Below are positions 1-64,000 of a DNA stretch of 64,000 bases, piece by piece. The stretch covers positions 1 through 64,000 of the forward strand of contig CAJODK010000014.1 of NCBI GenBank assembly GCA_905233245.1, in the 5' to 3' direction. Numbering within the stretch: the first letter of the stretch is position 1; each line of letters opens with the position of its first letter. This stretch comes from an uncultured Prevotella sp. (GTDB taxonomy: Bacteria; Bacteroidota; Bacteroidia; Bacteroidales; Bacteroidaceae). A program made the translations under genes and the position numbers. Under the pieces are notes generated by a model that worked only from the letters and a program-made list of their open reading frames with translations, ran no database searches and had not been told where the DNA came from.

Positions 1-2699
1 GCGGCGGCGAGACGTGCGATAGGCACGCGGAATGGAGAGCAAGAAGCGTAGTTCATGCCTACCTTGGCGCAGAACTTCACTGAACTTGGTTCGCCACCGT
101 GCTCGCCACAGATGCCTGTGCGCAGGGTAGGACGAACAGCACGGCCATTCTTGACTGCCATCTCGATGAGCTGACCTACACCTTCCTGATCGAGAACTTG
201 GAATGGGTCAACCTTCAGAATCTTCTTGTCGAGGTATGCTGGCAGGAATGAAGCGATGTCATCACGAGAGTAACCGAAGGTCATCTGCGTTAGGTCGTTG
301 GTACCGAATGAGAAGTACTCTGCCTCTTCTGCTATCTGGGCAGCGGTGAGGGCAGCACGTGGTATCTCTATCATAGTACCAATCTCGAACTCGATGCTGA
401 CGCCAGCCTCTGCGAAAACTTCCTCAGCGGTCTTCTTGATAACGTCCTTCTGCTGCTTCAACTCAGCTACAGAGCCGATGAGCGGAACCATGATTTCTGG
501 ATGCGGGTCGAAGCCTTCCTTCTTGAGCTGACATGCTGCACCGAGTATGGCGCGAGTCTGCATAGCAGTGATTTCAGGGAATGTGATACCCAGACGGCAA
601 CCACGGTGACCGAGCATTGGATTGTTCTCAGCCAGTGAGTTTACGCGCTTCTGTATCTCAGCGATGCTCACACCCATCTCATTAGCCATAGTCTGCTGAC
701 CAGCCAGATCGTGTGGAACGAACTCATGCAGTGGTGGGTCGAGCAAGCGGATGTTTACTGGCAGTCCGTCCATAGCCTTGAGTATTCCGTAGAAGTCCTT
801 CTTCTGGTAAGGCAGGAGCTTAGCAAGAGCCTTCTCGCGTCCCTCTACGGAGTCGGCAAGAATCATCTCACGCATAGCCACAATCTTCTGGTCTTCGAAG
901 AACATGTGCTCGGTACGTGTAAGACCGATACCCTTGGCACCAAACTCGCGTGCTATCTGAGCATCCTTTGGTGTGTCGGCATTGGTGCGCACCTGCATCT
1001 TGGTGTATTTGTCGCAGAGGTACATCAGAGCCTTGAAATCGCCTGACAGCTCTGCAGCCTTAGTCTTTATCTCGCCGGCATATACCTGACCTGTAGTACC
1101 ATTGAGGGAGATATAGTCACCCTCCTTATATACTACGCCCTCGATTTCCACTGTCTTCGCCTTGTAGTCCACATTGATGGCACCAGCACCTGATACACAG
1201 CACTTGCCCATACCACGTGCCACAACAGCAGCGTGAGAGGTCATACCACCACGAGCGGTAAGGATACCCTCAGCACTTGCCATACCAGCAAGGTCCTCAG
1301 GAGAGGTCTCAATACGCACCATGACAACCTTGTGACCATTGGCAGCCCACTCCTGAGCGTCGTCAGCGTGGAAGACTATCTGACCACAGGCAGCACCCGG
1401 AGATGCTGGCAGACCCTGTGTGATGACCTTAGCCTTCTTGAGGGCGTCCTTGTCGAATACTGGGTGAAGGAGTTCATCGAGCTTCTGTGGCTCGCAACGC
1501 ATGATGGCTGTCTTCTCGTCTATAAGGCCTTCCTTGACAAGGTCCATAGCAATCTTCACCATAGCAGTACCTGTGCGCTTACCGTTACGAGTCTGGAGGA
1601 ACCAGAGTTTGCCTTCCTGAACAGTGAACTCCATATCCTGCATATCGTGATAGTGGTGCTCCAGTTTGTCCTGAAGTGCGTCGAGCTCCTTGTAGAGTTC
1701 TGGCATTGCCTCCTCCATAGAAGGATACTTAGCCACGCGCTCTGCCTCAGAGATGCCTGCACGCTCAGCCCAGCGCTGAGAACCTATCTTGGTAATCTGC
1801 TGTGGGGTGCGGATACCTGCCACAACGTCCTCACCCTGTGCATTGATGAGGTACTCACCATTGAAGAGGTTTTCACCATTACCTGCATCACGGGAGAAGC
1901 ACACACCTGTAGCTGAGGTGTCGCCCATATTGCCGAATACCATCGCCATAACGCTGACGGCTGTACCCCACTCGTCAGGTATGCCCTCCATCTTACGATA
2001 GAGGATAGCGCGCTCGTTCATCCAAGAACGGAAGACAGCGCAGATAGCGCCCCAGAGCTGTGTGATTGGGTCTTCAGGGAAGTCTGAACCTGTCTGCTCC
2101 TTGATGGCTTTCTTGAAGAGCTGAACGAGTTTCTTGAGCGACTCTACAGAGAGGTCTTTGTCTAGCTCTACGCCCTGCTCCTTCTTCACCTCCTCGATTA
2201 TCTTCTCGAATGGGTCGATATCAGTCTTGTTTACGGGTTTCATGCCAAGCACCACGTCACCGTACATCTGAACGAAACGGCGGTATGAGTCATATACGAA
2301 GTGTGGGTTGCCTGTCTTCTTCACCATACCCTCTGCCACGGCGTCATTGAGACCGAGATTGAGGATGGTGTCCATCATACCCGGCATAGAAGCACGAGCA
2401 CCAGAACGAACGCTCACCAAGAGGGGATTCTCAACAGAACCAAACTGGCAATTCATCAAGGTCTCTACATGCTTTACTGCAGCATTGACCTCGCCCTGAA
2501 GCAGTTCTACTATCTTCTCCTGACCTACCTCATAATATTCATTACATGTATCAGTAGTGATGGTAAAGCCAGGAGGTACTGGCACACCTATAAGATTCAT
2601 CTCGGCAAGGTTAGCACCCTTACCACCAAGCTGTTCGCGCATCTGCGCATTACCTTCTGCCTGTCCGTTACCGAAGGTATAAACTCTTTTCTGTGACAT
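1..2699 (-). CDS. ppdK: pyruvate, phosphate dikinase (3' end cut by window)
   Basis: Interconverts pyruvate, ATP and phosphate with phosphoenolpyruvate, AMP and pyrophosphate in the cytoplasm; in anaerobic Bacteroidales it links glycolysis and gluconeogenesis. The minus-strand frame is open from ATG at 2699 to the window edge (about 899 codons); a full enzyme has about 905-910, so only a few residues are missing. Visible motifs are the N-terminal GGKGANLAEM, the central swivelling phosphohistidine motif GGMTSHAAVVARGMGK, and the C-terminal PEP-binding barrel with EIMVPLIG, FSFGTNDLTQ and GICGEHGG. The track misses the gene because it has no stop in the window and shows only antisense shadows. 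It has its own promoter and a leader of about 55 nt. Confidence 0.97.
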   Translation of the reverse strand, partial: MSQKRVYTFGNGQAEGNAQMREQLGGKGANLAEMNLIGVPVPPGFTITTDTCNEYYEVGQEKIVELLQGEVNAAVKHVETLMNCQFGSVENPLLVSVRSGARASMPGMMDTILNLGLNDAVAEGMVKKTGNPHFVYDSYRRFVQMYGDVVLGMKPVNKTDIDPFEKIIEEVKKEQGVELDKDLSVESLKKLVQLFKKAIKEQTGSDFPEDPITQLWGAICAVFRSWMNERAILYRKMEGIPDEWGTAVSVMAMVFGNMGDTSATGVCFSRDAGNGENLFNGEYLINAQGEDVVAGIRTPQQITKIGSQRWAERAGISEAERVAKYPSMEEAMPELYKELDALQDKLEHHYHDMQDMEFTVQEGKLWFLQTRNGKRTGTAMVKIAMDLVKEGLIDEKTAIMRCEPQKLDELLHPVFDKDALKKAKVITQGLPASPGAACGQIVFHADDAQEWAANGHKVVMVRIETSPEDLAGMASAEGILTARGGMTSHAAVVARGMGKCCVSGAGAINVDYKAKTVEIEGVVYKEGDYISLNGTTGQVYAGEIKTKAAELSGDFKALMYLCDKYTKMQVRTNADTPKDAQIAREFGAKGIGLTRTEHMFFEDQKIVAMREMILADSVEGREKALAKLLPYQKKDFYGILKAMDGLPVNIRLLDPPLHEFVPHDLAGQQTMANEMGVSIAEIQKRVNSLAENNPMLGHRGCRLGITFPEITAMQTRAILGAACQLKKEGFDPHPEIMVPLIGSVAELKQQKDVIKKTAEEVFAEAGVSIEFEIGTMIEIPRAALTAAQIAEEAEYFSFGTNDLTQMTFGYSRDDIASFLPAYLDKKILKVDPFQVLDQEGVGQLIEMAVKNGRAVRPTLRTGICGEHGGEPSSVKFCAKVGMNYASCSPFRVPIARLAA

Positions 2700-2757
2700 T
2701 GTTTGTTTTGGTTGTTTTTTATATTATTGGTTTAGTTATTACTCGACAGAGCATTCG

Positions 2758-2765
2758 CAAAGGTA
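2758..2765 (-). promoter_or_regulatory. ppdK promoter, -7 element TACCTTTG
   Basis: The minus strand reads TACCTTTG, the Bacteroidetes -7 consensus, about 60 nt upstream of the ppdK ATG. The -33 region is occupied by a TTGAAAG tandem array rather than a clear TTTG. Confidence 0.75.
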
Positions 2766-2773
2766 CAAAAAAG

Positions 2774-2801
2774 TTGAAAGTTGAAGGTTGAAAGTTGAAA
2801 G
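2774..2801. repeat. TTGAAAG heptad array (4 units)
   Basis: Four 7-nt units (one with TTGAAGG) lie directly upstream of the ppdK promoter. The same heptad in the same position relative to TACCTTTG-like promoters recurs near 6.4, 10.35, 39.6, 45.8 and 62.35 kb. Confidence 0.85.
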
Positions 2802-2880
2802 TTTTTTTGTAAATAATACATAAAAAGGGTATTTTTTTAATTTATACCGCTCTTCTCTTCCTGTTTTCAACTTTTTTTTG

Positions 2881-2888
2881 TAACTTTG
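2881..2888 (+). promoter_or_regulatory. rlmD promoter, -7 element TAACTTTG
   Basis: TAACTTTG lies 17 nt before the chosen rlmD start, divergent from the ppdK promoter. Expected transcription start would leave a leader of only about 10 nt. Confidence 0.7.
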
Positions 2889-2905
2889 TCCCAAATTGCT
2901 TCGTT

Positions 2906-4411
2906 TTGAAAAAGAAAAACTTTCCTTTACTACAGAATATCACCATTGAAGCCGTCGCAGCAGAGGGCAAATGCCTCTTCCATCACGACGGCATAGTTGT
3001 TTTTGTGCCCTTCTGCGTGCCTGGCGATGTGGTCGATGTACAGATAAGGCGCAAGAAGCACTCATTCGCAGAGGGCGAGGTGGTGCGTCTCGTACAGCCT
3101 TCTCCTAAGCGCATCGAGCCCCAATGCCAGCATTTCGGCATCTGCGGGGGCTGCAAGTGGCAGAATATGCCTTACGAGGAACAGTTGGCATTCAAGCAGC
3201 AGCAGGTCTTTGACCAACTCACTCGCATAGGAAAGATAGAACTGCCCGAATTCATGCCCATTAAGGGTAGCGTGAGGCAATGGGAGTACCGCAACAAACT
3301 GGATTTCGGTTGTTGTAACAAAAGGTGGTACACGCGCGAACAACTGCAGACCATGCCCGACGGCAACGGGCTGACAGAACCTGGCATAGGATTTCATATC
3401 ACGGGTGCTTTTGACAAGATTCTGCCTATAGAGAAATGCTGGTTGATGGACGACCTGCACAACGACATTCGCAACTCCATCTATGATTATGCCCGCGAGA
3501 ACGGCATCACCTTCTATGACCTGCGCCAGCAGGTGGGACTGCTACGTGACATTGTGATAAGGTGTAGCAACTCCGGAGAATGGATGGTGGTAGTGCAGTT
3601 CGGAAACGAAACCCCTCTCAAGCTCCCCCAAAGGGGAGAGTCGCAATCTCCCAAACAAGCAAGCAAGGAGGCACTTGACAGGGAGATTCGAGAGCAAAAA
3701 CTCTTTGAGCGAGAGAAAGCCATGCAACTCATGCAGTTCGTGGCTGACAGATTTCCACAGATAACCTCCCTGATGTGGGTGTACAACCCCAAATGCAACG
3801 ACACCTTTGGCAACCTAAACGTAGAGGTATTCAAGGGCAATGACCATATCTTCCTTCTGATGGAAGACCTAAAATTTAAGGTTGGTCCAAAATCCTTCTA
3901 CCAAACCAATACGGAGCAGGCTTTGCACCTCTACGAAGTGGCAAGGGATTTTGCAGGGCTTACAGGAACTGAACTTGTTTATGATTTGTACACGGGAACA
4001 GGCACTATCGCCAATTTCGTTGCTCGCAAGGCAAAGCAAGTGATAGGTATAGAGTACGTACCAGAGGCTATCGAGGATGCGAAGATAAACTCTGAGATAA
4101 ACAACATAGACAACACCCTCTTCTATGCTGGCGACATGAAGGACATCCTCACTGACGACTTTATCAAGGAGCACGGGCGTCCTGACATCATCATCACCGA
4201 CCCGCCACGAGCCGGCATGCACCCCGATGTCATCCAGGTCATCATGAACGCTCATCCGCAACGCATAGTATATGTCAGCTGCAATCCTGCCACACAGGCT
4301 CGCGACCTGCAACTGCTCGACCCTCTCTACAAGGTCACCAAAGCGCAGCCAGTGGATATGTTCCCCCACACGCCACACGTAGAAAACGTAGTGCTGCTGG
4401 AACAGAGATAA
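2906..4411 (+). CDS. rlmD: 23S rRNA (uracil-5-)-methyltransferase, RlmD/RumA type
   Basis: SAM-dependent m5U methyltransferase of 23S rRNA. The 501-residue product has an N-terminal TRAM-like domain (about 8-65), an iron-sulfur cluster motif CxxxxxCxxC (CQHFGICGGC) with a further Cys in EKCWL, the SAM motif DLYTGTGTIANF, the catalytic-site motif DPPRAGM and the nucleophile loop VSCNPATQARDL. The start is a TTG: no in-frame ATG precedes conserved sequence and the promoter ends just upstream, so TTG at 2906 is the best choice. A non-conserved insert at about residues 235-260 coincides with a GC-rich palindromic repeat (3609-3640) read through in frame. A strong bidirectional terminator follows. 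The exact target uridine is inferred from family membership only. Confidence 0.93.
   Translation: MKKKNFPLLQNITIEAVAAEGKCLFHHDGIVVFVPFCVPGDVVDVQIRRKKHSFAEGEVVRLVQPSPKRIEPQCQHFGICGGCKWQNMPYEEQLAFKQQQVFDQLTRIGKIELPEFMPIKGSVRQWEYRNKLDFGCCNKRWYTREQLQTMPDGNGLTEPGIGFHITGAFDKILPIEKCWLMDDLHNDIRNSIYDYARENGITFYDLRQQVGLLRDIVIRCSNSGEWMVVVQFGNETPLKLPQRGESQSPKQASKEALDREIREQKLFEREKAMQLMQFVADRFPQITSLMWVYNPKCNDTFGNLNVEVFKGNDHIFLLMEDLKFKVGPKSFYQTNTEQALHLYEVARDFAGLTGTELVYDLYTGTGTIANFVARKAKQVIGIEYVPEAIEDAKINSEINNIDNTLFYAGDMKDILTDDFIKEHGRPDIIITDPPRAGMHPDVIQVIMNAHPQRIVYVSCNPATQARDLQLLDPLYKVTKAQPVDMFPHTPHVENVVLLEQR
3609..3640. repeat. GC-rich palindromic repeat inside rlmD
   Basis: Copy reads AACCCCTCTC then CTCCCCC..GGGGAGAG: a short arm plus a C/G hairpin, the same architecture as copies at 10.59, 13.25, 13.71, 16.60, 20.1, 28.6 and 49.05 kb. 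It keeps the frame and adds the peptide LPQRGESQSPKQ. Confidence 0.8.
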
Positions 4412-4416
4412 AGAAA

Positions 4417-4452
4417 AGTCCTCTCCACTTTCTGGTGGGGAGGACTCCTTTT
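4417..4452. terminator. bidirectional intrinsic terminator between rlmD and the micro-ORFs
   Basis: A 12-bp stem (AGTCCTCTCCAC / GTGGGGAGGACT, one wobble) with a 6-nt loop starts 6 nt after the rlmD stop. It is followed by CCTTTT on the plus strand and TTTTCTTT on the minus strand, so it can end both rlmD and the convergent micro-ORF transcript. Confidence 0.88.
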
Positions 4453-4476
4453 AAGGTTAGGTTACTTTTTTTCTTG

Positions 4477-4545
4477 TTATGCCTCAGCATAAAACTCTGT
4501 GATTGGAGTATGTGAGGCCATCCAAATCAACACTTTCTTAATCAT
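4477..4545 (-). CDS. 22-codon micro-ORF, copy A (unknown function)
   Basis: Too short for the ORF track. The peptide begins MIKKVLIWM and ends TPITEFYAEA. A paralogue lies 82 nt upstream on the same strand, identical at M-I-K, W-M, TPITEFY and EA, with differences largely conservative (VLI/LLV) or at synonymous sites. Both copies are preceded by a similar AAAGGA-containing stretch and share one promoter and one terminator. Conservation of the amino-acid sequence between copies argues for translation. The N-terminal half is hydrophobic with basic residues at positions 3-4; the C-terminal half is acidic and aromatic. It resembles no family I recognise; a signalling or membrane-active peptide is possible but unproven. 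Confidence 0.7.
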   Translation of the reverse strand: MIKKVLIWMASHTPITEFYAEA

Positions 4546-4627
4546 AATACAATCCTTTCCTTTAAAAATAACTAACCAATATTCTAACTAACTATACTAA
4601 CTTCTATTCTAATAATGTTGCGCATCA

Positions 4628-4696
4628 TTATGCCTCAACATAGAATTCCGTGATTGGGGTATTCTGTACCATCCAAACTAATAAATTCTTAATCAT
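4628..4696 (-). CDS. 22-codon micro-ORF, copy B (unknown function)
   Basis: Promoter-proximal paralogue of the ORF at 4477-4545, also 22 codons, starting MIKNLLVWM and ending TPITEFYVEA before TAA. The ATG is preceded by GAAAGGACAACGTT; the other copy has GGAAAGGATTGTATT in the same position, so the upstream region is duplicated too. The start lies about 30 nt from the TACCTTTG promoter, a normal leader length here. The pair arose by tandem duplication with the reading frame retained. Function unknown. Confidence 0.7.
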   Translation of the reverse strand: MIKNLLVWMVQNTPITEFYVEA

Positions 4697-4729
4697 AACG
4701 TTGTCCTTTCTTTTTTTAATTTGACGGTG

Positions 4730-4760
4730 CAAAGGTACGTCGATTTTCGTTATCGTGCAA
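4730..4760 (-). promoter_or_regulatory. promoter of the micro-ORF pair
   Basis: Minus-strand TTG (4758-4760) - 20 nt - TACCTTTG (4730-4737): a full match to the Bacteroidetes housekeeping promoter, reading toward the two micro-ORFs. Confidence 0.82.
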
Positions 4761-4831
4761 GAAAAAATAAAATTGTGTGCGCACACAATGGCTTTTTATT
4801 GATTTAGGTCAGCTATCTTCGCTTTTGTTAA

Positions 4832-4860
4832 GAATAAAAAAGCAGGCTAACTGCCTGCTT
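4832..4860 (-). terminator. intrinsic terminator after tRNA-Gly
   Basis: AAGCAGGC / GCCTGCTT hairpin with a 5-nt loop followed on the minus strand by a T-rich run (TTTTTATTCTT), just downstream of tRNA-Gly. Confidence 0.8.
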
Positions 4861-4878
4861 ATACATTTGAGCGTTGAG

Positions 4879-4953
4879 TGGAGCGGTAAACGGGATTCGA
4901 ACCCGCGACTTTCAGCTTGGGAAGCTGACGCTCTACCACTGAGTTATTACCGC
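4879..4953 (-). tRNA. tRNA-Gly (anticodon CCC)
   Basis: Cloverleaf with acceptor GCGGTAA/TTACCGC, T-loop TTCGAAT and anticodon loop TTCCCAA, giving anticodon CCC. The 3' CCA is encoded (complement of 4879-4881), unlike in the neighbouring tRNA-Thr. Confidence 0.95.
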
Positions 4954-4981
4954 AAAAAAGCCCCACCTGACTTGTGGGGCT
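4954..4981 (-). terminator. terminator-like hairpin between tRNA-Thr and tRNA-Gly
   Basis: Perfect 8-bp stem AGCCCCAC/GTGGGGCT with a 7-nt loop and a T6 run on the minus strand, placed between two tRNA genes of the same strand. tRNA-Gly has no visible promoter of its own, so the hairpin probably attenuates rather than fully ends the transcript. Confidence 0.8.
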
Positions 4982-4985
4982 TAGG

Positions 4986-5058
<73 letters not shown>

Positions 5059-5079
5059 ACTCTTGTTAGTTTACGTGTG

Positions 5080-5111
5080 CAAAGGTACAAAAACTTTTCG
5101 ACACACGCAAA
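5080..5111 (-). promoter_or_regulatory. tRNA-Thr promoter
   Basis: Minus-strand TTTG (5108-5111) - 20 nt - TACCTTTG (5080-5087). The -33 box lies against the leuB stop region. Confidence 0.82.
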
Positions 5112-5116
5112 CTTTT

Positions 5117-6196
5117 TTATGCTTTCTTGATGTATTCAACTATCCAAGCACCTACTTCCTTGGTACCATACTTAGCACCGCCCTCTACCTGAATTTCTGG
5201 TGTGCGGACATTCTGATCCAGTGAAGCATCAACAGCCTTACGGATAAGAGCGCCCTCTTCCTTGAGGTCAAAATACTCATAGAGCATAGCGACAGAGAGA
5301 ATCTGTGCGAGTGGGTTGGCTATATTGAGGCCTTTACCCTGTGGCCATGAACCGTGGATAGGTTCGAAGACTGGGGTAGAAGAACCTGTAGAAGCTGATG
5401 GGAGCAGCCCCATAGAACCCGTGATGCAAGAACCCTCGTCGGTCAGTATGTCGCCGAAGGTATTCTCCGTCACCATGACGTCAAAGAATGTTGGTTCCTG
5501 AATCATACGCATTGCAGCATTGTCAACATACATAAAGTCTGTCGTAACGTCAGGATACTCTGGTGCCATCTCCTGTGCCACCTTACGCCACAGGCGAGAT
5601 GATGCGAGCACGTTAGCCTTATCTACAACTGTGAGGTGCTTTCTGCGCTGACGAGCATACTGGTATGCAACCTTCAGAATACGCTCTACCTCTGGACGAG
5701 AGTAGTAGTTAGTGTCGAGTGCATCTTCCACTCCTTCTGCATTAACTGAAGGCTCTTGCTTCTTACCGAAGTACATACCACCGGTAAGTTCACGAATGCA
5801 GATAAAGTCAGCACTCTTAACAATCTCATCCTTCAGAGGAGACTTGTGAACAAGGCAGTCGAAGGTTGTAACAGGACGGATATTGGCAAAGAGACCGAGC
5901 TTCTTACGCATAGCAAGGAGTCCCTGCTCAGGACGTACCTTAGCAGATGGGTTGTTGTCAAACTTAGGGTCACCAACAGAAGCGAAGAGCACTGCATCAG
6001 CCTCCTCACATGTCTTGAAGGTCTCCTTTGGGAAAGGGTCACCCACCTCATCGATGGCGTGAGCACCGCAAAGTGCTTCCTTGTAACTAACCTCGTGGCC
6101 AAACTTCTCTGCTACAGCAGACATAACAGCCACACCCTGCTCCATAATCTCTGGTCCGATGCCGTCACCAGCCAGAACTGCAATCTTTAGTTTCAT
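5117..6196 (-). CDS. leuB: 3-isopropylmalate dehydrogenase
   Basis: Third committed enzyme of leucine synthesis: oxidises 3-isopropylmalate with NAD+ and decarboxylates it to 2-oxoisocaproate in the cytoplasm. The 359-residue product has the usual family length, the N-terminal [13 protein letters not shown], the substrate-binding arginines around [21 protein letters not shown], the metal-site region [15 protein letters not shown], and the nucleotide-binding [23 protein letters not shown] start at 6196. No other leu genes are in the window. No TAnnTTTG promoter is obvious directly upstream, where the tRNA-Pro terminator lies. Confidence 0.96.
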
Positions 6197-6236
6197 ATAT
6201 CCGTTATACCTTATTAATAATAATATTAGTTGCTTC

Positions 6237-6274
6237 TAAAAAAAAGCGGCAAGTGATAAATCTCACTAGCCGCC
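6237..6274 (-). terminator. terminator after tRNA-Pro
   Basis: GGCGGC-t-AGTGA hairpin pairing with TCACT-t-GCCGC, followed on the minus strand by eight or more T residues; lies between tRNA-Pro and leuB. Confidence 0.85.
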
Positions 6275-6285
6275 GTTTGTAAGTG

Positions 6286-6358
6286 TCGGGGTGACAGGAC
6301 TCGAACCTGCGACAGCCTGGTCCCAAACCAGGAACGCTACCAACTGCGCTACACCCCG
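6286..6358 (-). tRNA. tRNA-Pro (anticodon TGG)
   Basis: Acceptor CGGGGTG/CACCCCG, T-loop TTCGAGT, anticodon stem CCTGG/CCAGG with loop TTTGGGA, giving TGG. CCA is not encoded. Confidence 0.95.
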
Positions 6359-6375
6359 ATTGCGATTTGCGGGTG

Positions 6376-6383
6376 CAAAGGTA
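6376..6383 (-). promoter_or_regulatory. tRNA-Pro promoter, -7 element
   Basis: TACCTTTG on the minus strand 17 nt before the tRNA 5' end; the -33 region is the TTGAAAG array rather than TTTG. Confidence 0.75.
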
Positions 6384-6393
6384 CTAATAAAAG

Positions 6394-6421
6394 TTGAAAG
6401 TTGAAAGTTGAAAGTTGAAAG
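6394..6421. repeat. TTGAAAG heptad array (4 perfect units)
   Basis: Four identical 7-nt units abut the tRNA-Pro promoter on its upstream side, in the same orientation and spacing as at ppdK and the class A PBP gene. Confidence 0.88.
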
Positions 6422-6446
6422 TTTGCCTCTTTTTAGCGTTTATTAA

Positions 6447-6480
6447 CAAAAGAGTCCCCGAACCAATGGTTCAGGGACTC
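6447..6480 (-). terminator. terminator after uxaC
   Basis: GAGTCCC-GAACC hairpin pairing with GGTTC-GGGACTC, one mismatch, followed by TTTTGTT on the minus strand, 31 nt after the uxaC stop. Confidence 0.85.
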
Positions 6481-6510
6481 CTCATTATACTCTATACTTT
6501 ATACTAACAA

Positions 6511-7926
6511 CTAGAACTGGAAGAAGTTCTTAGCGTTGTTGTAGCAGATATCTTCAATCATCTGATATACACGCTGCTTCTCATAGCCCTCGAATGGGAT
6601 GAGACCTGCCTCGATGTCGTTACCAACGAGATTGCAGAGAGTACGACGGAAGTACTCGTGACGTGGATAAGAGAGGAATGAACGAGAGTCGGTCAGCATA
6701 CCTACGAAACGAGACAGCAGGCCAAGAACTGAGAGAGCATTCATCTGCTTCTCCATACCGTCCTTCTGATCGAGGAACCACCAACCTGAACCGAACTGTA
6801 TCTTACCAGCAACACTTCCGTCCTGGAAGTTACCCAGCATGGTAGCAATAACCTCGTTAGCAGATGGGTTAAGACAGTAGAGGATAGTCTTAGCGAGCTT
6901 GCCCTCAGAGTTGAGTTCGTCGAGGAAGTGGCTCATAGCCTTAGCTGTGGTGAACTCGCCGATAGAGTCGAAGCCTGTGTCAGGACCGAGCTTAGCGAAC
7001 ATCTTAGAGTTGTTGTTACGGATAGCACCATAGTGGTACTGCTGAGTCCAGCCTGAAGCGTAGTCCATCTTGCCCTGCTCCTTCATGTAAGCATGCTTAT
7101 ACTTACGCTGCTCTTCAACGGTGAGAGCATTGCCAGCGAGAGCCTTCTTCATGATAGCATCAACCTCAGCGTCTGTGTATGGTTCGTCGTAGAACTCCTC
7201 GATACCGTGGTCAGAGAGCTTACAACCCATAGACTCGAAGAAGTCATGACGCTTCTGCAGAGCCTCATTGAGCTCAGCGAAGCCAGTGATGTCAACACCT
7301 GACACCTCAGAGAGTTTCTTGATATAAGCACACCATGTAGCAGCCTCAATGTTCATACCTGCATCAGGACGCCATGTTGGCAGCATGCGTGTCTTTGCCG
7401 TTGGGTCTTCTTTCACCACCTTGTGCCACTCCAGAGAGTCAGCAGGGTCATCGGTAGTGCAGACAACCTCTACGTTGTAGTGCTCCATCATACCACGAGG
7501 ACAGAAGCGATCCTCGTTCTTAATCATATCATTACACTTGTCGTAGATTTCCTTAGCGGTCTCAGGGTTCAGCAACTTATCGATACCGAAGGCTGTCTTC
7601 AGTTCCAGATGAGTCCAGTGATAGAGAGGGTTACGGAAGGTGTAAGGCACTGTCTCAGCCCACTTCTCAAACTTCTCCCAGTCTGTAGTATCCTTACCAG
7701 TGCAATACTTCTCATCGATACCGTTGGAACGCATAGCACGCCACTTGTAGTGGTCGCCCATGAGCCAAATCTGTGCGATAGAGTCAAACTTCTTATTCTC
7801 TGCTACCATCTGAGGGATGAGGTGACAGTGATAGTCGATGATAGGCATCTTAGCCGCATGGTTGTGGTAAAGATCCTTCGCGGTTTCGGTTTCCAGCAGG
7901 AAATCCTTGTCATTAAATTTCTTCAT
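6511..7926 (-). CDS. uxaC: glucuronate isomerase
   Basis: Isomerises D-glucuronate to D-fructuronate and galacturonate to tagaturonate, the entry of hexuronic acids from pectin or glycosaminoglycans into central metabolism. The 471-residue product has the amidohydrolase metal motif YHCHL near the N-terminus (IIDYHCHLIP), the conserved CTTDDPADSLEWH, and the C-terminal TDSRSFLSYPRHEYFRR, all typical of UxaC. ATG start at 7926. The gene lies 59 nt downstream of a class A PBP on the same strand with no recognisable promoter between, only an 8-nt tandem array. No other hexuronate genes are adjacent. Confidence 0.96.
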   Translation of the reverse strand: MKKFNDKDFLLETETAKDLYHNHAAKMPIIDYHCHLIPQMVAENKKFDSIAQIWLMGDHYKWRAMRSNGIDEKYCTGKDTTDWEKFEKWAETVPYTFRNPLYHWTHLELKTAFGIDKLLNPETAKEIYDKCNDMIKNEDRFCPRGMMEHYNVEVVCTTDDPADSLEWHKVVKEDPTAKTRMLPTWRPDAGMNIEAATWCAYIKKLSEVSGVDITGFAELNEALQKRHDFFESMGCKLSDHGIEEFYDEPYTDAEVDAIMKKALAGNALTVEEQRKYKHAYMKEQGKMDYASGWTQQYHYGAIRNNNSKMFAKLGPDTGFDSIGEFTTAKAMSHFLDELNSEGKLAKTILYCLNPSANEVIATMLGNFQDGSVAGKIQFGSGWWFLDQKDGMEKQMNALSVLGLLSRFVGMLTDSRSFLSYPRHEYFRRTLCNLVGNDIEAGLIPFEGYEKQRVYQMIEDICYNNAKNFFQF

Positions 7927-7940
7927 TGTCTTCTTTTTTT

Positions 7941-7980
7941 AGTTGTTTGGTTATTTAGTTGTTTAGTTGTTTAGTCGTTT
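7941..7980. repeat. 8-nt tandem array (5 units, AGTTGTTT)
   Basis: Five exact 8-nt periods, AGTTGTTT with single-base variants (GGTTATTT, AGTCGTTT), fill the gap between the PBP stop and the uxaC start. Similar 8-nt arrays lie at 18.80 and 49.44 kb. Confidence 0.85.
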
Positions 7981-7985
7981 AGAAT

Positions 7986-10301
7986 CTACTCAAAGACATC
8001 CTCTATACCGAAGAAGTCATCCTGTGAATCAACTGCCCTGCCACAGCCGTCGAAATCCTCCGGGACGTCGAAGATAGCATTGGACTTATACGGCAGCGCC
8101 TCATTGGCATATACCTTCTTTATGAAGTATGCATAGATAGGCAGTGCCATAGTAGCACCCTGACCCATAGCCATAGAGTCAAAGTGTATATCACGGTCTT
8201 CGCCACCTACCCACATACCACTGACGAGGTCTGGCGTAACGGCCATAAACCATGCATCAGAGTTGCGGTTCGTAGTACCTGTCTTGCCACCCATCTGCGC
8301 ATTTATGTTGTATTTGAAGCGCAGACGACTACCCGTTCCGCCATCGACAACGCCTTGCAGGAGGGTAAGCATCTTGAATGATGACTCCTCGGATATCACC
8401 TCATTGACACGCGGTTCGAAGTGAGCTACCACCTGACCATTACTATCCTCTATGCGAGTAACGAAAAGCGGGGCGCACCTGATGCCGTGATTAGCAAAGG
8501 CGGTGTAGGCACTGACCATCTCGCCCACAGTGATATCACAAGGACCGAGACAGAGTGACATTGATGGGTGTATTTCAGGGTTGTTGATGCCATATTCATG
8601 CAACAGTTGCACAAACTGCTGTGGGTCAAGACGTGACATGAGATATGCCGATATCCAGTTGTTAGACTGCGCGAGACCCCACTTCAGCGTTACATTCTCG
8701 CCGTAATGTGAACGTGAACCGTTGCGCGGCGTCCACGGTTTGCCTGCCACGATGTAGGTCTGTTGCACATTGGGTGCATAGTCACAGGGAGTAAAACCAT
8801 TCTCCATAGCCAGAGAATACAGGAATGGCTTTATGGTAGAACCCACCTGGCGGCGTCCCTCCATCACCATGTCATACTGGAAGTGAGCAAAGTCCAGACC
8901 TCCTACGTAGGCCTTCACTGCACCAGTCTTCACATCCATACTGCAGAATCCGGAACGTAGGAATGACTTGTAGTAGCGTATAGAGTCCAGAGGGGTCATC
9001 ACGGTATCTATCTCGCCGTGATATGAGAATACGGTCATCTCTGTCTTCTCCTTGAATGAAGCGCGTATCTCCTCTTCCGAATAACCTGCCGCCTTCATAT
9101 TGCGCCAACGGTCGCTCTGCACCATTGAGCGATTGAGTATCTGGCGTATCTCGTTCTGCGTCAGTTGGTTTGTAAACGGCGCATTAGGCTTATGACGGTT
9201 CTCACGGTTGAAGGCTGGCTGCAGGTACTTCGCCACATGGTTATAGACAGCCTCCTCAGCATACTGCTGCATGCGAGAGTCGATAGTGGTATATACCTTC
9301 AGACCGTCCTTATATATATTATAAGGTGTACCGTCCTTCTTCAGGTTCTTGTTGCACCACCCATACAGTGGGTCTTGTTCCCATGCTATTGAGTCTATGG
9401 TGTATTGCACCTGCTGCCATGATGGGTATTTCTCGCGCTCAGGCTTCTGTGCCATGAGGTATCTGCGCAGGAACTCACGGAAATACGTTGCCGTACCATC
9501 CTTATGGTCTGCACGATGGAAATTCAGCGCCAATGGCTTCTGTGATGACTGAGCACATTCCTCCTCTGAGATATATCCTGCTTTCTGCATCTGCTGAAGC
9601 ACCACGTTGCGGCGCTCTCGGCATCGTTCCTCATGTCTCACGGGATTGAAGTAAGAAGGGTTCTTGCAGAGTCCTATCAGCATGGCCGACTCCTCCAGTG
9701 TCAGGTCTTTCGGTTCCTTGCTGTAGTACGTATTGGCAGCAGTCTTGATGCCCACTGCATTATGTAGGAAGTCAAACTGGTTGAGATACATCATCACTAT
9801 CTCTTCCTTCGTAAAGTTGCGCTCCAGTTTGACGGCTATCACCCACTCTATCGGTTTCTGCAGCAAGCGCTCGAAGGTACTGTGGGCCTTACCTGAGTAC
9901 AATTGCTTAGCCAACTGCTGCGTAATGGTCGAACCGCCACCAGCACTAGTCTGTCCCATCAGACCACGCTTCACTATGGCACGGCTGAGCGCTATGAAGT
10001 CCACGCCGGAATGCTCATAGAAGCGCACATCCTCCGTAGCCACGAGAGCCTCAACGACATAGGGTGAAATCTTGTCAAAATTTACATGCACACGATTCTC
10101 TCGGTCCTGATTCCATGTACCTATCACCTTGCCGTCAGCACTGTATATCTGTGTGGCGTATCGATCGATGGGGTTCTGCAGGTCTTCCATATCGGGCATG
10201 TAACCTATCCAACCGTTCCATATAAATACGAAAATTGCTAGCACCAGTACCATCACCGCTGCTAACGCTTTCCACAAAAAATGCACGAATTTCTTTCTCA
10301 T
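7986..10301 (-). CDS. class A penicillin-binding protein (PBP1A-type glycosyltransferase/transpeptidase)
   Basis: Bifunctional murein synthase: polymerises lipid II and cross-links peptides in the periplasm, anchored by an N-terminal helix. From ATG 10301 the product has 771 residues: membrane segment about 10-30, GT51 domain with EDVRFYEHSGVD and GGSTITQQLAKQLY, and transpeptidase with the serine motif GSTIKPF, SNN (AQSNNW) and KTGTTN. The track starts 56 codons earlier at 10469, but that extension is translated from a TTGAAAG repeat and the divergent promoter region and is rejected. Start MRKKFVHFLW fits an inner-membrane anchor. Promoter TATTTTTG lies 28 nt upstream. Confidence 0.95.
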   Translation of the reverse strand: MRKKFVHFLWKALAAVMVLVLAIFVFIWNGWIGYMPDMEDLQNPIDRYATQIYSADGKVIGTWNQDRENRVHVNFDKISPYVVEALVATEDVRFYEHSGVDFIALSRAIVKRGLMGQTSAGGGSTITQQLAKQLYSGKAHSTFERLLQKPIEWVIAVKLERNFTKEEIVMMYLNQFDFLHNAVGIKTAANTYYSKEPKDLTLEESAMLIGLCKNPSYFNPVRHEERCRERRNVVLQQMQKAGYISEEECAQSSQKPLALNFHRADHKDGTATYFREFLRRYLMAQKPEREKYPSWQQVQYTIDSIAWEQDPLYGWCNKNLKKDGTPYNIYKDGLKVYTTIDSRMQQYAEEAVYNHVAKYLQPAFNRENRHKPNAPFTNQLTQNEIRQILNRSMVQSDRWRNMKAAGYSEEEIRASFKEKTEMTVFSYHGEIDTVMTPLDSIRYYKSFLRSGFCSMDVKTGAVKAYVGGLDFAHFQYDMVMEGRRQVGSTIKPFLYSLAMENGFTPCDYAPNVQQTYIVAGKPWTPRNGSRSHYGENVTLKWGLAQSNNWISAYLMSRLDPQQFVQLLHEYGINNPEIHPSMSLCLGPCDITVGEMVSAYTAFANHGIRCAPLFVTRIEDSNGQVVAHFEPRVNEVISEESSFKMLTLLQGVVDGGTGSRLRFKYNINAQMGGKTGTTNRNSDAWFMAVTPDLVSGMWVGGEDRDIHFDSMAMGQGATMALPIYAYFIKKVYANEALPYKSNAIFDVPEDFDGCGRAVDSQDDFFGIEDVFE

Positions 10302-10328
10302 TGTTATATAAAAAACTCGTTTTCGATG

Positions 10329-10336
10329 CAAAAATA
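10329..10336 (-). promoter_or_regulatory. PBP promoter, -7 element TATTTTTG
   Basis: Weak version of the Bacteroidetes -7 element, followed upstream by a TTGAAAG array as at other promoters here. Confidence 0.55.
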
Positions 10337-10346
10337 CAAAAAAAAG

Positions 10347-10374
10347 TTGAAAGTTGAAAGTTGAAAGTTGAAAG
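10347..10374. repeat. TTGAAAG heptad array (4 units)
   Basis: Four perfect 7-nt units between the divergent promoters of the PBP gene and the DUF5715-like gene. Confidence 0.88.
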
Positions 10375-10398
10375 TTTTGTAGTTTTCTATATTTTTTG

Positions 10399-10406
10399 TA
10401 ACTTTG
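10399..10406 (+). promoter_or_regulatory. promoter of the DUF5715-like gene, TAACTTTG
   Basis: TAACTTTG ends 13 nt before the ATG at 10420, implying a very short leader. Confidence 0.7.
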
Positions 10407-10419
10407 TGGCTCAAAAAGC

Positions 10420-11187
10420 ATGAAAAGAGTAATTACAAAGACAGCGTATCTGCATATTTTCACCGCCATCGTTATCGTCTTGGCGTTGTATCGGTGTGTG
10501 GCCCTACCCCCGACTCCTCCCGAAGAAGGGGAAGAAATACTGGCCGACAGTATCGAAGCCCCTGAAATACCTATTCCGCCTGTTGAGGGTGATGTCCCAA
10601 AGGGACAGAGGGGGGCTACTCCTCATCGTATCCTTTCCGTCCCCAACTACAAGGTGGCATTCCCTGACAGCAATGAGGTGCAACTCGTTGCAGCAAAGAA
10701 ATACGGTGTAACTCCCGTGCAGAATCGTGAGGATGCCGAGAAGCGTAAGACCGAACTGGTCTATGCCGCCGCCAATCCCTATTTCCACGTTGACAAACTA
10801 CGCGAGAGTATCCCCTATCTGGTGCCTCGTGCCAACGTGCTGTTACAGGACATTGGTCGTGCATTCTATGACTCTCTCTATGTCAAGGGTGTGCCTCTCC
10901 ACCAGATTATCGTGACCAGCATACTGCGCACTGAGGAGGATGTGGCACGCCTGCGCCGCCATAACCTTAACGCCAGCGAGAACTCCTGCCACCGTTTCGG
11001 CACTACATTTGACATCTGCTACAACCGCTATATTACCGTACAGACCGATGCCAACCGTCGCCGTGCCGTACAGAACGACACTCTCAAATGGGTGCTCTCT
11101 GAGGTGCTACGCGACATGCATGAACGGGGACGCTGCTACATCAAGTACGAGGTGAAGCAAGGATGTTTCCATATTACTACGAGGTAA
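10420..11187 (+). CDS. exported protein with M15-like motif (DUF5715-like)
   Basis: 255 residues with an N-terminal hydrophobic segment (about 9-27, a possible signal anchor ending near a Cys) and a conserved C-terminal domain. The stretch TSILRTEEDVARLRRHNLNA is followed by SENSCHRFGTTFDICYNRY, which resembles the S-x-H-x-x-G-x-x-x-D metal site of M15 D,D-carboxypeptidases; the family resembles what is annotated as DUF5715 in Bacteroidales. A role in peptidoglycan trimming is plausible next to a divergent PBP gene but is inference. The proline-rich linker after the membrane segment (residues about 58-68) includes a GC-rich palindromic repeat read in frame. The stop codon lies inside a GGTAAGA heptad array. 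Confidence 0.8.
   Translation: MKRVITKTAYLHIFTAIVIVLALYRCVALPPTPPEEGEEILADSIEAPEIPIPPVEGDVPKGQRGATPHRILSVPNYKVAFPDSNEVQLVAAKKYGVTPVQNREDAEKRKTELVYAAANPYFHVDKLRESIPYLVPRANVLLQDIGRAFYDSLYVKGVPLHQIIVTSILRTEEDVARLRRHNLNASENSCHRFGTTFDICYNRYITVQTDANRRRAVQNDTLKWVLSEVLRDMHERGRCYIKYEVKQGCFHITTR
10594..10617. repeat. GC-rich palindromic repeat inside the DUF5715-like gene
   Basis: GTCCCAAAGGGAC hairpin followed by AGAGGGGGGCT; a variant of the family found at seven other places, encoding DVPKGQRGATP in frame. Confidence 0.7.
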
Positions 11188-11210
11188 GAGGTAAGAGGTG
11201 AGAGGTAAGA
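11183..11210. repeat. GGTAAGA heptad array (4 units)
   Basis: Four 7-nt units (one GGTGAGA) starting within the stop codon of the upstream gene and filling the short gap to the convergent pyrI. Confidence 0.85.
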
Positions 11211-11221
11211 AAAAGTGGGGC

Positions 11222-11674
11222 TCAGCAGAGCTCCACTTTCTTTATATTCTGTTCCTTATCACAATAGTGGCATCTCACCGTACCCGCCACTTTGTCCACG
11301 CTGAAGTATGTCAGCATCGGTTCGTTGTTGGTGATACACTTCGGATTGTTGCATCTTATGATGCCCCTGAGTTCGTCAGGCGTCTCCACCGTCTTTTTCT
11401 CCACCACCTCGTAGTCCTTGATGATGTTCAGCACCACCTTTGGCGCCACGACGGAGAGCTGGGATATTTCAGCATCGGTGAAGAATTTGTCATTCACCTT
11501 GATGATGCCCTTCTTGCCCACCTTCTTTGAGGCAAAATTCATGCCTATGCTGATGGGCGTGTTTATGGTCTGCAGTCCCAGCAGTTCCACTACCTTGTAT
11601 GTCACCTCTGCAGGTATATGGTCTATGACGGTGCCGTTCTCTATGGCGGCTACTAGTCTCTCTTTCTTATTCAT
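11222..11674 (-). CDS. pyrI: aspartate carbamoyltransferase regulatory subunit
   Basis: Regulatory chain that binds nucleotides and zinc and docks on PyrB trimers to control pyrimidine synthesis. The 150-residue product has the N-terminal allosteric domain ([14 protein letters not shown]) and the C-terminal zinc domain with CNNPKC and CHYC, four cysteines in the expected spacing. Its ATG overlaps the pyrB stop by 4 nt, so translation is coupled. The presence of PyrI predicts the large allosteric holoenzyme. Confidence 0.96.
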
Positions 11675-12621
11675 CGTATTATTGTTTTATCATTACGAAC
11701 GTCTTCCAGAGTGATTCCCAGGCAACGGCAGAAGATAGCCTCACGGGCGTACAGTCCGTTCTGTGCCTGCTGTATGTAGTATGCGTGCGGATCATCGTCC
11801 ACGTCGTATGCTATCTCATTGACACGAGGCAGTGGGTGCAGTATCTTCATGTTTTCCTTTGTCTTTCCCAGCATAGCACGGTTGAGGATATACACATTCT
11901 TCACTCTCTCGTATTCCATTAGGTCGGAGAAGCGCTCCTTCTGCACTCGTGTCATATATATGATGTCGGCATCAGCTATCACATCCTCGTTGAAGGCAGT
12001 GTGCTCCATGAAGTTCACTCCATGCTCCTTGCAGTATAGTTTGTACTCCTGCGGCATAGCCAGTTCCTTTGGTGCTACGAAGTGGAATGTGGGGTTGAAG
12101 TGCCTCATCGCCATGATGAGCGAATGCACGGTACGACCATATTTCAGGTCACCTACGAGGTAGATATTGAGATTCTCCAGCGTCCCCTGAGTCTTGTATA
12201 TGGAGTAGAGGTCCAGCAGACACTGTGATGGGTGCATGTGAGCACCATCACCAGCGTTTACTATAGGCACTGGAGCCACCTCTGAGGCGTACTGCGCTGC
12301 CCCCTCTATATAGTGGCGCATGGCTATAATGTCTGCATAGTTGCTCACCATCAGGATGGTGTCCTTGAGGGTCTCTCCCTTGGTGGTGCTGGTCACCTTG
12401 GCATCAGAGAATCCTATCACGCGTGCTCCTAAGCGGTTGGCAGCTGTCTCAAAGGACAGGCGTGTCCTCGTACTGGGTTCGAAGAACAGTGTAGCGACCA
12501 CCCTTCCCTTGAGCAGTTCGCGGTTAGGGTGCTTCTCAAATTCCTCGGCCATCGCCATCATGTACATTATGTCGTCACGAGACAGGTCGGCTATTGTCAC
12601 AAAGTCATGCTTTTCCATCAT
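11671..12621 (-). CDS. pyrB: aspartate carbamoyltransferase catalytic subunit
   Basis: Condenses carbamoyl phosphate with aspartate, the committed step of pyrimidine synthesis. 316 residues; carbamoyl-phosphate site [14 protein letters not shown], the loop motif [18 protein letters not shown], and the C-terminal [18 protein letters not shown] are all present. First gene of the pyrBI operon; promoter TTG-N20-TACCTTTG ends 27 nt upstream of the ATG. No attenuator or PyrR site is evident in the short leader. Confidence 0.97.
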
Positions 12622-12647
12622 TGTCTGGGTAGTTAGGTTCTATCGTG

Positions 12648-12678
12648 CAAAGGTACATAAAAATCTTGGAACGTGCAA
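12648..12678 (-). promoter_or_regulatory. pyrBI promoter
   Basis: Minus-strand TTG (12676-12678) - 20 nt - TACCTTTG (12648-12655). Confidence 0.82.
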
Positions 12679-12699
12679 TAAATCTGTTTAAGTTTTTCT

Positions 12700-13692
12700 T
12701 CAGAGATGCTCACGCACGGCCTGTAGGGTGAGTTGTTTCGCCTTCTCCAGGTCGTCATTGACGATGACAGTATCAAACTTCTCCGCAAAGGACAGTTCAT
12801 ACTCTGCACGTGCCAGGCGCTGCTCTATCACCTCCGGGCTGTCGGTGCCACGACCGTTGAGTCGCTTTCTGAGTTCCTCCACTGACGGGGGTTGTATGAA
12901 GAGACTCAGGGCGCGGTCTCCGTAGGCATTCTTGATAGCCATAGCACCGTGCACATCAACATCGAATATGACATTCTCCCCTTCTGCCAGTTGCTTATCC
13001 ACCTGCGACTTCAGCGTACCATAATAGCGGTCCTTATAGACCTCTTCGTACTCCACAAACTCGTCACGCTCTATCTTCTCACGAAACTGCTCCGGGGTGA
13101 GGAAGAAATACTCCACGCCGTCCTTCTCCGTACCGCGAGGGGCACGAGAGGTGCAACTGATGGAGAAGTGCATATTGAGTTCGGGATGGTTCTCCATCAA
13201 CCATCCGATTATCGTTGACTTGCCACTGCCCGAGGGGGCGGCAAAGATGAACAACCTCCCCCTTTCCCCTCCCAAGGAGGGGGTATCAGCCGATGGTTGC
13301 AAATTATTTTTTAGCTCTTGCATCTTTTGTTTTATCCTTGTTATTACGTTATCTATTGACTGCAAAACCTCATCATTTGTAAATCTCATTACGGTATAAC
13401 CTTTCGCATTGAGAAAACTTGTTCTTTCCTGATCATGCCGATGTTGCTCTGCCTCCAAGTGGTAATCGCCGTCAACCTCTATTACTAGTTGAAGTGGCAG
13501 ACACACGAAATCCACAATATAATCATCTATGGGATGCTGACGTCTGAACCTTTCACCCAATTGCTTTCTCTGAAGGTGATGCCATATAACAGACTCTGCC
13601 GTCGTCTGTTTTTTGCGATTTTCTTTAGCCATTGACTTCAGCAAGTGGTAATTGCCTGTTCTTGATGTAATGTAGAACGGAGTTTTCATCAT
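12700..13692 (-). CDS. gmk: DUF559 endonuclease-like domain fused to guanylate kinase
   Basis: The C-terminal part (residues about 147-330) is a complete guanylate kinase (GMP + ATP to GDP + ADP): P-loop APSGSGKST, the GMP-site region SCTSRAPRGTEKDGVEYFFL, and the ID/lid residues RLARAEYELSFAEKFDTVIVND. The N-terminal part (about 1-130) matches the DUF559 family of Vsr/MutH-like folds: FRRQHPIDDYIVDFVCL, LVIEVDGDYH, and GYTVMRFTNDEV, with Asp61, Glu72 and Asp74 as candidate PD-(D/E)XK residues. The joint (residues 133-146) is encoded by a GC-rich palindromic repeat; an inverted copy lies just upstream of the ORF. Canonical gmk has no such N-terminus and no native ATG remains; codon 147 is TTG, a possible internal start after GGGGGAGG. 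Either a fusion or a read-through/internal start is possible. Confidence 0.9.
   Translation of the reverse strand: MMKTPFYITSRTGNYHLLKSMAKENRKKQTTAESVIWHHLQRKQLGERFRRQHPIDDYIVDFVCLPLQLVIEVDGDYHLEAEQHRHDQERTSFLNAKGYTVMRFTNDEVLQSIDNVITRIKQKMQELKNNLQPSADTPSLGGERGRLFIFAAPSGSGKSTIIGWLMENHPELNMHFSISCTSRAPRGTEKDGVEYFFLTPEQFREKIERDEFVEYEEVYKDRYYGTLKSQVDKQLAEGENVIFDVDVHGAMAIKNAYGDRALSLFIQPPSVEELRKRLNGRGTDSPEVIEQRLARAEYELSFAEKFDTVIVNDDLEKAKQLTLQAVREHL
13253..13283. repeat. GC-rich palindromic repeat at the DUF559-Gmk joint (left inverted copy)
   Basis: AACCTCCCCC arm followed by the CCCCTCCC-AA-GGAGGGG hairpin. It is the inverse of the copy at 13712-13743 with about three differences over 32 nt. Its first bases overlap the TTG codon that begins the kinase domain. 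Confidence 0.88.
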
Positions 13693-13711
13693 TCATGCAT
13701 CTCCAGTTTCT

Positions 13712-13743
13712 CCCCCTCCTTGGGAGGGGGCCAGGGGGAGGTT
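13712..13743. repeat. GC-rich palindromic repeat between rseP and the DUF559-gmk ORF (right inverted copy)
   Basis: Hairpin CCCCCTCC-TT-GGGAGGGGG plus arm GGGGGAGGTT, inverted relative to the copy at 13253-13283. Its end overlaps the rseP stop codon, so the two copies exactly span the interval between rseP and the kinase coding sequence. Confidence 0.88.
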
Positions 13744-15196
13744 ACATCCAACCAAAGTAACGGAGTATATCATTGAGATTTGCCACGACCATGAGGAGCA
13801 GCAGTATGCCCATACCTACGTACTCTGCACGGAGCATGAAGGTGTCAGAGGGTTTTCTACGGAATATCATCTCGTAGAGCAGGAAGAGCACATGGCCACC
13901 GTCCAGTGCGGGGATAGGCAGGATATTCATGAAGGCAAGGATAATGGACAGAAATGCCGTCATCATCCAGAACATGTACCAATCCCATACCGGTGGGAAC
14001 ATCGAACCGATGGCTCCGAAGCCTCCGAGACTCTTGGCGCCCTCTGAGGTGAATACGTACTTTAGGTCTGAGACATATCCGCCGAGCATATCGAGGGCAT
14101 ATCCGATGCCTGCTGGTATGCAGGAGAGCAGATTATAGTCTATGTGCGTGGGCTTCATGTACTTGCCGATAGAGGTCATGCCTACTCCCATCACTACGCC
14201 CGTAGCGCTCTCCTCCTGAGCCTCAAAGACCACTGTCGCCGTGTCAGTCTTTTCACCGCGTTGATATACTATGGCATGAGTGAGGGCACGTGTGGAGTCT
14301 GCCTTCGTCGTGCAGTCTGCCAGCGCATCAGCGATGCGTCCTGTCTCGTAGGAGAATGTGTTCCATGAATCCACTGCCGTACTGTCGATGCCTATGATGC
14401 GGTCACCCTTCATCAGTCCTGCCTTAGCGGCAGAGGTAGCAGGGATGACGGTATCGATGTCTGCCGGCACGAATGGACGACAGAATACGGGGTCGGTCTT
14501 GAGCATGGAGAGCAGTGAGATGTCACCAGGCAACTGTATCTTCACCTCCTTGCCCTGACGCAGTACGGTGACCTCATGAGCGGTGGAGATATCGCGCAGC
14601 ATATTGGCACTGAAGTCACGGAATTCTCCCTGTTCGGTGCCCAGCAGACGGTCACCGTCGCGGAAACCGTAGCTCTTGGCATCTGCATTGAATTTCATGC
14701 CGTACGGCATATCCTTCAGGGCGTAGTATTCCTCTCCCCATGTGTAGAATACGGCACTGTAGATTACGAGGGCGAGAAGGAAATTGACCAGTACGCCGCC
14801 TATCATGATGAGCAGTCGCTGCCATGTAGGCTTGCCACGAAACTCCCATGGCTTGGCTGGCTCCTTCAGTTTCTCCACGTCATGCTGTGTCTCGTCTATC
14901 ATACCCTCTATCTGGCAGTATCCGCCCAGCGGTATCCATCCCAGACCGTACTCCGTCCCCTCGTACTCGTAGTTACCGTCCTTGTCCTTTGGCGCTGGCG
15001 TGGGTTTGCCACGCAGGCGGCGCCACCAATTGAACTTGGTGGAGAAAAGCGAGAACTTATAGTCAAAGAAGATGTAAAACTTATTGACGCGCACTCCGAA
15101 GAGTTTGGCAAAGAAGAAGTGCCCACCTTCGTGCAGTGCCACGAGGATTGTTATCGCAAGGATAAATTCCAGCGTTCTAATTATAAATGGATCCAT
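13742..15196 (-). CDS. rseP: RIP-type site-2 zinc metalloprotease
   Basis: Intramembrane protease of the RseP family that cleaves transmembrane segments in regulated proteolysis, typically of anti-sigma factors. 484 residues; zinc motif HEGGH in the first membrane helix (about 21-25), a central PDZ region with DTVIPATSAAKAGLMKGDRIIGI, and the second catalytic motif NILPIPALDGGH followed by C-terminal helices. ATG at 15196 overlaps the 3' end of dxr by 20 nt. The stop codon runs into a GC-rich palindromic repeat. The charged insert FNWWRRLRGKPTPAPKDKDGN after the first helices is common in Bacteroidetes homologues. Confidence 0.95.
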   Translation of the reverse strand: MDPFIIRTLEFILAITILVALHEGGHFFFAKLFGVRVNKFYIFFDYKFSLFSTKFNWWRRLRGKPTPAPKDKDGNYEYEGTEYGLGWIPLGGYCQIEGMIDETQHDVEKLKEPAKPWEFRGKPTWQRLLIMIGGVLVNFLLALVIYSAVFYTWGEEYYALKDMPYGMKFNADAKSYGFRDGDRLLGTEQGEFRDFSANMLRDISTAHEVTVLRQGKEVKIQLPGDISLLSMLKTDPVFCRPFVPADIDTVIPATSAAKAGLMKGDRIIGIDSTAVDSWNTFSYETGRIADALADCTTKADSTRALTHAIVYQRGEKTDTATVVFEAQEESATGVVMGVGMTSIGKYMKPTHIDYNLLSCIPAGIGYALDMLGGYVSDLKYVFTSEGAKSLGGFGAIGSMFPPVWDWYMFWMMTAFLSIILAFMNILPIPALDGGHVLFLLYEMIFRRKPSDTFMLRAEYVGMGILLLLMVVANLNDILRYFGWM

Positions 15197-16331
15197 ATGC
15201 TATTTTTCGTGCTTCGTTATCTGACTGAATATAATCTTCGTATGTTGGTTTCTGTATTACCGTTGCTTTGTCGAGTGTCTTCTCTATGATGTCGCCCATG
15301 TCGAGGAATCCTATCTTCCCCTGACGGAAGGCGAGATTGACCACTTCATTGGCAGCATTCACCACGCAGCATGCATTGCCTCCTCTCTTTATGGCTTCAA
15401 AGGCGAGGGCGAGACACCTGAATTTCTTCAGGTCGGGCTCAAAGAACTCCAGTTTCTGTGCGAAGAAGTCCAGTCTGTCACCCGTCATGGTGAGGCGGTC
15501 GGGATAGGTGAAGGCATACTGTATAGGCAGGCGCATGTCGGGCACACCGAGCTGTGCCTTCACGGCACCGTCACGGAATTGCACCGCACTGTGCACTATC
15601 GATTGTGGATGCACGAGCACCTGTATCCTGTCGGCCTCCACTCCGAAGAGCCACTTGGCCTCGATGACCTCAAATCCCTTGTTCATCATGGAGGCGGAGT
15701 CGATAGTGATTTTCGCTCCCATGTCCCATGTAGGGTGCTTGAGGGCATCGGCTGCCGTCATCGTGCGCATCTCGTCGAGAGTCTTCAGACGGAACGGTCC
15801 GCCACTTGCCGTGAGCAGTATCTTCTCTATATCGTTATTTCCCTCCCCTACTATACTCTGGAATATCGCCGAGTGTTCTGAATCCACAGGCAGGATGGGA
15901 GCATGGTATTCGTTGGCCAGTTCGCAGATTAGTTCGCCTGCCACCACGAGTGTCTCCTTGTTTGCCAGGCATATCTTCTTCCGTGCCTTGATGGCGGCAA
16001 TGGTAGGCGCCAGTCCTGCGAAGCCCACCATAGCGGTGAGCACCATATTGATGGGTTCGGCCTGCACCACCTCGCAGAGCGCCTGAGCACCGGCATACAC
16101 CTTGATGTCAGGGCAGTCCTCGAGCATATCGCGCAGGTCTTCGTATTTCTCTTCGTTGGCTATCACCACGCACGCCGGTCTGTACTTGCGTGCCTGTTCT
16201 GCCAGGAGTTCCACGCGGTTGTTGGCGGTCAGGCAGTATGCCTCGAAGCGGTCGCTGTGCTCAGCGATGACTTCCAGTGCCTGTGTGCCTATGGAACCAG
16301 TGGAACCTAATATGCATATCTGTTGTTTCAT
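15177..16331 (-). CDS. dxr: 1-deoxy-D-xylulose 5-phosphate reductoisomerase
   Basis: Second step of the MEP isoprenoid pathway: rearranges and reduces DXP to MEP with NADPH and a divalent metal. 384 residues; N-terminal NADPH motif GSTGSIGTQALEV, ANKETLVVAGELI, metal-site VDSEHSAIFQ, and the GGPFR and HPTWDMGAKITIDSASMMNKGFE-type regions (read as ASGGPFRLK, WDMGAKITIDSA, MNKGFEVIEA). It precedes rseP with a 20-nt overlap. A heptad-like AGTTAAG array separates it from rimM. Confidence 0.97.
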   Translation of the reverse strand: MKQQICILGSTGSIGTQALEVIAEHSDRFEAYCLTANNRVELLAEQARKYRPACVVIANEEKYEDLRDMLEDCPDIKVYAGAQALCEVVQAEPINMVLTAMVGFAGLAPTIAAIKARKKICLANKETLVVAGELICELANEYHAPILPVDSEHSAIFQSIVGEGNNDIEKILLTASGGPFRLKTLDEMRTMTAADALKHPTWDMGAKITIDSASMMNKGFEVIEAKWLFGVEADRIQVLVHPQSIVHSAVQFRDGAVKAQLGVPDMRLPIQYAFTYPDRLTMTGDRLDFFAQKLEFFEPDLKKFRCLALAFEAIKRGGNACCVVNAANEVVNLAFRQGKIGFLDMGDIIEKTLDKATVIQKPTYEDYIQSDNEARKIAYGSIYN

Positions 16332-16340
16332 TTTTTTCAG

Positions 16341-16377
16341 GAGTTAAGAAGTTAAAGGAGTTAAGGAGTTAAGACAC
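16341..16377. repeat. AGTTAAG-type tandem array
   Basis: Four to five AGTTAA units with 7-9 nt spacing fill the gap between rimM and dxr. Confidence 0.7.
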
Positions 16378-16382
16378 TAGTA

Positions 16383-16892
16383 CTATAGCTCCAGCAACCC
16401 TTCGGGGAGCGTCATCTCTATTCTTTTATTCTCTATGTCTATATCCTCTATCAGTTCTTCTGCTGCGGGGAGGAGCGTGCCGTCGGTGAGTTCAAACATG
16501 ATGTTGTCCGTCTGGTCGTCTATCAGGGCTATCTCGCCCACCGCCTTGCCTGTATTAGCGTCCACTACGCTGAATCCCACGAGCGAAGCGTAGCTTATCT
16601 CCTCTCCTTGGGAGGGGTCGGGGGAGGTTCTCGGAAAATACACGTCGGCACCCGTCAGCTCGCGGGCTCGCTCCTGGGTGTCTATGCCCTCAAACTTGAT
16701 GAGCGCCACATCGTCATTCTTGAAGCGGTACTCCTCCATGTAGAAGGGCACCTTGATACCGTCGAGTTCCAGTACGAGGTACTCAGCGTCCGTGCGGTCA
16801 AAGATGTCATCATCGACCTGCATGGTGACCTCACCCTTGATGCCGTGGGTCTTGCCTATCCTACCTATCTTATATACCTCTTCTCTTAACAC
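16383..16892 (-). CDS. rimM: ribosome maturation factor RimM
   Basis: Binds ribosomal protein S19 and helps assemble the 30S head. 169 residues: N-terminal RimM barrel beginning YKIGRIGKTHGIKGEV (about 7-87), then a PRC-barrel domain (about 101-169, LVGFSVVDA to the C-terminus). The inter-domain linker at 88-99 (RTSPDPSQGEEI) is encoded by a GC-rich palindromic repeat, so this insertion landed where it does least harm. The ATG overlaps the murA stop by one base. Confidence 0.94.
   Translation of the reverse strand: MLREEVYKIGRIGKTHGIKGEVTMQVDDDIFDRTDAEYLVLELDGIKVPFYMEEYRFKNDDVALIKFEGIDTQERARELTGADVYFPRTSPDPSQGEEISYASLVGFSVVDANTGKAVGEIALIDDQTDNIMFELTDGTLLPAAEELIEDIDIENKRIEMTLPEGLLEL
16601..16629. 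repeat. GC-rich palindromic repeat inside rimM
   Basis: CCTCTCC-TT-GGGAGGGG hairpin plus GGGGGAGGTT arm; nearly identical to the inverted copies that flank the DUF559 domain 3 kb away. Confidence 0.88.
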
Positions 16893-18202
16893 TACTTTCG
16901 TTCGATTTTAGCACCAAGGGCGTTGAGGCGCGCCTCGATATTCTCGTAGCCTCGGTCTATCTGTGCGATATTGCTTATCTGCGAAGTACCGTCAGCAGAG
17001 AGGGCTGCTATGAGCAGGGCTATGCCTGCGCGGATGTCAGGGCTCGACATGCGGGCGGCTCTCAGGCGTATCTTGCGGTCGTGTCCCACCACGACAGCGC
17101 GGTGCGGGTCGCAGAGGATTATCTGTGCACCCATGTCTATGAGTTTATCTACGAAGAACAGTCGGCTCTCAAACATCTTCTGGTGGAAGAGCACGCTGCC
17201 CTGCGCCTGTGTTGCCACCACGAGGAGCACGCTCAGCAGGTCTGGCGTGAGTCCAGGCCACGGTGCGTCGGCGAGTGTCATGATGGTGCCGTCTATGAAG
17301 GAGTCTATCTGGTAGTGCTCGTGACGAGGTATGTAGAGGTCGTCGCCTTCCTCCTCTATCGTGATACCCAGACGGCGGAAGGCATCGGGTATGATGCCCA
17401 GGTTGCGTATCGATGCATTCTTGATGCGTATGCCGTCGCCCACCATCGCTGCCATAGCGATGAATGAGCCCACCTCTATCATGTCGGGCAGGAGTCGGTG
17501 CTCCGTCCCTGTGAGTCGCTCCACTCCCACGATGGTGATGAGGTTGCTTCCTATGCCCGAGATATTGGCTCCCATGCGGTTGAGCATGTGGCACAGTTGC
17601 TGTATGTAGGGTTCGCAGGCGGCATTGTATATCGTGGTGGTACCCTCTGCCATCACTGCTGCCATGATAATGTTCGCCGTTCCAGTCACCGACGCTTCGT
17701 CGAGGAGCATGTAGCACCCCCTGAGATGGTCAGCGGTCAGTTCATAGACGTCACGCCCTGCCACTCGCTGGTATGCGGCGCCCAGTTTGTGGAATCCCAG
17801 GAAGTGGGTGTCCAGTCTTCTGCGCCCTATCTTGTCGCCACCGGGCTTGGCTACGGTAGCCTTGCCGAAGCGGCCGAGCAGCGGACCTATCATCATGACG
17901 GAACCGCGCAGTCGGGCACACTCGCTGACAAACTCATCGCTGCTCAGGTAGTTGAGGTCCAGCGTGTCCGCCCTGAATGTGAAGACGCCCTTTTCGGGAT
18001 TGGTGACCTTCACACCGATGTCCTTGAGCAGTTTTATGAGGTTGTTGACATCCAGTATGTCCGGGACATTGCTGATGGTCACCTGCTCATCGGTGAGCAG
18101 TGTGGCACAGATGACCTGCAGAGCCTCGTTCTTGGCGCCCTGCGGTGTGATATCGCCCTTCAGCGGATGTCCGCCCTCTATTACAAACGTCTCCATACTC
18201 AC
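16892..18202 (-). CDS. murA: UDP-N-acetylglucosamine 1-carboxyvinyltransferase
   Basis: First committed step of peptidoglycan synthesis: transfers enolpyruvate from PEP to UDP-GlcNAc. 436 residues, family length; N-terminal GGHPLKGDITPQGAKNEALQ, then RGSVMMIGPLLGRFG. The active-site loop reads PGGDKIG, with Asp123 where E. coli and most enzymes have Cys115 (PGGCTIG), the substitution known to confer fosfomycin insensitivity. The start overlaps the stop of the DUF4290 gene by 4 nt (ATGA) and the stop overlaps rimM by one base, so the cluster is tightly coupled. Confidence 0.96.
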   Translation of the reverse strand: MSMETFVIEGGHPLKGDITPQGAKNEALQVICATLLTDEQVTISNVPDILDVNNLIKLLKDIGVKVTNPEKGVFTFRADTLDLNYLSSDEFVSECARLRGSVMMIGPLLGRFGKATVAKPGGDKIGRRRLDTHFLGFHKLGAAYQRVAGRDVYELTADHLRGCYMLLDEASVTGTANIIMAAVMAEGTTTIYNAACEPYIQQLCHMLNRMGANISGIGSNLITIVGVERLTGTEHRLLPDMIEVGSFIAMAAMVGDGIRIKNASIRNLGIIPDAFRRLGITIEEEGDDLYIPRHEHYQIDSFIDGTIMTLADAPWPGLTPDLLSVLLVVATQAQGSVLFHQKMFESRLFFVDKLIDMGAQIILCDPHRAVVVGHDRKIRLRAARMSSPDIRAGIALLIAALSADGTSQISNIAQIDRGYENIEARLNALGAKIERK

Positions 18203-18798
18203 TTCCTTTTCTTCTTTGCCTTAGCCCTGTCCTCTGTACCTTCCACTGCCGAAACCTTCACGTCCTGAGGCATGAGCTGTATCTTGCCGCCAGTGTATTT
18301 GGCGAGGTCTGACACTACGCGCTCCTTGTCCACCGAACCGAATCCCCATGCAGCCAGACTGCGGTACATCTGCTCCGCAGCCTCTACAGCGAGAGCCTGT
18401 CGCTCCTCGTTGTCGGGCATCTCCTTCAGTCGGTCGAATATCTGGAAGAGCAGTTTGCCATAGTGTCTCACGGGCACGTTCTGCTTGCTGTACTCTATCT
18501 TGTCGGGCGCGGTGAGCATCTTGTCCTCGCGCTCAAACTCCACTGGGTAGTCGATGTCCAGTTTGAAGTCCGACATCAACGCCAGGTGATACCACAGCAT
18601 AGGCATGCGCTCCTTGTAGCTGTGCTGACTCTGCACCACTCGCTTCATCGTTTCGATGATGCTCTCTGCACACTGCTGTCGCTCCTCCTTGGTAGGGAGG
18701 CTGACGGCGTGGTCCACCATCTGCTGCACGTCACGTCCGTACGCCTTGAGGCGCATCTTCTCTCGTTCCGTATTGTAGTCCAGTCCTGTTATATCCAT
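18199..18798 (-). CDS. DUF4290 family protein
   Basis: 199 residues, mostly helical by composition, no signal peptide or membrane segment. The sequence MDITGLDYNTEREKMRLKAYGR and the following QQMVDHAV match the Bacteroidetes family DUF4290, which is commonly found directly upstream of murA. The C-terminus is a short basic tail (RAKAKKKRK). Function unknown; the position in the murA-rimM cluster suggests a housekeeping role but gives no activity. The ATG region overlaps an 8-nt tandem array. Confidence 0.85.
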   Translation of the reverse strand: MDITGLDYNTEREKMRLKAYGRDVQQMVDHAVSLPTKEERQQCAESIIETMKRVVQSQHSYKERMPMLWYHLALMSDFKLDIDYPVEFEREDKMLTAPDKIEYSKQNVPVRHYGKLLFQIFDRLKEMPDNEERQALAVEAAEQMYRSLAAWGFGSVDKERVVSDLAKYTGGKIQLMPQDVKVSAVEGTEDRAKAKKKRK

Positions 18799-18821
18799 TG
18801 TTTGGTCGTTTGGTTGTTTGG
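18798..18821. repeat. 8-nt tandem array (3 units, TTGTTTGG)
   Basis: TTGTTTGG, TCGTTTGG, TTGTTTGG immediately upstream of the DUF4290 ATG; same period and close sequence to arrays at 7.94 and 49.44 kb. Confidence 0.8.
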
Positions 18822-18843
18822 TCTCCTAAACCACTAGAACACC

Positions 18844-19722
18844 CTACAAGGCGTTCAGCACCTGTTCCTTTATCTGTTCCAGTTCATCCTTCATCTGCAC
18901 AACGATGTTCTGCATCTCAGCATTGTTGCTCTTCGAACCCGTGGTATTTATCTCTCTGCCCATCTCCTGGGCTATGAAGCCAAGCTTCTTGCCCTGTCCC
19001 TGAGCGATGTCCTCGTCCATCGTGTCGAGGAAGTACTTCAGGTGGTTGGTGAGTCGCTGCTTCTCCTCCGAGATGTCGAGTTTCTCGATATAGTATATCA
19101 TCTCCTGCTCGAGGCGGTTCTCGTCGTATTCCACGTCAGGTATCATCCTGAGGTTGTCCGTGAGTCGCTGGCGTATCTTCTCCACGCGGCTCTGCTCATA
19201 GGGCTCTATCTCGCCCATCAGTCGTGCGATGTTGGCTATCTTCTCCTCAAATTTCTTCTTCAGCGCAGCGCCCTCCTGCTTGCGGAATTCGTAGAGGTTC
19301 TGCAGAGCCTCGTCTATCGCCTTGCTCGCCACTGCCCACTCCTCGTCGGAGAGTTCCTCCACCTCCTGACGGCTCACCACGTCGGGCATGCGCATCAGCA
19401 CGGGCAGCAGGTCCTCGGTGGAGATACCCAGTTCGCTCTGGAGTCCCTTGAGTTGCTCGAAGTAACTCCTCACCAGGGGCATGTTGATGCTCTGCGAGTC
19501 GGAACCCGTCTCGCGCTCCACCCAGATGGAGAAGTCCACCTTGCCCCTCACTACGCTCTCCTGTATCGCCTTGCGCATGTCCATCTCCTTCTCGCGGTAG
19601 ATGGGCGCTATGCGTGTAGAGCAGTCCAACGCTTTGGAATTCAGCGCCTTCACCTCTACATGGATTGTCTTGTCCTGATATTTCGCTACGGCCTTGCCGT
19701 AACCTGTCATCGATAGTATCAC
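18844..19722 (-). CDS. yicC: YicC family endoribonuclease
   Basis: YicC/YloC family protein; members act as endoribonucleases on small RNAs in other bacteria. 292 residues, with the N-terminal motif MILSMTGYGKA, the central EVKALNSKALD, and the C-terminal helical domain ending in GREINTTGSKSNNAEMQ and VVQMKDELEQIKEQVLN, all diagnostic. First gene of the minus-strand cluster; in many Bacteroidetes it is followed directly by gmk, which here lies 5 kb further down. Promoter TACCTTTG lies 25 nt upstream. Confidence 0.93.
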   Translation of the reverse strand: MILSMTGYGKAVAKYQDKTIHVEVKALNSKALDCSTRIAPIYREKEMDMRKAIQESVVRGKVDFSIWVERETGSDSQSINMPLVRSYFEQLKGLQSELGISTEDLLPVLMRMPDVVSRQEVEELSDEEWAVASKAIDEALQNLYEFRKQEGAALKKKFEEKIANIARLMGEIEPYEQSRVEKIRQRLTDNLRMIPDVEYDENRLEQEMIYYIEKLDISEEKQRLTNHLKYFLDTMDEDIAQGQGKKLGFIAQEMGREINTTGSKSNNAEMQNIVVQMKDELEQIKEQVLNAL

Positions 19723-19746
19723 AGTCTTATTTTTTTAATATTTCTG

Positions 19747-19754
19747 CAAAGGTA
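19747..19754 (-). promoter_or_regulatory. yicC promoter, TACCTTTG
   Basis: Minus-strand -7 element 25 nt before the yicC ATG; it sits 13 bp from the divergent tsaB promoter so the two promoters overlap. Confidence 0.75.
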
Positions 19755-19767
19755 CAAATTTTTTTTG

Positions 19768-19775
19768 TAACTTTG
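19768..19775 (+). promoter_or_regulatory. tsaB promoter, TAACTTTG
   Basis: Plus-strand -7 element 16 nt before the tsaB ATG, back to back with the yicC promoter. Confidence 0.72.
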
Positions 19776-19791
19776 CACAAAATTTCGCAAA

Positions 19792-20499
19792 ATGACAATT
19801 CTTAATATAGAAACAAGCACCGACATCTGCAGCATAGCCCTCAGCAAGGACGGCATGATACTGCATGACAAGGTAGTAGGCAACAACTCTGAGCACCACT
19901 CTCAGGCCTCTGAGCAACTCGGTTCTATGGTCGATGAAACGATGACCATCCTTGAGGACCGCCATCTGAAGCTCGACGCCGTAGCCGTCAGTTCGGGACC
20001 AGGCAGTTACACAGGTCTGCGCATCGGCGTCTCCATGGCCAAGGGCATCGCCTACGGCAGTGACGCCCGTCTCATCGCCATCCCCACGCTCGAGCTCCTT
20101 TGTGTGGCCCCCCTCTTATCCCCCCCTCAGGGGGGAGTTGGAGAGGGGCTCCTCCTCTGCCCTATGCTCGACGCCCGTCGCATGGAGGTCTATGCCGCCA
20201 TCTACGACACCTCGCTCCGTGTCGTCCGTGCCCCTCAGGCCGACGTGGTGGACGGTGAGACCTACAAGAGTTTCCTCGACGAGCACGACATCTATTTCTT
20301 TGGCAACGGAGCAGAGAAGTGCATGCCTGTCATCAACCACCCCCGCGCCCACTACCTCCCTGACATCCAACCACTTGCCAAGAACATGATGCCACTGGCA
20401 GAGAAGCGTTTCTATGCAGGGCAGTTTGAGGATGTAGCCTACTTCACACCCGAATATCTGAAGGCATATCAGGCCAAGTTACCCAAGAAATTATTGTAA
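19792..20499 (+). CDS. tsaB: tRNA threonylcarbamoyladenosine synthesis protein TsaB
   Basis: Partner of TsaD and TsaE in making t6A37 of ANN-decoding tRNAs. 235 residues with the actin-like N-terminus ILNIETSTDICSIAL, the conserved SSGPGSYTGLRIG, and the C-terminal TPEYLKAY. Between two conserved parts, residues about 106-121 (APLLSPPQGGVGEGLL) are encoded by a GC-rich palindromic repeat in frame, just before CPMLDARRMEVYAA. It is not in an operon with tig: a separate promoter follows. Confidence 0.93.
   Translation: MTILNIETSTDICSIALSKDGMILHDKVVGNNSEHHSQASEQLGSMVDETMTILEDRHLKLDAVAVSSGPGSYTGLRIGVSMAKGIAYGSDARLIAIPTLELLCVAPLLSPPQGGVGEGLLLCPMLDARRMEVYAAIYDTSLRVVRAPQADVVDGETYKSFLDEHDIYFFGNGAEKCMPVINHPRAHYLPDIQPLAKNMMPLAEKRFYAGQFEDVAYFTPEYLKAYQAKLPKKLL
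20108..20150. repeat. GC-rich palindromic repeat inside tsaB
   Basis: CCCCCCTCAGGGGGG hairpin with a GAGAGGGGCT arm; arm and hairpin match the rlmD copy (subfamily with CCCCTCTC). Confidence 0.85.
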
Positions 20500-20502
20500 A
20501 TA

Positions 20503-20534
20503 TTTGGTCATGCGAAGAAAAATGTGTAACTTTG
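20503..20534 (+). promoter_or_regulatory. tig promoter
   Basis: TTTG (20503-20506) - 20 nt - TAACTTTG (20527-20534). The leader of about 40 nt contains four GTATAAA-like units (20548-20576), another 7-nt tandem array. Confidence 0.82.
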
Positions 20535-20580
20535 CACCTCTTTTTTGTATAAAGTATAAAAAGTATAAAGTATAACGACA

Positions 20581-21930
20581 ATGAACATCAATTTTGAAAA
20601 GAACCAGAAAGCAAGCGGCGTGATGACCATCACCGTAGAGGAGATGGACTATCAGGACAACGTGCGCAAGCAGCTCAACGACTACCGCAAGAAGGCCAAC
20701 ATCCCTGGATTCCGTCCTGGTCAGGCTCCTATGGGCATGATCAAGCGCCAGATAGGTGCACAGGTCAAGGTGGACGCCATCAACCGCCTCGTAGGCGAGA
20801 AGCTCTACGAGTACGTCAAGGAGAACAAAATCAACATGCTCGGCGAACCAATGCCACACCTCGGCGAGGAACCAGTGGACCTCGACAAGGAGGCACCATA
20901 CACCCTCAAGTTTGACATCGCAGTAGCACCAGAAATCGACATCAAGCTCTCCAAGAAGAACAAGATAGCTTACTACAACATCTCTGTCGATGACAAAATG
21001 ATAGACCAGCAGGTTGACGCCTACGCATCACGCGGCGGCTCATACGAGAAGGTCGAGGCATACGAAGACAACGACATGCTCAAGGGCGACCTGCGCGAAC
21101 TCAATGCCGACGGCACCACCAAGGAAGGCGGCATCACCGTCGCTGACGCTGTCATGCTCCCCAACTACATGAAGGTAGATGAGCAGAAGGCACTCTTCCA
21201 GGGCTGCAAGGTAGGCGACATCATCACCTTCAACCCCAAGAAGGCATACCCAGAGTCAGACATCGAGGTATCATCACTCCTCAAGGTCACCAAGGAAGAG
21301 GCTGCCAACATCACCTCCGACTTCTCATACCAGGTGACAGAAATCTCACGCTACAAGAAGCACGACATCAATCAGGAACTCTTCGACCAGATATTCGGCA
21401 AGGACGCCGTAAAGGACGAGAAGGAATTCCGCCAGAAAATCAGCGACCAGCTCAAGGAGCAGCTCGACACCAACGCCGAGTACCGCTTCCTCGCTGACGT
21501 TCGCGACTACGTAGAGAAGAAGCTCGGCAAGGTAGAGTACGACGACGAACTCATGAAGCGCATCATGCTCGCCAACAACAAGGACAAGGACCAGAAGTTC
21601 GTGGACGACAACTACGAAGGCTCCGTCAAGGAACTCACCTGGCACCTCGCCAAGAACCAGCTCCTCGAGCAGTGCGAGGTCAAGATAGAAGACGCCGACG
21701 TCAAGGCAGTAGCCAAGGAGATGACCAAGATGCAGTTCGCCCAGTACAGCATGAACAACATCCCCGACGAGTACATCGACCAGTACGCCGAAGAGATGCT
21801 CAAGAAGCCAGAGCAGGTGGACCAGCTCGTCAATCAGGCAGCCGACCGCAAGCTCATGACCGCCCTCAAGGACGTCGTAGCCCTCGACGAGAAGACCATC
21901 TCCTTCGAGGACTTCCAGAAGCTCGCGTAA
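20581..21930 (+). CDS. tig: trigger factor
   Basis: Ribosome-associated chaperone. 449 residues in the Bacteroidetes-type arrangement: N-terminal ribosome-binding domain with the signature IPGFRPGQAPMGMIKRQIG (about 39-60), a diverged PPIase region (about 145-250) and a long helical C-terminal domain. Codon use is strongly biased toward C-ending codons compared with the flanking accessory region, as expected for a highly expressed gene. Own promoter; downstream lie palindromic 21-bp repeats instead of a standard terminator. Confidence 0.93.
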   Translation: MNINFEKNQKASGVMTITVEEMDYQDNVRKQLNDYRKKANIPGFRPGQAPMGMIKRQIGAQVKVDAINRLVGEKLYEYVKENKINMLGEPMPHLGEEPVDLDKEAPYTLKFDIAVAPEIDIKLSKKNKIAYYNISVDDKMIDQQVDAYASRGGSYEKVEAYEDNDMLKGDLRELNADGTTKEGGITVADAVMLPNYMKVDEQKALFQGCKVGDIITFNPKKAYPESDIEVSSLLKVTKEEAANITSDFSYQVTEISRYKKHDINQELFDQIFGKDAVKDEKEFRQKISDQLKEQLDTNAEYRFLADVRDYVEKKLGKVEYDDELMKRIMLANNKDKDQKFVDDNYEGSVKELTWHLAKNQLLEQCEVKIEDADVKAVAKEMTKMQFAQYSMNNIPDEYIDQYAEEMLKKPEQVDQLVNQAADRKLMTALKDVVALDEKTISFEDFQKLA

Positions 21931-21953
21931 CTACGAGCTAAGCAATAAAATCC

Positions 21954-22016
21954 AATTAACGCGTTAATTCTCGAAATTAACGCGTTAATTTTTTAAATTT
22001 ACGCGTTAATCTGAAA
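21954..22016. repeat. 21-bp tandem array with AATTAACGCGTTAAT palindromes (3 units)
   Basis: Three consecutive 21-nt units, each carrying the 14-bp palindrome ATTAACGCGTTAAT (third unit ATTTACGCGTTAAT) and a variable 6-nt spacer. 24 nt after the tig stop. Could act as a terminator-like hairpin series or a binding array; not established. Confidence 0.85.
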
Positions 22017-22036
22017 TCGGACTCGTATTACTTGCA

Positions 22037-22120
22037 GAAGCTAAGCGCCTACATCTGGAAGCTAAGCACCCACACGTGGGCGCTTAGTACCCGCAAATGG
22101 AGGCTAAGCGCCCGCACCCT
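22037..22120. repeat. 21-bp tandem array with GCTAAGC core (4 units)
   Basis: Four 21-nt units beginning GAAGCTAAGCGCC / GAAGCTAAGCACC / GGCGCTTAGTACC / GAGGCTAAGCGCC. A single GCTAAGCA also lies at 21937. The core recurs with the same period at 25.34 and 47.13 kb. From 21931 to 22441 no gene is supported. Confidence 0.85.
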
Positions 22121-22203
22121 ACATCATTTTTTCAATTTTTGCCCATTTTCTCCCAACTTTTTTATGCGTTTTTAGACAAAAACCTCCACTCTCCACTAAT
22201 CCT

Positions 22204-22248
22204 CCACCACTCGCCAGCCCAGTGTTTATAAGCCTTCCCGATGACGAG
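22204..22248. repeat. dispersed repeat, copy 1 (CCACTCGC..CAGCCCAGT)
   Basis: Shares CCACTCGC, CAGCCCAGT-TT-AT and GACGAG in the same order with 25494-25538, in direct orientation. The two copies bracket the AT-rich gene group. Confidence 0.6.
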
Positions 22249-22441
22249 TGTAGGTTTTTAGGTTGATTTGCAAAAATGTTACGCGCGTACGCGCGAAGCG
22301 ACGTGATAAAGAGCAAAAAGCGAAGTGATAACCTGTGACATTTGAAAAGAAGGATGTCACTATATGTGCGCGCTGATAATCAGCAGTTTAACCCTCAAAA
22401 GTGACAAGTGACAACCTAAATGCACAACTTCTTGTGAGAAG

Positions 22442-22618
22442 TTAAGCACAAGATAGCACGTGGATTACCCATGCGGAGTGGTTATGGTGACACAACACTC
22501 TGGCAATCTCCTTCTTGAAATACTCCAAGTCCGACTCCTTCTGACTCATCACACCTATCTTGTGACTCATTATGCTACTGATAAAAGTTTCTTCACCAGC
22601 TTCATCCATCTCCATCAT
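22442..22618 (-). CDS. small hypothetical ORF (58 codons)
   Basis: Below the track's length limit. ATG at 22618 (MMEMDEAGEE...) to TAA at 22442; ends HNHSAWVIHVLSCA. Composition is protein-like and it lies 43 nt after the lipoprotein gene on the same strand, but no homologue is recognised and part may be a remnant of a larger gene. Low confidence. Confidence 0.35.
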   Translation of the reverse strand: MMEMDEAGEETFISSIMSHKIGVMSQKESDLEYFKKEIARVLCHHNHSAWVIHVLSCA

Positions 22619-22661
22619 ACGTTTTGTAGTTTATAATTAGATTTTAATAGTCGCAGTTCAT

Positions 22662-23501
22662 CTACTTTCGATTCATAATTAGCTTTCCATTATAAGAATC
22701 ATATGTATTTTTGTATTTTAAAACACCCTTGATGGTATTTTTGTTTACAGGATATGCTGTTATGTATATATAATTACCATCTTCATCTGGTGCTTGCGCA
22801 ATATGTAAAGTATTGTTGTCTACCCATCCTGTTGCATTTTCGTAATTTGCTATGCGATAATTAATGAGATAGTCAATTTTAACATTGTTAGTTGTCGGAT
22901 TATGAATTAAAGTTAGACAAACATTCATCCCCCCCTCATATAAATTAGGACATTCCCAATTTCCCGTATAATCAAATCCTTGGATATTATCTTCTTGATG
23001 AGCATTGTAGGAGGAGTTGTTTGATAAAGATAAGTTAGAGGAAGCTGTTGTATGTGCAGTCTCTAGGCTTGTAGTTGGGTAAATCGTGGAATTCTGTTTT
23101 TTTTCTACTCTGTTCCAGGGAAAAGATTTCTCGATATATGTCTGTCCACGGAAAAAGTTATAAGAAGCATATTTTTTTACCTCACTTGCGCTTAGCGTCG
23201 TGACTTGAATTGGAGTTCCATTATAATAGTTACCATATTTGTCTAAGAATTGTATAATTACTGTTATAGTGTATAATCCATCATAACTTCGCCCTCTAAT
23301 TTCGTCAAACACTTCCTTTTCGACTTCCTCGTAGGTAAATCCATCAAAACTAACTTGATTAATTCCAACTATACCCATTGTTGGGCAATGCATAGTCACA
23401 TATATTTGACCATCTTGGATTTCAACATTATAATTCTTTCTTTTACAAGAATAAAGTAATAAAATACAACATGCTACAATCAGAATATTTAGAGATCTCA
23501 T
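22662..23501 (-). CDS. hypothetical lipoprotein
   Basis: 279 residues from ATG 23501. The N-terminus MRSLNILIVACCILLLYSCKRK is a lipoprotein signal with the Cys at about residue 19; the track's earlier start (23567) would put 22 extra residues before it. A serine/asparagine/threonine-rich middle (about 130-170) separates an N-terminal and a C-terminal domain; the latter (GFDYTGNWECPNLYEGG onward, LTLIHNPTTNN) looks like a small beta-rich domain. AT-rich, with A/T-ending codons unlike its neighbours, so probably acquired. No function assigned; next to a TerB-like gene. Confidence 0.72.
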   Translation of the reverse strand: MRSLNILIVACCILLLYSCKRKNYNVEIQDGQIYVTMHCPTMGIVGINQVSFDGFTYEEVEKEVFDEIRGRSYDGLYTITVIIQFLDKYGNYYNGTPIQVTTLSASEVKKYASYNFFRGQTYIEKSFPWNRVEKKQNSTIYPTTSLETAHTTASSNLSLSNNSSYNAHQEDNIQGFDYTGNWECPNLYEGGMNVCLTLIHNPTTNNVKIDYLINYRIANYENATGWVDNNTLHIAQAPDEDGNYIYITAYPVNKNTIKGVLKYKNTYDSYNGKLIMNRK

Positions 23502-23574
23502 TTTTATGATGTTTATGTTGACTATAGTATAATATTTTGCATTGTCGTTTATGCAAATTTTAATCACATAATTT

Positions 23575-24360
23575 TTATTTTAAATATTCAATATATGTAT
23601 TTCTATCTAGCATCTTAAGAACTATTTTTATTACATCTTCGCCTGAAATATATACATCCATTGCATAGTCGGAAAATGTATTACCCATTAAGTCATAACC
23701 AAATCCTATAAGAGAGATTACATCCTCAGATACTTTTGTGACTCTCATTTGTTTGGGTGCCATTTGGACATTATTACCCCATAAAGGATGGTTGGTATCT
23801 AGATTATATATAGTAATAGTATACCCTTCGTTTCCATTAATATTATTTTTAATTTCAACTTGTCTATTACATCCATAGTTGTGTCCAGAAACATCAACAC
23901 CATTTTGATACCTTATATGATTTGAAGATGTGAATTTCAATTCTCCTGGTTCGGGGTTATTACTTCCAGATTTTAAAGAGTCGATGATTGATGTCTTTTT
24001 CAAAGAACTAATATCATAATTATCAAGAGTGACATCTACTAAATCAAACTCATAAGATACATCTGAAACTGGCAGTCCAAATATTTTCATGGAAGAACAT
24101 ATTGCATCAGCATGCCCTCGAAGATTTAAACCGTAGATTGCAATAGAACCTATCTTTCCTTCGTCGCCATCCGCATAAAAATCAAAACGATTTATTATCT
24201 CGCCATTTTTTTCTACTTGCAAAGATATTACACCATTAGGATTCCTGAAAGATTCGATGTTATAAGATGAATACATCGGGGTTCTTTGAAAGTTCTCATG
24301 TACGTTATTTATGAGACTTTCACTTTCTTTTGAGAAATGATTATATCCAAAACCAAACAT
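23575..24360 (-). CDS. hypothetical protein
   Basis: 261 residues, no signal peptide or membrane segment. Begins MFGFGYNHFSKESES; contains FYADGDEGKIGSIAIYGLNLRG and a C-terminal stretch DVYISGEDVIKIVLKML. AT-rich like the flanking genes. It lies between the TerB-like gene and the lipoprotein gene, all on one strand with gaps of about 60-75 nt, suggesting one unit. I do not recognise the family. Confidence 0.7.
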   Translation of the reverse strand: MFGFGYNHFSKESESLINNVHENFQRTPMYSSYNIESFRNPNGVISLQVEKNGEIINRFDFYADGDEGKIGSIAIYGLNLRGHADAICSSMKIFGLPVSDVSYEFDLVDVTLDNYDISSLKKTSIIDSLKSGSNNPEPGELKFTSSNHIRYQNGVDVSGHNYGCNRQVEIKNNINGNEGYTITIYNLDTNHPLWGNNVQMAPKQMRVTKVSEDVISLIGFGYDLMGNTFSDYAMDVYISGEDVIKIVLKMLDRNTYIEYLK

Positions 24361-24377
24361 ATTTATACTAATGTTGG

Positions 24378-24401
24378 GTATCTGAGGTTTCCCTCAGATA
24401 C
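24378..24401. other. perfect hairpin between the TerB-like gene and the next ORF
   Basis: GTATCTGAGG / CCTCAGATAC, a 10-bp perfect inverted repeat with a 4-nt loop. Not followed by a T-run on the minus strand, so an attenuator or RNA-stability element is more likely than a full terminator. Confidence 0.6.
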
Positions 24402-24419
24402 ACATATACTTTTTTCTGG

Positions 24420-24791
24420 TTAGTTATTATTCCAAAACAAAAGAGCTTCGTGAATGTTCATTGTTGGAAAACTACTAAGCGTACATATTACTTGCCAAAG
24501 TTTCACCTCAGATGGGTCTACATCCCCATCAGAAGCCATAATAGCAGCCAAATAACCTGTTGCATACTTTTTTTGTTCGTTTGTCATGTTGGACAATGTG
24601 GCAATCGCATCACTTGCATCCATAATCTGACTGTTGGAGATAATAACAGCCGCATCATTCCCTTTAACTCCAAACTTTACTAATTCAAAAGCAATAGCAG
24701 CTTTTTCTACTTCTTCCACTTTACCATCTGCCATTGCCATAGCCACGCCCATCTTTACTAGAGCTGAAAGCTGTTTTCCATTTAAAATCAT
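24420..24791 (-). CDS. TerB-like protein
   Basis: 123 residues, all helical by composition. The repeats AMADGKVEEVEKAAI (about 19-33) and IMASDGDVDPSEVKLW (about 88-104) are the paired acidic motifs of the TerB/TerB-like fold, a metal-binding domain found in tellurite-resistance and stress or phage-defence contexts. No other ter genes are nearby. First gene of the AT-rich three-gene unit. Domain call is good; role is unknown. Confidence 0.7.
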   Translation of the reverse strand: MILNGKQLSALVKMGVAMAMADGKVEEVEKAAIAFELVKFGVKGNDAAVIISNSQIMDASDAIATLSNMTNEQKKYATGYLAAIMASDGDVDPSEVKLWQVICTLSSFPTMNIHEALLFWNNN

Positions 24792-24862
24792 AGTATTTTA
24801 TTTACGTTTTTCCTCTAGCTCCTAAGGAAAATTTTAATGTTTAGTTTTAGGTTATAGACATA

Positions 24863-25168
24863 CACAAAAAACGTGGAGCCAGTCTCTTTTGCCCGGTCCA
24901 CATTCTGAAGGCTCTCGCATCGCCCTGTTCATCCAACCGAGCAACGCTGAAAGCCCCACGCCGATGTATCATAGATGGAGGAACCTGTATAGGATACTCA
25001 CATGCAGATCTACACCTTCAAGGGGCGTTCCCGTTGCTTTGTTTTTGACGAACAGTTAGAATTTGCGAGATTCTCAGAATGTCAAAACCAAAGCGTCCAG
25101 AAAACGCCTTTTATATGTATGTATGAGCCTTTCAATCACACCGCTTCACGAAGCGGAACTTAGAACTC
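24863..25168 (-). ncRNA. candidate structured small RNA (about 300 nt)
   Basis: A perfect promoter (TTG-N20-TAACTTTG, minus strand) opens a region without a plausible gene and ends at a GTGGA..TCCAC hairpin followed by GTTTTTT (24867-24901). In between, AGCAACG + GCCCC pair at a distance with GGGGC + CGTTGCT, enclosing smaller stems (TAGAT/ATCTA, GTATC/GATAC), and a short GCTTC-ACGAAGCGG hairpin lies near the 5' end. It lacks tmRNA tag codons and RNase P consensus blocks. A 6S-like regulatory RNA is one possibility, not demonstrated. Confidence 0.5.
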
Positions 25169-25174
25169 ACGTGG

Positions 25175-25205
25175 CAAAGTTAAGAATTAATTTTGAAATA
25201 AACAA
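25175..25205 (-). promoter_or_regulatory. promoter of the candidate small RNA
   Basis: TTG (25203-25205) - 20 nt - TAACTTTG (25175-25182) on the minus strand. The -33 box and the following AGGAGCGAAAAATC are shared almost exactly with the promoter at 26495-26525. Confidence 0.78.
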
Positions 25206-25233
25206 GAAAAGGAGCGAAAAATCTTCGCTCCTT
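25205..25233. terminator. hairpin AAAGGAGCGAA / TTCGCTCCTTT
   Basis: 11-bp inverted repeat with a short loop of A/T, T-rich on both flanks; overlaps the upstream edge of the small-RNA promoter. A half-copy without the second arm lies at 26526. Confidence 0.65.
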
Positions 25234-25338
25234 TGTATGAAATGCCTCTCTCAGCGTACGAAATTGTAGGGTGAACAAATCTATTTTCTTTTGAATCTTA
25301 CTACCAAATTAGACAAATGAAAATTTCTACTTGCCCTA

Positions 25339-25391
25339 GCTTAGTAATAGACTTTTGTTGCTAAGTGATAGACTTTTATTGCTAAGTAATG
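25339..25391. repeat. 21-bp tandem array with GCTAAGT core (2.5 units)
   Basis: Two full 21-nt units (GCTTAGTAATAGACTTTT.., GCTAAGTGATAGACTTTT..) and a partial third. Same period and core as 22037-22120 and 47133-47195. Confidence 0.85.
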
Positions 25392-25413
25392 TCGGATTGA
25401 CACTCTTCAACTC

Positions 25414-25562
25414 ATTTTACCCTCACTTACTCACCTGTTGGCTTCTATCCCGCGTAGTTACTGGGCTCAGCCAGGTGGGGGGTAAACTATTTCTCCCCCA
25501 CTCGCTTCAGCCCAGTATTCATGCGGGTTGCAGACGAGCAAGTGAGTAATTGGGGGTAAAAT
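25414..25562. repeat. large imperfect foldback (about 149 nt) with dispersed repeat copy 2
   Basis: Outer arms ATTTTACCC..ACTTACTCAC and GTGAGTAATT..GGGTAAAAT, middle arms CCCGC..ACTGGGCT / AGCCCAGT..GCGGG, inner GGGGG/CCCCC. Residues 25494-25538 repeat the sequence at 22204-22248. Lies just downstream of the toxin-antitoxin genes. No ORF in it is credible. Confidence 0.75.
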
Positions 25563-25597
25563 GCAAAAAGTAGTAATGTCAAAGGTCAAAGGTAAAG

Positions 25598-26215
25598 CTA
25601 AACGCCCTGCATTGCTATTTCTGTGAGGGCTGTTTTTATTTGCTCTTCCGTTGGTGGATTATCTATCAGGTATTCCACTTCTTCTGTATAATCGATGTCT
25701 TCGAAGAAGCATAGTTGAGAACGAAACATCTTTTCTGAATACAATTGTCCGAAAATCTTTTGGGCTTCTTGTGATATTTCCTCTATATTAAAGTGATGAG
25801 TGAGAAGGAAATAGAGGTCAACGTAATCTTTCCATTTCGAACGCCTTCCTAAAGCATATGCCTTCATCGCTGCCAACTGCAACAGGGATGGCATACGGAA
25901 AATGTTCTCAAATCTCTCGCTAGGCTCTATTGGAAATGGATACTCGAAGAATGTGACCTTTACATCATTGATGATAAGATTCATCTGATCTTCCACTCTG
26001 CGCGTTACTACATAGCTATATGGAGATTTCTCAAGTTTGTCTAAGTTGCGTTTGTGATTTATATATGTTGGCTTAAACATATCGAAGTCTATAGAACGAC
26101 GATGACCGATATGCATAGCTATAGCTGTCCCACCGACAAGGTAATACTCCCTTTTGAATTGTGACATTATAGGGAGCAATTCCTGTTGTTTCTTATTTAG
26201 TATTTCGCTATGCAT
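25598..26215 (-). CDS. AbiEii/DUF1814-type nucleotidyltransferase toxin
   Basis: 205 residues. LVGGTAIAMHIGHRRSIDFDMF (about 26-47) carries the GG and D-x-D motifs of the AbiEii/MenT nucleotidyltransferase fold; LAAMKAYALGRRSKWKDYVDLYFL is the second conserved block with the K-D pair. Such proteins are toxins of type IV-like toxin-antitoxin and phage-exclusion systems, modifying tRNA or other substrates with nucleotides. The ATG overlaps the end of the upstream partner by 8 nt, so the pair is coupled. Role in phage defence is inferred. Confidence 0.85.
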   Translation of the reverse strand: MHSEILNKKQQELLPIMSQFKREYYLVGGTAIAMHIGHRRSIDFDMFKPTYINHKRNLDKLEKSPYSYVVTRRVEDQMNLIINDVKVTFFEYPFPIEPSERFENIFRMPSLLQLAAMKAYALGRRSKWKDYVDLYFLLTHHFNIEEISQEAQKIFGQLYSEKMFRSQLCFFEDIDYTEEVEYLIDNPPTEEQIKTALTEIAMQGV

Positions 26216-26468
26216 ACTTCTTTAATACCAGTGAGAAGAAGTGGTATATCTCAGGGTAGTAATTTAGTTTCTGTCTGCCATTGGCAGAAAAGAATATCTC
26301 CGCTACCCGCTTACCTCCGAGTGTGTCAACCAACTCTCTGTAATCGTCAAGCGTGCCATCATTGAGTATGCGCTCCACCAACAGGGCATCACTGATGTCC
26401 TGCTTCTTGGCTTCTGGAGTGTACCAGAAGAGGTTCTTGTGCTTCTCTATAATCTGCTGACGTGACAT
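26208..26468 (-). CDS. probable antitoxin partner of the AbiEii-type toxin
   Basis: 86 residues, helical, beginning MSRQQIIEKHKNLFWYTPEAKK with ERILNDGTLDDYRELVDTLG in the middle. This type of small protein (resembling what is annotated DUF6922) regularly precedes AbiEii-like genes in Bacteroidetes. It is first in the operon, overlaps the toxin by 8 nt and has a consensus promoter. Antitoxin function is inferred from position and size. Confidence 0.7.
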   Translation of the reverse strand: MSRQQIIEKHKNLFWYTPEAKKQDISDALLVERILNDGTLDDYRELVDTLGGKRVAEIFFSANGRQKLNYYPEIYHFFSLVLKKYA

Positions 26469-26494
26469 ATTCGGATACTATATTATCTACACGG

Positions 26495-26525
26495 CAAAGG
26501 TACTAAATATTTCTGAAACCAACAA
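26495..26525 (-). promoter_or_regulatory. toxin-antitoxin promoter
   Basis: TTG (26523-26525) - 20 nt - TACCTTTG (26495-26502), minus strand. Upstream sequence AACAAGAAAAAGGAGCG duplicates the region upstream of the small-RNA promoter. Confidence 0.8.
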
Positions 26526-26542
26526 GAAAAAGGAGCGAAAAA

Positions 26543-27895
26543 TCACAGATTGATGGCCTGCATGAGTTTGACGGCATCGACGTACTGGGCGATGCCCTCG
26601 GCTACCTTCTTGGCGTCACGCATGGCATGGACTACGGTGGCCTGGCGGCCTACGACGTCACCGCCTGCGAAGATGCCCTTGCGGGTGGTCATGCCATAGG
26701 GGACTTCTCGGGTGACGAGGTATTTGTGTTCGTCGTTCTCGAGTCCCTCGGTGGTGCGTACTATCTTGGTGTGGGGCGTGGCACCGATTGCCATGATGAT
26801 ATTGTCGGCAGGGAGGGTCTGGATGACGGGCTCCTTGTCGGGCTCACGGGTTTCGAGCACTATCTCCCGGATGTCAAGTTGGTCATCGACGTGTATCTCC
26901 TTGATGGCGCTCCACCAGTTGAAGTGGACGCCCTCGGCGAGGGCATCTTCATACTCTGCATGGAGGGCTGCCATGGTGTCTATGCCTTTGTGATAGATGA
27001 CTTCTACCGACGAGGCTCCTATGCGGAGCGACGAACGGGAGGCGTCCATGGCGGTGTTGCCGCAACCGATAATCCATACCTTGGCGCCTTCATCGACGGG
27101 TATCTCATTGCGCGCCATGAATCCCTCGGAGATGAGTTCGATGCGACGCAGATAGTGGGTGGCGAGGCGGATGCGCCTGAGGTCGGCGCAGTGGAGGTCG
27201 TCACGGAGTTTGCCGTTCTGATAGATGGGTATCTCGAGGGACTTGGGTTTGCTGGTGCCTGTACCGATGAAGATTGCATCGAAGCCCTGTGCGAAGAGGT
27301 CATCGACGGTGGTGTCAACGCCGATGTGGTAGCCACGATGGATGATGACGCCCATCTTCTCGATATGGCGTATCTCGCGTGCCACGACTTCCTTGGGCAG
27401 GCGGTATTCGGGGATGCCGTAGCGCAGCATGCCGCCGCACTGATTCTCCATCTCGAAGACCTCCACGGCGAAGCCCATCCTGCTGAGGTCACCAGCTACG
27501 GTGATGCCCGCTGGTCCTGCTCCGATGACGGCCACCTTGCCGCGTGTCTTCTCCGTGATGTCCTCGTGAGTGAGGCCGTTCTCGGAGTCGAAGTCGGCGA
27601 TGAAGCGCTCCAGTTTGCCGATGCTGACGGGACGGTCTTTCTTGCCCAGGACGCAGGAGCCCTCGCACTGTTTCTCATGTCCGCAGACACGGCCGCAGAC
27701 GGCAGGCAGATTGCTCTTGGCGCGTATGATAGAGATGGCGTTACCGAGGTTGCCCTTCCTGAGTTCGTGTATCCAGTCGGGGATATCGTTCTCTATGGGG
27801 CATCCTTTCTTACACTGTGGCACTTTGCAGTGCAGGCATCGCTGTGCTTCCTGTATGGCTTCCGCCATGGTGAAGCGGTCGTGAATTTCGTTCAT
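26543..27895 (-). CDS. GltD-like NAD(P)-dependent oxidoreductase (glutamate synthase small-subunit family)
   Basis: 450 residues: N-terminal iron-sulfur region with CLHCKVPQCKKGCP (about 19-32) and CGRVCGHEKQCEGSCVLG, FAD-binding GAGPAGITVAGDL, and NAD(P)-binding GCGNTAMDASR; C-terminal IFAGGDVVGRQATVVHAM. Known relatives are the glutamate synthase beta subunit and the NfnB/SudA flavin transhydrogenase subunit; neither a GltB nor an NfnA partner is adjacent, so the electron partner is undetermined. Last gene of an operon with an AsmA-like protein and an esterase; its ATG overlaps the esterase stop by 4 nt. Confidence 0.88.
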   Translation of the reverse strand: MNEIHDRFTMAEAIQEAQRCLHCKVPQCKKGCPIENDIPDWIHELRKGNLGNAISIIRAKSNLPAVCGRVCGHEKQCEGSCVLGKKDRPVSIGKLERFIADFDSENGLTHEDITEKTRGKVAVIGAGPAGITVAGDLSRMGFAVEVFEMENQCGGMLRYGIPEYRLPKEVVAREIRHIEKMGVIIHRGYHIGVDTTVDDLFAQGFDAIFIGTGTSKPKSLEIPIYQNGKLRDDLHCADLRRIRLATHYLRRIELISEGFMARNEIPVDEGAKVWIIGCGNTAMDASRSSLRIGASSVEVIYHKGIDTMAALHAEYEDALAEGVHFNWWSAIKEIHVDDQLDIREIVLETREPDKEPVIQTLPADNIIMAIGATPHTKIVRTTEGLENDEHKYLVTREVPYGMTTRKGIFAGGDVVGRQATVVHAMRDAKKVAEGIAQYVDAVKLMQAINL

Positions 27896-29223
27896 ATTTT
27901 TTTACTTTTAATCCAAACTTCATGCTCACGCTCCATCTGCTCACTGGTCCAGTGCTCGTTGACGGGAGTGATGACGGACTGCTTGGGACAGGTGAGGACG
28001 TTCCATGCAGCATAACTGGTGGTAGGAGGACAGGTGGGGTCGTTGTAGCCCCAGGTCATGCGCACGGGGCACTTGACGAGGCGACAGAAATTGATGACGT
28101 CGTAGTAGCGGAGCATATCGATGACCTCGGGAGTGAGTTCCGAAGTCTTGAAATGGGGATAGCCTCCCGTGCGTCCCTTCTCTGCATAGCCTGCCATATC
28201 GGTGAGGGCAGGATGATTGACACAGCAGGCGGTGACGCGAGGGTCGAGGGCAGCGGTGATGAGTGCCAGTGCTCCTCCCTGCGAACCGCCCTGCACGGCG
28301 AGGTTCTTACCGTCCCATTCGGGCAGCGAACAGAGGAAGTCCATCCATCGCACCATACCTGCATAGACGTGGCGCATGTAGTAGGCATCACGATTGCCGA
28401 GACGGTTCTTGAAATAACTGTTGTCGCTGGAGTGGAACGCCCTGGAGATTTCAGAGAATGTCTCTGGGGAGAGGCGCGGGTCTAGACCGTGTATCTCTGC
28501 CTCAAGGCGTATAAAACCGTCCTCTGCGTAGTACTTATGGCGCAGGGGTTCCTTGATGGTCTTCACACCAGCTCCTGGAGGGCAGAAGCAGGCGGGCAAA
28601 CCTCTCCCCCCGCCCTCTCCCGTAGAGAGGGAGCTCTTGGGCATTGTCAAGTAACCGTACATCGAGTGGGACTTGTCTATCTGCAGGCGGATTAGCCAGC
28701 AGTCTATCTTGTCGGTGCACAGTTCCTTAGCCAGTTCGCGGGTGTATTGCAGGGGTGTCTGGCGCATCTCGTCGATGGTCTTCTGCCAGAAGTCCGTGAA
28801 GTCACCGGGCATCTGCGTGTAGGGTTGTATCTTGTCAGCATCGAAACCCACCTTGATATGGTGCTGAGTCGTCTTGCCATTGACGGTGGCAGTGAGGGAA
28901 AGGTCGATGAAACCGGGCTTTTTCATCGTTCCCATGTTGATGACAGCCTTACCATTTCGGAGCGTCACGGTGCCCTTCTTGTAAGCAGGCAGCATATCCT
29001 GCGATATCTCGTAGGAAACCTTGGCATCCTGAGGCACGCCATACTCCATCAGCGAGACCTCTACCCTAGCCTCTTCACCGCTCTTGTAGAGCCAGTCGCT
29101 GTGGTCGGGGGTGGTGACCCAGAGGAAGTCACTGCGGTAGGGGTTATTCTCTGTTCTTGCTGATGATGGCAATATCAGCAAGAACGAAACGCAAGCCATG
29201 CTTGCTACGAATAATCTTTTCAT
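27892..29223 (-). CDS. acetyl xylan esterase / CE7-like exported hydrolase
   Basis: 443 residues with a signal peptide (MKRLFVASMACVSFLLILPSSA), an N-terminal beta domain (about 35-130) and a C-terminal alpha/beta hydrolase of the acetyl xylan esterase family. The nucleophile elbow is GGSQGGALAL; downstream VTACCVNHPALTDMAGY and a C-terminal VNEHW supply the other expected positions. Probably removes acetyl groups from plant polysaccharides or sugars in the periplasm. Residues about 197-207 (STGEGGGRGLP) are encoded by a GC-rich palindromic repeat in frame. Both ends overlap neighbours by 4 nt. Confidence 0.87.
   Translation of the reverse strand: MKRLFVASMACVSFLLILPSSARTENNPYRSDFLWVTTPDHSDWLYKSGEEARVEVSLMEYGVPQDAKVSYEISQDMLPAYKKGTVTLRNGKAVINMGTMKKPGFIDLSLTATVNGKTTQHHIKVGFDADKIQPYTQMPGDFTDFWQKTIDEMRQTPLQYTRELAKELCTDKIDCWLIRLQIDKSHSMYGYLTMPKSSLSTGEGGGRGLPACFCPPGAGVKTIKEPLRHKYYAEDGFIRLEAEIHGLDPRLSPETFSEISRAFHSSDNSYFKNRLGNRDAYYMRHVYAGMVRWMDFLCSLPEWDGKNLAVQGGSQGGALALITAALDPRVTACCVNHPALTDMAGYAEKGRTGGYPHFKTSELTPEVIDMLRYYDVINFCRLVKCPVRMTWGYNDPTCPPTTSYAAWNVLTCPKQSVITPVNEHWTSEQMEREHEVWIKSKKI
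28598..28633. repeat. GC-rich palindromic repeat inside the esterase gene
   Basis: AAACCTCTCCCC arm and CCCTCTC-ccgta-GAGAGGG hairpin; same order of parts as the other copies. Confidence 0.85.
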
Positions 29224-31295
29224 ATAAACCAGAATTTTTTCTTTTTCTTCTTTGTAGTATCATTCTTGGCAGCCTCTTTCTCTGCTGCTTTCCTGGCTGC
29301 CTTCTCAGCCTTGCGGGCTTCCTTCTCCGCCTTCTTGGCTTCCTTGGCTGCCAGTTTCTCGGTTCTCAGGGCAGACTTCTGCTTGGCTTTTTCTTTTTCT
29401 TCCTCAGTCCATTCGCGAGGGTCTTTCTTGTCGTGTTTGGTAAAGTAGGTCTTATAGGTATAGTACTGTTCTTTGTCAGTCTGGTGGTACAGGAAATCCA
29501 TGCCGATATTGAACAGTTTCTTTATCCACATAGCGGTGCCGGAAGCAGTGGAACCGTCACTGCCGAATCCTATATAAGCCTTGTGGATGATGAGTTTATT
29601 ATTGAGCAGATTTGCCTCGGTGATAGTTGCCTCCACGTTGCCGATTGGCAGTTTGCCGCGATTGAGGCGCAGAGCTTTCTGTGTCTTCTTGCCCGTGATG
29701 TCAAACTTGTATTTTGCCGTGAAGCTGGCAGTGCTTATCTCCTTGACCTCCATCACCTCGCCAAACTTGAAGTTCTTGGTGCTCATCGTACCCTGCATGG
29801 TGCGTAGGTAGCGCGTGCGTCCATCCACGATGCCTCCTGGTGTGCCGTGTATATTGAAGTCAAAGCGCAGATTGCCGAACTTGGAGCGTACCGTACCATG
29901 AAAATCCTGATCAGTCTTATAGATATTCATGTAGCCGTCATAGTCTATATCGCCGAGTTTGCGCATCTGGTCCTGCATCTTCAGGTTGGTCGTTTTGGCG
30001 AAATGCCCTACGAGCTGTTCCTTGATGCCGCCATGCGCCTTCAGATGTATTTTGCGGAAGTGGAACTTGAATTTCTTCTTGACCGTGATATCCTTCATCA
30101 CGCCCTCAGCACGGAGGTCAAGACGCTTTTTCGACTCATCGGTGATACGGATATTGCGCATGTTGAGATTGTCCAGTTCGCCATCAAAGTTAGCCGTGAC
30201 CAGCAGTGGCGTAGTGAAATTCTGCAATGGCGGCACCCTGTAGCGCGCAAAGTCCCTACAAATCACTCTCGCTGAGAGCGACGAGGGAGAGAACGCCAGC
30301 CTAGGTTTCATCACCATCTTTCCAGGCACCTTCTGGCTTGGCGCCTGTCTGAAGGTTATCTTCATCGGCACCTTCGGAACATTCACCGTAGTGCTTCCCG
30401 TCCTGACATTCAACTCCTTCACCTCTGCCTCGATAGGCTGAGAGAAGTCAAACTTCACCTTCTTGCCCTCCTCCTTGAATGGTATGGAAGAGAAATTCAC
30501 GTCATCGATGGTGAAGCTCCATCCCTGGAAGGTACCACTGAGATTCTCTATCTCGCTCTTCAGGCTGGTCTCGCTTCCCAGCGCCAGATCCAGCATATCG
30601 AATGCCACAACAGTCTGTGAATGCTCTTCGCGAGCCTTGAGCTTCTTTACCGTGATATTCTCAGGCAGGTCATCGCCCAGATGTCCGCTGATTCTCACAT
30701 TGTCAAGGACGACGCTGAGGTGATTGGTATCCAACTGCTTCTTGCCATCAAACTTATACAGTTTATGGGGCAGCGACCTGACATCCCACTTGAAGGATGT
30801 CCTCTGCAGACTCAGCAGCTTAAGGTCAAGAGCCAGAGGGGTCTGCTTAGTTTGGTCGTCTGGTTGTTTAGACGTTTTGGATGACTTGCTGAGTTCCTTT
30901 ATGACATCGAGAGCAAACTGGTAGTTGGCGGCTGTATCGGGGCGCTCCTTGTAGAACACGCCCTTGGCACCATGCAGATATATGCGCTCTATCTCCACCT
31001 TACGCTCAAATATCCTCGTCAGGTCCACCATAGCCTCCAGCGTGTCCACCGTCAGCATGGTGACGTCCTGACGGTCATCCACCTCCAGTCCGTAGAGAGC
31101 TACGCCACCCTTACTGAAACTGACGGCTATCTTATCCACTTTCACACGAGTGCCAAGGGTCTCCTGCAACATCTCCACACCCTTACCGTAAAGCCACTGC
31201 TGCACCTTGTCAGTAGATAATAAGTAGATACCACCGCCCAAAAGTAGGAGCAGCACCAGGAAAAATGCGCCTATAATCTTCAATAGTGTTTTCAT
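29220..31295 (-). CDS. AsmA-like inner-membrane protein
   Basis: 691 residues from ATG 31295: one N-terminal membrane helix (LLKIIGAFFLVLLLLLGGGIYLL), then a long beta-rich periplasmic region with TRVKVDKIAVSFSKGGVALYGLEV, typical of the AsmA/DUF748 bridge-like lipid-transport families. The C-terminus is an unusual highly charged tail of about 55 residues dominated by Lys, Ala and Glu (e.g. EKEARKAEKAARKAAEKE), ending KKKKKKFWFI. A SKTSKQPDDQTKQT segment near residue 145 comes from a short 8-nt repeat in frame. The track start at 31517 would run through the promoter and is rejected. First gene of a three-gene overlapping operon. Confidence 0.8.
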   Translation of the reverse strand: MKTLLKIIGAFFLVLLLLLGGGIYLLSTDKVQQWLYGKGVEMLQETLGTRVKVDKIAVSFSKGGVALYGLEVDDRQDVTMLTVDTLEAMVDLTRIFERKVEIERIYLHGAKGVFYKERPDTAANYQFALDVIKELSKSSKTSKQPDDQTKQTPLALDLKLLSLQRTSFKWDVRSLPHKLYKFDGKKQLDTNHLSVVLDNVRISGHLGDDLPENITVKKLKAREEHSQTVVAFDMLDLALGSETSLKSEIENLSGTFQGWSFTIDDVNFSSIPFKEEGKKVKFDFSQPIEAEVKELNVRTGSTTVNVPKVPMKITFRQAPSQKVPGKMVMKPRLAFSPSSLSARVICRDFARYRVPPLQNFTTPLLVTANFDGELDNLNMRNIRITDESKKRLDLRAEGVMKDITVKKKFKFHFRKIHLKAHGGIKEQLVGHFAKTTNLKMQDQMRKLGDIDYDGYMNIYKTDQDFHGTVRSKFGNLRFDFNIHGTPGGIVDGRTRYLRTMQGTMSTKNFKFGEVMEVKEISTASFTAKYKFDITGKKTQKALRLNRGKLPIGNVEATITEANLLNNKLIIHKAYIGFGSDGSTASGTAMWIKKLFNIGMDFLYHQTDKEQYYTYKTYFTKHDKKDPREWTEEEKEKAKQKSALRTEKLAAKEAKKAEKEARKAEKAARKAAEKEAAKNDTTKKKKKKFWFI

Positions 31296-31302
31296 ATCAG
31301 TG

Positions 31303-31334
31303 CAAAAGTAAGAAATTATTTGCAAACTACCAAA
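31303..31334 (-). promoter_or_regulatory. promoter of the AsmA-esterase-oxidoreductase operon
   Basis: TTTG (31331-31334) - 20 nt - TACTTTTG (31303-31310), minus strand, 8 nt before the ATG: nearly leaderless. Confidence 0.7.
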
Positions 31335-31395
31335 TAAATGCAATAAAAAAAAATCACGCACGTTAATTATGAGGTATAAAGTACTAACCAGACTT

Positions 31396-31995
31396 ATGAT
31401 AGAATACATAAAAGGCGAACTGACCGACATAACGCCAACGACAGCAGTGATAGAGGCAAACGGCGTGGGGTATATGCTCAATATATCCCTCAACACATAT
31501 AGCGCGATACAGGGCAAGAAGGAAGTGAAACTATACGTTCACGAGGTGCTCATGACAGGCGGGCGCGCCCTCTACGGCTTTGCCAACAAGCAGGAGCGCG
31601 AGCTGTACCGCATGCTCATCACCGTCAGCGGCGTGGGCAGCAATACTGCCAGGATGATACTGAGCGCCATGAGTCCTACCGAACTCATCAACGTCATCTC
31701 CAGTGGCAATGACAAGGCACTGAAAGGCGTGAAGGGCATAGGACTGAAGACGGCTCAGAGAATCATCGTGGACCTGAAGGACAAGACACCAGAGACGGGT
31801 ATCAGTTCACAGTTCACAGTTAACAGTTCACAGTCCACAGAGAATTCAGCAGTACGTTCCGAAGCTTTCGGCGCCCTCACCATGCTGGGCTTTGCTCCCG
31901 CACCTACCAGCAAGGTGGTCAACGAGATACTGCAAGGCAACCCCGACATGTCCGTGGAGCAGGTGGTGAAACTGGCACTGAAGATGATTAAATAA
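31396..31995 (+). CDS. ruvA: Holliday junction branch migration protein RuvA
   Basis: Tetrameric DNA-binding subunit that holds Holliday junctions for RuvB. From ATG 31396 ([11 protein letters not shown], the canonical family start; the track begins 9 codons earlier) 199 residues: OB-fold domain I, helix-hairpin-helix domain II with [16 protein letters not shown] and [21 protein letters not shown], and C-terminal domain III. The flexible linker between II and III ([15 protein letters not shown]) is encoded by a CAGTTCA 7-nt tandem array. sprA follows 17 nt downstream, a conserved Bacteroidetes neighbour. Confidence 0.95.
31803..31844. repeat. CAGTTCA heptad array inside ruvA
   Basis: Five to six 7-nt units (CAGTTCA x2, CAGTTAA, CAGTTCA, CAGTCCA, CAGAGAA). 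Seven-nt units cycle through all three frames so the encoded linker is not a simple peptide repeat. Confidence 0.88.
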
Positions 31996-32021
31996 GAGGT
32001 GATAGGTAAGAGGTGAGAAGG
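31994..32021. repeat. AAGAGGT heptad array between ruvA and sprA
   Basis: Four 7-nt units (AAGAGGT, GATAGGT, AAGAGGT, GAGAAGG) that begin within the ruvA stop and run through the candidate GTG start of sprA, supplying GAGG-like purine-rich sequence. Confidence 0.8.
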
Positions 32022-35000
32022 CAGATAAACATAATGATGATGCTCGTAGCGATGGTGATGATAGCCACCGCTATGACGCCATTAGGTTTATCATTCGGCA
32101 CACCAGTGCTTGACGACCCTCCCACCTCTCTGGAGAAATACCGTCAGCAGATGGCAGAACTGGAACTGGAGACTGACTCCATCCCCGACAGCCTGCTGCA
32201 TCCACGATGGCCCATACAGCGTACCACACCCATAACATACGACGACCTGCAGCAGGGCACGGCTGACCTGCCAAGACCTGAGAACATGAAGCAGGAGGTG
32301 GAGTACAACGACACGCTCAACAAATACGTCATAGGCACCAGAATGGGCAAGACATGGGTATCCGCTCCTATCATGATGGATCAGGGAGAGTACCTGAAAT
32401 GGAGCGAGAAGAAACTCTTCGATGACTACTTCCGCAGCAAGAACAGCGAGATATTCGAGAAGAAGGGCAAGGAGAAGTTTGACTTCACAGACATGCACTT
32501 CGACCTCGGTCCGGCAGAGAAGATATTCGGCCCTGGCGGCATCAGGGTAAAGACACAGGGAACGGCGGAGATACGTCTGGGAGCCACGATGAAGAGCATC
32601 GACAATCCATCACTGCCACTCAGCAACAGAAAGACCACAACGGTGGACTTCGACGAGAAGATTAACGTCAACGTGACGGGTAAGGTGGGTGACAAGATGA
32701 ACTTCAACCTCAACTACAACACCGACGCTACCTTCGACTACGATGCCCAGAACATGAAACTCAAATACGAGGGCAAGGAGGACGAAATCATAAAACTGGT
32801 AGAGGCAGGCAACGTCAGTTTCCCCAGCAACTCATCACTCATCACCGGTGCCTCGTCACTCTTCGGTGTGAGAGCAGACATGCAGTTTGGCAGACTGAAA
32901 CTCCAAACCGTACTGTCACAGAAGAAATCCTCCTCGAAGTCAGTATCATCAAAAGGCGGTGTGCAACTGACGCCATTCGAATTCAACGTAGCCAACTACG
33001 AAGAGAACCGCCACTTCTTCCTCGACAATTACTTCCGCGAGAACTACGACGACTGGATGTCGCGTCTCCCTACCCCAGTGACCTCCGTCACCATCAATCG
33101 TGTGGAGATATGGGTGACCAACAAGAACGGTTCGACTGCCAACACCCGTGACATCGTGGCATTCGCCAATCTGGGCGACATGGGCGTCACTAACGTGCCT
33201 AACAACCACGAGGACCTCCTCTATCAGGACCTGGCAGCAAACCCCGACCTCAGAATACTGGACAATGTCTATGACATCCTCGAGGGACAGAACTACGGCG
33301 GCGTGACGATGCAGGGCGGCAAGACCTACGAGAAGGTGGGCAAGGCACGCCTGCTGACATCATCGGAATACTCGCTGAATACGGCGATGGGTTATGTGAC
33401 ACTCAAATCGAACCTGCAGACCGACCAGGTACTCGCCATAGCATACGAATACACCTCAGGAGGCGTGACATATCAGGTGGGTGAATTCTCCACAGACAAC
33501 ACCTCTACCGAACAGACCATCTTCGTCAAGGCGCTGAAGAATACCGAGGTGTCACCAAGTCAGCCTAACTGGGACCTGATGATGAAAAACGTCTATTATC
33601 TCGCCTCATCCGTCAACAAGGAGAAATTCCGTCTCGACGTAAAGTATCAGGGCGATACAATAGGCACATACACCACCTACATACCAGACCCTACAGTCAA
33701 GAGCATACCTATCATCCGTCTGCAGGGCGCTGACCGTCTGGACAACAACAACCGCACGCATCCTAACGGACAGTTTGACTACGTAGAGGGCTACACCGTG
33801 GCTAACGGACGCGTGTATTTCCCTATGGCGGAACCATTCGGTGAGGGACTGAAGAATGCACTCATATCACACGGCATGGACAGCCAGACGGCTGAGAAAT
33901 ACTCCTACTGCGAACTCTACGACACCACCAAGACAGCTGCCAAGCAGATGGCCGAGAAGAATAAATTCCTCATGACGGGACAGTTTAAGGGTACCTCGGC
34001 AAACGTCATCTCGCTGGGTGCCTACAACGTGCCTCAGGGGAGCGTTGTCGTGACGGCAGGCGGCGTGACTCTCGTGGAGGGCGTGGACTACTCCGTGGAC
34101 TACTCTGCTGGTGAGGTGACAATACTCAATCAGAGCATCATCGACGCTGGTACCAGTGTCAATGTTTCCCTCGAAAGTCAGTCGGACTACACGATGGAGA
34201 GAAAATCGATGTTCGGTGTCAACTGGCAGTATGATTTCTCCAAGGACTTCAATATCAGCGGTACATTCCAGCATCTGCGTGAACAGAGCCTCACCTCGAA
34301 GGTGGCGATGGGCAGCGAACCTGTCAACAACACCCTCGTGGGATTCAACATAAGTTGGAAGAAGGAAAGCCAGTGGCTCACCGACATGCTCAACAAGATA
34401 CCGTTCCTGCATGTCAAGCAACCGTCACAGATACAGTTTACGGGTGAGTTTGCCAAACTATTCTCAAGCATAGCCAGCGGTACTCAGGACAATGCTTCGT
34501 ATGTGGATGACTTCGAGAACTCCACATACAACATCAGCCTCCTCGCCCCTACATCATGGCAGCTCTCCAGTGCTCCGAAAGACCTGCTCACTCCGAGCGA
34601 ATACAACAAGAGCGACCTGCAGTCAGGATATCGACGTGGTAAGCTGGCGTGGTATTTCATCGACAATCTCTTCACCAACCGCTCCTCTTCACTGACTCCG
34701 GCACATATACGCGGCAATGTGGAACTGCTCTCCAATCACTACGTTCGTGAGGTATATGTGAGCGAGGTGTATCCTAATCGTGACCAGAGCACATACAACG
34801 GCGCTACCAACGTGCTGCAGATAATGAATATGGCCTACTACCCCAAAGAGCGCGGACCATACAACTTCAGCACCAACCTCAACAGCGACGGTACGCTCAT
34901 GACTCCGCAGAAATCATGGGGCGGTATGATGCGCAAACTGGATACCACAGACTTTGAGGAGGCTAATATAGAATATGTGGAGTTCTGGATGCTCGACCCA

Positions 35001-38000
35001 TTCATCTACTACGACCGAGACGGCACCTCAGCACAGCACTCCGGAAAACTGCATATCAACCTCGGTGAGATATCAGAGGACATACTGCTCGACGGAAAGA
35101 AGTTCTACGAGAGCGGCATGCCTGTGTCAGACTCCGAGAAGACCATAGATACGCAGTGGGGTAAGATACCTATGCAGACCACCATCACCTATGCCTTCGC
35201 CACCTCGGAGGGTTCTCGTGCCAAGCAGGACGTGGGTCTCGACGGTCTCACCGATGACGAGGAGCGTACATGGTACAATGACTATCTGCAGCAACTCCCA
35301 GCCAGCGTGCAGCAAGAGATAGGCCGTGACCCCGCTGGTGATAACTACCACTACTTCCGTGGCAGTGACTACGACGCTGAGCAACTGGGCATCCTGGAGC
35401 GATACAAGAATATCAACAACCCTCAGGGCAACTCCCCAGACTCCAGTTCGCAGACGGAGTCATACGATACGTCATACAAGAGCGGACCTGATATCGAGGA
35501 TATCAATCAGGACTACACTCTCAATGAATACGAGAAGTACTACGACTATGAGATAGACATCTCACCTGATGCCCTCAAGAACAATACCCAGGGCTACGTA
35601 GCCGACGTGCGCACCGCCCGTCCTCTGCTGCGTAATGGTACTCAGGAGGAGGTACACTGGTATCTCATGCGCATACCTATCAGCAGTCCGAGCAACAAGG
35701 TGGGTAATATCTCGGACTTGACATCCATACGTTTCATGCGTATGTATATGACGGACTTCCCTGACTCCTGCGTACTGCGTCTGGCAAGCCTCAACCTCGT
35801 ACGCGGTGACTGGCGCGTATATGACCAGAGCACACAGACTCTCAGGGACTGCAACCCTCATCCAGGAGCACAGGTCACAGCTTCGTCCATCAATATCGAG
35901 GAGAATAATGACAAGGAACCAGTAAACTATATCCTGCCTCCTGGCATCTCCCGCGTAGTGGACCCATCACAGCCACAGCTCGTGGAGAACAATGAGCAGT
36001 CTCTCCGCATGGATATCATCGACATGGCTACCAATGATGCCATTGCCGTGTACAAGAACACGCACTTCGACATGCGCTACTACAAACGCCTGCAGATGTT
36101 TGTACATGCCAACTCCACTAAGAATAATCCTACCGGCCTCAAGGACTACGACATCGCACTCTTCGTAAGGCTGGGCAGCGACTACAACAACAATTACTAC
36201 GAATACGACATACCGCTGAAGCTCACCGAGCATCGCTCCAACTACACCTCTAACTCCGATGCTGACCGCGCTGCAGTATGGCCAGCGGAGAATATGCTCA
36301 ACCTCGACCTAAGCAAATTCACGGCTCTCAAGAAGCGTCGTAACATAGAGAAGAGAAATGGGCGTGCCTCATACAACGTTGTCTTCTCGCAGACCGATGC
36401 CGATAACCAGAAGAACACCTTGCGCATCCTCGGCAATCCATCGCTCGGAGAGGTGAAGACGATGATGATAGGCATCAAGAAAGTGGGCACATCATCCACA
36501 CCGCAGGATGCAGAGGTGTGGGTCAACGAACTGCGTCTCCTCGAACCAGAGAGCGAGGGCGGTTGGGCTGCTGCTGCCAACCTCAATGTACAACTCTCTG
36601 ACCTCGGTTCGGTACAGGCTTCGGGCAAGTATATCAGCGATGGCTTCGGAGGACTGGAACAGAAGGTCATGGAGCGCACCACTGACAAGTACGCCACATA
36701 CAGTGTCACCACCAACCTCGACCTGGGAAAATTCTTCCCTGAGAAGGCTAAGGTCACTGCACCTCTTTATTATAGCGTCACGCGCGAGCGCACATCTCCT
36801 AAGTACAGTCCTGTCGATACCGACATGAAGTTGGAGGATGCTCTGGAGTCTGCACAGAATCAGCATGAGCGTGACTCCATAGAGTCTCTCGCTGTCACCA
36901 AGAAGGTAAGTAAGAACTTCTCCCTCTCTGGCGTTCGTGTGGGCATCGCTACCAAGGGACATCCTATGCCTTACGATCCCGCCAACTTCACCTTCTCCTA
37001 CTCTCACTCTCATGCTCACACCGAGGGTAACACCACCGTATATGAAAATGAGGATACATGGAAAGGTTCTCTCAACTACTCATGGTCACCGGTATACAAG
37101 TCCATCGAACCGTTCAAGAAGATAAAGTCCAAGTCCAAGTACTACGACATCCTCAAGAAGTTTGCACTCAACTATATGCCGCAGACCATCGCCTTCAATA
37201 CGGAGATATCACGCTACTACTACGAATTGCAGGAGCGTGACCTGGAAGATATCAGTTCTACTTCGTCGATACCTGCTACATGGAACTCCCGCTTCCTCTG
37301 GGACCGTGACTTCCAGCTGAGATGGGATCTCACGAAGAATCTCCACATGTCATTCCACAGCACTACGCAGGCAGAGATAGAGGAACCATACGTACAGGTC
37401 AACAAAGACCTCTACCCAGAGCAGTATGAGGCATGGAAAGACTCAGTATGGCAGAGCATCAAGCATCTGGGCACTCCACTGGACTACAACCAGTCCTTCA
37501 ATGCCTCATATCAGTTGCCTCTCAATCTCATTCCTATCTTCGACTGGATTAGTGCTGACGCCTCATATGCTGCTACCTACCACTGGGCTCGCGGTGCAGA
37601 GGAAGATGGCAAGGTAAAGTATGGCAATACCATCACCAACAATCGTGTCATCAATCTCAATGGCACGCTCAACATGGAGAAACTCTACAATCATGTGCCT
37701 TTCCTCAAGAAGGCTAATGAGCGATTCAATAAGACGCCAAAACGTAATCAGAATCAGAACAAGAACAAAAACACCAAGGACAAAGATAAGGATAAAGATA
37801 AGGACAAAGATAAGGACTCTAAGGCTCCGAAGAATGCCTTCGTAAAGGAAATAGTCATCCAAGCCGACACATCCGTCATCATCACTCACGGCAAGAAGAC
37901 ACGCCGACTCGCAGTAACCGCCCGCAGCGAGGATGGTAAGATTATCCCCGTGAAGTACAAGAAGATGGATGACAACAAGATAAAGATTATCAATAAGGGT

Positions 38001-39557
38001 GACACCACCGTCAAGATGAAAATCAGCGTCGTCGCCCTTCCGCCGCTCGATGATTTGAAGTGGTACAAGTTTGCTCAGTCTGCTGCTCGCGTGGCAATGA
38101 TGGTACGCTCCGTGGGCATCACCTACCGCACTCAGTACGGCATGGTGCTCCCAGGCTTCACTCCACAGGTGGGTGATATCTTCGGACAGCGTTCTGGTTA
38201 TGGTGCTCTGTCACCTGGTCTGGACTTCGCCTTCGGACTCATCGATGACAATTATATCAGCAAGGCGCGTGACAACAATTGGCTTCTCTCCGCAGCTGAC
38301 GCTGTCTCTACGCCTGCCACCACGTCACTGACTAAGGATTTGCAGGTGAAACTCACTCTGGAGCCCATACGCAATCTGAAGATTGACATGAATCTGGCAC
38401 ACACCAGGTCACGCTCCAAGTCCATACAGTATATGTATGAATCCACACCAACCACACAGAGTGGTTCGTTCTCCATGACTACCATCAGCATCAAGTCGGC
38501 CTTCGAAGGTACGGGCGATGCCAACAATGGTTACCACTCTGCTTCCTTCGAAAAGTTCTGCGGACTCCTCGACAGCTACCAGGCTCGTGTGCAGGCTCAG
38601 TACGATGGCGTGCGCTATCCTAATAACAGCACGATGAACGGCACAAAGTATGACCCATCCAAGACACCTGTCAAGAAGTACGGTGCTGATGTCATGGTAC
38701 CTGCATTCCTCAATGCCTATACGGGCTACAGTGGCCTGAGCATATTCCCTACTATCGCCTCTATGCTGCCCAACTGGACTCTGAAGTACAGTGGTCTGAC
38801 ACAACTGGCGTGGTTCAAGCAGCGTTTCAAGAGTGTCAATATCAATCACGGCTACAAGAGCATCTATGCAGTAGGTTCTTACTCATCATACTCTTCTTAT
38901 CAGAGCGTCATGGGCGACGAGATAGGCTTCATCACCGATGCCACTACGGGCAATCCTACCCCAAGTTCTATGTTCAATGTCTCCACCGTCAGCATCAACG
39001 AGGCCTTCTCACCACTGCTCGGCGTGGATGTCACACTCAAGAACAACATGACCTTCAAGGCAGAGTATCGCACCACACGTGTGCTGAGCCTCTCCATGAC
39101 CAGCATGCAGATTAATGAGACCACATCCAAGGACTGGGTGTTCGGCATGGGATATAAGATTAATGACTTCCGCTTCGTAAAGAGTCGTGCTCTCAAGGCT
39201 AATCGCAGCAAGAACAAGAGTGGCGACGGCGATGATGACGACTCTACCTCCAAGAACAAGAGAAGCAGTAAGACATCGAAGAAGACTGACTTCGCTCACG
39301 ACCTCAACCTGCGCCTTGATTTCTCTCTCCGCAAGCAGGCTGCCATCACTCGTGACATCGCTACCGTAACCTCTACGGCTACCAGCGGCAACACGGCTTT
39401 CAAACTGGCTTTAACAGCAGATTACACACTCTCCAAACTCCTTACCATGAGTTTATATTACGACCGTCAGAGCAACACTCCACTGCTCTCCGCAGGCTCA
39501 TATCCTACCGTCACTCAGGACTTTGGCGTATCTATGAAGTTCTCACTCACCCGTTAA
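32013..39557 (+). CDS. sprA: type 9 secretion outer-membrane translocon SprA
   Basis: Giant outer-membrane barrel that forms the conducting channel of the type 9 secretion system (SprA/Sov). 2514 residues from GTG 32013; ATG at 32034 is an alternative start 7 codons in. The N-terminal signal MRRQIN plus a hydrophobic stretch is followed by a long beta-rich sequence typical of SprA, with repeated plug and barrel segments and a C-terminal strand ending SMKFSLTR. A lysine/aspartate low-complexity linker (KDKDKDKDKD, about residue 1925) and an acidic GDGDDDDS stretch (about 2410) are notable. Its presence predicts surface or secreted cargo with C-terminal sorting domains elsewhere in the genome. 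Located next to ruvA as in other Bacteroidetes. Confidence 0.95.
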   Translation: MRRQINIMMMLVAMVMIATAMTPLGLSFGTPVLDDPPTSLEKYRQQMAELELETDSIPDSLLHPRWPIQRTTPITYDDLQQGTADLPRPENMKQEVEYNDTLNKYVIGTRMGKTWVSAPIMMDQGEYLKWSEKKLFDDYFRSKNSEIFEKKGKEKFDFTDMHFDLGPAEKIFGPGGIRVKTQGTAEIRLGATMKSIDNPSLPLSNRKTTTVDFDEKINVNVTGKVGDKMNFNLNYNTDATFDYDAQNMKLKYEGKEDEIIKLVEAGNVSFPSNSSLITGASSLFGVRADMQFGRLKLQTVLSQKKSSSKSVSSKGGVQLTPFEFNVANYEENRHFFLDNYFRENYDDWMSRLPTPVTSVTINRVEIWVTNKNGSTANTRDIVAFANLGDMGVTNVPNNHEDLLYQDLAANPDLRILDNVYDILEGQNYGGVTMQGGKTYEKVGKARLLTSSEYSLNTAMGYVTLKSNLQTDQVLAIAYEYTSGGVTYQVGEFSTDNTSTEQTIFVKALKNTEVSPSQPNWDLMMKNVYYLASSVNKEKFRLDVKYQGDTIGTYTTYIPDPTVKSIPIIRLQGADRLDNNNRTHPNGQFDYVEGYTVANGRVYFPMAEPFGEGLKNALISHGMDSQTAEKYSYCELYDTTKTAAKQMAEKNKFLMTGQFKGTSANVISLGAYNVPQGSVVVTAGGVTLVEGVDYSVDYSAGEVTILNQSIIDAGTSVNVSLESQSDYTMERKSMFGVNWQYDFSKDFNISGTFQHLREQSLTSKVAMGSEPVNNTLVGFNISWKKESQWLTDMLNKIPFLHVKQPSQIQFTGEFAKLFSSIASGTQDNASYVDDFENSTYNISLLAPTSWQLSSAPKDLLTPSEYNKSDLQSGYRRGKLAWYFIDNLFTNRSSSLTPAHIRGNVELLSNHYVREVYVSEVYPNRDQSTYNGATNVLQIMNMAYYPKERGPYNFSTNLNSDGTLMTPQKSWGGMMRKLDTTDFEEANIEYVEFWMLDPFIYYDRDGTSAQHSGKLHINLGEISEDILLDGKKFYESGMPVSDSEKTIDTQWGKIPMQTTITYAFATSEGSRAKQDVGLDGLTDDEERTWYNDYLQQLPASVQQEIGRDPAGDNYHYFRGSDYDAEQLGILERYKNINNPQGNSPDSSSQTESYDTSYKSGPDIEDINQDYTLNEYEKYYDYEIDISPDALKNNTQGYVADVRTARPLLRNGTQEEVHWYLMRIPISSPSNKVGNISDLTSIRFMRMYMTDFPDSCVLRLASLNLVRGDWRVYDQSTQTLRDCNPHPGAQVTASSINIEENNDKEPVNYILPPGISRVVDPSQPQLVENNEQSLRMDIIDMATNDAIAVYKNTHFDMRYYKRLQMFVHANSTKNNPTGLKDYDIALFVRLGSDYNNNYYEYDIPLKLTEHRSNYTSNSDADRAAVWPAENMLNLDLSKFTALKKRRNIEKRNGRASYNVVFSQTDADNQKNTLRILGNPSLGEVKTMMIGIKKVGTSSTPQDAEVWVNELRLLEPESEGGWAAAANLNVQLSDLGSVQASGKYISDGFGGLEQKVMERTTDKYATYSVTTNLDLGKFFPEKAKVTAPLYYSVTRERTSPKYSPVDTDMKLEDALESAQNQHERDSIESLAVTKKVSKNFSLSGVRVGIATKGHPMPYDPANFTFSYSHSHAHTEGNTTVYENEDTWKGSLNYSWSPVYKSIEPFKKIKSKSKYYDILKKFALNYMPQTIAFNTEISRYYYELQERDLEDISSTSSIPATWNSRFLWDRDFQLRWDLTKNLHMSFHSTTQAEIEEPYVQVNKDLYPEQYEAWKDSVWQSIKHLGTPLDYNQSFNASYQLPLNLIPIFDWISADASYAATYHWARGAEEDGKVKYGNTITNNRVINLNGTLNMEKLYNHVPFLKKANERFNKTPKRNQNQNKNKNTKDKDKDKDKDKDKDSKAPKNAFVKEIVIQADTSVIITHGKKTRRLAVTARSEDGKIIPVKYKKMDDNKIKIINKGDTTVKMKISVVALPPLDDLKWYKFAQSAARVAMMVRSVGITYRTQYGMVLPGFTPQVGDIFGQRSGYGALSPGLDFAFGLIDDNYISKARDNNWLLSAADAVSTPATTSLTKDLQVKLTLEPIRNLKIDMNLAHTRSRSKSIQYMYESTPTTQSGSFSMTTISIKSAFEGTGDANNGYHSASFEKFCGLLDSYQARVQAQYDGVRYPNNSTMNGTKYDPSKTPVKKYGADVMVPAFLNAYTGYSGLSIFPTIASMLPNWTLKYSGLTQLAWFKQRFKSVNINHGYKSIYAVGSYSSYSSYQSVMGDEIGFITDATTGNPTPSSMFNVSTVSINEAFSPLLGVDVTLKNNMTFKAEYRTTRVLSLSMTSMQINETTSKDWVFGMGYKINDFRFVKSRALKANRSKNKSGDGDDDDSTSKNKRSSKTSKKTDFAHDLNLRLDFSLRKQAAITRDIATVTSTATSGNTAFKLALTADYTLSKLLTMSLYYDRQSNTPLLSAGSYPTVTQDFGVSMKFSLTR
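37767..37818. repeat. GAYAARGA/KD microrepeat inside sprA
   Basis: Six-nt repeats of AAGGACAAAGATAAG type coding for alternating Lys-Asp. Unit number could change by slippage in multiples that keep the frame. Confidence 0.8.
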
Positions 39558-39574
39558 AAGTGAGAAAAATATTC

Positions 39575-39608
39575 AACTTTCAACCTTCAACTTTCAACTT
39601 TCAACTTT
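39575..39608. repeat. CTTTCAA heptad array upstream of phoH
   Basis: Five CAACTTT-type units (one of 6 nt) run directly into a T-run and the TACCTTTG promoter, the mirror orientation of the array at ppdK. Confidence 0.88.
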
Positions 39609-39614
39609 TTTTTG

Positions 39615-39622
39615 TACCTTTG
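39615..39622 (+). promoter_or_regulatory. promoter of the phoH-purC-menG-aroE-abcF-metA operon
   Basis: TACCTTTG 11 nt before the phoH ATG. No internal promoter is obvious up to metA, where genes overlap or are separated by a few bases. Confidence 0.78.
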
Positions 39623-39632
39623 CACTCTTGAA

Positions 39633-40570
39633 ATGATAGAGAAGCATATCATATTGGAAGACATTGACCCCGTGACCTTCTACGGCGTCAACAATGCACA
39701 CCTGCAGATGGTGCGCTCACTGTACCCAAAACTGCGCATCATGGCGAGGGGTAACGTCATACGTGTCTTGGGTGACGAAGAGGTGCTATGTCATTTTGAG
39801 GACGATATGGAGCGACTGCGTCAGCATGTCCTCCGCTACAACGTCCTCACCGATGAAGACATAGTAAATATAGTAAAGGTGAGGGTTAATGTTAGCGCTG
39901 ATAATAGTTCCGCAATTGTCTATTCCATGTCTGGCAAGCCCATCAAGGCTCGTTCCGAAAATCAGCAGGCACTCATTGACAGCTACATGCGCAATGATAT
40001 GGTCTTCGCCGTAGGCCCTGCCCGTACCTCTCAATAGCACTCGCCGTCAAAGCGCTCAAGGAGAAGACGGCACGCAAGATTATCCTCTCTCGTCCTGCAG
40101 TCGAGGCGGGCGAGAAACTGGGCTTCCTGCCTGGTGACATGAAGGATAAGATAGACCCGTATCTCCAACCTCTCTACGATGCTCTGGAGGATATGCTCCC
40201 ACAGGTCAAACTGCAGGATATGATGGACAAGCATATCATACAGATAGCACCACTAGCCTTCATGCGCGGACGCACACTCTCTGATGCCGTCGTCATCCTC
40301 GACGAGGCACAGAATACCACCCCCGCACAGATTCGTATGTTCCTCACCCGCATGGGATGGAATACCAAGATGATTATTACTGGTGACCTCACGCAGGTTG
40401 ACCTCCCCAACAGTCAGAAGTCAGGACTGCACTACGCCACCGAAGTACTCAAGGATATTGACGGCATCGGCATTGTGCGCCTCACAGACAAGGACATCGT
40501 TCGACATAAATTAGTAACAAAAATAGTAAACGCATTTGACAACAATGAACAACTCTCTCACAAAAACTGA
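39633..40570 (+). pseudogene. phoH: PhoH-like ATPase gene broken by a deletion in the P-loop
   Basis: Two ORFs (to the TAG at 40035-40037, then a -1-shifted frame to 40570) together make one PhoH protein. The first part ends NDMVFAVGPA and then RTSQ-stop; the second frame resumes at YLSIALAVKALKEKTARK. Intact homologues read FAVGPAGTGKTYLSIALAVKAL, so G-T-G-K-T is missing: the data fit a 13-nt deletion removing the Walker A core. Downstream the Walker B VVILDEAQNT and the rest are intact. Start is ATG 39633; the track's TTG 39612 lies in the promoter. The 3' end overlaps purC by 26 nt. A sequencing or assembly error is the main alternative. Confidence 0.88.
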
Positions 40571-41498
40571 ATTCTCCTTCCCTGGACAGACCGCTGTCTA
40601 TCATGGTAAGGTTCGCGACGTTTACACTATCAATGACGACCTCATGGTCATGGTAGCCACTGATCGCATCAGCGCTTTTGATGTAATCCTCCCTAAGGGA
40701 ATCCCCTTCAAGGGACAAGTGCTCAATCAGATAGCAGCGAAGTTCCTTGATGCTACTAAGGACATCTGTCCCAACTGGAAACTTGCTACTCCCGACCCAC
40801 AGGTTACCGTAGGTCTCAAGTGTGAGGGCTTCCGCGTGGAGATGATTATCCGTGGCATCCTCACAGGTTCGGCTTGGCGCGACTACCAGAAGGGCGTACG
40901 CGAGATTTGTGGTGTAAAACTTCCTGAAGGAATGCGTGAGAACGAGCGCTTCCCAGAGCCTATCATCACTCCTACCACTAAGGCTGACGAGGGACACGAC
41001 CTCAACATCTCCAAAGAGGAAATAATCACTCAGGGCATCGTATCTCGTGAGGACTACGAGGTGATGGAGGACTACACTCGCCGTCTCTTCGCTCGCGGTC
41101 AGGAGATTGCCGCTAAGCAGGGCCTTATCCTCGTGGACACCAAGTACGAGTTTGGCAAGCGTGACGGCAAGGTGTATCTCATCGATGAGATTCACACCCC
41201 TGACTCTTCCCGCTATTTCTATGCTGACGGCTATGAGGAGAAGTTTGCCAAGGGTGAACCTCAGAAGCAGCTCTCAAAGGAGTTTGTGCGTCAGTGGCTC
41301 ATCGAGCACAATTTCATGAACGAGCCTGGTCAGCAGATGCCTGAGATTACGGACGAGTATGCAGAGTCTGTGGCTGAGCGTTACATCGAACTATACGAGC
41401 ACATCGTAGGCGAGAAGTTCGATCGCACTACAGACCAGTCTGACATCAATGCACGTATAGAGAAGAACGTTACTGAATGGTTGAAGTCGAAGGCGTAA
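40545..41498 (+). CDS. purC: phosphoribosylaminoimidazole-succinocarboxamide synthase
   Basis: SAICAR synthase of purine synthesis: joins aspartate to CAIR with ATP. 317 residues from ATG 40545 ([10 protein letters not shown]); the track's TTG 3 codons earlier is less likely. Visible: [38 protein letters not shown], and [13 protein letters not shown], the Asp-rich substrate and metal site. The N-terminus overlaps the phoH end and the C-terminus overlaps menG by 22 nt, suggesting coupling. Confidence 0.96.
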
Positions 41499-42214
41499 AA
41501 CCATATTCGCAGGATGGCGAGAAAGCTCCGCAGGTAGAGACGATGTTCGACAACATCGCCCCTACCTACGACAAGCTCAACCACCGTCTCTCCCTGAATA
41601 TCGACCGCTACTGGCGCTCTCGTGCCATTAAGGCTCTAAGGGCTACCCTCTCTTCTCCACAAATCCTAGATGTTGCTACCGGCACTGGTGACTTCGCCAT
41701 CCTCATGGCTCAGCGACTACACCCAGAGCACATTACGGCGACGGACATCTCAGAGGGGATGATGCAGGTGGGTCGCAGGAAGGTCAGCGAACTGGGATTG
41801 CAGGGCGTTATCTCCTTCGAGAGAGAAGACTGCACCGCACTCTCCTATCCCGACGCCTCCTTCGATGCTGTCACTGCCACCTTCGGCATACGCAATTTCC
41901 AAGACCTGGAGCAAGGGTTACGCGAGATGCACCGAGTGCTGCGTCCTGGTGGTTCTCTCTGCCTCCTCGAACTCTCCACTCCCGTTTGCACTCCATTCAA
42001 GCAACTCTTCACCCTATACAGCCGCTTCATACTACCTCTCTACGGACGTCTCGTCTCTCACGACTCACAGGCATACTCCTACCTCAATCGCTCCATCGCT
42101 GCCTTTCCGCAGGGTGAGACGATGCTCTCTATACTAAATAAGGTAGGGTTCCGTCATTCTGAGTTCAATAGATTAACCTTTGGCATTTGTACACTATACA
42201 CTGCAACAAAATGA
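41477..42214 (+). CDS. ubiE: demethylmenaquinone methyltransferase
   Basis: SAM-dependent C-methyltransferase that makes menaquinone from demethylmenaquinone (MenG/UbiE). 245 residues; [28 protein letters not shown] motif [32 protein letters not shown] and the C-terminal family signature [21 protein letters not shown] start overlaps purC by 22 nt, stop overlaps aroE by ATGA. In an anaerobe it serves the menaquinone-dependent fumarate respiration chain. Confidence 0.95.
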
Positions 42215-42957
42215 AACGCTACGGTATCATAGGCACTCCTCTCGGCCACTCGTTCTCTCCTGGTTACTTCAATGAGAAGTTCCACAACGAGGACATCGAC
42301 GCCATCTACGAGAAATACGAACTCCCCGTCATCACTGATGTCATGGGGCTAGTCAAATACACGCCCGACCTCTGTGGCTTTAATGTCACCATCCCTTACA
42401 AGGAGAAGATTATGTCCTTCCTCGACATCGTCTCTCCTGAGGCACGCGCCATAGGAGCCGTCAACCTCGTGAAAATTACCAATAAGGAGAACGGGGAACG
42501 ATTCCTCGAAGGACATAACACCGACGTCATCGGTTTCACTCGTTCCATACAGTCTCTCCTCAACCCCCTCTACCACAAGCGCGCGCTCATCCTCGGTACA
42601 GGTGGTGCGAGTAAGGCTGTAGGCTACGCCCTACGTCAATTCGGGCTCGACACTCTCCTCGTCTCCCGCTACCATAAGAACGACACCATCACCTACGACC
42701 AGATTACCCCTGAACTGCTTGCCGACTATACCGTCATCGTCAATTGCACCCCATGCGGTATGTCTCCTCACTTCGATGAGTGTCCCTCTCTCCCCTACTC
42801 CGCCCTCACCTCGCACCACCTGCTGTACGACCTCATCTACAACCCCGACGAGACCCTCTTCCTCAAGAAAGGACGCGCTCAGGGCGCCATCACTAAAAAC
42901 GGCCTAGAAATGCTGCTCCTGCAGGCCGAAGCAGGCTGGGAAATTTGGAACAAATGA
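42211..42957 (+). CDS. aroE: shikimate dehydrogenase
   Basis: Reduces 3-dehydroshikimate to shikimate with NADPH. 248 residues from ATG 42211 ([17 protein letters not shown]), coupled by ATGA to ubiE; the track's TTG lies 8 codons upstream. Substrate-site [25 protein letters not shown] (catalytic Lys), NTDVIGF, and the nucleotide motif [15 protein letters not shown] are present. Slightly shorter than the 270-residue average, as is typical for Bacteroidetes. Confidence 0.95.
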
Positions 42958-44843
42958 TTTCTGTAGAGAATCTCAAAATAGAATTCGGCGTAAAGCCTCT
43001 CTTCACGGACGTCTCGTTCGTGATTAACGAGCGTGACCGCATCGCCCTTGTCGGCAAGAACGGGGCAGGCAAATCTACCATGCTCAAGATTCTCTCTGGT
43101 CTCAAGTCCCCGACATCAGGTACCGTCGCCATACCCAACGACTGCTCCATCGGCTATCTCCCACAGGTTATGATACTTCAGGACGATACTACTGTGCGTG
43201 AAGAAGCCCGCAAAGCCTTTTCTGACGTGGATAAGATGAAAGCTAAGGTAGACCGTCTGCAGAAGGAGATGGAAACACGCACCGACTATGAGTCTGACTC
43301 CTACATGGAACTTGTCGAACGCTTCACCACCGCCCACGAGCGCTACCTCATGATGGGAGCAGAAAGCCGTGAGGCTGAGATGGAGCGCACTCTCACTGGA
43401 CTGGGATTCCTGCGCACCGACTTCGACCGTCCTACATCAGAATTCTCTGGTGGCTGGCGCATGCGTATCGAACTTGCCAAACTTCTCTTGCGACACCACG
43501 ACGTGCTACTCCTCGATGAGCCCACCAACCACCTCGACATCGAATCCATACAATGGCTGGAGCAGTTCCTCGCTCAAAGCTCGCAGGCAGTAGTACTTGT
43601 CTCCCATGACCGCGCCTTCATTAACAATGTCACTAATCGCACCCTCGAAATCTCATGCGGGCGCGTCATAGACTATAAGGTGAAGTACGACGAGTATGTG
43701 GTACTCCGCAAGGAGCGTCGCGAACAGCAGTTACGTGCTTACGAAAACCAACAGAAAGAGATAGCAGATACCAAGGCCTTCATTGAGCGCTTCCGCTATC
43801 AGGCCACCAAGGCAGTGCAGGTGCAGCAACGCATACGCCAACTTGAGAAGATAGTCCCCATCGAAGTCGATGAGGTGGACAACTCAGCCCTGCGACTTAA
43901 ATTTCCTCCCTGTCTCCGCTCTGGCGACTACCCCATCATCTGCGACTCTGTGAAAAAGACTTACGAGGAGCACCTTGTGTTCGCCGATGTCACCCTCACT
44001 ATCAAGCGCGGTGAGAAAGTCGCTTTTGTGGGCAAGAACGGCGAGGGTAAGACCACCCTCGTAAAGTGCATTATGGGCGAGATACCCTTCGAGGGAAATC
44101 TCAAGGTAGGTCACAACGTACAGATAGGCTACTTCGCCCAGAATCAGGCACAACTCCTCGATGAAGACCTCACAGTCTTCGAAACCATCGACAGCGTAGC
44201 CCGTGGCGAGATACGCCTGCGCATCAAAGACATCCTCGGTGCCTTCATGTTTGGTGGCGAAGCCAGCGACAAGTATGTCCGTTACCTCTCTGGAGGTGAG
44301 CGTACACGCCTTGCTATGATACGCTTGCTACTGCAACCCGTCAACCTCCTCATCCTTGATGAGCCCACCAACCACCTCGACATGGTATCAAAGGATGTCC
44401 TCAAGGAAGCCATCCGAGCCTTCGATGGCACGGTTATTGTAGTGTCACACGACAGAGAGTTTCTTGACGGCCTAGTCGATAAGGTCTATGAGTTCGGTAA
44501 TGGTAAGGTACGCGAGCACCTCGGTGGCATCTATGACTATCTACGCACCAAGAATGCACAGACCATAGAAGAGAGCCTCAGGACCACCCCTCCTCCCCCT
44601 CCTAGTAAGTCTAGCCAGCCTAGTAAACCCAGTCCCTCTGGTAAGTCTGGCCCATCTAGCAAAAACAGGAAAAAAATGAAGACCCTCGAAGAGCAAATCG
44701 AGAAACTAGAGCAGCAGAAAGCCGAACTCGATGAGCTCCTCCTCCTACCCGAGAATGCAGCCAATATGCAGATGGTCACCCAATATACCGAACTCCAAGC
44801 CGAATTAGACAAACTCGAAGAAGAATACTTTTCATTAGAATAG
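42954..44843 (+). CDS. ABC-F family ATPase (translation factor type)
   Basis: 629 residues from ATG 42954, coupled by ATGA to aroE. Two ABC domains: first with GKNGAGKST, SGGWRMRIELAKLLL and LLLDEPTNHLD; second with GKNGEGKTT, LSGGERTRLAM and LLILDEPTNHLD. There are no membrane segments. The linker between domains is helical and basic (ABC-F P-site tRNA interaction motif region). The C-terminus has a Pro/Ser/Lys-rich stretch (TTPPPPPSKSSQPSKPSPS) and a coiled coil (EEQIEKLEQQKAELDELL), as in Uup-like proteins. Such proteins bind the ribosome E-site; the precise role is unknown. Confidence 0.93.
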   Translation: MISVENLKIEFGVKPLFTDVSFVINERDRIALVGKNGAGKSTMLKILSGLKSPTSGTVAIPNDCSIGYLPQVMILQDDTTVREEARKAFSDVDKMKAKVDRLQKEMETRTDYESDSYMELVERFTTAHERYLMMGAESREAEMERTLTGLGFLRTDFDRPTSEFSGGWRMRIELAKLLLRHHDVLLLDEPTNHLDIESIQWLEQFLAQSSQAVVLVSHDRAFINNVTNRTLEISCGRVIDYKVKYDEYVVLRKERREQQLRAYENQQKEIADTKAFIERFRYQATKAVQVQQRIRQLEKIVPIEVDEVDNSALRLKFPPCLRSGDYPIICDSVKKTYEEHLVFADVTLTIKRGEKVAFVGKNGEGKTTLVKCIMGEIPFEGNLKVGHNVQIGYFAQNQAQLLDEDLTVFETIDSVARGEIRLRIKDILGAFMFGGEASDKYVRYLSGGERTRLAMIRLLLQPVNLLILDEPTNHLDMVSKDVLKEAIRAFDGTVIVVSHDREFLDGLVDKVYEFGNGKVREHLGGIYDYLRTKNAQTIEESLRTTPPPPPSKSSQPSKPSPSGKSGPSSKNRKKMKTLEEQIEKLEQQKAELDELLLLPENAANMQMVTQYTELQAELDKLEEEYFSLE

Positions 44844-44846
44844 AAT

Positions 44847-45770
44847 ATGCCATTAAGATTACCCGATAACCTCCCCGCTATCAAGCTCCTCGAAGACGAA
44901 AACATCTTCGTCATCGATGAGACACGTGGTCATTCACAGGACATACGTCCCCTGAAGATAGTCGTCCTCAATCTCATGCCACTAAAGGTAACCACCGAGA
45001 CCGACCTCATCCGTCTGCTCTCCAACACCCCATTGCAGCTTGATATCACCTTCATGAAACTCAAGTCGCACACCTCCAAGAACACCCCCGTGGAGCACAT
45101 GAAGCAGTTCTACATCAACTTTGAAGAACTGCGCAACCGTAAGTTTGACGGCATGATTATCACAGGTGCTCCCGTTGAAGACATGCCCTTCGAGAATGTC
45201 ACCTATTGGGATGAGATAACCACCATCTTCGACTGGGCACGCACCCATGTCACCTCCACCCTCTACATCTGCTGGGCAGCACAGGCAGCACTCTATCATT
45301 TCTATGGAATAGAGAAACACAAGTTACCTAAGAAACTCTTTGGCATCTTCCCACAGGACATCAACCCAGACGAGGCAAACAAACCCCTCTTCCGTGGTTT
45401 CGACGATAAATTCAATATGCCGCAGAGCCGTCACACGGAGATAAACTCCGAAGACGTGCTTGCTATCCCCGACATCACCGTCCTAGCCTCATCGCCAGTC
45501 TCAGGCATAGGCATCGCAGCTGCTCGTGAAGGCAGAGAAATCTTTGTCACAGGTCATCTGGAGTACAATCCTGACACCCTCGACAATGAGTACAAGCGTG
45601 ACAAGGGCAAGCGTGACGACGTTGACCCGCCTAAGAACTACTATCTCAATGACGACCCCTCACAAGGTCCTCTCGTCACTTGGCGCGCCCATGCCAATCT
45701 CTTCTATCACAACTGGATAAACTACTACGTTTATCAGAAAACACCATACGATATCGACGAAATCAATTGA
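44847..45770 (+). CDS. metA: homoserine O-acyltransferase (MetA family, probably acetyl-specific)
   Basis: Activates homoserine in methionine synthesis. 307 residues; MPLRLPDNLPAIKLLEDENIFVI start, catalytic Cys142 in CWAAQAALYHFYG, His and Glu in the C-terminal VTGHLEYNPDTL. Residue 111 is Glu (ITGAPVEDM), where E. coli succinyltransferase has Gly; in the studied family Glu at this site goes with acetyl-CoA use, so O-acetylhomoserine is the predicted product despite the usual succinyltransferase name. Last gene of the plus-strand operon. Confidence 0.94.
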   Translation: MPLRLPDNLPAIKLLEDENIFVIDETRGHSQDIRPLKIVVLNLMPLKVTTETDLIRLLSNTPLQLDITFMKLKSHTSKNTPVEHMKQFYINFEELRNRKFDGMIITGAPVEDMPFENVTYWDEITTIFDWARTHVTSTLYICWAAQAALYHFYGIEKHKLPKKLFGIFPQDINPDEANKPLFRGFDDKFNMPQSRHTEINSEDVLAIPDITVLASSPVSGIGIAAAREGREIFVTGHLEYNPDTLDNEYKRDKGKRDDVDPPKNYYLNDDPSQGPLVTWRAHANLFYHNWINYYVYQKTPYDIDEIN

Positions 45771-45801
45771 TATTCATCAATTAAATCACAGAAACCCAAA
45801 A

Positions 45802-45848
45802 ACTTTCAACTTTCAACTTTCGTCTTTCAACTTTTCTTTGTACCTTTG
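45802..45848 (+). promoter_or_regulatory. tRNA-Lys promoter with CTTTCAA array
   Basis: CAACTTT units run into TTTCTTTG-TACCTTTG (45841-45848) and the leader CACTCGCTTTCGTAAA. The whole stretch is duplicated almost base for base at 62349-62407 in front of tRNA-Val. Confidence 0.8.
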
Positions 45849-45868
45849 CACTCGCTTTCGTAAAGCAT

Positions 45869-45941
45869 GCACCCTTAGCTCAGTTGGTAGAGCAACTGAC
45901 TCTTAATCAGTGGGTCCAGGGTTCGAATCCCTGAGGGTGTA
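45869..45941 (+). tRNA. tRNA-Lys (anticodon CTT)
   Basis: Acceptor GCACCCT/AGGGTGT (terminal G-T), D-loop AGCTCAGTTGGTAGAGC, anticodon stem ACTGA/TCAGT with loop CTCTTAA, T-loop TTCGAAT. CCA not encoded. Confidence 0.95.
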
Positions 45942-45945
45942 CAAA

Positions 45946-45990
45946 GAATAATCGCAAGAGCTTAGTTTACAAGCCCTTGCGATTATTTTT
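45946..45990. terminator. terminator after tRNA-Lys
   Basis: AATAATCGCAAG / CTTGCGATTATT long stem with a short loop and a T-run on the plus strand; could also serve the convergent gene at 46004. Confidence 0.85.
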
Positions 45991-46003
45991 TATGTGATAC
46001 ACT

Positions 46004-46948
46004 TTATTTGTAGTTCACAGGCTGCAACTTGGCACCCAGCGCCTGCACTACGCCGTACTGCCCATTCACGGTCTTCTGCAAATCCATCTTCTGCATCATG
46101 TATTTACCGTTCTGCTTAACTATATTTGACTTTATGTCAGCAGAAACATTCACGCCCTTAGGCATATCTACTGGCGCCATAGCACTTGTGCTGCAGAGGT
46201 CGAGCATCTGACGAAACAACTCGCCCTGATTGTTCTGCCACTTAGCAGACTCAGCCTCCACCTTGTGAACCATTTCGTCGGAAGCATTGTACTGTGAGTG
46301 TCCCTCTATGACACGTGTCTTAATAGCCTCAGCCATGAAGCATCCATGAGCCAAACTGGCAGACCCCTGCTGGATAGCAGCCTCAGCACGCTGATACTGC
46401 ATGAGAGTGTATTCGCAGATATCCTTCAGGGCAATCTTCCTCTTGGCTATCTCTATGGCATACTCCTCACGGCTTCTGCGCTCGGTTATCATGTCCGACT
46501 CAGAAGGCCATGCCAGCATCCAGCCCTTGCTGCTGTTGACAACACCGCTCGTCGCATTGCTCATCGGATACTGCAGATAAACCATGTAGGTAGGAGTATC
46601 ATATAGCAGCACCATGGCAAACACCTTGAAGTAGTCCAGTATAGGATTGTCAACGAAAGCCTTTGTCCAAGCATAGCGAGGTATTTCGTCAATAGGGAAA
46701 GCGTTCTTCTTGTCAGGACCATAAGTGATATATTCCGTCAGACCATAAGCCTCCGTAGAGCCTACCTTTGCAAATACCTTATTGAATATATCCATGTGCA
46801 ACTTCACCTGCTGCATGTAAGCGGTAGATTTCCTGTCGCCACTGAAGGTAATTGACTTAGCCCAATCACCCAGTTCACTCTCCTTGCCCTTCCAGCGCCG
46901 TGGCCACGTCCTCCACGAAAACGCAGTCATTAAAGTCTCTAAAGTCAT
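46004..46948 (-). CDS. hypothetical protein with probable 5' frameshift
   Basis: 314 residues in the open frame. From about residue 22 on (KESELGDWAKSITFSGD...) the sequence looks like a real, mostly helical protein with many Met/Tyr/Ala, no signal peptide in frame. The first 20 residues (TAFSWRTWPRRWKG) do not: the neighbouring frame over the same bases reads DCVFVEDVATALEG, which joins smoothly to KESELGDW if the GGG run at 46887-46889 had one base fewer. The 5' end also runs into an AGTCATTA-type tandem array. So the true N-terminus is probably in the other frame and the gene is frameshifted or carries a sequencing error. Family not recognised. Confidence 0.6.
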   Translation of the reverse strand: MTLETLMTAFSWRTWPRRWKGKESELGDWAKSITFSGDRKSTAYMQQVKLHMDIFNKVFAKVGSTEAYGLTEYITYGPDKKNAFPIDEIPRYAWTKAFVDNPILDYFKVFAMVLLYDTPTYMVYLQYPMSNATSGVVNSSKGWMLAWPSESDMITERRSREEYAIEIAKRKIALKDICEYTLMQYQRAEAAIQQGSASLAHGCFMAEAIKTRVIEGHSQYNASDEMVHKVEAESAKWQNNQGELFRQMLDLCSTSAMAPVDMPKGVNVSADIKSNIVKQNGKYMMQKMDLQKTVNGQYGVVQALGAKLQPVNYK

Positions 46949-46958
46949 TAGTCATTAA
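46923..46958. repeat. AGTCATTA-type tandem array
   Basis: CATTAAAGTCTCTAAAGTCATTAGTCATTA with 7-9 nt spacing at the 5' end of the unknown gene; related CTTAATGAC units reappear at 47039-47062. The gap 46949-47251 otherwise holds an AT dinucleotide run and the 21-bp array, no gene. Confidence 0.65.
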
Positions 46959-47132
46959 GCAATGAAAACATCCCCTCGGAGCTCACTATTAAATATATAT
47001 ATATATTATAATAGTGCCACCCAATCCGTGTCCAAAACCCTTAATGACCTTAATGACTAATGACAATGCCGAGCACCCCAAATGTTAAAAATCACAAGCC
47101 ACACCACAGCCCCAGCAGAGAAATAGCCGATC

Positions 47133-47195
47133 CTCGCTAAGCAACAGCCAGTCCTTGCTAAGCAACAGCGCGCCCTAGCTATGCAAGGGCGTCCT
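47133..47195. repeat. 21-bp tandem array with GCTAAGC core (3 units)
   Basis: CTCGCTAAGCAACAGCC.., CTTGCTAAGCAACAGCG.., CTAGCTATGCAAGGGCG..: exact 21-nt spacing. Third locus of this type in the window. Confidence 0.85.
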
Positions 47196-47251
47196 TTCTT
47201 TGCAGTAACATTATGAGCGCCTAAATAACTAACTGAACCACTAAATTATCT

Positions 47252-48184
47252 TTATCTCCTTCTGAAGGCTCGGGTGCGGGTGGCGATATTCCTGGCGAGG
47301 CAGTCACTGTAGAGCCAGGGTTCGCAGCTGTGGATGTCACCGACATTGATGAATCCGCGGTAGGCGGGGTACTCGGTGGCGCTGTAGCCGGTGGCTACGA
47401 GGACATGGTACTCGGGAGAGAGGGTGACGGTGATAGTGTCGTGGAGCGTGGCGGGGGTGGCGTCGGTGCGCCAGTTGACGGGATTGATGCAGACATCGGA
47501 GGCGGAGATGATGGGTACGATGTACCTGACGTCCTTCACGGTGTTGTAGCAGATGGTGACGCCTGTATCTGACTCGCCCTGGGCTGGACGGATGCGGGGA
47601 CAGGAGGATATATCGGCCTGCGTCACCTTGTACCCCAGAACATAGGCGGCTGCCAACTGCTGATAGGTAGTGTCGGAGATGTGCTTGAGGAGTTCTACGA
47701 CGGCTCTGCCACCCTGACTGAATCCTGCTATGATGAGGGGACGGCGCTGGTCGCGATGTGCCTGGAAATAGTCGAAGGCGTCACGGACATCGTCCATCGC
47801 CACGGAGAGGCGCTGGGTGAGGGTGTCCTCATTCTGCGTCAGCCACGCATCAATGGTGGTGTGGCGGTAGTAGGGTGCGAAGAAACGGTTGCCTGGCAAC
47901 ATATAGCGTGCTACCTTGTTGATTTCTATCGCCATGTGACTGCGGTGCGCTGCGCTCCACACGTCGGCGTAGTGGCAGGGTCGTCCGTCCGTGGTAGTCC
48001 AGTCTTCTTCCCACGTAGATACGACATAGAAGACGTCGGCTCCCGTGCCGTCGGCATCACCGTCGGCTGTCACCCACATTGTGGTGTCGCGGTAGTCGGG
48101 TGCTTGGGGAACGAAGTCTGCCGCCCACGTTCCCTGTGCCACTATGCACAGGAGTATGATTATGAGGTGTATTCTGTGAGACAT
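47252..48184 (-). CDS. DUF3089 family exported hydrolase
   Basis: 310 residues with a signal peptide (IHLIIILLCIVAQGTWA) and the alpha/beta-hydrolase-like DUF3089 domain: DVFYVVSTWEEDW, YRHTTIDAWL, the nucleophile elbow GFSQGG and GDIHSCEPWLYSD near the C-terminus. Probably a periplasmic esterase or lipase of unknown substrate. The start overlaps the 3' end of the CobW gene by 25 nt, so the two are co-translated. Confidence 0.85.
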   Translation of the reverse strand: MSHRIHLIIILLCIVAQGTWAADFVPQAPDYRDTTMWVTADGDADGTGADVFYVVSTWEEDWTTTDGRPCHYADVWSAAHRSHMAIEINKVARYMLPGNRFFAPYYRHTTIDAWLTQNEDTLTQRLSVAMDDVRDAFDYFQAHRDQRRPLIIAGFSQGGRAVVELLKHISDTTYQQLAAAYVLGYKVTQADISSCPRIRPAQGESDTGVTICYNTVKDVRYIVPIISASDVCINPVNWRTDATPATLHDTITVTLSPEYHVLVATGYSATEYPAYRGFINVGDIHSCEPWLYSDCLARNIATRTRAFRRR

Positions 48185-49437
48185 TTGTCGAGTTCTGTAG
48201 TGATGGCGTCGGGATCGAGGTGCTGACCGATGAAGACAATCTTCTGGAGACGGTCACCATACTTGTCATCCCAATCGCGGTTGACACCGGGATTGTCAAT
48301 GCGGAACTGACGGAGTTCGTCTTCCGGCATCGTGGCATACCACTGCCCTGCATTGGTGAGTTTGACCTGACGGCCTGCCTGTTCAAAGATATAGCAGAGG
48401 CGTGGCTGGTCCTCAAACCAGCAGAGGCCCTTGGCGCGGATGATACTCTTGGGCCAACGGCGCGCTACGAAGTCATCGAAGAGGGTGATGTCGAATGGTT
48501 TGCGAGCGTAATAGACAAACGAACCGATGCCGTACTCCTCCGTGTGAACGCGTTCATCACCGTTGTGATGGTGATGATGGTGGTGGTGACCACAGGTGCA
48601 CTCGCCTCCGTGATGGCTCTCGCAGTCATCGTCATGGTCGTCATGGTCATCATCATCGTCATCATCGTCATGGTGATGGTGGTGCTCATGCTCGTGCTCA
48701 CCATGCTCCTCAATCTCCTTAATCCACGCTGCTGAGGTGGCTACGTCGTCGAAGTTGAACATGCCCGTACCGAGTATCTCCTCGAAATCCACCTCGCCGT
48801 AGTCGCAGGGGATAATCTTCGCCTTGGGCTGGATGGCGTGGATAATCTGGCGCACGCGCTCCAATTCCTCTGGTGATACCTCGGAAGCCTTGTTGAGGAG
48901 GATGATATTGCAGAACTCTATCTGCTGGATGACGAGATTCTCGATGTCCTCCTCGTCGCGTTTGGAGCCCAGGAGCGACTTGCCGCAACCGAATTCGTCC
49001 TTCATCCTCAGGGCATCAACGACGCTGACGATGCAGTCCAAAAAAGGAGCTACTCCCTCTCCTTGGGAGAGGGCTGGGGAGAGGTTTGGTATAGAACAGA
49101 TAGTCTGGGCGATAGGGGCGGGTTCGCAGATGCCGCTGGCCTCAATGACGAGGTAATCAAACTTCTGCATCTGGGCGATGTCCTGTATCTGCTGTACGAG
49201 GTCCATTTTGAGCGAACAACAGATGCAGCCATTCTGCAGGGCAACGAGCGAGTCGTCCTGTTCGCTGACTATGCCACCCTTTTGTATAAGGTCGGCATCA
49301 ATGTTTACTTCGCCTATATCATTGACTATCACGGCAAAGCGTATGCCTTGCTCGTTCTTGAGTATGCGATTGAGGAGTGTTGTCTTGCCGCTGCCCAGAT
49401 AGCCTGTCAGCAGGAGGATGGGGAGGGAGTTATTCAT
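48160..49437 (-). CDS. CobW/COG0523 family metal-chaperone GTPase
   Basis: G3E GTPase that delivers metal, most often zinc, to client proteins. 425 residues: P-loop GYLGSGKTT (12-20), metal motif GCICC (70-74), Walker B/EASGICEPAP, base-specificity LNKASEV, and the C-terminal CobW_C domain. Between them a metal-binding tract (about 245-298) of histidines and aspartates, including HHHHH, eight Asp in a row and HHHHHHHH, points to metal storage or transfer. Residues 118-129 (NLSPALSQGEGV) come from a GC-rich palindromic repeat. A divergent promoter faces accC. Confidence 0.93.
   Translation of the reverse strand: MNNSLPILLLTGYLGSGKTTLLNRILKNEQGIRFAVIVNDIGEVNIDADLIQKGGIVSEQDDSLVALQNGCICCSLKMDLVQQIQDIAQMQKFDYLVIEASGICEPAPIAQTICSIPNLSPALSQGEGVAPFLDCIVSVVDALRMKDEFGCGKSLLGSKRDEEDIENLVIQQIEFCNIILLNKASEVSPEELERVRQIIHAIQPKAKIIPCDYGEVDFEEILGTGMFNFDDVATSAAWIKEIEEHGEHEHEHHHHHDDDDDDDDHDDHDDDCESHHGGECTCGHHHHHHHHNGDERVHTEEYGIGSFVYYARKPFDITLFDDFVARRWPKSIIRAKGLCWFEDQPRLCYIFEQAGRQVKLTNAGQWYATMPEDELRQFRIDNPGVNRDWDDKYGDRLQKIVFIGQHLDPDAITTELDKCLTEYTS
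49053..49086. repeat. GC-rich palindromic repeat inside the CobW gene
   Basis: CCCTCTCC-TT-GGGAGAGGG hairpin and GGGGAGAGGTTT arm, in frame; matches the rimM and DUF559-flanking copies. Confidence 0.88.
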
Positions 49438-49440
49438 TGG

Positions 49441-49480
49441 TCGTTTGTTTGTTTAGTGGTTTGGTCATTTAGTTGTTTGG
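49441..49480. repeat. 8-nt tandem array (5 units)
   Basis: Five exact 8-nt units of TTGTTTAG/TGGTTTGG type between the CobW start and its promoter, i.e. in the leader RNA. Confidence 0.85.
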
Positions 49481-49484
49481 AGTG

Positions 49485-49492
49485 CAAAGGTA
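49485..49492 (-). promoter_or_regulatory. CobW promoter, TACCTTTG
   Basis: Minus-strand -7 element, upstream of the 8-nt array. No Zur-like palindrome was recognised around it. Confidence 0.7.
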
Positions 49493-49501
49493 ATAAAAAA
49501 T

Positions 49502-49532
49502 TTTGTAATTCGATAAAATCTTTGTACCTTTG
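49502..49532 (+). promoter_or_regulatory. accC operon promoter
   Basis: TTTG (49502-49505) - 19 nt - TACCTTTG (49525-49532), 26 nt before the ATG; back to back with the CobW promoter. Confidence 0.8.
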
Positions 49533-49558
49533 CAGAAAATTACACAAAATAAAAGTGC

Positions 49559-51073
49559 ATGATTAAGAAAGTCTTAGTAGCAAATCGTGGTGAGATAGCC
49601 CTGAGAGTGATGCGCTCGTGCTATGAGATGGGCATCAGGAGCGTAGCGGTGTATAGCACTGCTGACCGCACTTCGCGCCACGTACTCTTTGCCAATGAGG
49701 CCGAGTGCATCGGCGGAGCACAGAGTAGCGACAGTTACCTGAATATAGACCACATCATAGCGGCAGCCAAGAAGCACAAGGCTGACGCCATACACCCTGG
49801 ATATGGTTTTCTGAGTGAGAATGCGGAGTTTGCCCGCCGTTGTGAGGCAGAGGGAATCACGTTCATCGGTCCGCGTCCTGAGACGATGGAGGAGATGGGC
49901 GACAAAATCTCTGCCCGCAAGAAGATGATAGAGGCTGGCGTGCCTGTGGTGCCTGGCACCGAGGAACCGCTGAAGAGCGCTGAGGAAGCAGTGAAGGTGG
50001 CCAAGGAGATAGGATTCCCTGTGATGCTGAAAGCCTCTATGGGCGGCGGTGGCAAGGGTATGCGCCTTATCACCAAGGAGGAGGACGTCATCGAGATGTA
50101 CAACGCTGCCAAGAGCGAGGCAATGTCTGGCTTTGGCGATGACACCGTTTATATAGAAAAGTTTGTAGAGGAGCCTCATCACATAGAGTTCCAAATACTG
50201 GGCGACAAGCACGGCAACGTGGTGCACCTCTTCGACCGTGAGTGCTCCGTGCAGCGCCGTCACCAGAAGATAGTGGAGGAGAGTCCGTCACCATTCATCA
50301 ATGACGAGCTACGCAAGGAGATGGGCGAGAAGGCAGTAGCAGCTGCCAAGGCAGTGGGCTACGTAGGTGCGGGCACCATCGAGTTCCTCGTGGACAAGTA
50401 TCATAAGTTCTACTTCCTCGAGATGAACACCCGCCTGCAGGTGGAGCATCCTATCACTGAGGAAGTGGTGGGCGTGGACCTAGTGAAGGAACAGCTCAGA
50501 GTGGCAGCAGGCGAACCGCTGCGATTCAAGCAGGAAGACCTGAGCCAGAGAGGTCACGCCATAGAATGCCGTATATGCGCTGAGGACACTGAGCACAACT
50601 TCATGCCTTCGCCTGGCGTGATACAGCAGTTGACAATACCACAAGGTATAGGCGCGCGCGTGGACTCACACTGCTACGAGGGTTACGAGATACCGATGTA
50701 CTACGACCCGATGATAGGCAAACTGATAGTATGGGCAGTGACACGCGAATACGCCATAGAGCGCATGCGCCGTGCTCTGTACGAATACAAGATTACGGGT
50801 CTGACAACCAATATACGTTATCTGAGAAGGATAATCGATGTGCCCGACTTCAAGAAAGGCAACTACAACACCTATTTCATAGAGCGCAATCAGGAGCGCC
50901 TGCAACCACGCTCGGGCTTCAAGAACGATGCAGAGCCTATGGCGGTAATTGCTGCATACATCGATTACCTGATGAACGTAGATGAGAACAAATCACAAGA
51001 TGCTACCGAGGACAGCACTGCACTGACACGCTGGCGCGCCTTCGGACTGCAGAAAGGAGTATTGAGAGTATAG
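49559..51073 (+). CDS. accC: biotin carboxylase subunit of an acyl-CoA carboxylase
   Basis: Carboxylates biotin with ATP and bicarbonate. 504 residues; MIKKVLVANRGEIALRVMR, ATP-grasp lid GGGGKGMR, catalytic EFQILGD, RDCS-type RECSVQRRHQK and the LEMNTRLQVEHP. First of a three-gene operon with a biotin carrier protein and a carboxyltransferase; the set is typical of propionyl-/methylmalonyl-CoA carboxylase in Bacteroidales rather than the four-subunit acetyl-CoA enzyme. ATG start, 2-nt gap to the next gene. Confidence 0.95.
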   Translation: MIKKVLVANRGEIALRVMRSCYEMGIRSVAVYSTADRTSRHVLFANEAECIGGAQSSDSYLNIDHIIAAAKKHKADAIHPGYGFLSENAEFARRCEAEGITFIGPRPETMEEMGDKISARKKMIEAGVPVVPGTEEPLKSAEEAVKVAKEIGFPVMLKASMGGGGKGMRLITKEEDVIEMYNAAKSEAMSGFGDDTVYIEKFVEEPHHIEFQILGDKHGNVVHLFDRECSVQRRHQKIVEESPSPFINDELRKEMGEKAVAAAKAVGYVGAGTIEFLVDKYHKFYFLEMNTRLQVEHPITEEVVGVDLVKEQLRVAAGEPLRFKQEDLSQRGHAIECRICAEDTEHNFMPSPGVIQQLTIPQGIGARVDSHCYEGYEIPMYYDPMIGKLIVWAVTREYAIERMRRALYEYKITGLTTNIRYLRRIIDVPDFKKGNYNTYFIERNQERLQPRSGFKNDAEPMAVIAAYIDYLMNVDENKSQDATEDSTALTRWRAFGLQKGVLRV

Positions 51074-51075
51074 CT

Positions 51076-51603
51076 ATGGAAATACAAGTAGGTGATAAAA
51101 TGGTGGAAGCAACCCTCCTGCAGAAAGAGGGCAACCACGTAAAGGTAGAGATAGACGGCAAGGTGTATGACGTCGATGTGTGTATGGTGGAGAAGAATGT
51201 CTGCTCGCTGATACACAAGGGTACGTCGTACAATGCCCAACTAATGAAGGATGGGGAGGGCAAGCACTATAGCGTGCACCTGAACTATTCAGTCTATGAC
51301 ATCAGCATGCTCGACTCGCAGGCCAAGTACATGCGCATGCGCAAGAACAAGGCTGCTGGTAACACTGGTTTGCAGGCAGACACCATCACGGCGCCTATGC
51401 CTTGCAAGATAGTGAAGATATTCGTAAAGCCTGGCGACGAACTGAAGGCTGGCGACTCCGTACTGACCATGGAAGCCATGAAGATGCAGTCCAACTACAA
51501 AGTGGCTGAGGACTGCACCATCAAGGAAGTATTGGTCAACGAGGGCGACAGCGTGATGGCGAATAAGGTAATGGTGAAACTTGAGTTGAAGGTTGAAAGT
51601 TGA
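51076..51603 (+). CDS. biotin carboxyl carrier protein
   Basis: 175 residues; the C-terminal biotinyl domain carries MEAMKMQSNYK with the biotinylated Lys, preceded by TAPMPCKIVKIFVKPGD. The N-terminal part (about 1-95) is a beta-rich domain for docking to the carboxylase/transferase. The last codons and stop (ELKVES-stop) are made of a TTGAAAG array that runs on to the start of the next gene, so the array was tolerated as coding sequence. Confidence 0.93.
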   Translation: MEIQVGDKMVEATLLQKEGNHVKVEIDGKVYDVDVCMVEKNVCSLIHKGTSYNAQLMKDGEGKHYSVHLNYSVYDISMLDSQAKYMRMRKNKAAGNTGLQADTITAPMPCKIVKIFVKPGDELKAGDSVLTMEAMKMQSNYKVAEDCTIKEVLVNEGDSVMANKVMVKLELKVES

Positions 51604-51606
51604 AAG
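51586..51606. repeat. TTGAAAG heptad array overlapping the BCCP stop
   Basis: Three units (TTGAAGG, TTGAAAG, TTGAAAG) forming the last codons, the TGA stop and the gap before the ATG at 51610. The purine-rich units may help ribosome loading at the next gene. Confidence 0.85.
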
Positions 51607-51609
51607 AAT

Positions 51610-53070
51610 ATGGAAAGAGTACAGAAACCAATAGAGAAACTCTCAGCAAGGGAAAGAATCAACACCCTGCTGGATAAGGATACGTTCGTAGAACTGGACA
51701 AGCACGTGATGCACCGCTGCACGGACTTCGGTATGGAGAAGAAGCGCATCGAGGGCGACGGCGTGATAAGCGGCTATGGCAAGATAGACGGCCGACAGGT
51801 TTTCGTCTATGCCTTTGACTTCGCCGTGCTGGGCGGTTCGCTCAGTGCTGCCAACGCACAGAAGATAGCCAAGGTGCAGGATCTGGCACTCAAGAACGGT
51901 GCGCCAATCATAGGTCTCAATGATTCTGGCGGCGCCCGCATCCAGGAGGGCGTGGAGTCGTTGACAGGTTTTGCTCACATCTTCAAGCGCAACGTGATGG
52001 CTAGTGGTGTGATACCACAGATATCAGCCATCATGGGACCATGCGCCGGAGGTTCGTGCTATTCCCCTGCCCTGACGGACTTCATCCTCATGGTGAAGGA
52101 GCAGAGCCAGATGTTTGTGACGGGTCCTAACGTAGTGAAGGCCGTGACCAACGAGGACGTGGACAAGGAGACACTCGGCGGTGCTATGACGCACAACAGC
52201 GTGAGCGGTGTGAGCCACTTCATCTGCAACGATGACGAAGAGACGCTGATGACCATCAGGGAACTCATCGGATTTATACCTTCTAATAATATGGAGGATG
52301 CGCCGATACACCCTGTGACTGACGAGGTGAGCCGCGTGTGCCACGAACTCGATGAGGTGGTGCCTACAGACCCTAACGTGCCTTACGACATACGCAATAT
52401 CATAGAACCTATCTGCGACCAGCAGTATTTCTTCGAGGTACAGCCAGAGTTTGCCAAAAATATTGTGATAGGTTTCGGCAGAATGGCAGGCAGGACGGTA
52501 GGTTTCGTAGCCAACCAGCCAAACTATCTCGCTGGTGCCCTGGACATCGATGCCAGCGACAAGGCAGCGCGCTTCATACGCTTCTGCGACTGCTTCAACA
52601 TACCTCTCGTAGCCGTAGAGGACGTGCCAGGTTTCCTGCCTGGCGTGGATCAGGAGCACAACGGTATCATACGCCACGGTGCGAAGATAGTATATGCCTT
52701 TGCAGAGGCTACGGTGCCCAAGGTGACGCTGATTACCCGAAAGGCATACGGCGGTGCGTACATCGTGATGAACTCAAAGAGCATCGGTGCTGACGTGAAC
52801 CTCGCCTACCCTACTGCGGAGATTGCCGTAATGGGTGCTGAGGGTGCCTGCAACATACTCTACCGCAAGGCAACGCCAGAGGAGCGTGAGGAGAAAATAG
52901 CTGAATACAGGGATAAGTTTGCCAACCCAATGCCGGCAGCCCGTCTGGGATACATCGATGAAATCATCCAGCCATGCGACACCCGCATCAGACTGATTCA
53001 GGCGCTGGAGATGAGTCGCAATAAGAACGAGAGCAACCCACCGAAGAAGCATGGGAATATGCCTCTTTAA
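51610..53070 (+). CDS. acyl-CoA carboxylase carboxyltransferase subunit (propionyl-/methylmalonyl-CoA type)
   Basis: 486 residues of the crotonase-fold carboxyltransferase family. IIGLNDSGGARIQEGVESL and GPCAGGSCYSPALTD supply the oxyanion holes of the N-domain; VEDVPGFLPGVDQEHNGIIRHGAKI and RKAYGGAYIVMNSKS those of the C-domain. Slightly shorter than the usual 510-520 residues. With accC and the carrier it would interconvert propionyl-CoA and methylmalonyl-CoA in the succinate-propionate pathway; no sodium-pump beta subunit is present in the window. The acyl specificity is inferred. Confidence 0.92.
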   Translation: MERVQKPIEKLSARERINTLLDKDTFVELDKHVMHRCTDFGMEKKRIEGDGVISGYGKIDGRQVFVYAFDFAVLGGSLSAANAQKIAKVQDLALKNGAPIIGLNDSGGARIQEGVESLTGFAHIFKRNVMASGVIPQISAIMGPCAGGSCYSPALTDFILMVKEQSQMFVTGPNVVKAVTNEDVDKETLGGAMTHNSVSGVSHFICNDDEETLMTIRELIGFIPSNNMEDAPIHPVTDEVSRVCHELDEVVPTDPNVPYDIRNIIEPICDQQYFFEVQPEFAKNIVIGFGRMAGRTVGFVANQPNYLAGALDIDASDKAARFIRFCDCFNIPLVAVEDVPGFLPGVDQEHNGIIRHGAKIVYAFAEATVPKVTLITRKAYGGAYIVMNSKSIGADVNLAYPTAEIAVMGAEGACNILYRKATPEEREEKIAEYRDKFANPMPAARLGYIDEIIQPCDTRIRLIQALEMSRNKNESNPPKKHGNMPL

Positions 53071-53085
53071 GGTTTAAAGGTTATA

Positions 53086-53118
53086 AGGGTCAGGGCATCT
53101 GAGATGCCTTGACCTTTT
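53086..53118. terminator. bidirectional terminator between the carboxylase operon and mlaF
   Basis: GGTCAGGGCATC / GATGCCTTGACC hairpin with one mismatch, followed by TTTTT on the plus strand. It overlaps the last codons and stop of the convergent mlaF gene. Confidence 0.82.
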
Positions 53119-53848
53119 TAAATAGTTCGGAAGCGAAGACAAGGTCGTTGAGGTCTTCATTGGTAGAAGCCATAACACCTGCGGAATTACCCTTCCATCC
53201 TACCTTGCCCTTGCTGATAAAGACGATGTTCTCACCAATGCCGAGAACGGAGTTCATATCATGAGTATTGATGATGGTCGTGATACCATACTCCTGAGTG
53301 ATACTGTGCAGGAGTTGGTCGATGACCAGCGACGTCTTAGGGTCGAGACCCGAATTGGGTTCGTCGCAGAAGAGATACTTAGGATTCATCACTATAGCAC
53401 GTGCTATAGCCACACGCTTCTGCATACCACCAGATATCTCGCCAGGGTACTTGCCACCAGCGTCAGTGAGGTTCACACGGTCGAGGCATTCCTGAGCACG
53501 CTGCTTGCGCTCACGATAGGTCTTGTGAGAGAACATATCGAGAGGGAACATCACATTCTCAAGTACGGAGAGAGAGTCGAATAGAGCGGCAGACTGGAAT
53601 ATCATGCCCATCTCACGACGCATAGCGACACGCTCGTGTTTGTTCAACTTGACAAAATCACGTCCGTCGTAGAGTATCTCGCCACTCGTAGGGGTAAAGA
53701 GGCCAACGAGATTCTTCATCAGCACCGTCTTGCCTGAACCCGACTGTCCGATGATGAGATTGGTCTTACCAGGCTCAAAGTCGGCATTGATATCATGGAG
53801 AACCACACGGTCGTCAAACTGCTTATATAGATGTTTTACTTCAATCAT
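53090..53848 (-). CDS. mlaF: MlaF-type ABC transporter ATP-binding protein
   Basis: ATPase of the Mla/Ttg2 phospholipid transport system that maintains outer-membrane lipid asymmetry. 252 residues; Walker A GQSGSGKT, signature ISGGMQKRVAIARA, Walker B YLFCDEPNSGLD, switch His in INTHDM. Its ATG overlaps the mlaE stop by 4 nt. The MlaD substrate-binding component is not in the window. Confidence 0.93.
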   Translation of the reverse strand: MIEVKHLYKQFDDRVVLHDINADFEPGKTNLIIGQSGSGKTVLMKNLVGLFTPTSGEILYDGRDFVKLNKHERVAMRREMGMIFQSAALFDSLSVLENVMFPLDMFSHKTYRERKQRAQECLDRVNLTDAGGKYPGEISGGMQKRVAIARAIVMNPKYLFCDEPNSGLDPKTSLVIDQLLHSITQEYGITTIINTHDMNSVLGIGENIVFISKGKVGWKGNSAGVMASTNEDLNDLVFASELFKKVKASQMP

Positions 53849-54594
53849 GACAATAGCTGTGTTAGGAAGACATCTGCGAATAGAATAAGTATAGAACTAT
53901 TGACCACAGCAGAGGTGCTGGCCTTGCCTACCTCTACCGAACCGCCCTCAACGGTATATCCGCAGAAGGATGATACGGAGGCGATGATGAAGGCGAAGAC
54001 GAGACTCTTAATGATAGACATCCAAACAAACCAAGAATTGAAGGAATGCTGGAGACCGAGGGTGAGGTCGTCAGGAGGCAGCACATGGCCGATATATGCA
54101 GTGGCATAGGCTCCGAGAAAACCCGTGACATCAGCAAAGATGACAAGACAGGGCATGAGAGTTATAAGGCCCAGTATCTTTGGAGTGATGAGGTAATTGG
54201 CAGAGTTGATACCCATGATATCAAGAGCGTCTATCTGCTGCGTGACACGCATGGTGCCCAGTTCGGAGGCGATATTACTGCCTACCTTGCCTGCTAGGAT
54301 GAGACACATGATAGAGGAAGAAAACTCCAGGAGCATAATCTCACGAGTGGTGTAACCACTCACCCAGCGAGGCATCCAGGGAGACTGGATATTGAGTTTC
54401 ATCTGGATGCAGATAACTGCACCGATGAAGAAAGAGATGAGGAGCACTATGCCAATGGAATCGACACCCAACTGCTGCATCTCCTTGATATACTGCTTGC
54501 CGAAGAGTCTCCAACGGTCAGGAATAGCCATGCAACGCCACATGAGTTGCAGGTATTTACCCAGTATGTGTAGATAATTAAAAGGGAATATCAT
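53845..54594 (-). CDS. mlaE: MlaE-type permease
   Basis: Inner-membrane permease partner of MlaF. 249 residues with an N-terminal amphipathic helix and about five membrane segments; the family signature VGSNIASELGTMRVTQQIDALDIMGI is clear, followed by TPKILGLITLMPCLVIFAD. First gene of the pair, driven by a TACCTTTG promoter divergent from guaB. Confidence 0.94.
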   Translation of the reverse strand: MIFPFNYLHILGKYLQLMWRCMAIPDRWRLFGKQYIKEMQQLGVDSIGIVLLISFFIGAVICIQMKLNIQSPWMPRWVSGYTTREIMLLEFSSSIMCLILAGKVGSNIASELGTMRVTQQIDALDIMGINSANYLITPKILGLITLMPCLVIFADVTGFLGAYATAYIGHVLPPDDLTLGLQHSFNSWFVWMSIIKSLVFAFIIASVSSFCGYTVEGGSVEVGKASTSAVVNSSILILFADVFLTQLLS

Positions 54595-54619
54595 GTTACA
54601 ATATTTGTTAAAAGCGATG

Positions 54620-54627
54620 CAAAGGTA
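54620..54627 (-). promoter_or_regulatory. mlaEF promoter, TACCTTTG
   Basis: Minus-strand -7 element 26 nt before the mlaE ATG; overlaps the divergent guaB promoter region. Confidence 0.75.
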
Positions 54628-54649
54628 CGAAAAAAAAATATTTTTTTAG

Positions 54650-54657
54650 TAACTTTG
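54650..54657 (+). promoter_or_regulatory. guaB operon promoter, TAACTTTG
   Basis: Plus-strand -7 element 29 nt before the guaB ATG, followed by CAGTCAAAATAC leader. Likely drives guaB through mutL, since the genes overlap throughout. Confidence 0.75.
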
Positions 54658-54674
54658 CAGTCAAAATACTCTAA

Positions 54675-56164
<1,490 letters not shown>

Positions 56165-56165
<1 letters not shown>

Positions 56166-57577
56166 TGAAACGACTTTTTTTAGCAATATTCACTCTATTT
56201 ACTCTTCACTCTTTCGCACAGAATGACCCTACCGTGATGACCATCAACGGTAAGGCGATACCACAGTCGGAATTTGTGTATTCATACAAGAAGAACAACG
56301 GCCCAGACGTGATAGAGCAGAAGACCGTGAAGGAGTACGTGGACCTCTTCATCAATTACAAACTGAAAGTGGAAGCTGCGCTGGATGCCCACTATGACAC
56401 TCTGACCTCCTATAACAAGGAATTTCGTCAGTATCGTGACCAGCAGGTACTGCCAACCCTCATCAATGATGCTGATGTGGAGCAGGAGGCTATCAAGATA
56501 TACAATGACACAAAGGAGCGTATCGGTGCCGACGGTCTAGTACTGCCACAGCATATCCTGCTGATGACAGGTCAGAATCCCTCCGACTCACTGATGGCAG
56601 CCAGCAAGGCTAAGGCAGACTCTCTGTATGATGCTCTGAAGAAGGGTACGGATTTTGCAGAGGCGGCTAAGAAGTACAGCCAGGACCCTGGTTCGGCTCA
56701 GCGTGGCGGCGAGATAGGATGGATAAGTCGCGGACAAACCCTGAAGGCCTTTGATGATGCAGCATTCTCTCTCAAGAAGGGCGAGATGTCACAGCCTGTA
56801 CTCTCAGAAGTGGGTTACCATATCATCAAGATAAAAGACAAGAAGCAGTTGGAGCCATACGACTCTTTGCGCAGTGACATCATGACCTTCATAGAGCGTC
56901 GCAACCTGCGTCAGGAGATAGCCAAGAATCGTCTGAAGGCTATCGCTGAGGATAAGAAGGAGAGCGAGCAACAGGTGATGGATATGCGTGCAGACTCTAT
57001 CTCTGCCATCGATCAGGATATGAAGTATCTCATACAGGAATATCACGACGGTCTGCTGCTCTATGAGGCAAGCAATCGTGAGGTATGGGAAAAGGCGGCA
57101 AACGACGAGGCTGGATTGCAGAAGTTCTTCAAGAAGAACAAGAAGAAGTATGTATGGGACGAACCTCGCTTCAAGGGTATAGCATATCACACCAAGGACG
57201 CTGCTGACATCAAAGCAGTGCAGAAGGCCGTGAAAGGCAAGAAGTTCGATGAATGGGCACAGATACTGCGCACCACATTCAACAACGATTCCGTACTGCG
57301 CATCCGTGTGAACAAAGGCATCTTCAAGAAAGGTGACAATGGACTTGTGGATAAGATGGAGTTTGGTGTGGCTGACGCCAAGGTAAAGAATATCAAGGGA
57401 TTCCCTCATACTGCTGTCTTCGGCAAGAAACTCACCACCCCAGAGGAGATGAGCGACGTCAAGGCTCTCGTGGTAGCAGACTATCAGGAGCAGATGGAGA
57501 AAGCATGGGTGGAGGCTCTCCGTGCCAAATACCCCGTAGAGGTGAATTGGGAACTCATTGAAAAAATAAAGGATTGA
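56165..57577 (+). CDS. periplasmic parvulin-type peptidyl-prolyl isomerase (SurA/PpiD-like), first copy
   Basis: 470 residues with a signal peptide (LFLAIFTLFTLHSFAQ). N-terminal SurA-like chaperone region (about 20-125), one parvulin domain (about 125-235; PQHILLM, FAEAAKKYSQDPGSAQRGGEIGWISRGQ, LSEVGYHIIKIKDKK) and a long C-terminal domain. Probably helps outer-membrane protein folding. ATG overlaps guaB by one base; stop overlaps the TTG start of the next gene. Confidence 0.9.
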
Positions 57578-58926
57578 AAAAGCTATTAACCATATTGCTG
57601 TGTATCCTGACAGGAGCAATTGTTTCTGCTCAGGATATCAACTACATCGACGAAGTAGTGTGGGTGGTAGGCGACGAAGCTATACTGCGCTCGGACATTG
57701 AGATGACACGTATGCAGGCCGAACAGGAAGGTGTGAAATGGGATGGAGACCCAGACTGTCGCATACCTGAGCAGTTGGCCGTGCAGAAACTATTCCTCAA
57801 CCAAGCTGCGATAGACAGTATCGAAGTGACGGAGAGTGAGATAATGCAGGGCGTGGATCAGCAGATTAACGCATGGATTCAGATGGTGGGTTCGAAGGAG
57901 AAACTGGAGGAATACCGCAAACAGAGTGTTACCCAGATGCGAAGTGACCTGCATGATGAATTTAAGAATCGTGAACTGATACAGCGCATGCGTCGCAAAC
58001 TGGTGGAGAACGTCAAGGTGACACCTGCGGACGTAAAGGAATATTTCCGTGACCAGCCACAGGATAGTGTGCCTATGGTGCCTACCACCGTGGAGGTGCA
58101 GATTATCACCATGCAACCACGCATTCCTATTGATGAGATAAACAGAGTGAAAGACCGCCTGCGTGACTTTACCGACCGCGTGCAGAGCGGCAGGACAAGT
58201 TTCTCTACTCTTGCGAGGATGTATTCCGAGGACCCTGGCAGTGCTGCACAGGGTGGCGAACTGGGATTCACGGGCAGGGGAATGTTGGACCCGAACTTCG
58301 CTTCTGTGGCATTCAATCTGAGTGACCCTAAGAAGATTTCAAAGATAGTGGAGTCTGAATACGGATTCCATATCATACAGCTCATCGAGAAGCGCGGTGA
58401 CAAGATTAACTGCCGTCATATCCTGATGAAACCACGTGTGGCACAGTCAGACATCGACTCTACTATGGTACACATGCAGAAACTGACCGACGACCTCAAC
58501 GCCAAGAAATTTGAATTTGACGATGTCGTAGCCCTTCTCTCCGATGACAAGGACACAAAGAACAACAGAGGTCTGATGTCTAACAATTCTGAGAATGGAC
58601 GCACATCGCGCTTCGAGATGAAAGACCTGCCTACTGAGGTGGCACGACAGATAGAAACTCTCTCTGTAGATCAGGTTTCTAAGCCATTTACTATGGTTAA
58701 TGCGAGAGGCAAGACCGTATGCGCCATAGTGAAACTCAAGAGCAGGACACCAGCTCACAGAGCTACCATACAAGAGGATTTCCAAGTGCTCAGCAACGTA
58801 GTGCTCAACAAAAGACGTGAGGATACCATAAAAGAGTGGGTCAAAAACAAGATAAAGACCACCTACGTCAAGATGGATGACCGCTACAAGAACTGCAACT
58901 TTGAATATGAAGGATGGGTGAAATAA
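57574..58926 (+). CDS. periplasmic parvulin-type chaperone (SurA-like), second copy
   Basis: 450 residues, starting at TTG 57574, which overlaps the preceding TGA as TTGA; the next residues KKLLTILLCILTGAIVSAQ form a signal peptide, so the start is well fixed. SurA N-domain (INYIDEVVWVVGDEAILRSDIE), a parvulin domain (EDPGSAAQGGELGFTGRG, SEYGFHIIQLIEKRGD) and a second, more diverged one (CRHILMKPRV onward). Diverged tandem partner of the previous gene. Stop overlaps the OstA-like gene by 13 nt. Confidence 0.9.
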   Translation: MKKLLTILLCILTGAIVSAQDINYIDEVVWVVGDEAILRSDIEMTRMQAEQEGVKWDGDPDCRIPEQLAVQKLFLNQAAIDSIEVTESEIMQGVDQQINAWIQMVGSKEKLEEYRKQSVTQMRSDLHDEFKNRELIQRMRRKLVENVKVTPADVKEYFRDQPQDSVPMVPTTVEVQIITMQPRIPIDEINRVKDRLRDFTDRVQSGRTSFSTLARMYSEDPGSAAQGGELGFTGRGMLDPNFASVAFNLSDPKKISKIVESEYGFHIIQLIEKRGDKINCRHILMKPRVAQSDIDSTMVHMQKLTDDLNAKKFEFDDVVALLSDDKDTKNNRGLMSNNSENGRTSRFEMKDLPTEVARQIETLSVDQVSKPFTMVNARGKTVCAIVKLKSRTPAHRATIQEDFQVLSNVVLNKRREDTIKEWVKNKIKTTYVKMDDRYKNCNFEYEGWVK

Positions 58927-60569
58927 AGACTTTGGCAGTGGTTCTGTGCTTTTTTGCTTTTGCCACCACCTTCTCTGTGATGGCCAAGAAAGGACGCGCC
59001 GTAACAAAGAAAGTAGATGAGAGAGTGTACCTGCAACATGCTGACGAACTGTCATACGACATCTATGGTTCGCATCCCGATGCACAGTTTCTCAGAGGCA
59101 ATGTAGCATTCCTACACAAAGGAATGCACCTCAATTGTGACAGTGCCTATTTCTATGAGAGCACAAACTCCTTTCAGGCTTTCGGACATGTTAAGATGCG
59201 ACAGGGAGACACCCTGACACTGGTTGGGGACAGGGCGTTCTACGATGGCAATGACGAGATGGGGCATGTATATGAGAACGTTATACTGACCCACAAGAAA
59301 TCAAAACTCTATTGCGATACTCTGGACTACGACAAGATGTATGGCATAGCTGATGCCTACGGTGCCGCTGGCATAAAACTCGTGGAAGGCAAAGATGTGC
59401 TGACTGCCGATTGGGGAAGGTATTTTACTGATACACGCCATTCCGAATTCTACTATAACGTAATACTGACTAACGACCAAGGACTGCGCATAGAAACTGA
59501 CACGCTGCACTATGCCAATAACACTTCGCTGGCACATGTATTAGGACCTTCCACCATAACATCAAAGGACAGCAAGGTAGAGACCGAAAACTCATACTAC
59601 AATACCCGCACTGAGGCGTCACAACTATTCGGGCGTTCCACAGTGTGGAACGAGGGGAAAGCAATCACTGCCGACACCCTACTCCATAATGACAAGACGG
59701 GACACAACGAATGCTACGGGCAGGTGGTGTATAACGATACTCTCAACAAAAACATACTGCTGAGCAACTATGCCATCTACAACGACAAGACTGGTATGGG
59801 ATACGCCACCGACAGCGTAGTGGTAATAGACTATTCACAGAAGGACTCACTCTGGATGCACTGTGACACCATCAGGATACGTACCTTATATATAAATACA
59901 GACTCTGTACAGAGGGAGGTGTACTGCTACAATCATGTGAGGGCATACAGACAAGACCTGCAGGCTGTGTGCGACTCGTTGGTCATACTCTCCAGAGACT
60001 CATGCGCTACGATGTATAAAGATCCTATCGTATGGAATAATGGCAGCCAGTTGCTGGGAGAGAAGATAAACATCTACGCCAATGACTCTACCATACGCTA
60101 TGCTGAGGTATTAGGGCAGGCTCTCTCCGTAGAACGAGTCAATGCTGACACCACACGATATAATCAGGTAGCATCCAGGAACATGTACGCCTACTTTAGA
60201 GATGGTAAACTTAGAGAGAACTGGTCTATAGGCAATGTGATGGTAGTGTATTACCCCGTAGAAGAAAGTGATACAACCATCATTGGCCTCAACTACACCG
60301 AAACAGACACCCTAAAAATGTATGTCTCGCCACAGCGACGACTGGAGAAACTCTGGATGAGTGCCAGCACAGGTACATTATATCCTATCACGCAAGCTCC
60401 GCCAGAGAAACATCGACTGCCTTCCTTTGCATGGTTTGACTATATACGCCCTGTCAGCAAAGATGACATCTTTGTATGGAGGCCAAAGGCAAGGGGTACG
60501 GAACTAAAACAAGAAAAGAGACGCGAACCGCCAAAGCGCAAAAATGGACATAATACAACTGCTCCCTGA
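58914..60569 (+). CDS. OstA/LptA-like envelope protein
   Basis: 551 residues with an N-terminal signal (LAVVLCFFAFATTFSVMA). Repeated beta-strand motifs of the OstA/LptA fold: LRGNVAFLHKGMHLNCDSAYF, FGHVKMRQGDTLTLVGDRAFYDG, ENVILTHKKSKLYCDTLDYD, SKVETENSYYNTRTE. Members take part in lipopolysaccharide transport to the outer membrane; in Bacteroidetes this long OstA-like protein usually lies beside SurA-type genes and mutL. The C-terminus is basic. Overlaps mutL by 26 nt. Confidence 0.85.
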   Translation: MGEIKTLAVVLCFFAFATTFSVMAKKGRAVTKKVDERVYLQHADELSYDIYGSHPDAQFLRGNVAFLHKGMHLNCDSAYFYESTNSFQAFGHVKMRQGDTLTLVGDRAFYDGNDEMGHVYENVILTHKKSKLYCDTLDYDKMYGIADAYGAAGIKLVEGKDVLTADWGRYFTDTRHSEFYYNVILTNDQGLRIETDTLHYANNTSLAHVLGPSTITSKDSKVETENSYYNTRTEASQLFGRSTVWNEGKAITADTLLHNDKTGHNECYGQVVYNDTLNKNILLSNYAIYNDKTGMGYATDSVVVIDYSQKDSLWMHCDTIRIRTLYINTDSVQREVYCYNHVRAYRQDLQAVCDSLVILSRDSCATMYKDPIVWNNGSQLLGEKINIYANDSTIRYAEVLGQALSVERVNADTTRYNQVASRNMYAYFRDGKLRENWSIGNVMVVYYPVEESDTTIIGLNYTETDTLKMYVSPQRRLEKLWMSASTGTLYPITQAPPEKHRLPSFAWFDYIRPVSKDDIFVWRPKARGTELKQEKRREPPKRKNGHNTTAP

Positions 60570-62325
60570 CTCGGTAGCCAATCAGATAGCAGCAGGCGAG
60601 GTAATACAGCGACCTGCTTCTGTCATCAAGGAACTGATGGAGAATGCTATCGATGCCGGAGCCACACACATACAAGTGCTGGTCAGCGATGCTGGCAAGT
60701 CGTCAATACAGGTTATTGACGATGGTTGTGGCATGTCGGATACAGACGCCCGCCTATCTTTTGAGCGTCATGCCACATCCAAGATACGCCAAGCTATGGA
60801 CCTCTTCTCCCTTCATACGATGGGTTTCCGCGGTGAAGCTCTGGCAAGTATAGCTGCAGTAGCACAGGTGACGCTACAAACACGCAGAAAGGACGACGAA
60901 GTAGGTACGAGGATACGCATAGATGGTTCGCAGATTGTGGAGCAGGATGTTGTGTCATGTCCTGCAGGCTGCAACTTCCTCATTGAAAACTTATTCTTTA
61001 ATATCCCTGCACGCAGGAAATTCCTCAAGTCTAACGCTACGGAGATGAGCAATATCATGCAAGCGTTTGAACGTATCGTGCTGGTATATCCTGAGATAAA
61101 TTTCTCACTGTACAGCAATGGACAAGAAGTTCTCAATCTCTTGGCCACTAATTTCCATCACCGCATCTTAGATGTCTTTGGCAAGAAGCTCAATCAGCAA
61201 CTTCTCACCGTAGAGGCGGAAACTTCGGTATGCAAGATTTCTGGTTTCGTTGGCAAACCAGAGTCTGCACGCAAGAAAGGTTGCCATCAATACTTCTTTG
61301 TCAACGGCAGATACATGAAGCACCCATACTTCCATAAGGCTGTCATAACGGCTTTTGACCGTCTGCTACCTGATGGCGAGCAGGTTTCATACTTCATACA
61401 CTTCAATGTGAATCCTGAGGATATTGACGTCAATATACATCCAGTAAAAACAGAGATAAAATTTGAGAACGAACAGGTCATCTGGCAAATTCTGATGGCA
61501 GCAGTTCGCGATGCAGTGGGTAAGTTCTCTGAGGTAACCTCACTGGATTTTGACGTGGAGGGGAGGCCCAACATTCCCGTTTTCAATGCAAACAGTAACG
61601 GAAATACAAGTGTTAAAGTTCCGCGTATAGATTTCAATCCTACATATAACCCCTTCTCTGAAAAGCACCGTCCAGCAAAGGGCTGGGAGGAACTATTTCC
61701 TAATAAGGAAACGGCACCTAAACAGAACAATCTCTTTACCACAGAGGCATCTGCTACCATAAATACGGAAGCACCTCTGCAGCACCAAGCAAAATATATT
61801 ATCATATCACAGAATGACGGCGTGATGATAATAGACCAGCACAGGGCAAGTATGCGAGTACTATACGATGAGTACATGAGGAATTTCCAGAATCATACCT
61901 CACACACGCAAAAAGTCCTGTTCCCTGAGGTAGTGCAGTTTCCACCGTCATACGCATCCTCTTTGGATGAAATCCTCACCGAACTACGTACTCTTGGATT
62001 TGATATCACTCCTCTCGGCGGAGGTAACTATAGCGTGGCAGGCATTCCGTCTGGACTTGGCGGACTGGATGCGGTAAGCCTCGTAGGTGACCTCGTAACC
62101 GAGGCCTTCGAACAAGGATTAGGAGCCTCCGAACAGATACACTCTATTATAGCACTCGGTTTGGCGCGTCGCGCAGCTGTCCCCTATGGCGAAATTCTCG
62201 ATGATTCTGCTATGAAACAACTGCTTACACAACTGTCAGGATGCGAGAACATGCGCTACACACCTGATGGCAAAAAAATTATGAATCTCATTAGAGATGA
62301 TGAGATAGAACACTCTTTGTGTTAA
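60544..62325 (+). CDS. mutL: DNA mismatch repair protein MutL
   Basis: Coordinates mismatch repair between MutS and the incision step. 593 residues: GHKL ATPase motifs ELMENAIDAGA, IDDGCGMSD, TMGFRGEALASIAAV, and the C-terminal dimerisation domain from about 395. The endonuclease motif DQHA-x2-E-x4-E is reduced to DQHRASMRVLYD (about 430), and the terminal CPHGRP-type motif reads YTPDGKK, so this MutL should lack nicking activity. ATG lies inside the OstA-like gene. Confidence 0.95.
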   Translation: MDIIQLLPDSVANQIAAGEVIQRPASVIKELMENAIDAGATHIQVLVSDAGKSSIQVIDDGCGMSDTDARLSFERHATSKIRQAMDLFSLHTMGFRGEALASIAAVAQVTLQTRRKDDEVGTRIRIDGSQIVEQDVVSCPAGCNFLIENLFFNIPARRKFLKSNATEMSNIMQAFERIVLVYPEINFSLYSNGQEVLNLLATNFHHRILDVFGKKLNQQLLTVEAETSVCKISGFVGKPESARKKGCHQYFFVNGRYMKHPYFHKAVITAFDRLLPDGEQVSYFIHFNVNPEDIDVNIHPVKTEIKFENEQVIWQILMAAVRDAVGKFSEVTSLDFDVEGRPNIPVFNANSNGNTSVKVPRIDFNPTYNPFSEKHRPAKGWEELFPNKETAPKQNNLFTTEASATINTEAPLQHQAKYIIISQNDGVMIIDQHRASMRVLYDEYMRNFQNHTSHTQKVLFPEVVQFPPSYASSLDEILTELRTLGFDITPLGGGNYSVAGIPSGLGGLDAVSLVGDLVTEAFEQGLGASEQIHSIIALGLARRAAVPYGEILDDSAMKQLLTQLSGCENMRYTPDGKKIMNLIRDDEIEHSLC

Positions 62326-62345
62326 TAAACACTAAAAAGAGAAAA

Positions 62346-62392
62346 TCTTTCAACTTTCAACTTTCATCTTTCAACTTTTCTTTGTACCTTTG
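62346..62392 (+). promoter_or_regulatory. tRNA-Val promoter with CTTTCAA array
   Basis: CTTTCAA units leading to TTTCTTTG-TACCTTTG (62385-62392) and a CGCTTTCG..CGAAAG leader hairpin. Nearly identical to the tRNA-Lys promoter 16.5 kb away. Confidence 0.8.
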
Positions 62393-62417
62393 CACTCGCT
62401 TTCGTAAAAATGCGAAA

Positions 62418-62495
62418 GGGCGTTTAGCTCAGCTGGTTTAGAGCATCTGCCTTACAAGCAGAGGGTCGGCGGTTCGAATCCGTCAACGCCCACCA
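62418..62495 (+). tRNA. tRNA-Val (anticodon TAC), copy 1
   Basis: Acceptor GGGCGTT/AACGCCC, anticodon stem TCTGC/GCAGA with loop CTTACAA giving TAC, T-loop TTCGAAT. The 3' CCA is encoded at 62493-62495. Confidence 0.95.
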
Positions 62496-62505
62496 CCCCA
62501 CACTG

Positions 62506-62580
62506 GGGCGTTTAGCTCAGCTGGTTTAGAGCATCTGCCTTACAAGCAGAGGGTCGGCGGTTCGAATCCGTCAACGCCCA
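62506..62580 (+). tRNA. tRNA-Val (anticodon TAC), copy 2
   Basis: Identical to copy 1 over 75 nt but without encoded CCA. The copies lie 10 nt apart and form one transcript ending at the following hairpin. Confidence 0.95.
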
Positions 62581-62602
62581 CTTTTCTCTCTCTCTAACTC
62601 TT

Positions 62603-62646
62603 TAACCCCGTGGTCATCTCCCTTTCTGACTGCGGGGTTATACTTT
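62603..62646 (+). terminator. terminator after the tRNA-Val pair
   Basis: TAACCCCG / CGGGGTTA stem with an extra inner GTC/GAC pair, loop about 12 nt, followed by TACTTTAAAA; weak T-run. Confidence 0.65.
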
Positions 62647-62674
62647 AAAAGAGACGACTAATTCTTCAATAGAA

Positions 62675-64000
62675 ATGAATATAGCAGTAGCAGGAACAGG
62701 TTACGTAGGTCTGAGTATTGCCACATTGTTGGCACAGAAGAACCACGTGGTAGCAGTTGATGTAGTACCAGAGAAGGTGCGACTCATCAACGATCGCAAA
62801 TCTCCTATTCAGGATGAGTATATCGAAAAATACCTTGCAGAGAAGCAGTTGGATCTCACTGCCACTCTTGATGGCGCTTCAGCATATCGGGATGCAGATT
62901 TCGTTGTCATTGCAGCCCCTACGAACTATGATCCTCACAAGAATTTCTTTGATACCAGTCACGTAGAAGAGGTAATTGACCTCGTCCTTAGCGTCAATCC
63001 CGATGCTGTGATGGTCATCAAGAGTACTATTCCTGTGGGCTATACTCGTAATCTCTACGTACGATATGCTGCCAATGGCGTAAAACGTTTTAATCTGCTT
63101 TTCTCCCCAGAATTTCTTCGCGAGAGCAAGGCTCTGTACGACAATCTCTATCCCAGTCGCATTATTGTCGGCAGTCCAAAGATAATAGGACGTCCAGAGT
63201 TTGCAGAAGAGGATAATGCTATCAAACAGGTTACCGATGTGAATTTCCTGCAGCAGAAGGCTAAAGAATTTGCTGCGCTCCTACAAGAAGGAGCTCTCAA
63301 ACCTGACATCGACACTCTCTTCATGGGCATGAAGGAAGCAGAAGCTGTAAAACTTTTTGCCAACACATATCTGGCTCTACGTGTCAGCTACTTCAACGAG
63401 CTAGACACTTACGCAGAGGTAAAGGGCCTCGACACACAAGCTATAATAGAGGGCGTTGGACTTGACCCACGCATTGGCACCCACTACAATAATCCATCAT
63501 TCGGCTACGGCGGTTACTGTCTGCCTAAGGATACTAAACAATTGCTCGCCAACTATGCTGACGTACCAGAAGATCTTATACGCGCTATCGTGGAGAGCAA
63601 CCGCACCCGTAAGGATTTTATCGCTGACCAAGTTCTCAGGATGGCTGGTTACTATGACTATACAAAGAATAATCAGTATCAGTCTGCACGCACCTCTGAC
63701 CAGACAGTTCTTTCTACTCCTGTCATTGGTGTATATCGTCTTACAATGAAGAGTAACAGTGATAATTTCCGTCAAAGCGCCATACAGGGTATCATGAAAC
63801 GTATCAAGGCCAAAGGCGCTCAGGTTATCATCTACGAGCCCACCCTAGCTGATGGCGATACATTCTTTGGTTCCCTTATTGTCAACGACCTCTCACAATT
63901 TAAGGCTCAGAGTAAAGCTATTATAGCAAATCGCTACGACAGCTGTCTGGATGATGTCAAGGACAAGGTTTATACCCGTGATATTTTTAAGCGTGACTAG
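62675..64000 (+). CDS. ugd: UDP-glucose 6-dehydrogenase
   Basis: Oxidises UDP-glucose to UDP-glucuronate with two NAD+, giving precursors for capsule, exopolysaccharide or lipid A sugars. 441 residues; N-terminal [44 protein letters not shown] and the catalytic Cys in [14 protein letters not shown]. The stop codon TAG ends at the last base of the window. Longer than the 388-residue type by a C-terminal extension typical of one family branch. No clear promoter; follows the tRNA-Val unit after 94 nt. Confidence 0.94.

Follow-up and report, generated by a model that had tools for sequence, protein, structure and literature searches.

A candidate attenuator leader RNA of Bacteroidales, absent from Rfam 15, with two predicted mutually exclusive folds

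On the minus strand ahead of a gene for a TerB-domain protein lies a stretch of about 300 nt that has the signals of a transcription unit, and it raises the question of whether it makes a small RNA that acts on its own or a leader for the gene behind it. An earlier note, made from the letters of the window (the whole 64,000-nt stretch of DNA that was analysed), had proposed a free-standing small RNA. Comparison of homologous loci suggests instead a family of 5′ leaders, probably attenuators, with a further hairpin beyond the terminator.

The RNA, its promoter and its terminator

The RNA (24866-25174, minus strand) runs from near the transcription start through the last base of the U-run, with the transcript ends as we infer them, and comparison of homologues shows it to be a genuine structured RNA that carries a promoter and a terminator of its own. 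Its predicted fold of -111.8 kcal/mol compares with a mean of -86.7 kcal/mol for shuffled sequences (z = -5.7; 0 of 100 shuffles equally stable), and fold stability, covariation of its long rod, described below, and conservation of promoter and U-run are all above chance, which bears out the structured RNA that the earlier note had claimed. The note was also right about a promoter and a terminator, and erred on the end of the element, which continues past the T-run to about 24808 and includes a conserved post-terminator hairpin. A higher GC content than that of the neighbours, which it had reported for the whole, holds for the 3′ part of the leader (0.48-0.52 versus 0.27-0.42 nearby). The first ~50 nt at the 5′ end are a domain apart, whose layout is conserved and whose sequence is not; its predicted hairpin in the window is CCGCTTcgtgAAGCGG (25141-25156, minus strand), and a comparable stem can be seen by eye in the alignment of homologues.

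The promoter, conserved and of the Bacteroidetes type (25175-25205, minus strand), has TTG at 25205-25203, a 20-nt spacer and TAACTTTG at 25182-25175, all of them parts that had been named before. An upstream copy of the TAnnTTTG box is carried by 123 of 133 homologues, compared with 5.6% of control windows, and TTG is enriched in the upstream regions of homologues at a spacing of 19-21 from this box. Just upstream of the promoter is an imperfect 74-nt inverted repeat (25413-25563, 72% complementary). Partial copies, about ten or more of them, are found at other sites of the genome, and it looks like a dispersed palindromic repeat. An AbiEii-type nucleotidyltransferase gene (25598-26468; Pfam AbiEii, E 7.6e-12) and, before it, a small gene with a weak match to DUF6922 also adjoin the leader, and the two are possibly a type IV toxin-antitoxin pair.

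At the other end is a predicted intrinsic terminator (24866-24901, minus strand), a hairpin ending in CCACG and followed by T6 (24871-24866), as had been described. The isolated hairpin is worth -12.7 kcal/mol in the window and -11.5 kcal/mol on average across loci, and at least six T within 8 nt after the stem are found in 88% of loci versus 1.4% of controls. Hairpin and U-run stand ahead of a gene, the arrangement looked for in an intrinsic-terminator attenuator.

A family of leaders ahead of accessory genes

The gene that follows in the window (24420-24791, minus strand) encodes a TerB-domain protein of 123 aa (Pfam TerB, E 2.6e-7); its start codon is 75 nt after the RNA and it is the presumed target. 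Of 130 non-redundant related loci, 125 have as their nearest downstream gene one that shares the strand of the RNA, compared with 78 of 126 upstream neighbours (78 versus 48; P = 2e-20). The distance to the gene has a median of 76 nt and is usually 65-85 nt after the U-run, and distant copies with weak profile scores retain the gene arrangement, the promoter and the U-run. In the spacer between U-run and gene, a promoter of the TAnnTTTG type is nearly absent (3 of 102 loci, with 99 lacking it), and we rejected a downstream gene with its own promoter on this ground. A same-strand gene at a narrow distance, with no promoter of its own, is the arrangement of a 5′ leader, and an element that lies between a promoter and such a gene is best taken as one, in the window as the leader of the TerB-domain gene.

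The first downstream genes at other loci are unrelated accessory genes with no obvious common pathway. They encode BspA leucine-rich repeat proteins (7 of 100), VWA proteins (6) and kinases (3), and further UvrD-like, restriction-modification, SNF2, DUF4007, DUF6175 and small HTH proteins, surface proteins and lipoproteins, and VWA/kinase systems; by a crude rule, 45 of 99 first-gene products look secreted. PADLOC matches a minority of these genes and surface proteins and lipoproteins are equally common, so a defence-only regulon is not claimed. Small HTH proteins of ~75 aa, possible regulators, are encoded directly after the leader in four loci (L087, L146, L173, L184).

Rfam 15, searched at gathering and permissive thresholds, gave no match to the leader in the window. 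In 20 loci with homologues there was no leader match either, the only hits being to tRNA and abiF RNA elsewhere in those loci. The leader matched no 6S model, in the window or in the 20 loci, and none for tmRNA, RNase P or SRP RNA, in agreement with the earlier exclusion of these last three. It is a well-supported class of structured leader absent from Rfam 15. Among other RNAs, one Segatella copri genome has an abiF RNA (RF03085) near its copy of the leader (L079 6936-6972), and at 62418-62581 the window holds a pair of neighbouring tRNA-Val genes that share the anticodon tac.

Of 301 genomes of the same family, 115 gave homologues in a nucleotide search. A 23-base core pattern occurs in at least 119 stretches of the named genome collection; among the matches listed, almost all are labelled Bacteroidales, and they include Prevotella, Segatella copri, Xylanibacter brevis, Bacteroides, Phocaeicola, Parabacteroides and Muribaculaceae. 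We also searched with a profile of the 3′ 104 nt of the leader, scoring the best ten candidates per genome, so genome and copy counts are lower bounds: at least 53 of 393 genomes across the order have the leader, with up to at least 8 copies in one genome and at least 2 in the source genome. In 396 genomes from the phylum, with the best ten candidates per genome scored, the same search hit just two, the source genome and a second one from its order. Within the searches made, the family is confined to Bacteroidales, at 1-8 copies per genome. The second, divergent copy in the source genome (G000 contig C17:43728-43828; L185, L200) precedes a gene whose product is secreted and weakly matches a C-terminal sorting domain. 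Plasmids and phages, searched at the nucleotide level, gave no leader match, viral contigs hold the core pattern in one stretch, and no neighbour or partner gene next to the leader is conserved among the 130 loci; a mobile-element or phage RNA was rejected on these grounds.

A rod, its alternative folds and a possible switch

The structure was analysed on an alignment of 114 homologous sequences. In an all-against-all covariation scan, with no structure supplied, the helices of a long rod rank first, and the RNAalifold consensus agrees with this rod. Across 32 named rod pairs 98.3% of cells are paired, 18 of the pairs show two-sided changes (610 cells), and the covariation score is 0.485, compared with 0.170 for shuffles and about 0.10 or less (maximum 0.099) with slid partners. 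Covarying pairs, whose absence from homologues was one of two grounds on which the earlier note would have dropped its proposal, are thus present, and both segment pairings that it had pointed out, AGCAACG with CGTTGCT and GCCCC with GGGGC, are found on the minus strand.

Rod helix A joins 25065-25081 to 24901-24918 (all rod and hairpin coordinates are on the minus strand), contains the top covarying pairs and is 98-99% paired. Helix B joins 25047-25054 to 24926-24932, is 96.9% paired and has two-sided changes at 6 of 8 pairs. The GGGCAA internal loop between them is unpaired and strongly conserved (GGGCGA at 24925-24920 in the window), and may be where a ligand or protein binds. Helix C, AGCAAC at 25033-25038, is 100% paired and nearly invariant, and so carries little covariation information; at its 5′ end it is common to the hairpin HP1. 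According to pairing counts, the strand GTTGCTCGGTTG (24934-24945) has as its partner either 25033-25038, in the rod, or 24888-24899, in the hairpin HP3. The rod is capped by a CCCC/GGGG hairpin (24954-25025) that is 98.2% paired, with a loop variable in length and sequence in the alignment.

HP1, an early hairpin, pairs GCTTTGGTTTTGAC (25081-25094) with GTCAAAAACAAAGC (25036-25049), with 97.1% of cells paired and two-sided changes at 6 of 13 pairs. It is present in 87% of sequences in predicted folds of transcripts cut before the 3′ half, and is replaced by the rod in 89-92% of predicted full-length folds. By comparison of homologues, HP1 and the rod are two conserved, mutually exclusive folds, the combination of conserved fold and alternative structure that is looked for in riboswitches. 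HP3 joins the rod strand GTTGCTCG to GAGYRAC at the terminator foot, and its 3′ arm (24888-24899) overlaps the terminator 5′ arm. HP3 is 96.1% paired, mostly via G-U-compatible one-sided changes opposite an invariant partner; a two-sided change occurs at one pair, in 13 cells from sequences that may be one clade. HP3, which has moderate support, would be in competition with the terminator. Only about one third of predicted full-length folds show a complete terminator, because the last pairs of the rod overlap it. Relative to the best fold, the median cost is 1.8 kcal/mol for rod plus terminator and 9.5 kcal/mol for HP1 plus HP3, so a signal would be needed to hold the latter.

We lean towards reading the element, a cis-regulatory 5′ leader whose class is seen here only in Bacteroidales, as a transcription attenuator that changes conformation much as riboswitches do. 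Such a mechanism is probable, although the regulation, the signal and the direction of switching are as we infer them; default termination with signal-dependent read-through is the simplest reading and gives the presumed direction. RNA polymerase would start at TAnnTTTG, and HP1 would form first. As the 3′ half emerges, the RNA would by default rearrange to the more stable rod, leaving the terminator free, and transcription would stop ~70 nt ahead of the gene. A signal (a small molecule, an ion or a protein), acting on the conserved core or on HP1 and the apical hairpin, would hold the early fold, so that the GUUGCUC strand would pair with GAGYRAC in HP3 instead; HP3 would take the terminator 5′ arm and polymerase would read into the gene. 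Once read-through has occurred, the released 3′ arm of the terminator could pair with the downstream hairpin's loop, and this may fix the RNA in the open fold or modulate translation. Shared by many accessory genes, the leader would unite them in one regulon.

The full form of this proposal, to which we give somewhat less than even credence, is a new signal-sensing class of Bacteroidales leaders that places dozens of unrelated accessory genes (defence, signalling, surface) under one signal through a three-way exchange, with the terminator 3′ arm captured by the downstream hairpin after read-through. Should the switch exist, accessory and defence-like genes would answer to its ligand as a common signal, which is directly testable.

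Rival readings and known systems

The least explained part of the element is the post-terminator hairpin, TTTTCCT-loop-AGGAAAA (24808-24831, minus strand), which in the window is ~17 nt ahead of the start codon and has a loop, GGAGCTAG (24822-24815), complementary to the terminator 3′ arm CTGGCTCC (24882-24875). A stretch complementary to the locus's own arm is found in 122 of 162 loci, compared with 10% with shuffled spacers, and begins beyond the terminator stem at a distance of 42-48 nt (interquartile range); it is usually in a hairpin loop, a placement for which the stem control is weak (98% versus 74%). In 54 loci with an arm that deviates from GGCTCC the loop deviates along with it, with a mean score of 15.2 versus 11.7 (sd 0.31) when permuted, the maximum of 5000 permutations being 12.8; examples are AAATCCC with GGGATTT, AGTATCCC with GGGATACT, and AGACTCTC with GAGAGTCT. 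This locus-specific pairing needs explanation. Because the hairpin is made after polymerase clears the U-run it cannot decide termination there, and because the pairing is impossible before that point simple attenuation does not explain it. The hairpin may hold the RNA in its read-through fold, or have a role in translation or stability. To our knowledge, a terminator arm that pairs with a hairpin beyond the U-run matches no known attenuator design.

The exchange between arm and downstream loop makes sense only in read-through RNA, and so counts for a leader that controls translation or mRNA stability and not termination. The terminator-like and post-terminator hairpins would then swap partners near the start codon, with the terminator 3′ arm taking either an upstream partner or the downstream loop, in a locus-specific manner. 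The U-run kept in 88% of loci makes this unlikely, since a purely translational device would not need one.

Long structured leaders are the substrate of antitermination factors, and the diverse operons under one leader, together with conserved internal-loop bases such as GGGCAA, would suit an RNA-binding or NusG-like factor that recognises the leader and modifies polymerase, as with put RNA or LoaP leaders. Such protein-directed antitermination seems unlikely, given that no partner gene is conserved beside the leader and that the HP1/HP3 exchange would be superfluous. The free-standing regulatory RNA of the earlier note, a 300-nt transcript acting in trans with the downstream gene incidental, would account for the own promoter, the conserved U-run, a discrete predicted transcript and several copies per genome. 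We consider it improbable, as it leaves unexplained the same-strand, promoterless gene at a narrow distance in 125 of 130 loci, and the conserved hairpin past the U-run that is paired to the terminator arm; under the preferred attenuator reading, terminated leader transcripts of 300 nt may nevertheless build up as a discrete RNA. Attenuation by a leader peptide, on the model of trp operons, was rejected as very improbable: most loci have an AUG in GGGCAAUGCG, opening a frame of median 24 codons that crosses the terminator, but no reading frame is conserved by position, start and stop columns are not common to homologues, frames differ between loci, 27 of 128 stop early, and some distant copies lose the AUG with helix changes yet keep GGGCAA.

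Large, strongly covarying structured RNAs outside known families are rare, and the leader is spread through an order that is dominant in the human and ruminant gut; among its hosts are the cultured Segatella copri, Xylanibacter brevis and Bacteroides caecigallinarum. The leader is not described in the parts of the open-access literature covered by our search, and its novelty is relative to Rfam 15 and those texts. The B. thetaiotaomicron leaders and 6S RNA mapped by Ryan 2020 include no such element in the accessible part of that paper. Fremin and Bhatt 2021 (PMC8040213) predicted 3161 structured RNAs in human microbiomes, and a fragment of the family may be listed, unnamed, among them.

Like T-box leaders, the element is long and would choose between terminator and antiterminator, but it has no Rfam T-box match and its downstream genes are not amino-acid related. 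Leaders of the put RNA, LoaP and UpxY types also head diverse or accessory operons and may override termination, UpxY acting on capsule operons; the leader studied here has no linked factor and has conserved, self-contained alternative folds. With 6S RNA and Bacteroidales-1 (RF01693), which is among the Bacteroidetes motifs listed by Weinberg 2010 (PMC2864571), it has in common a long rod shape, an own promoter and occurrence in Bacteroidales, whereas it is multicopy, precedes genes and has no Rfam match; identity with Bacteroidales-1 was rejected, RF01693 being a separate single-copy locus in the source genome (C1:84227-84417). It resembles terminator-controlling orphan riboswitch candidates such as pfl and crcB, as first described (Weinberg 2010, PMC2864571), in its conserved structure before diverse genes, its overlap with an intrinsic terminator and its predicted mutually exclusive folds. 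In contrast to these, the leader is much larger (~300 nt), is limited to Bacteroidales, precedes genes without a metabolic theme and carries an extra hairpin past its terminator.
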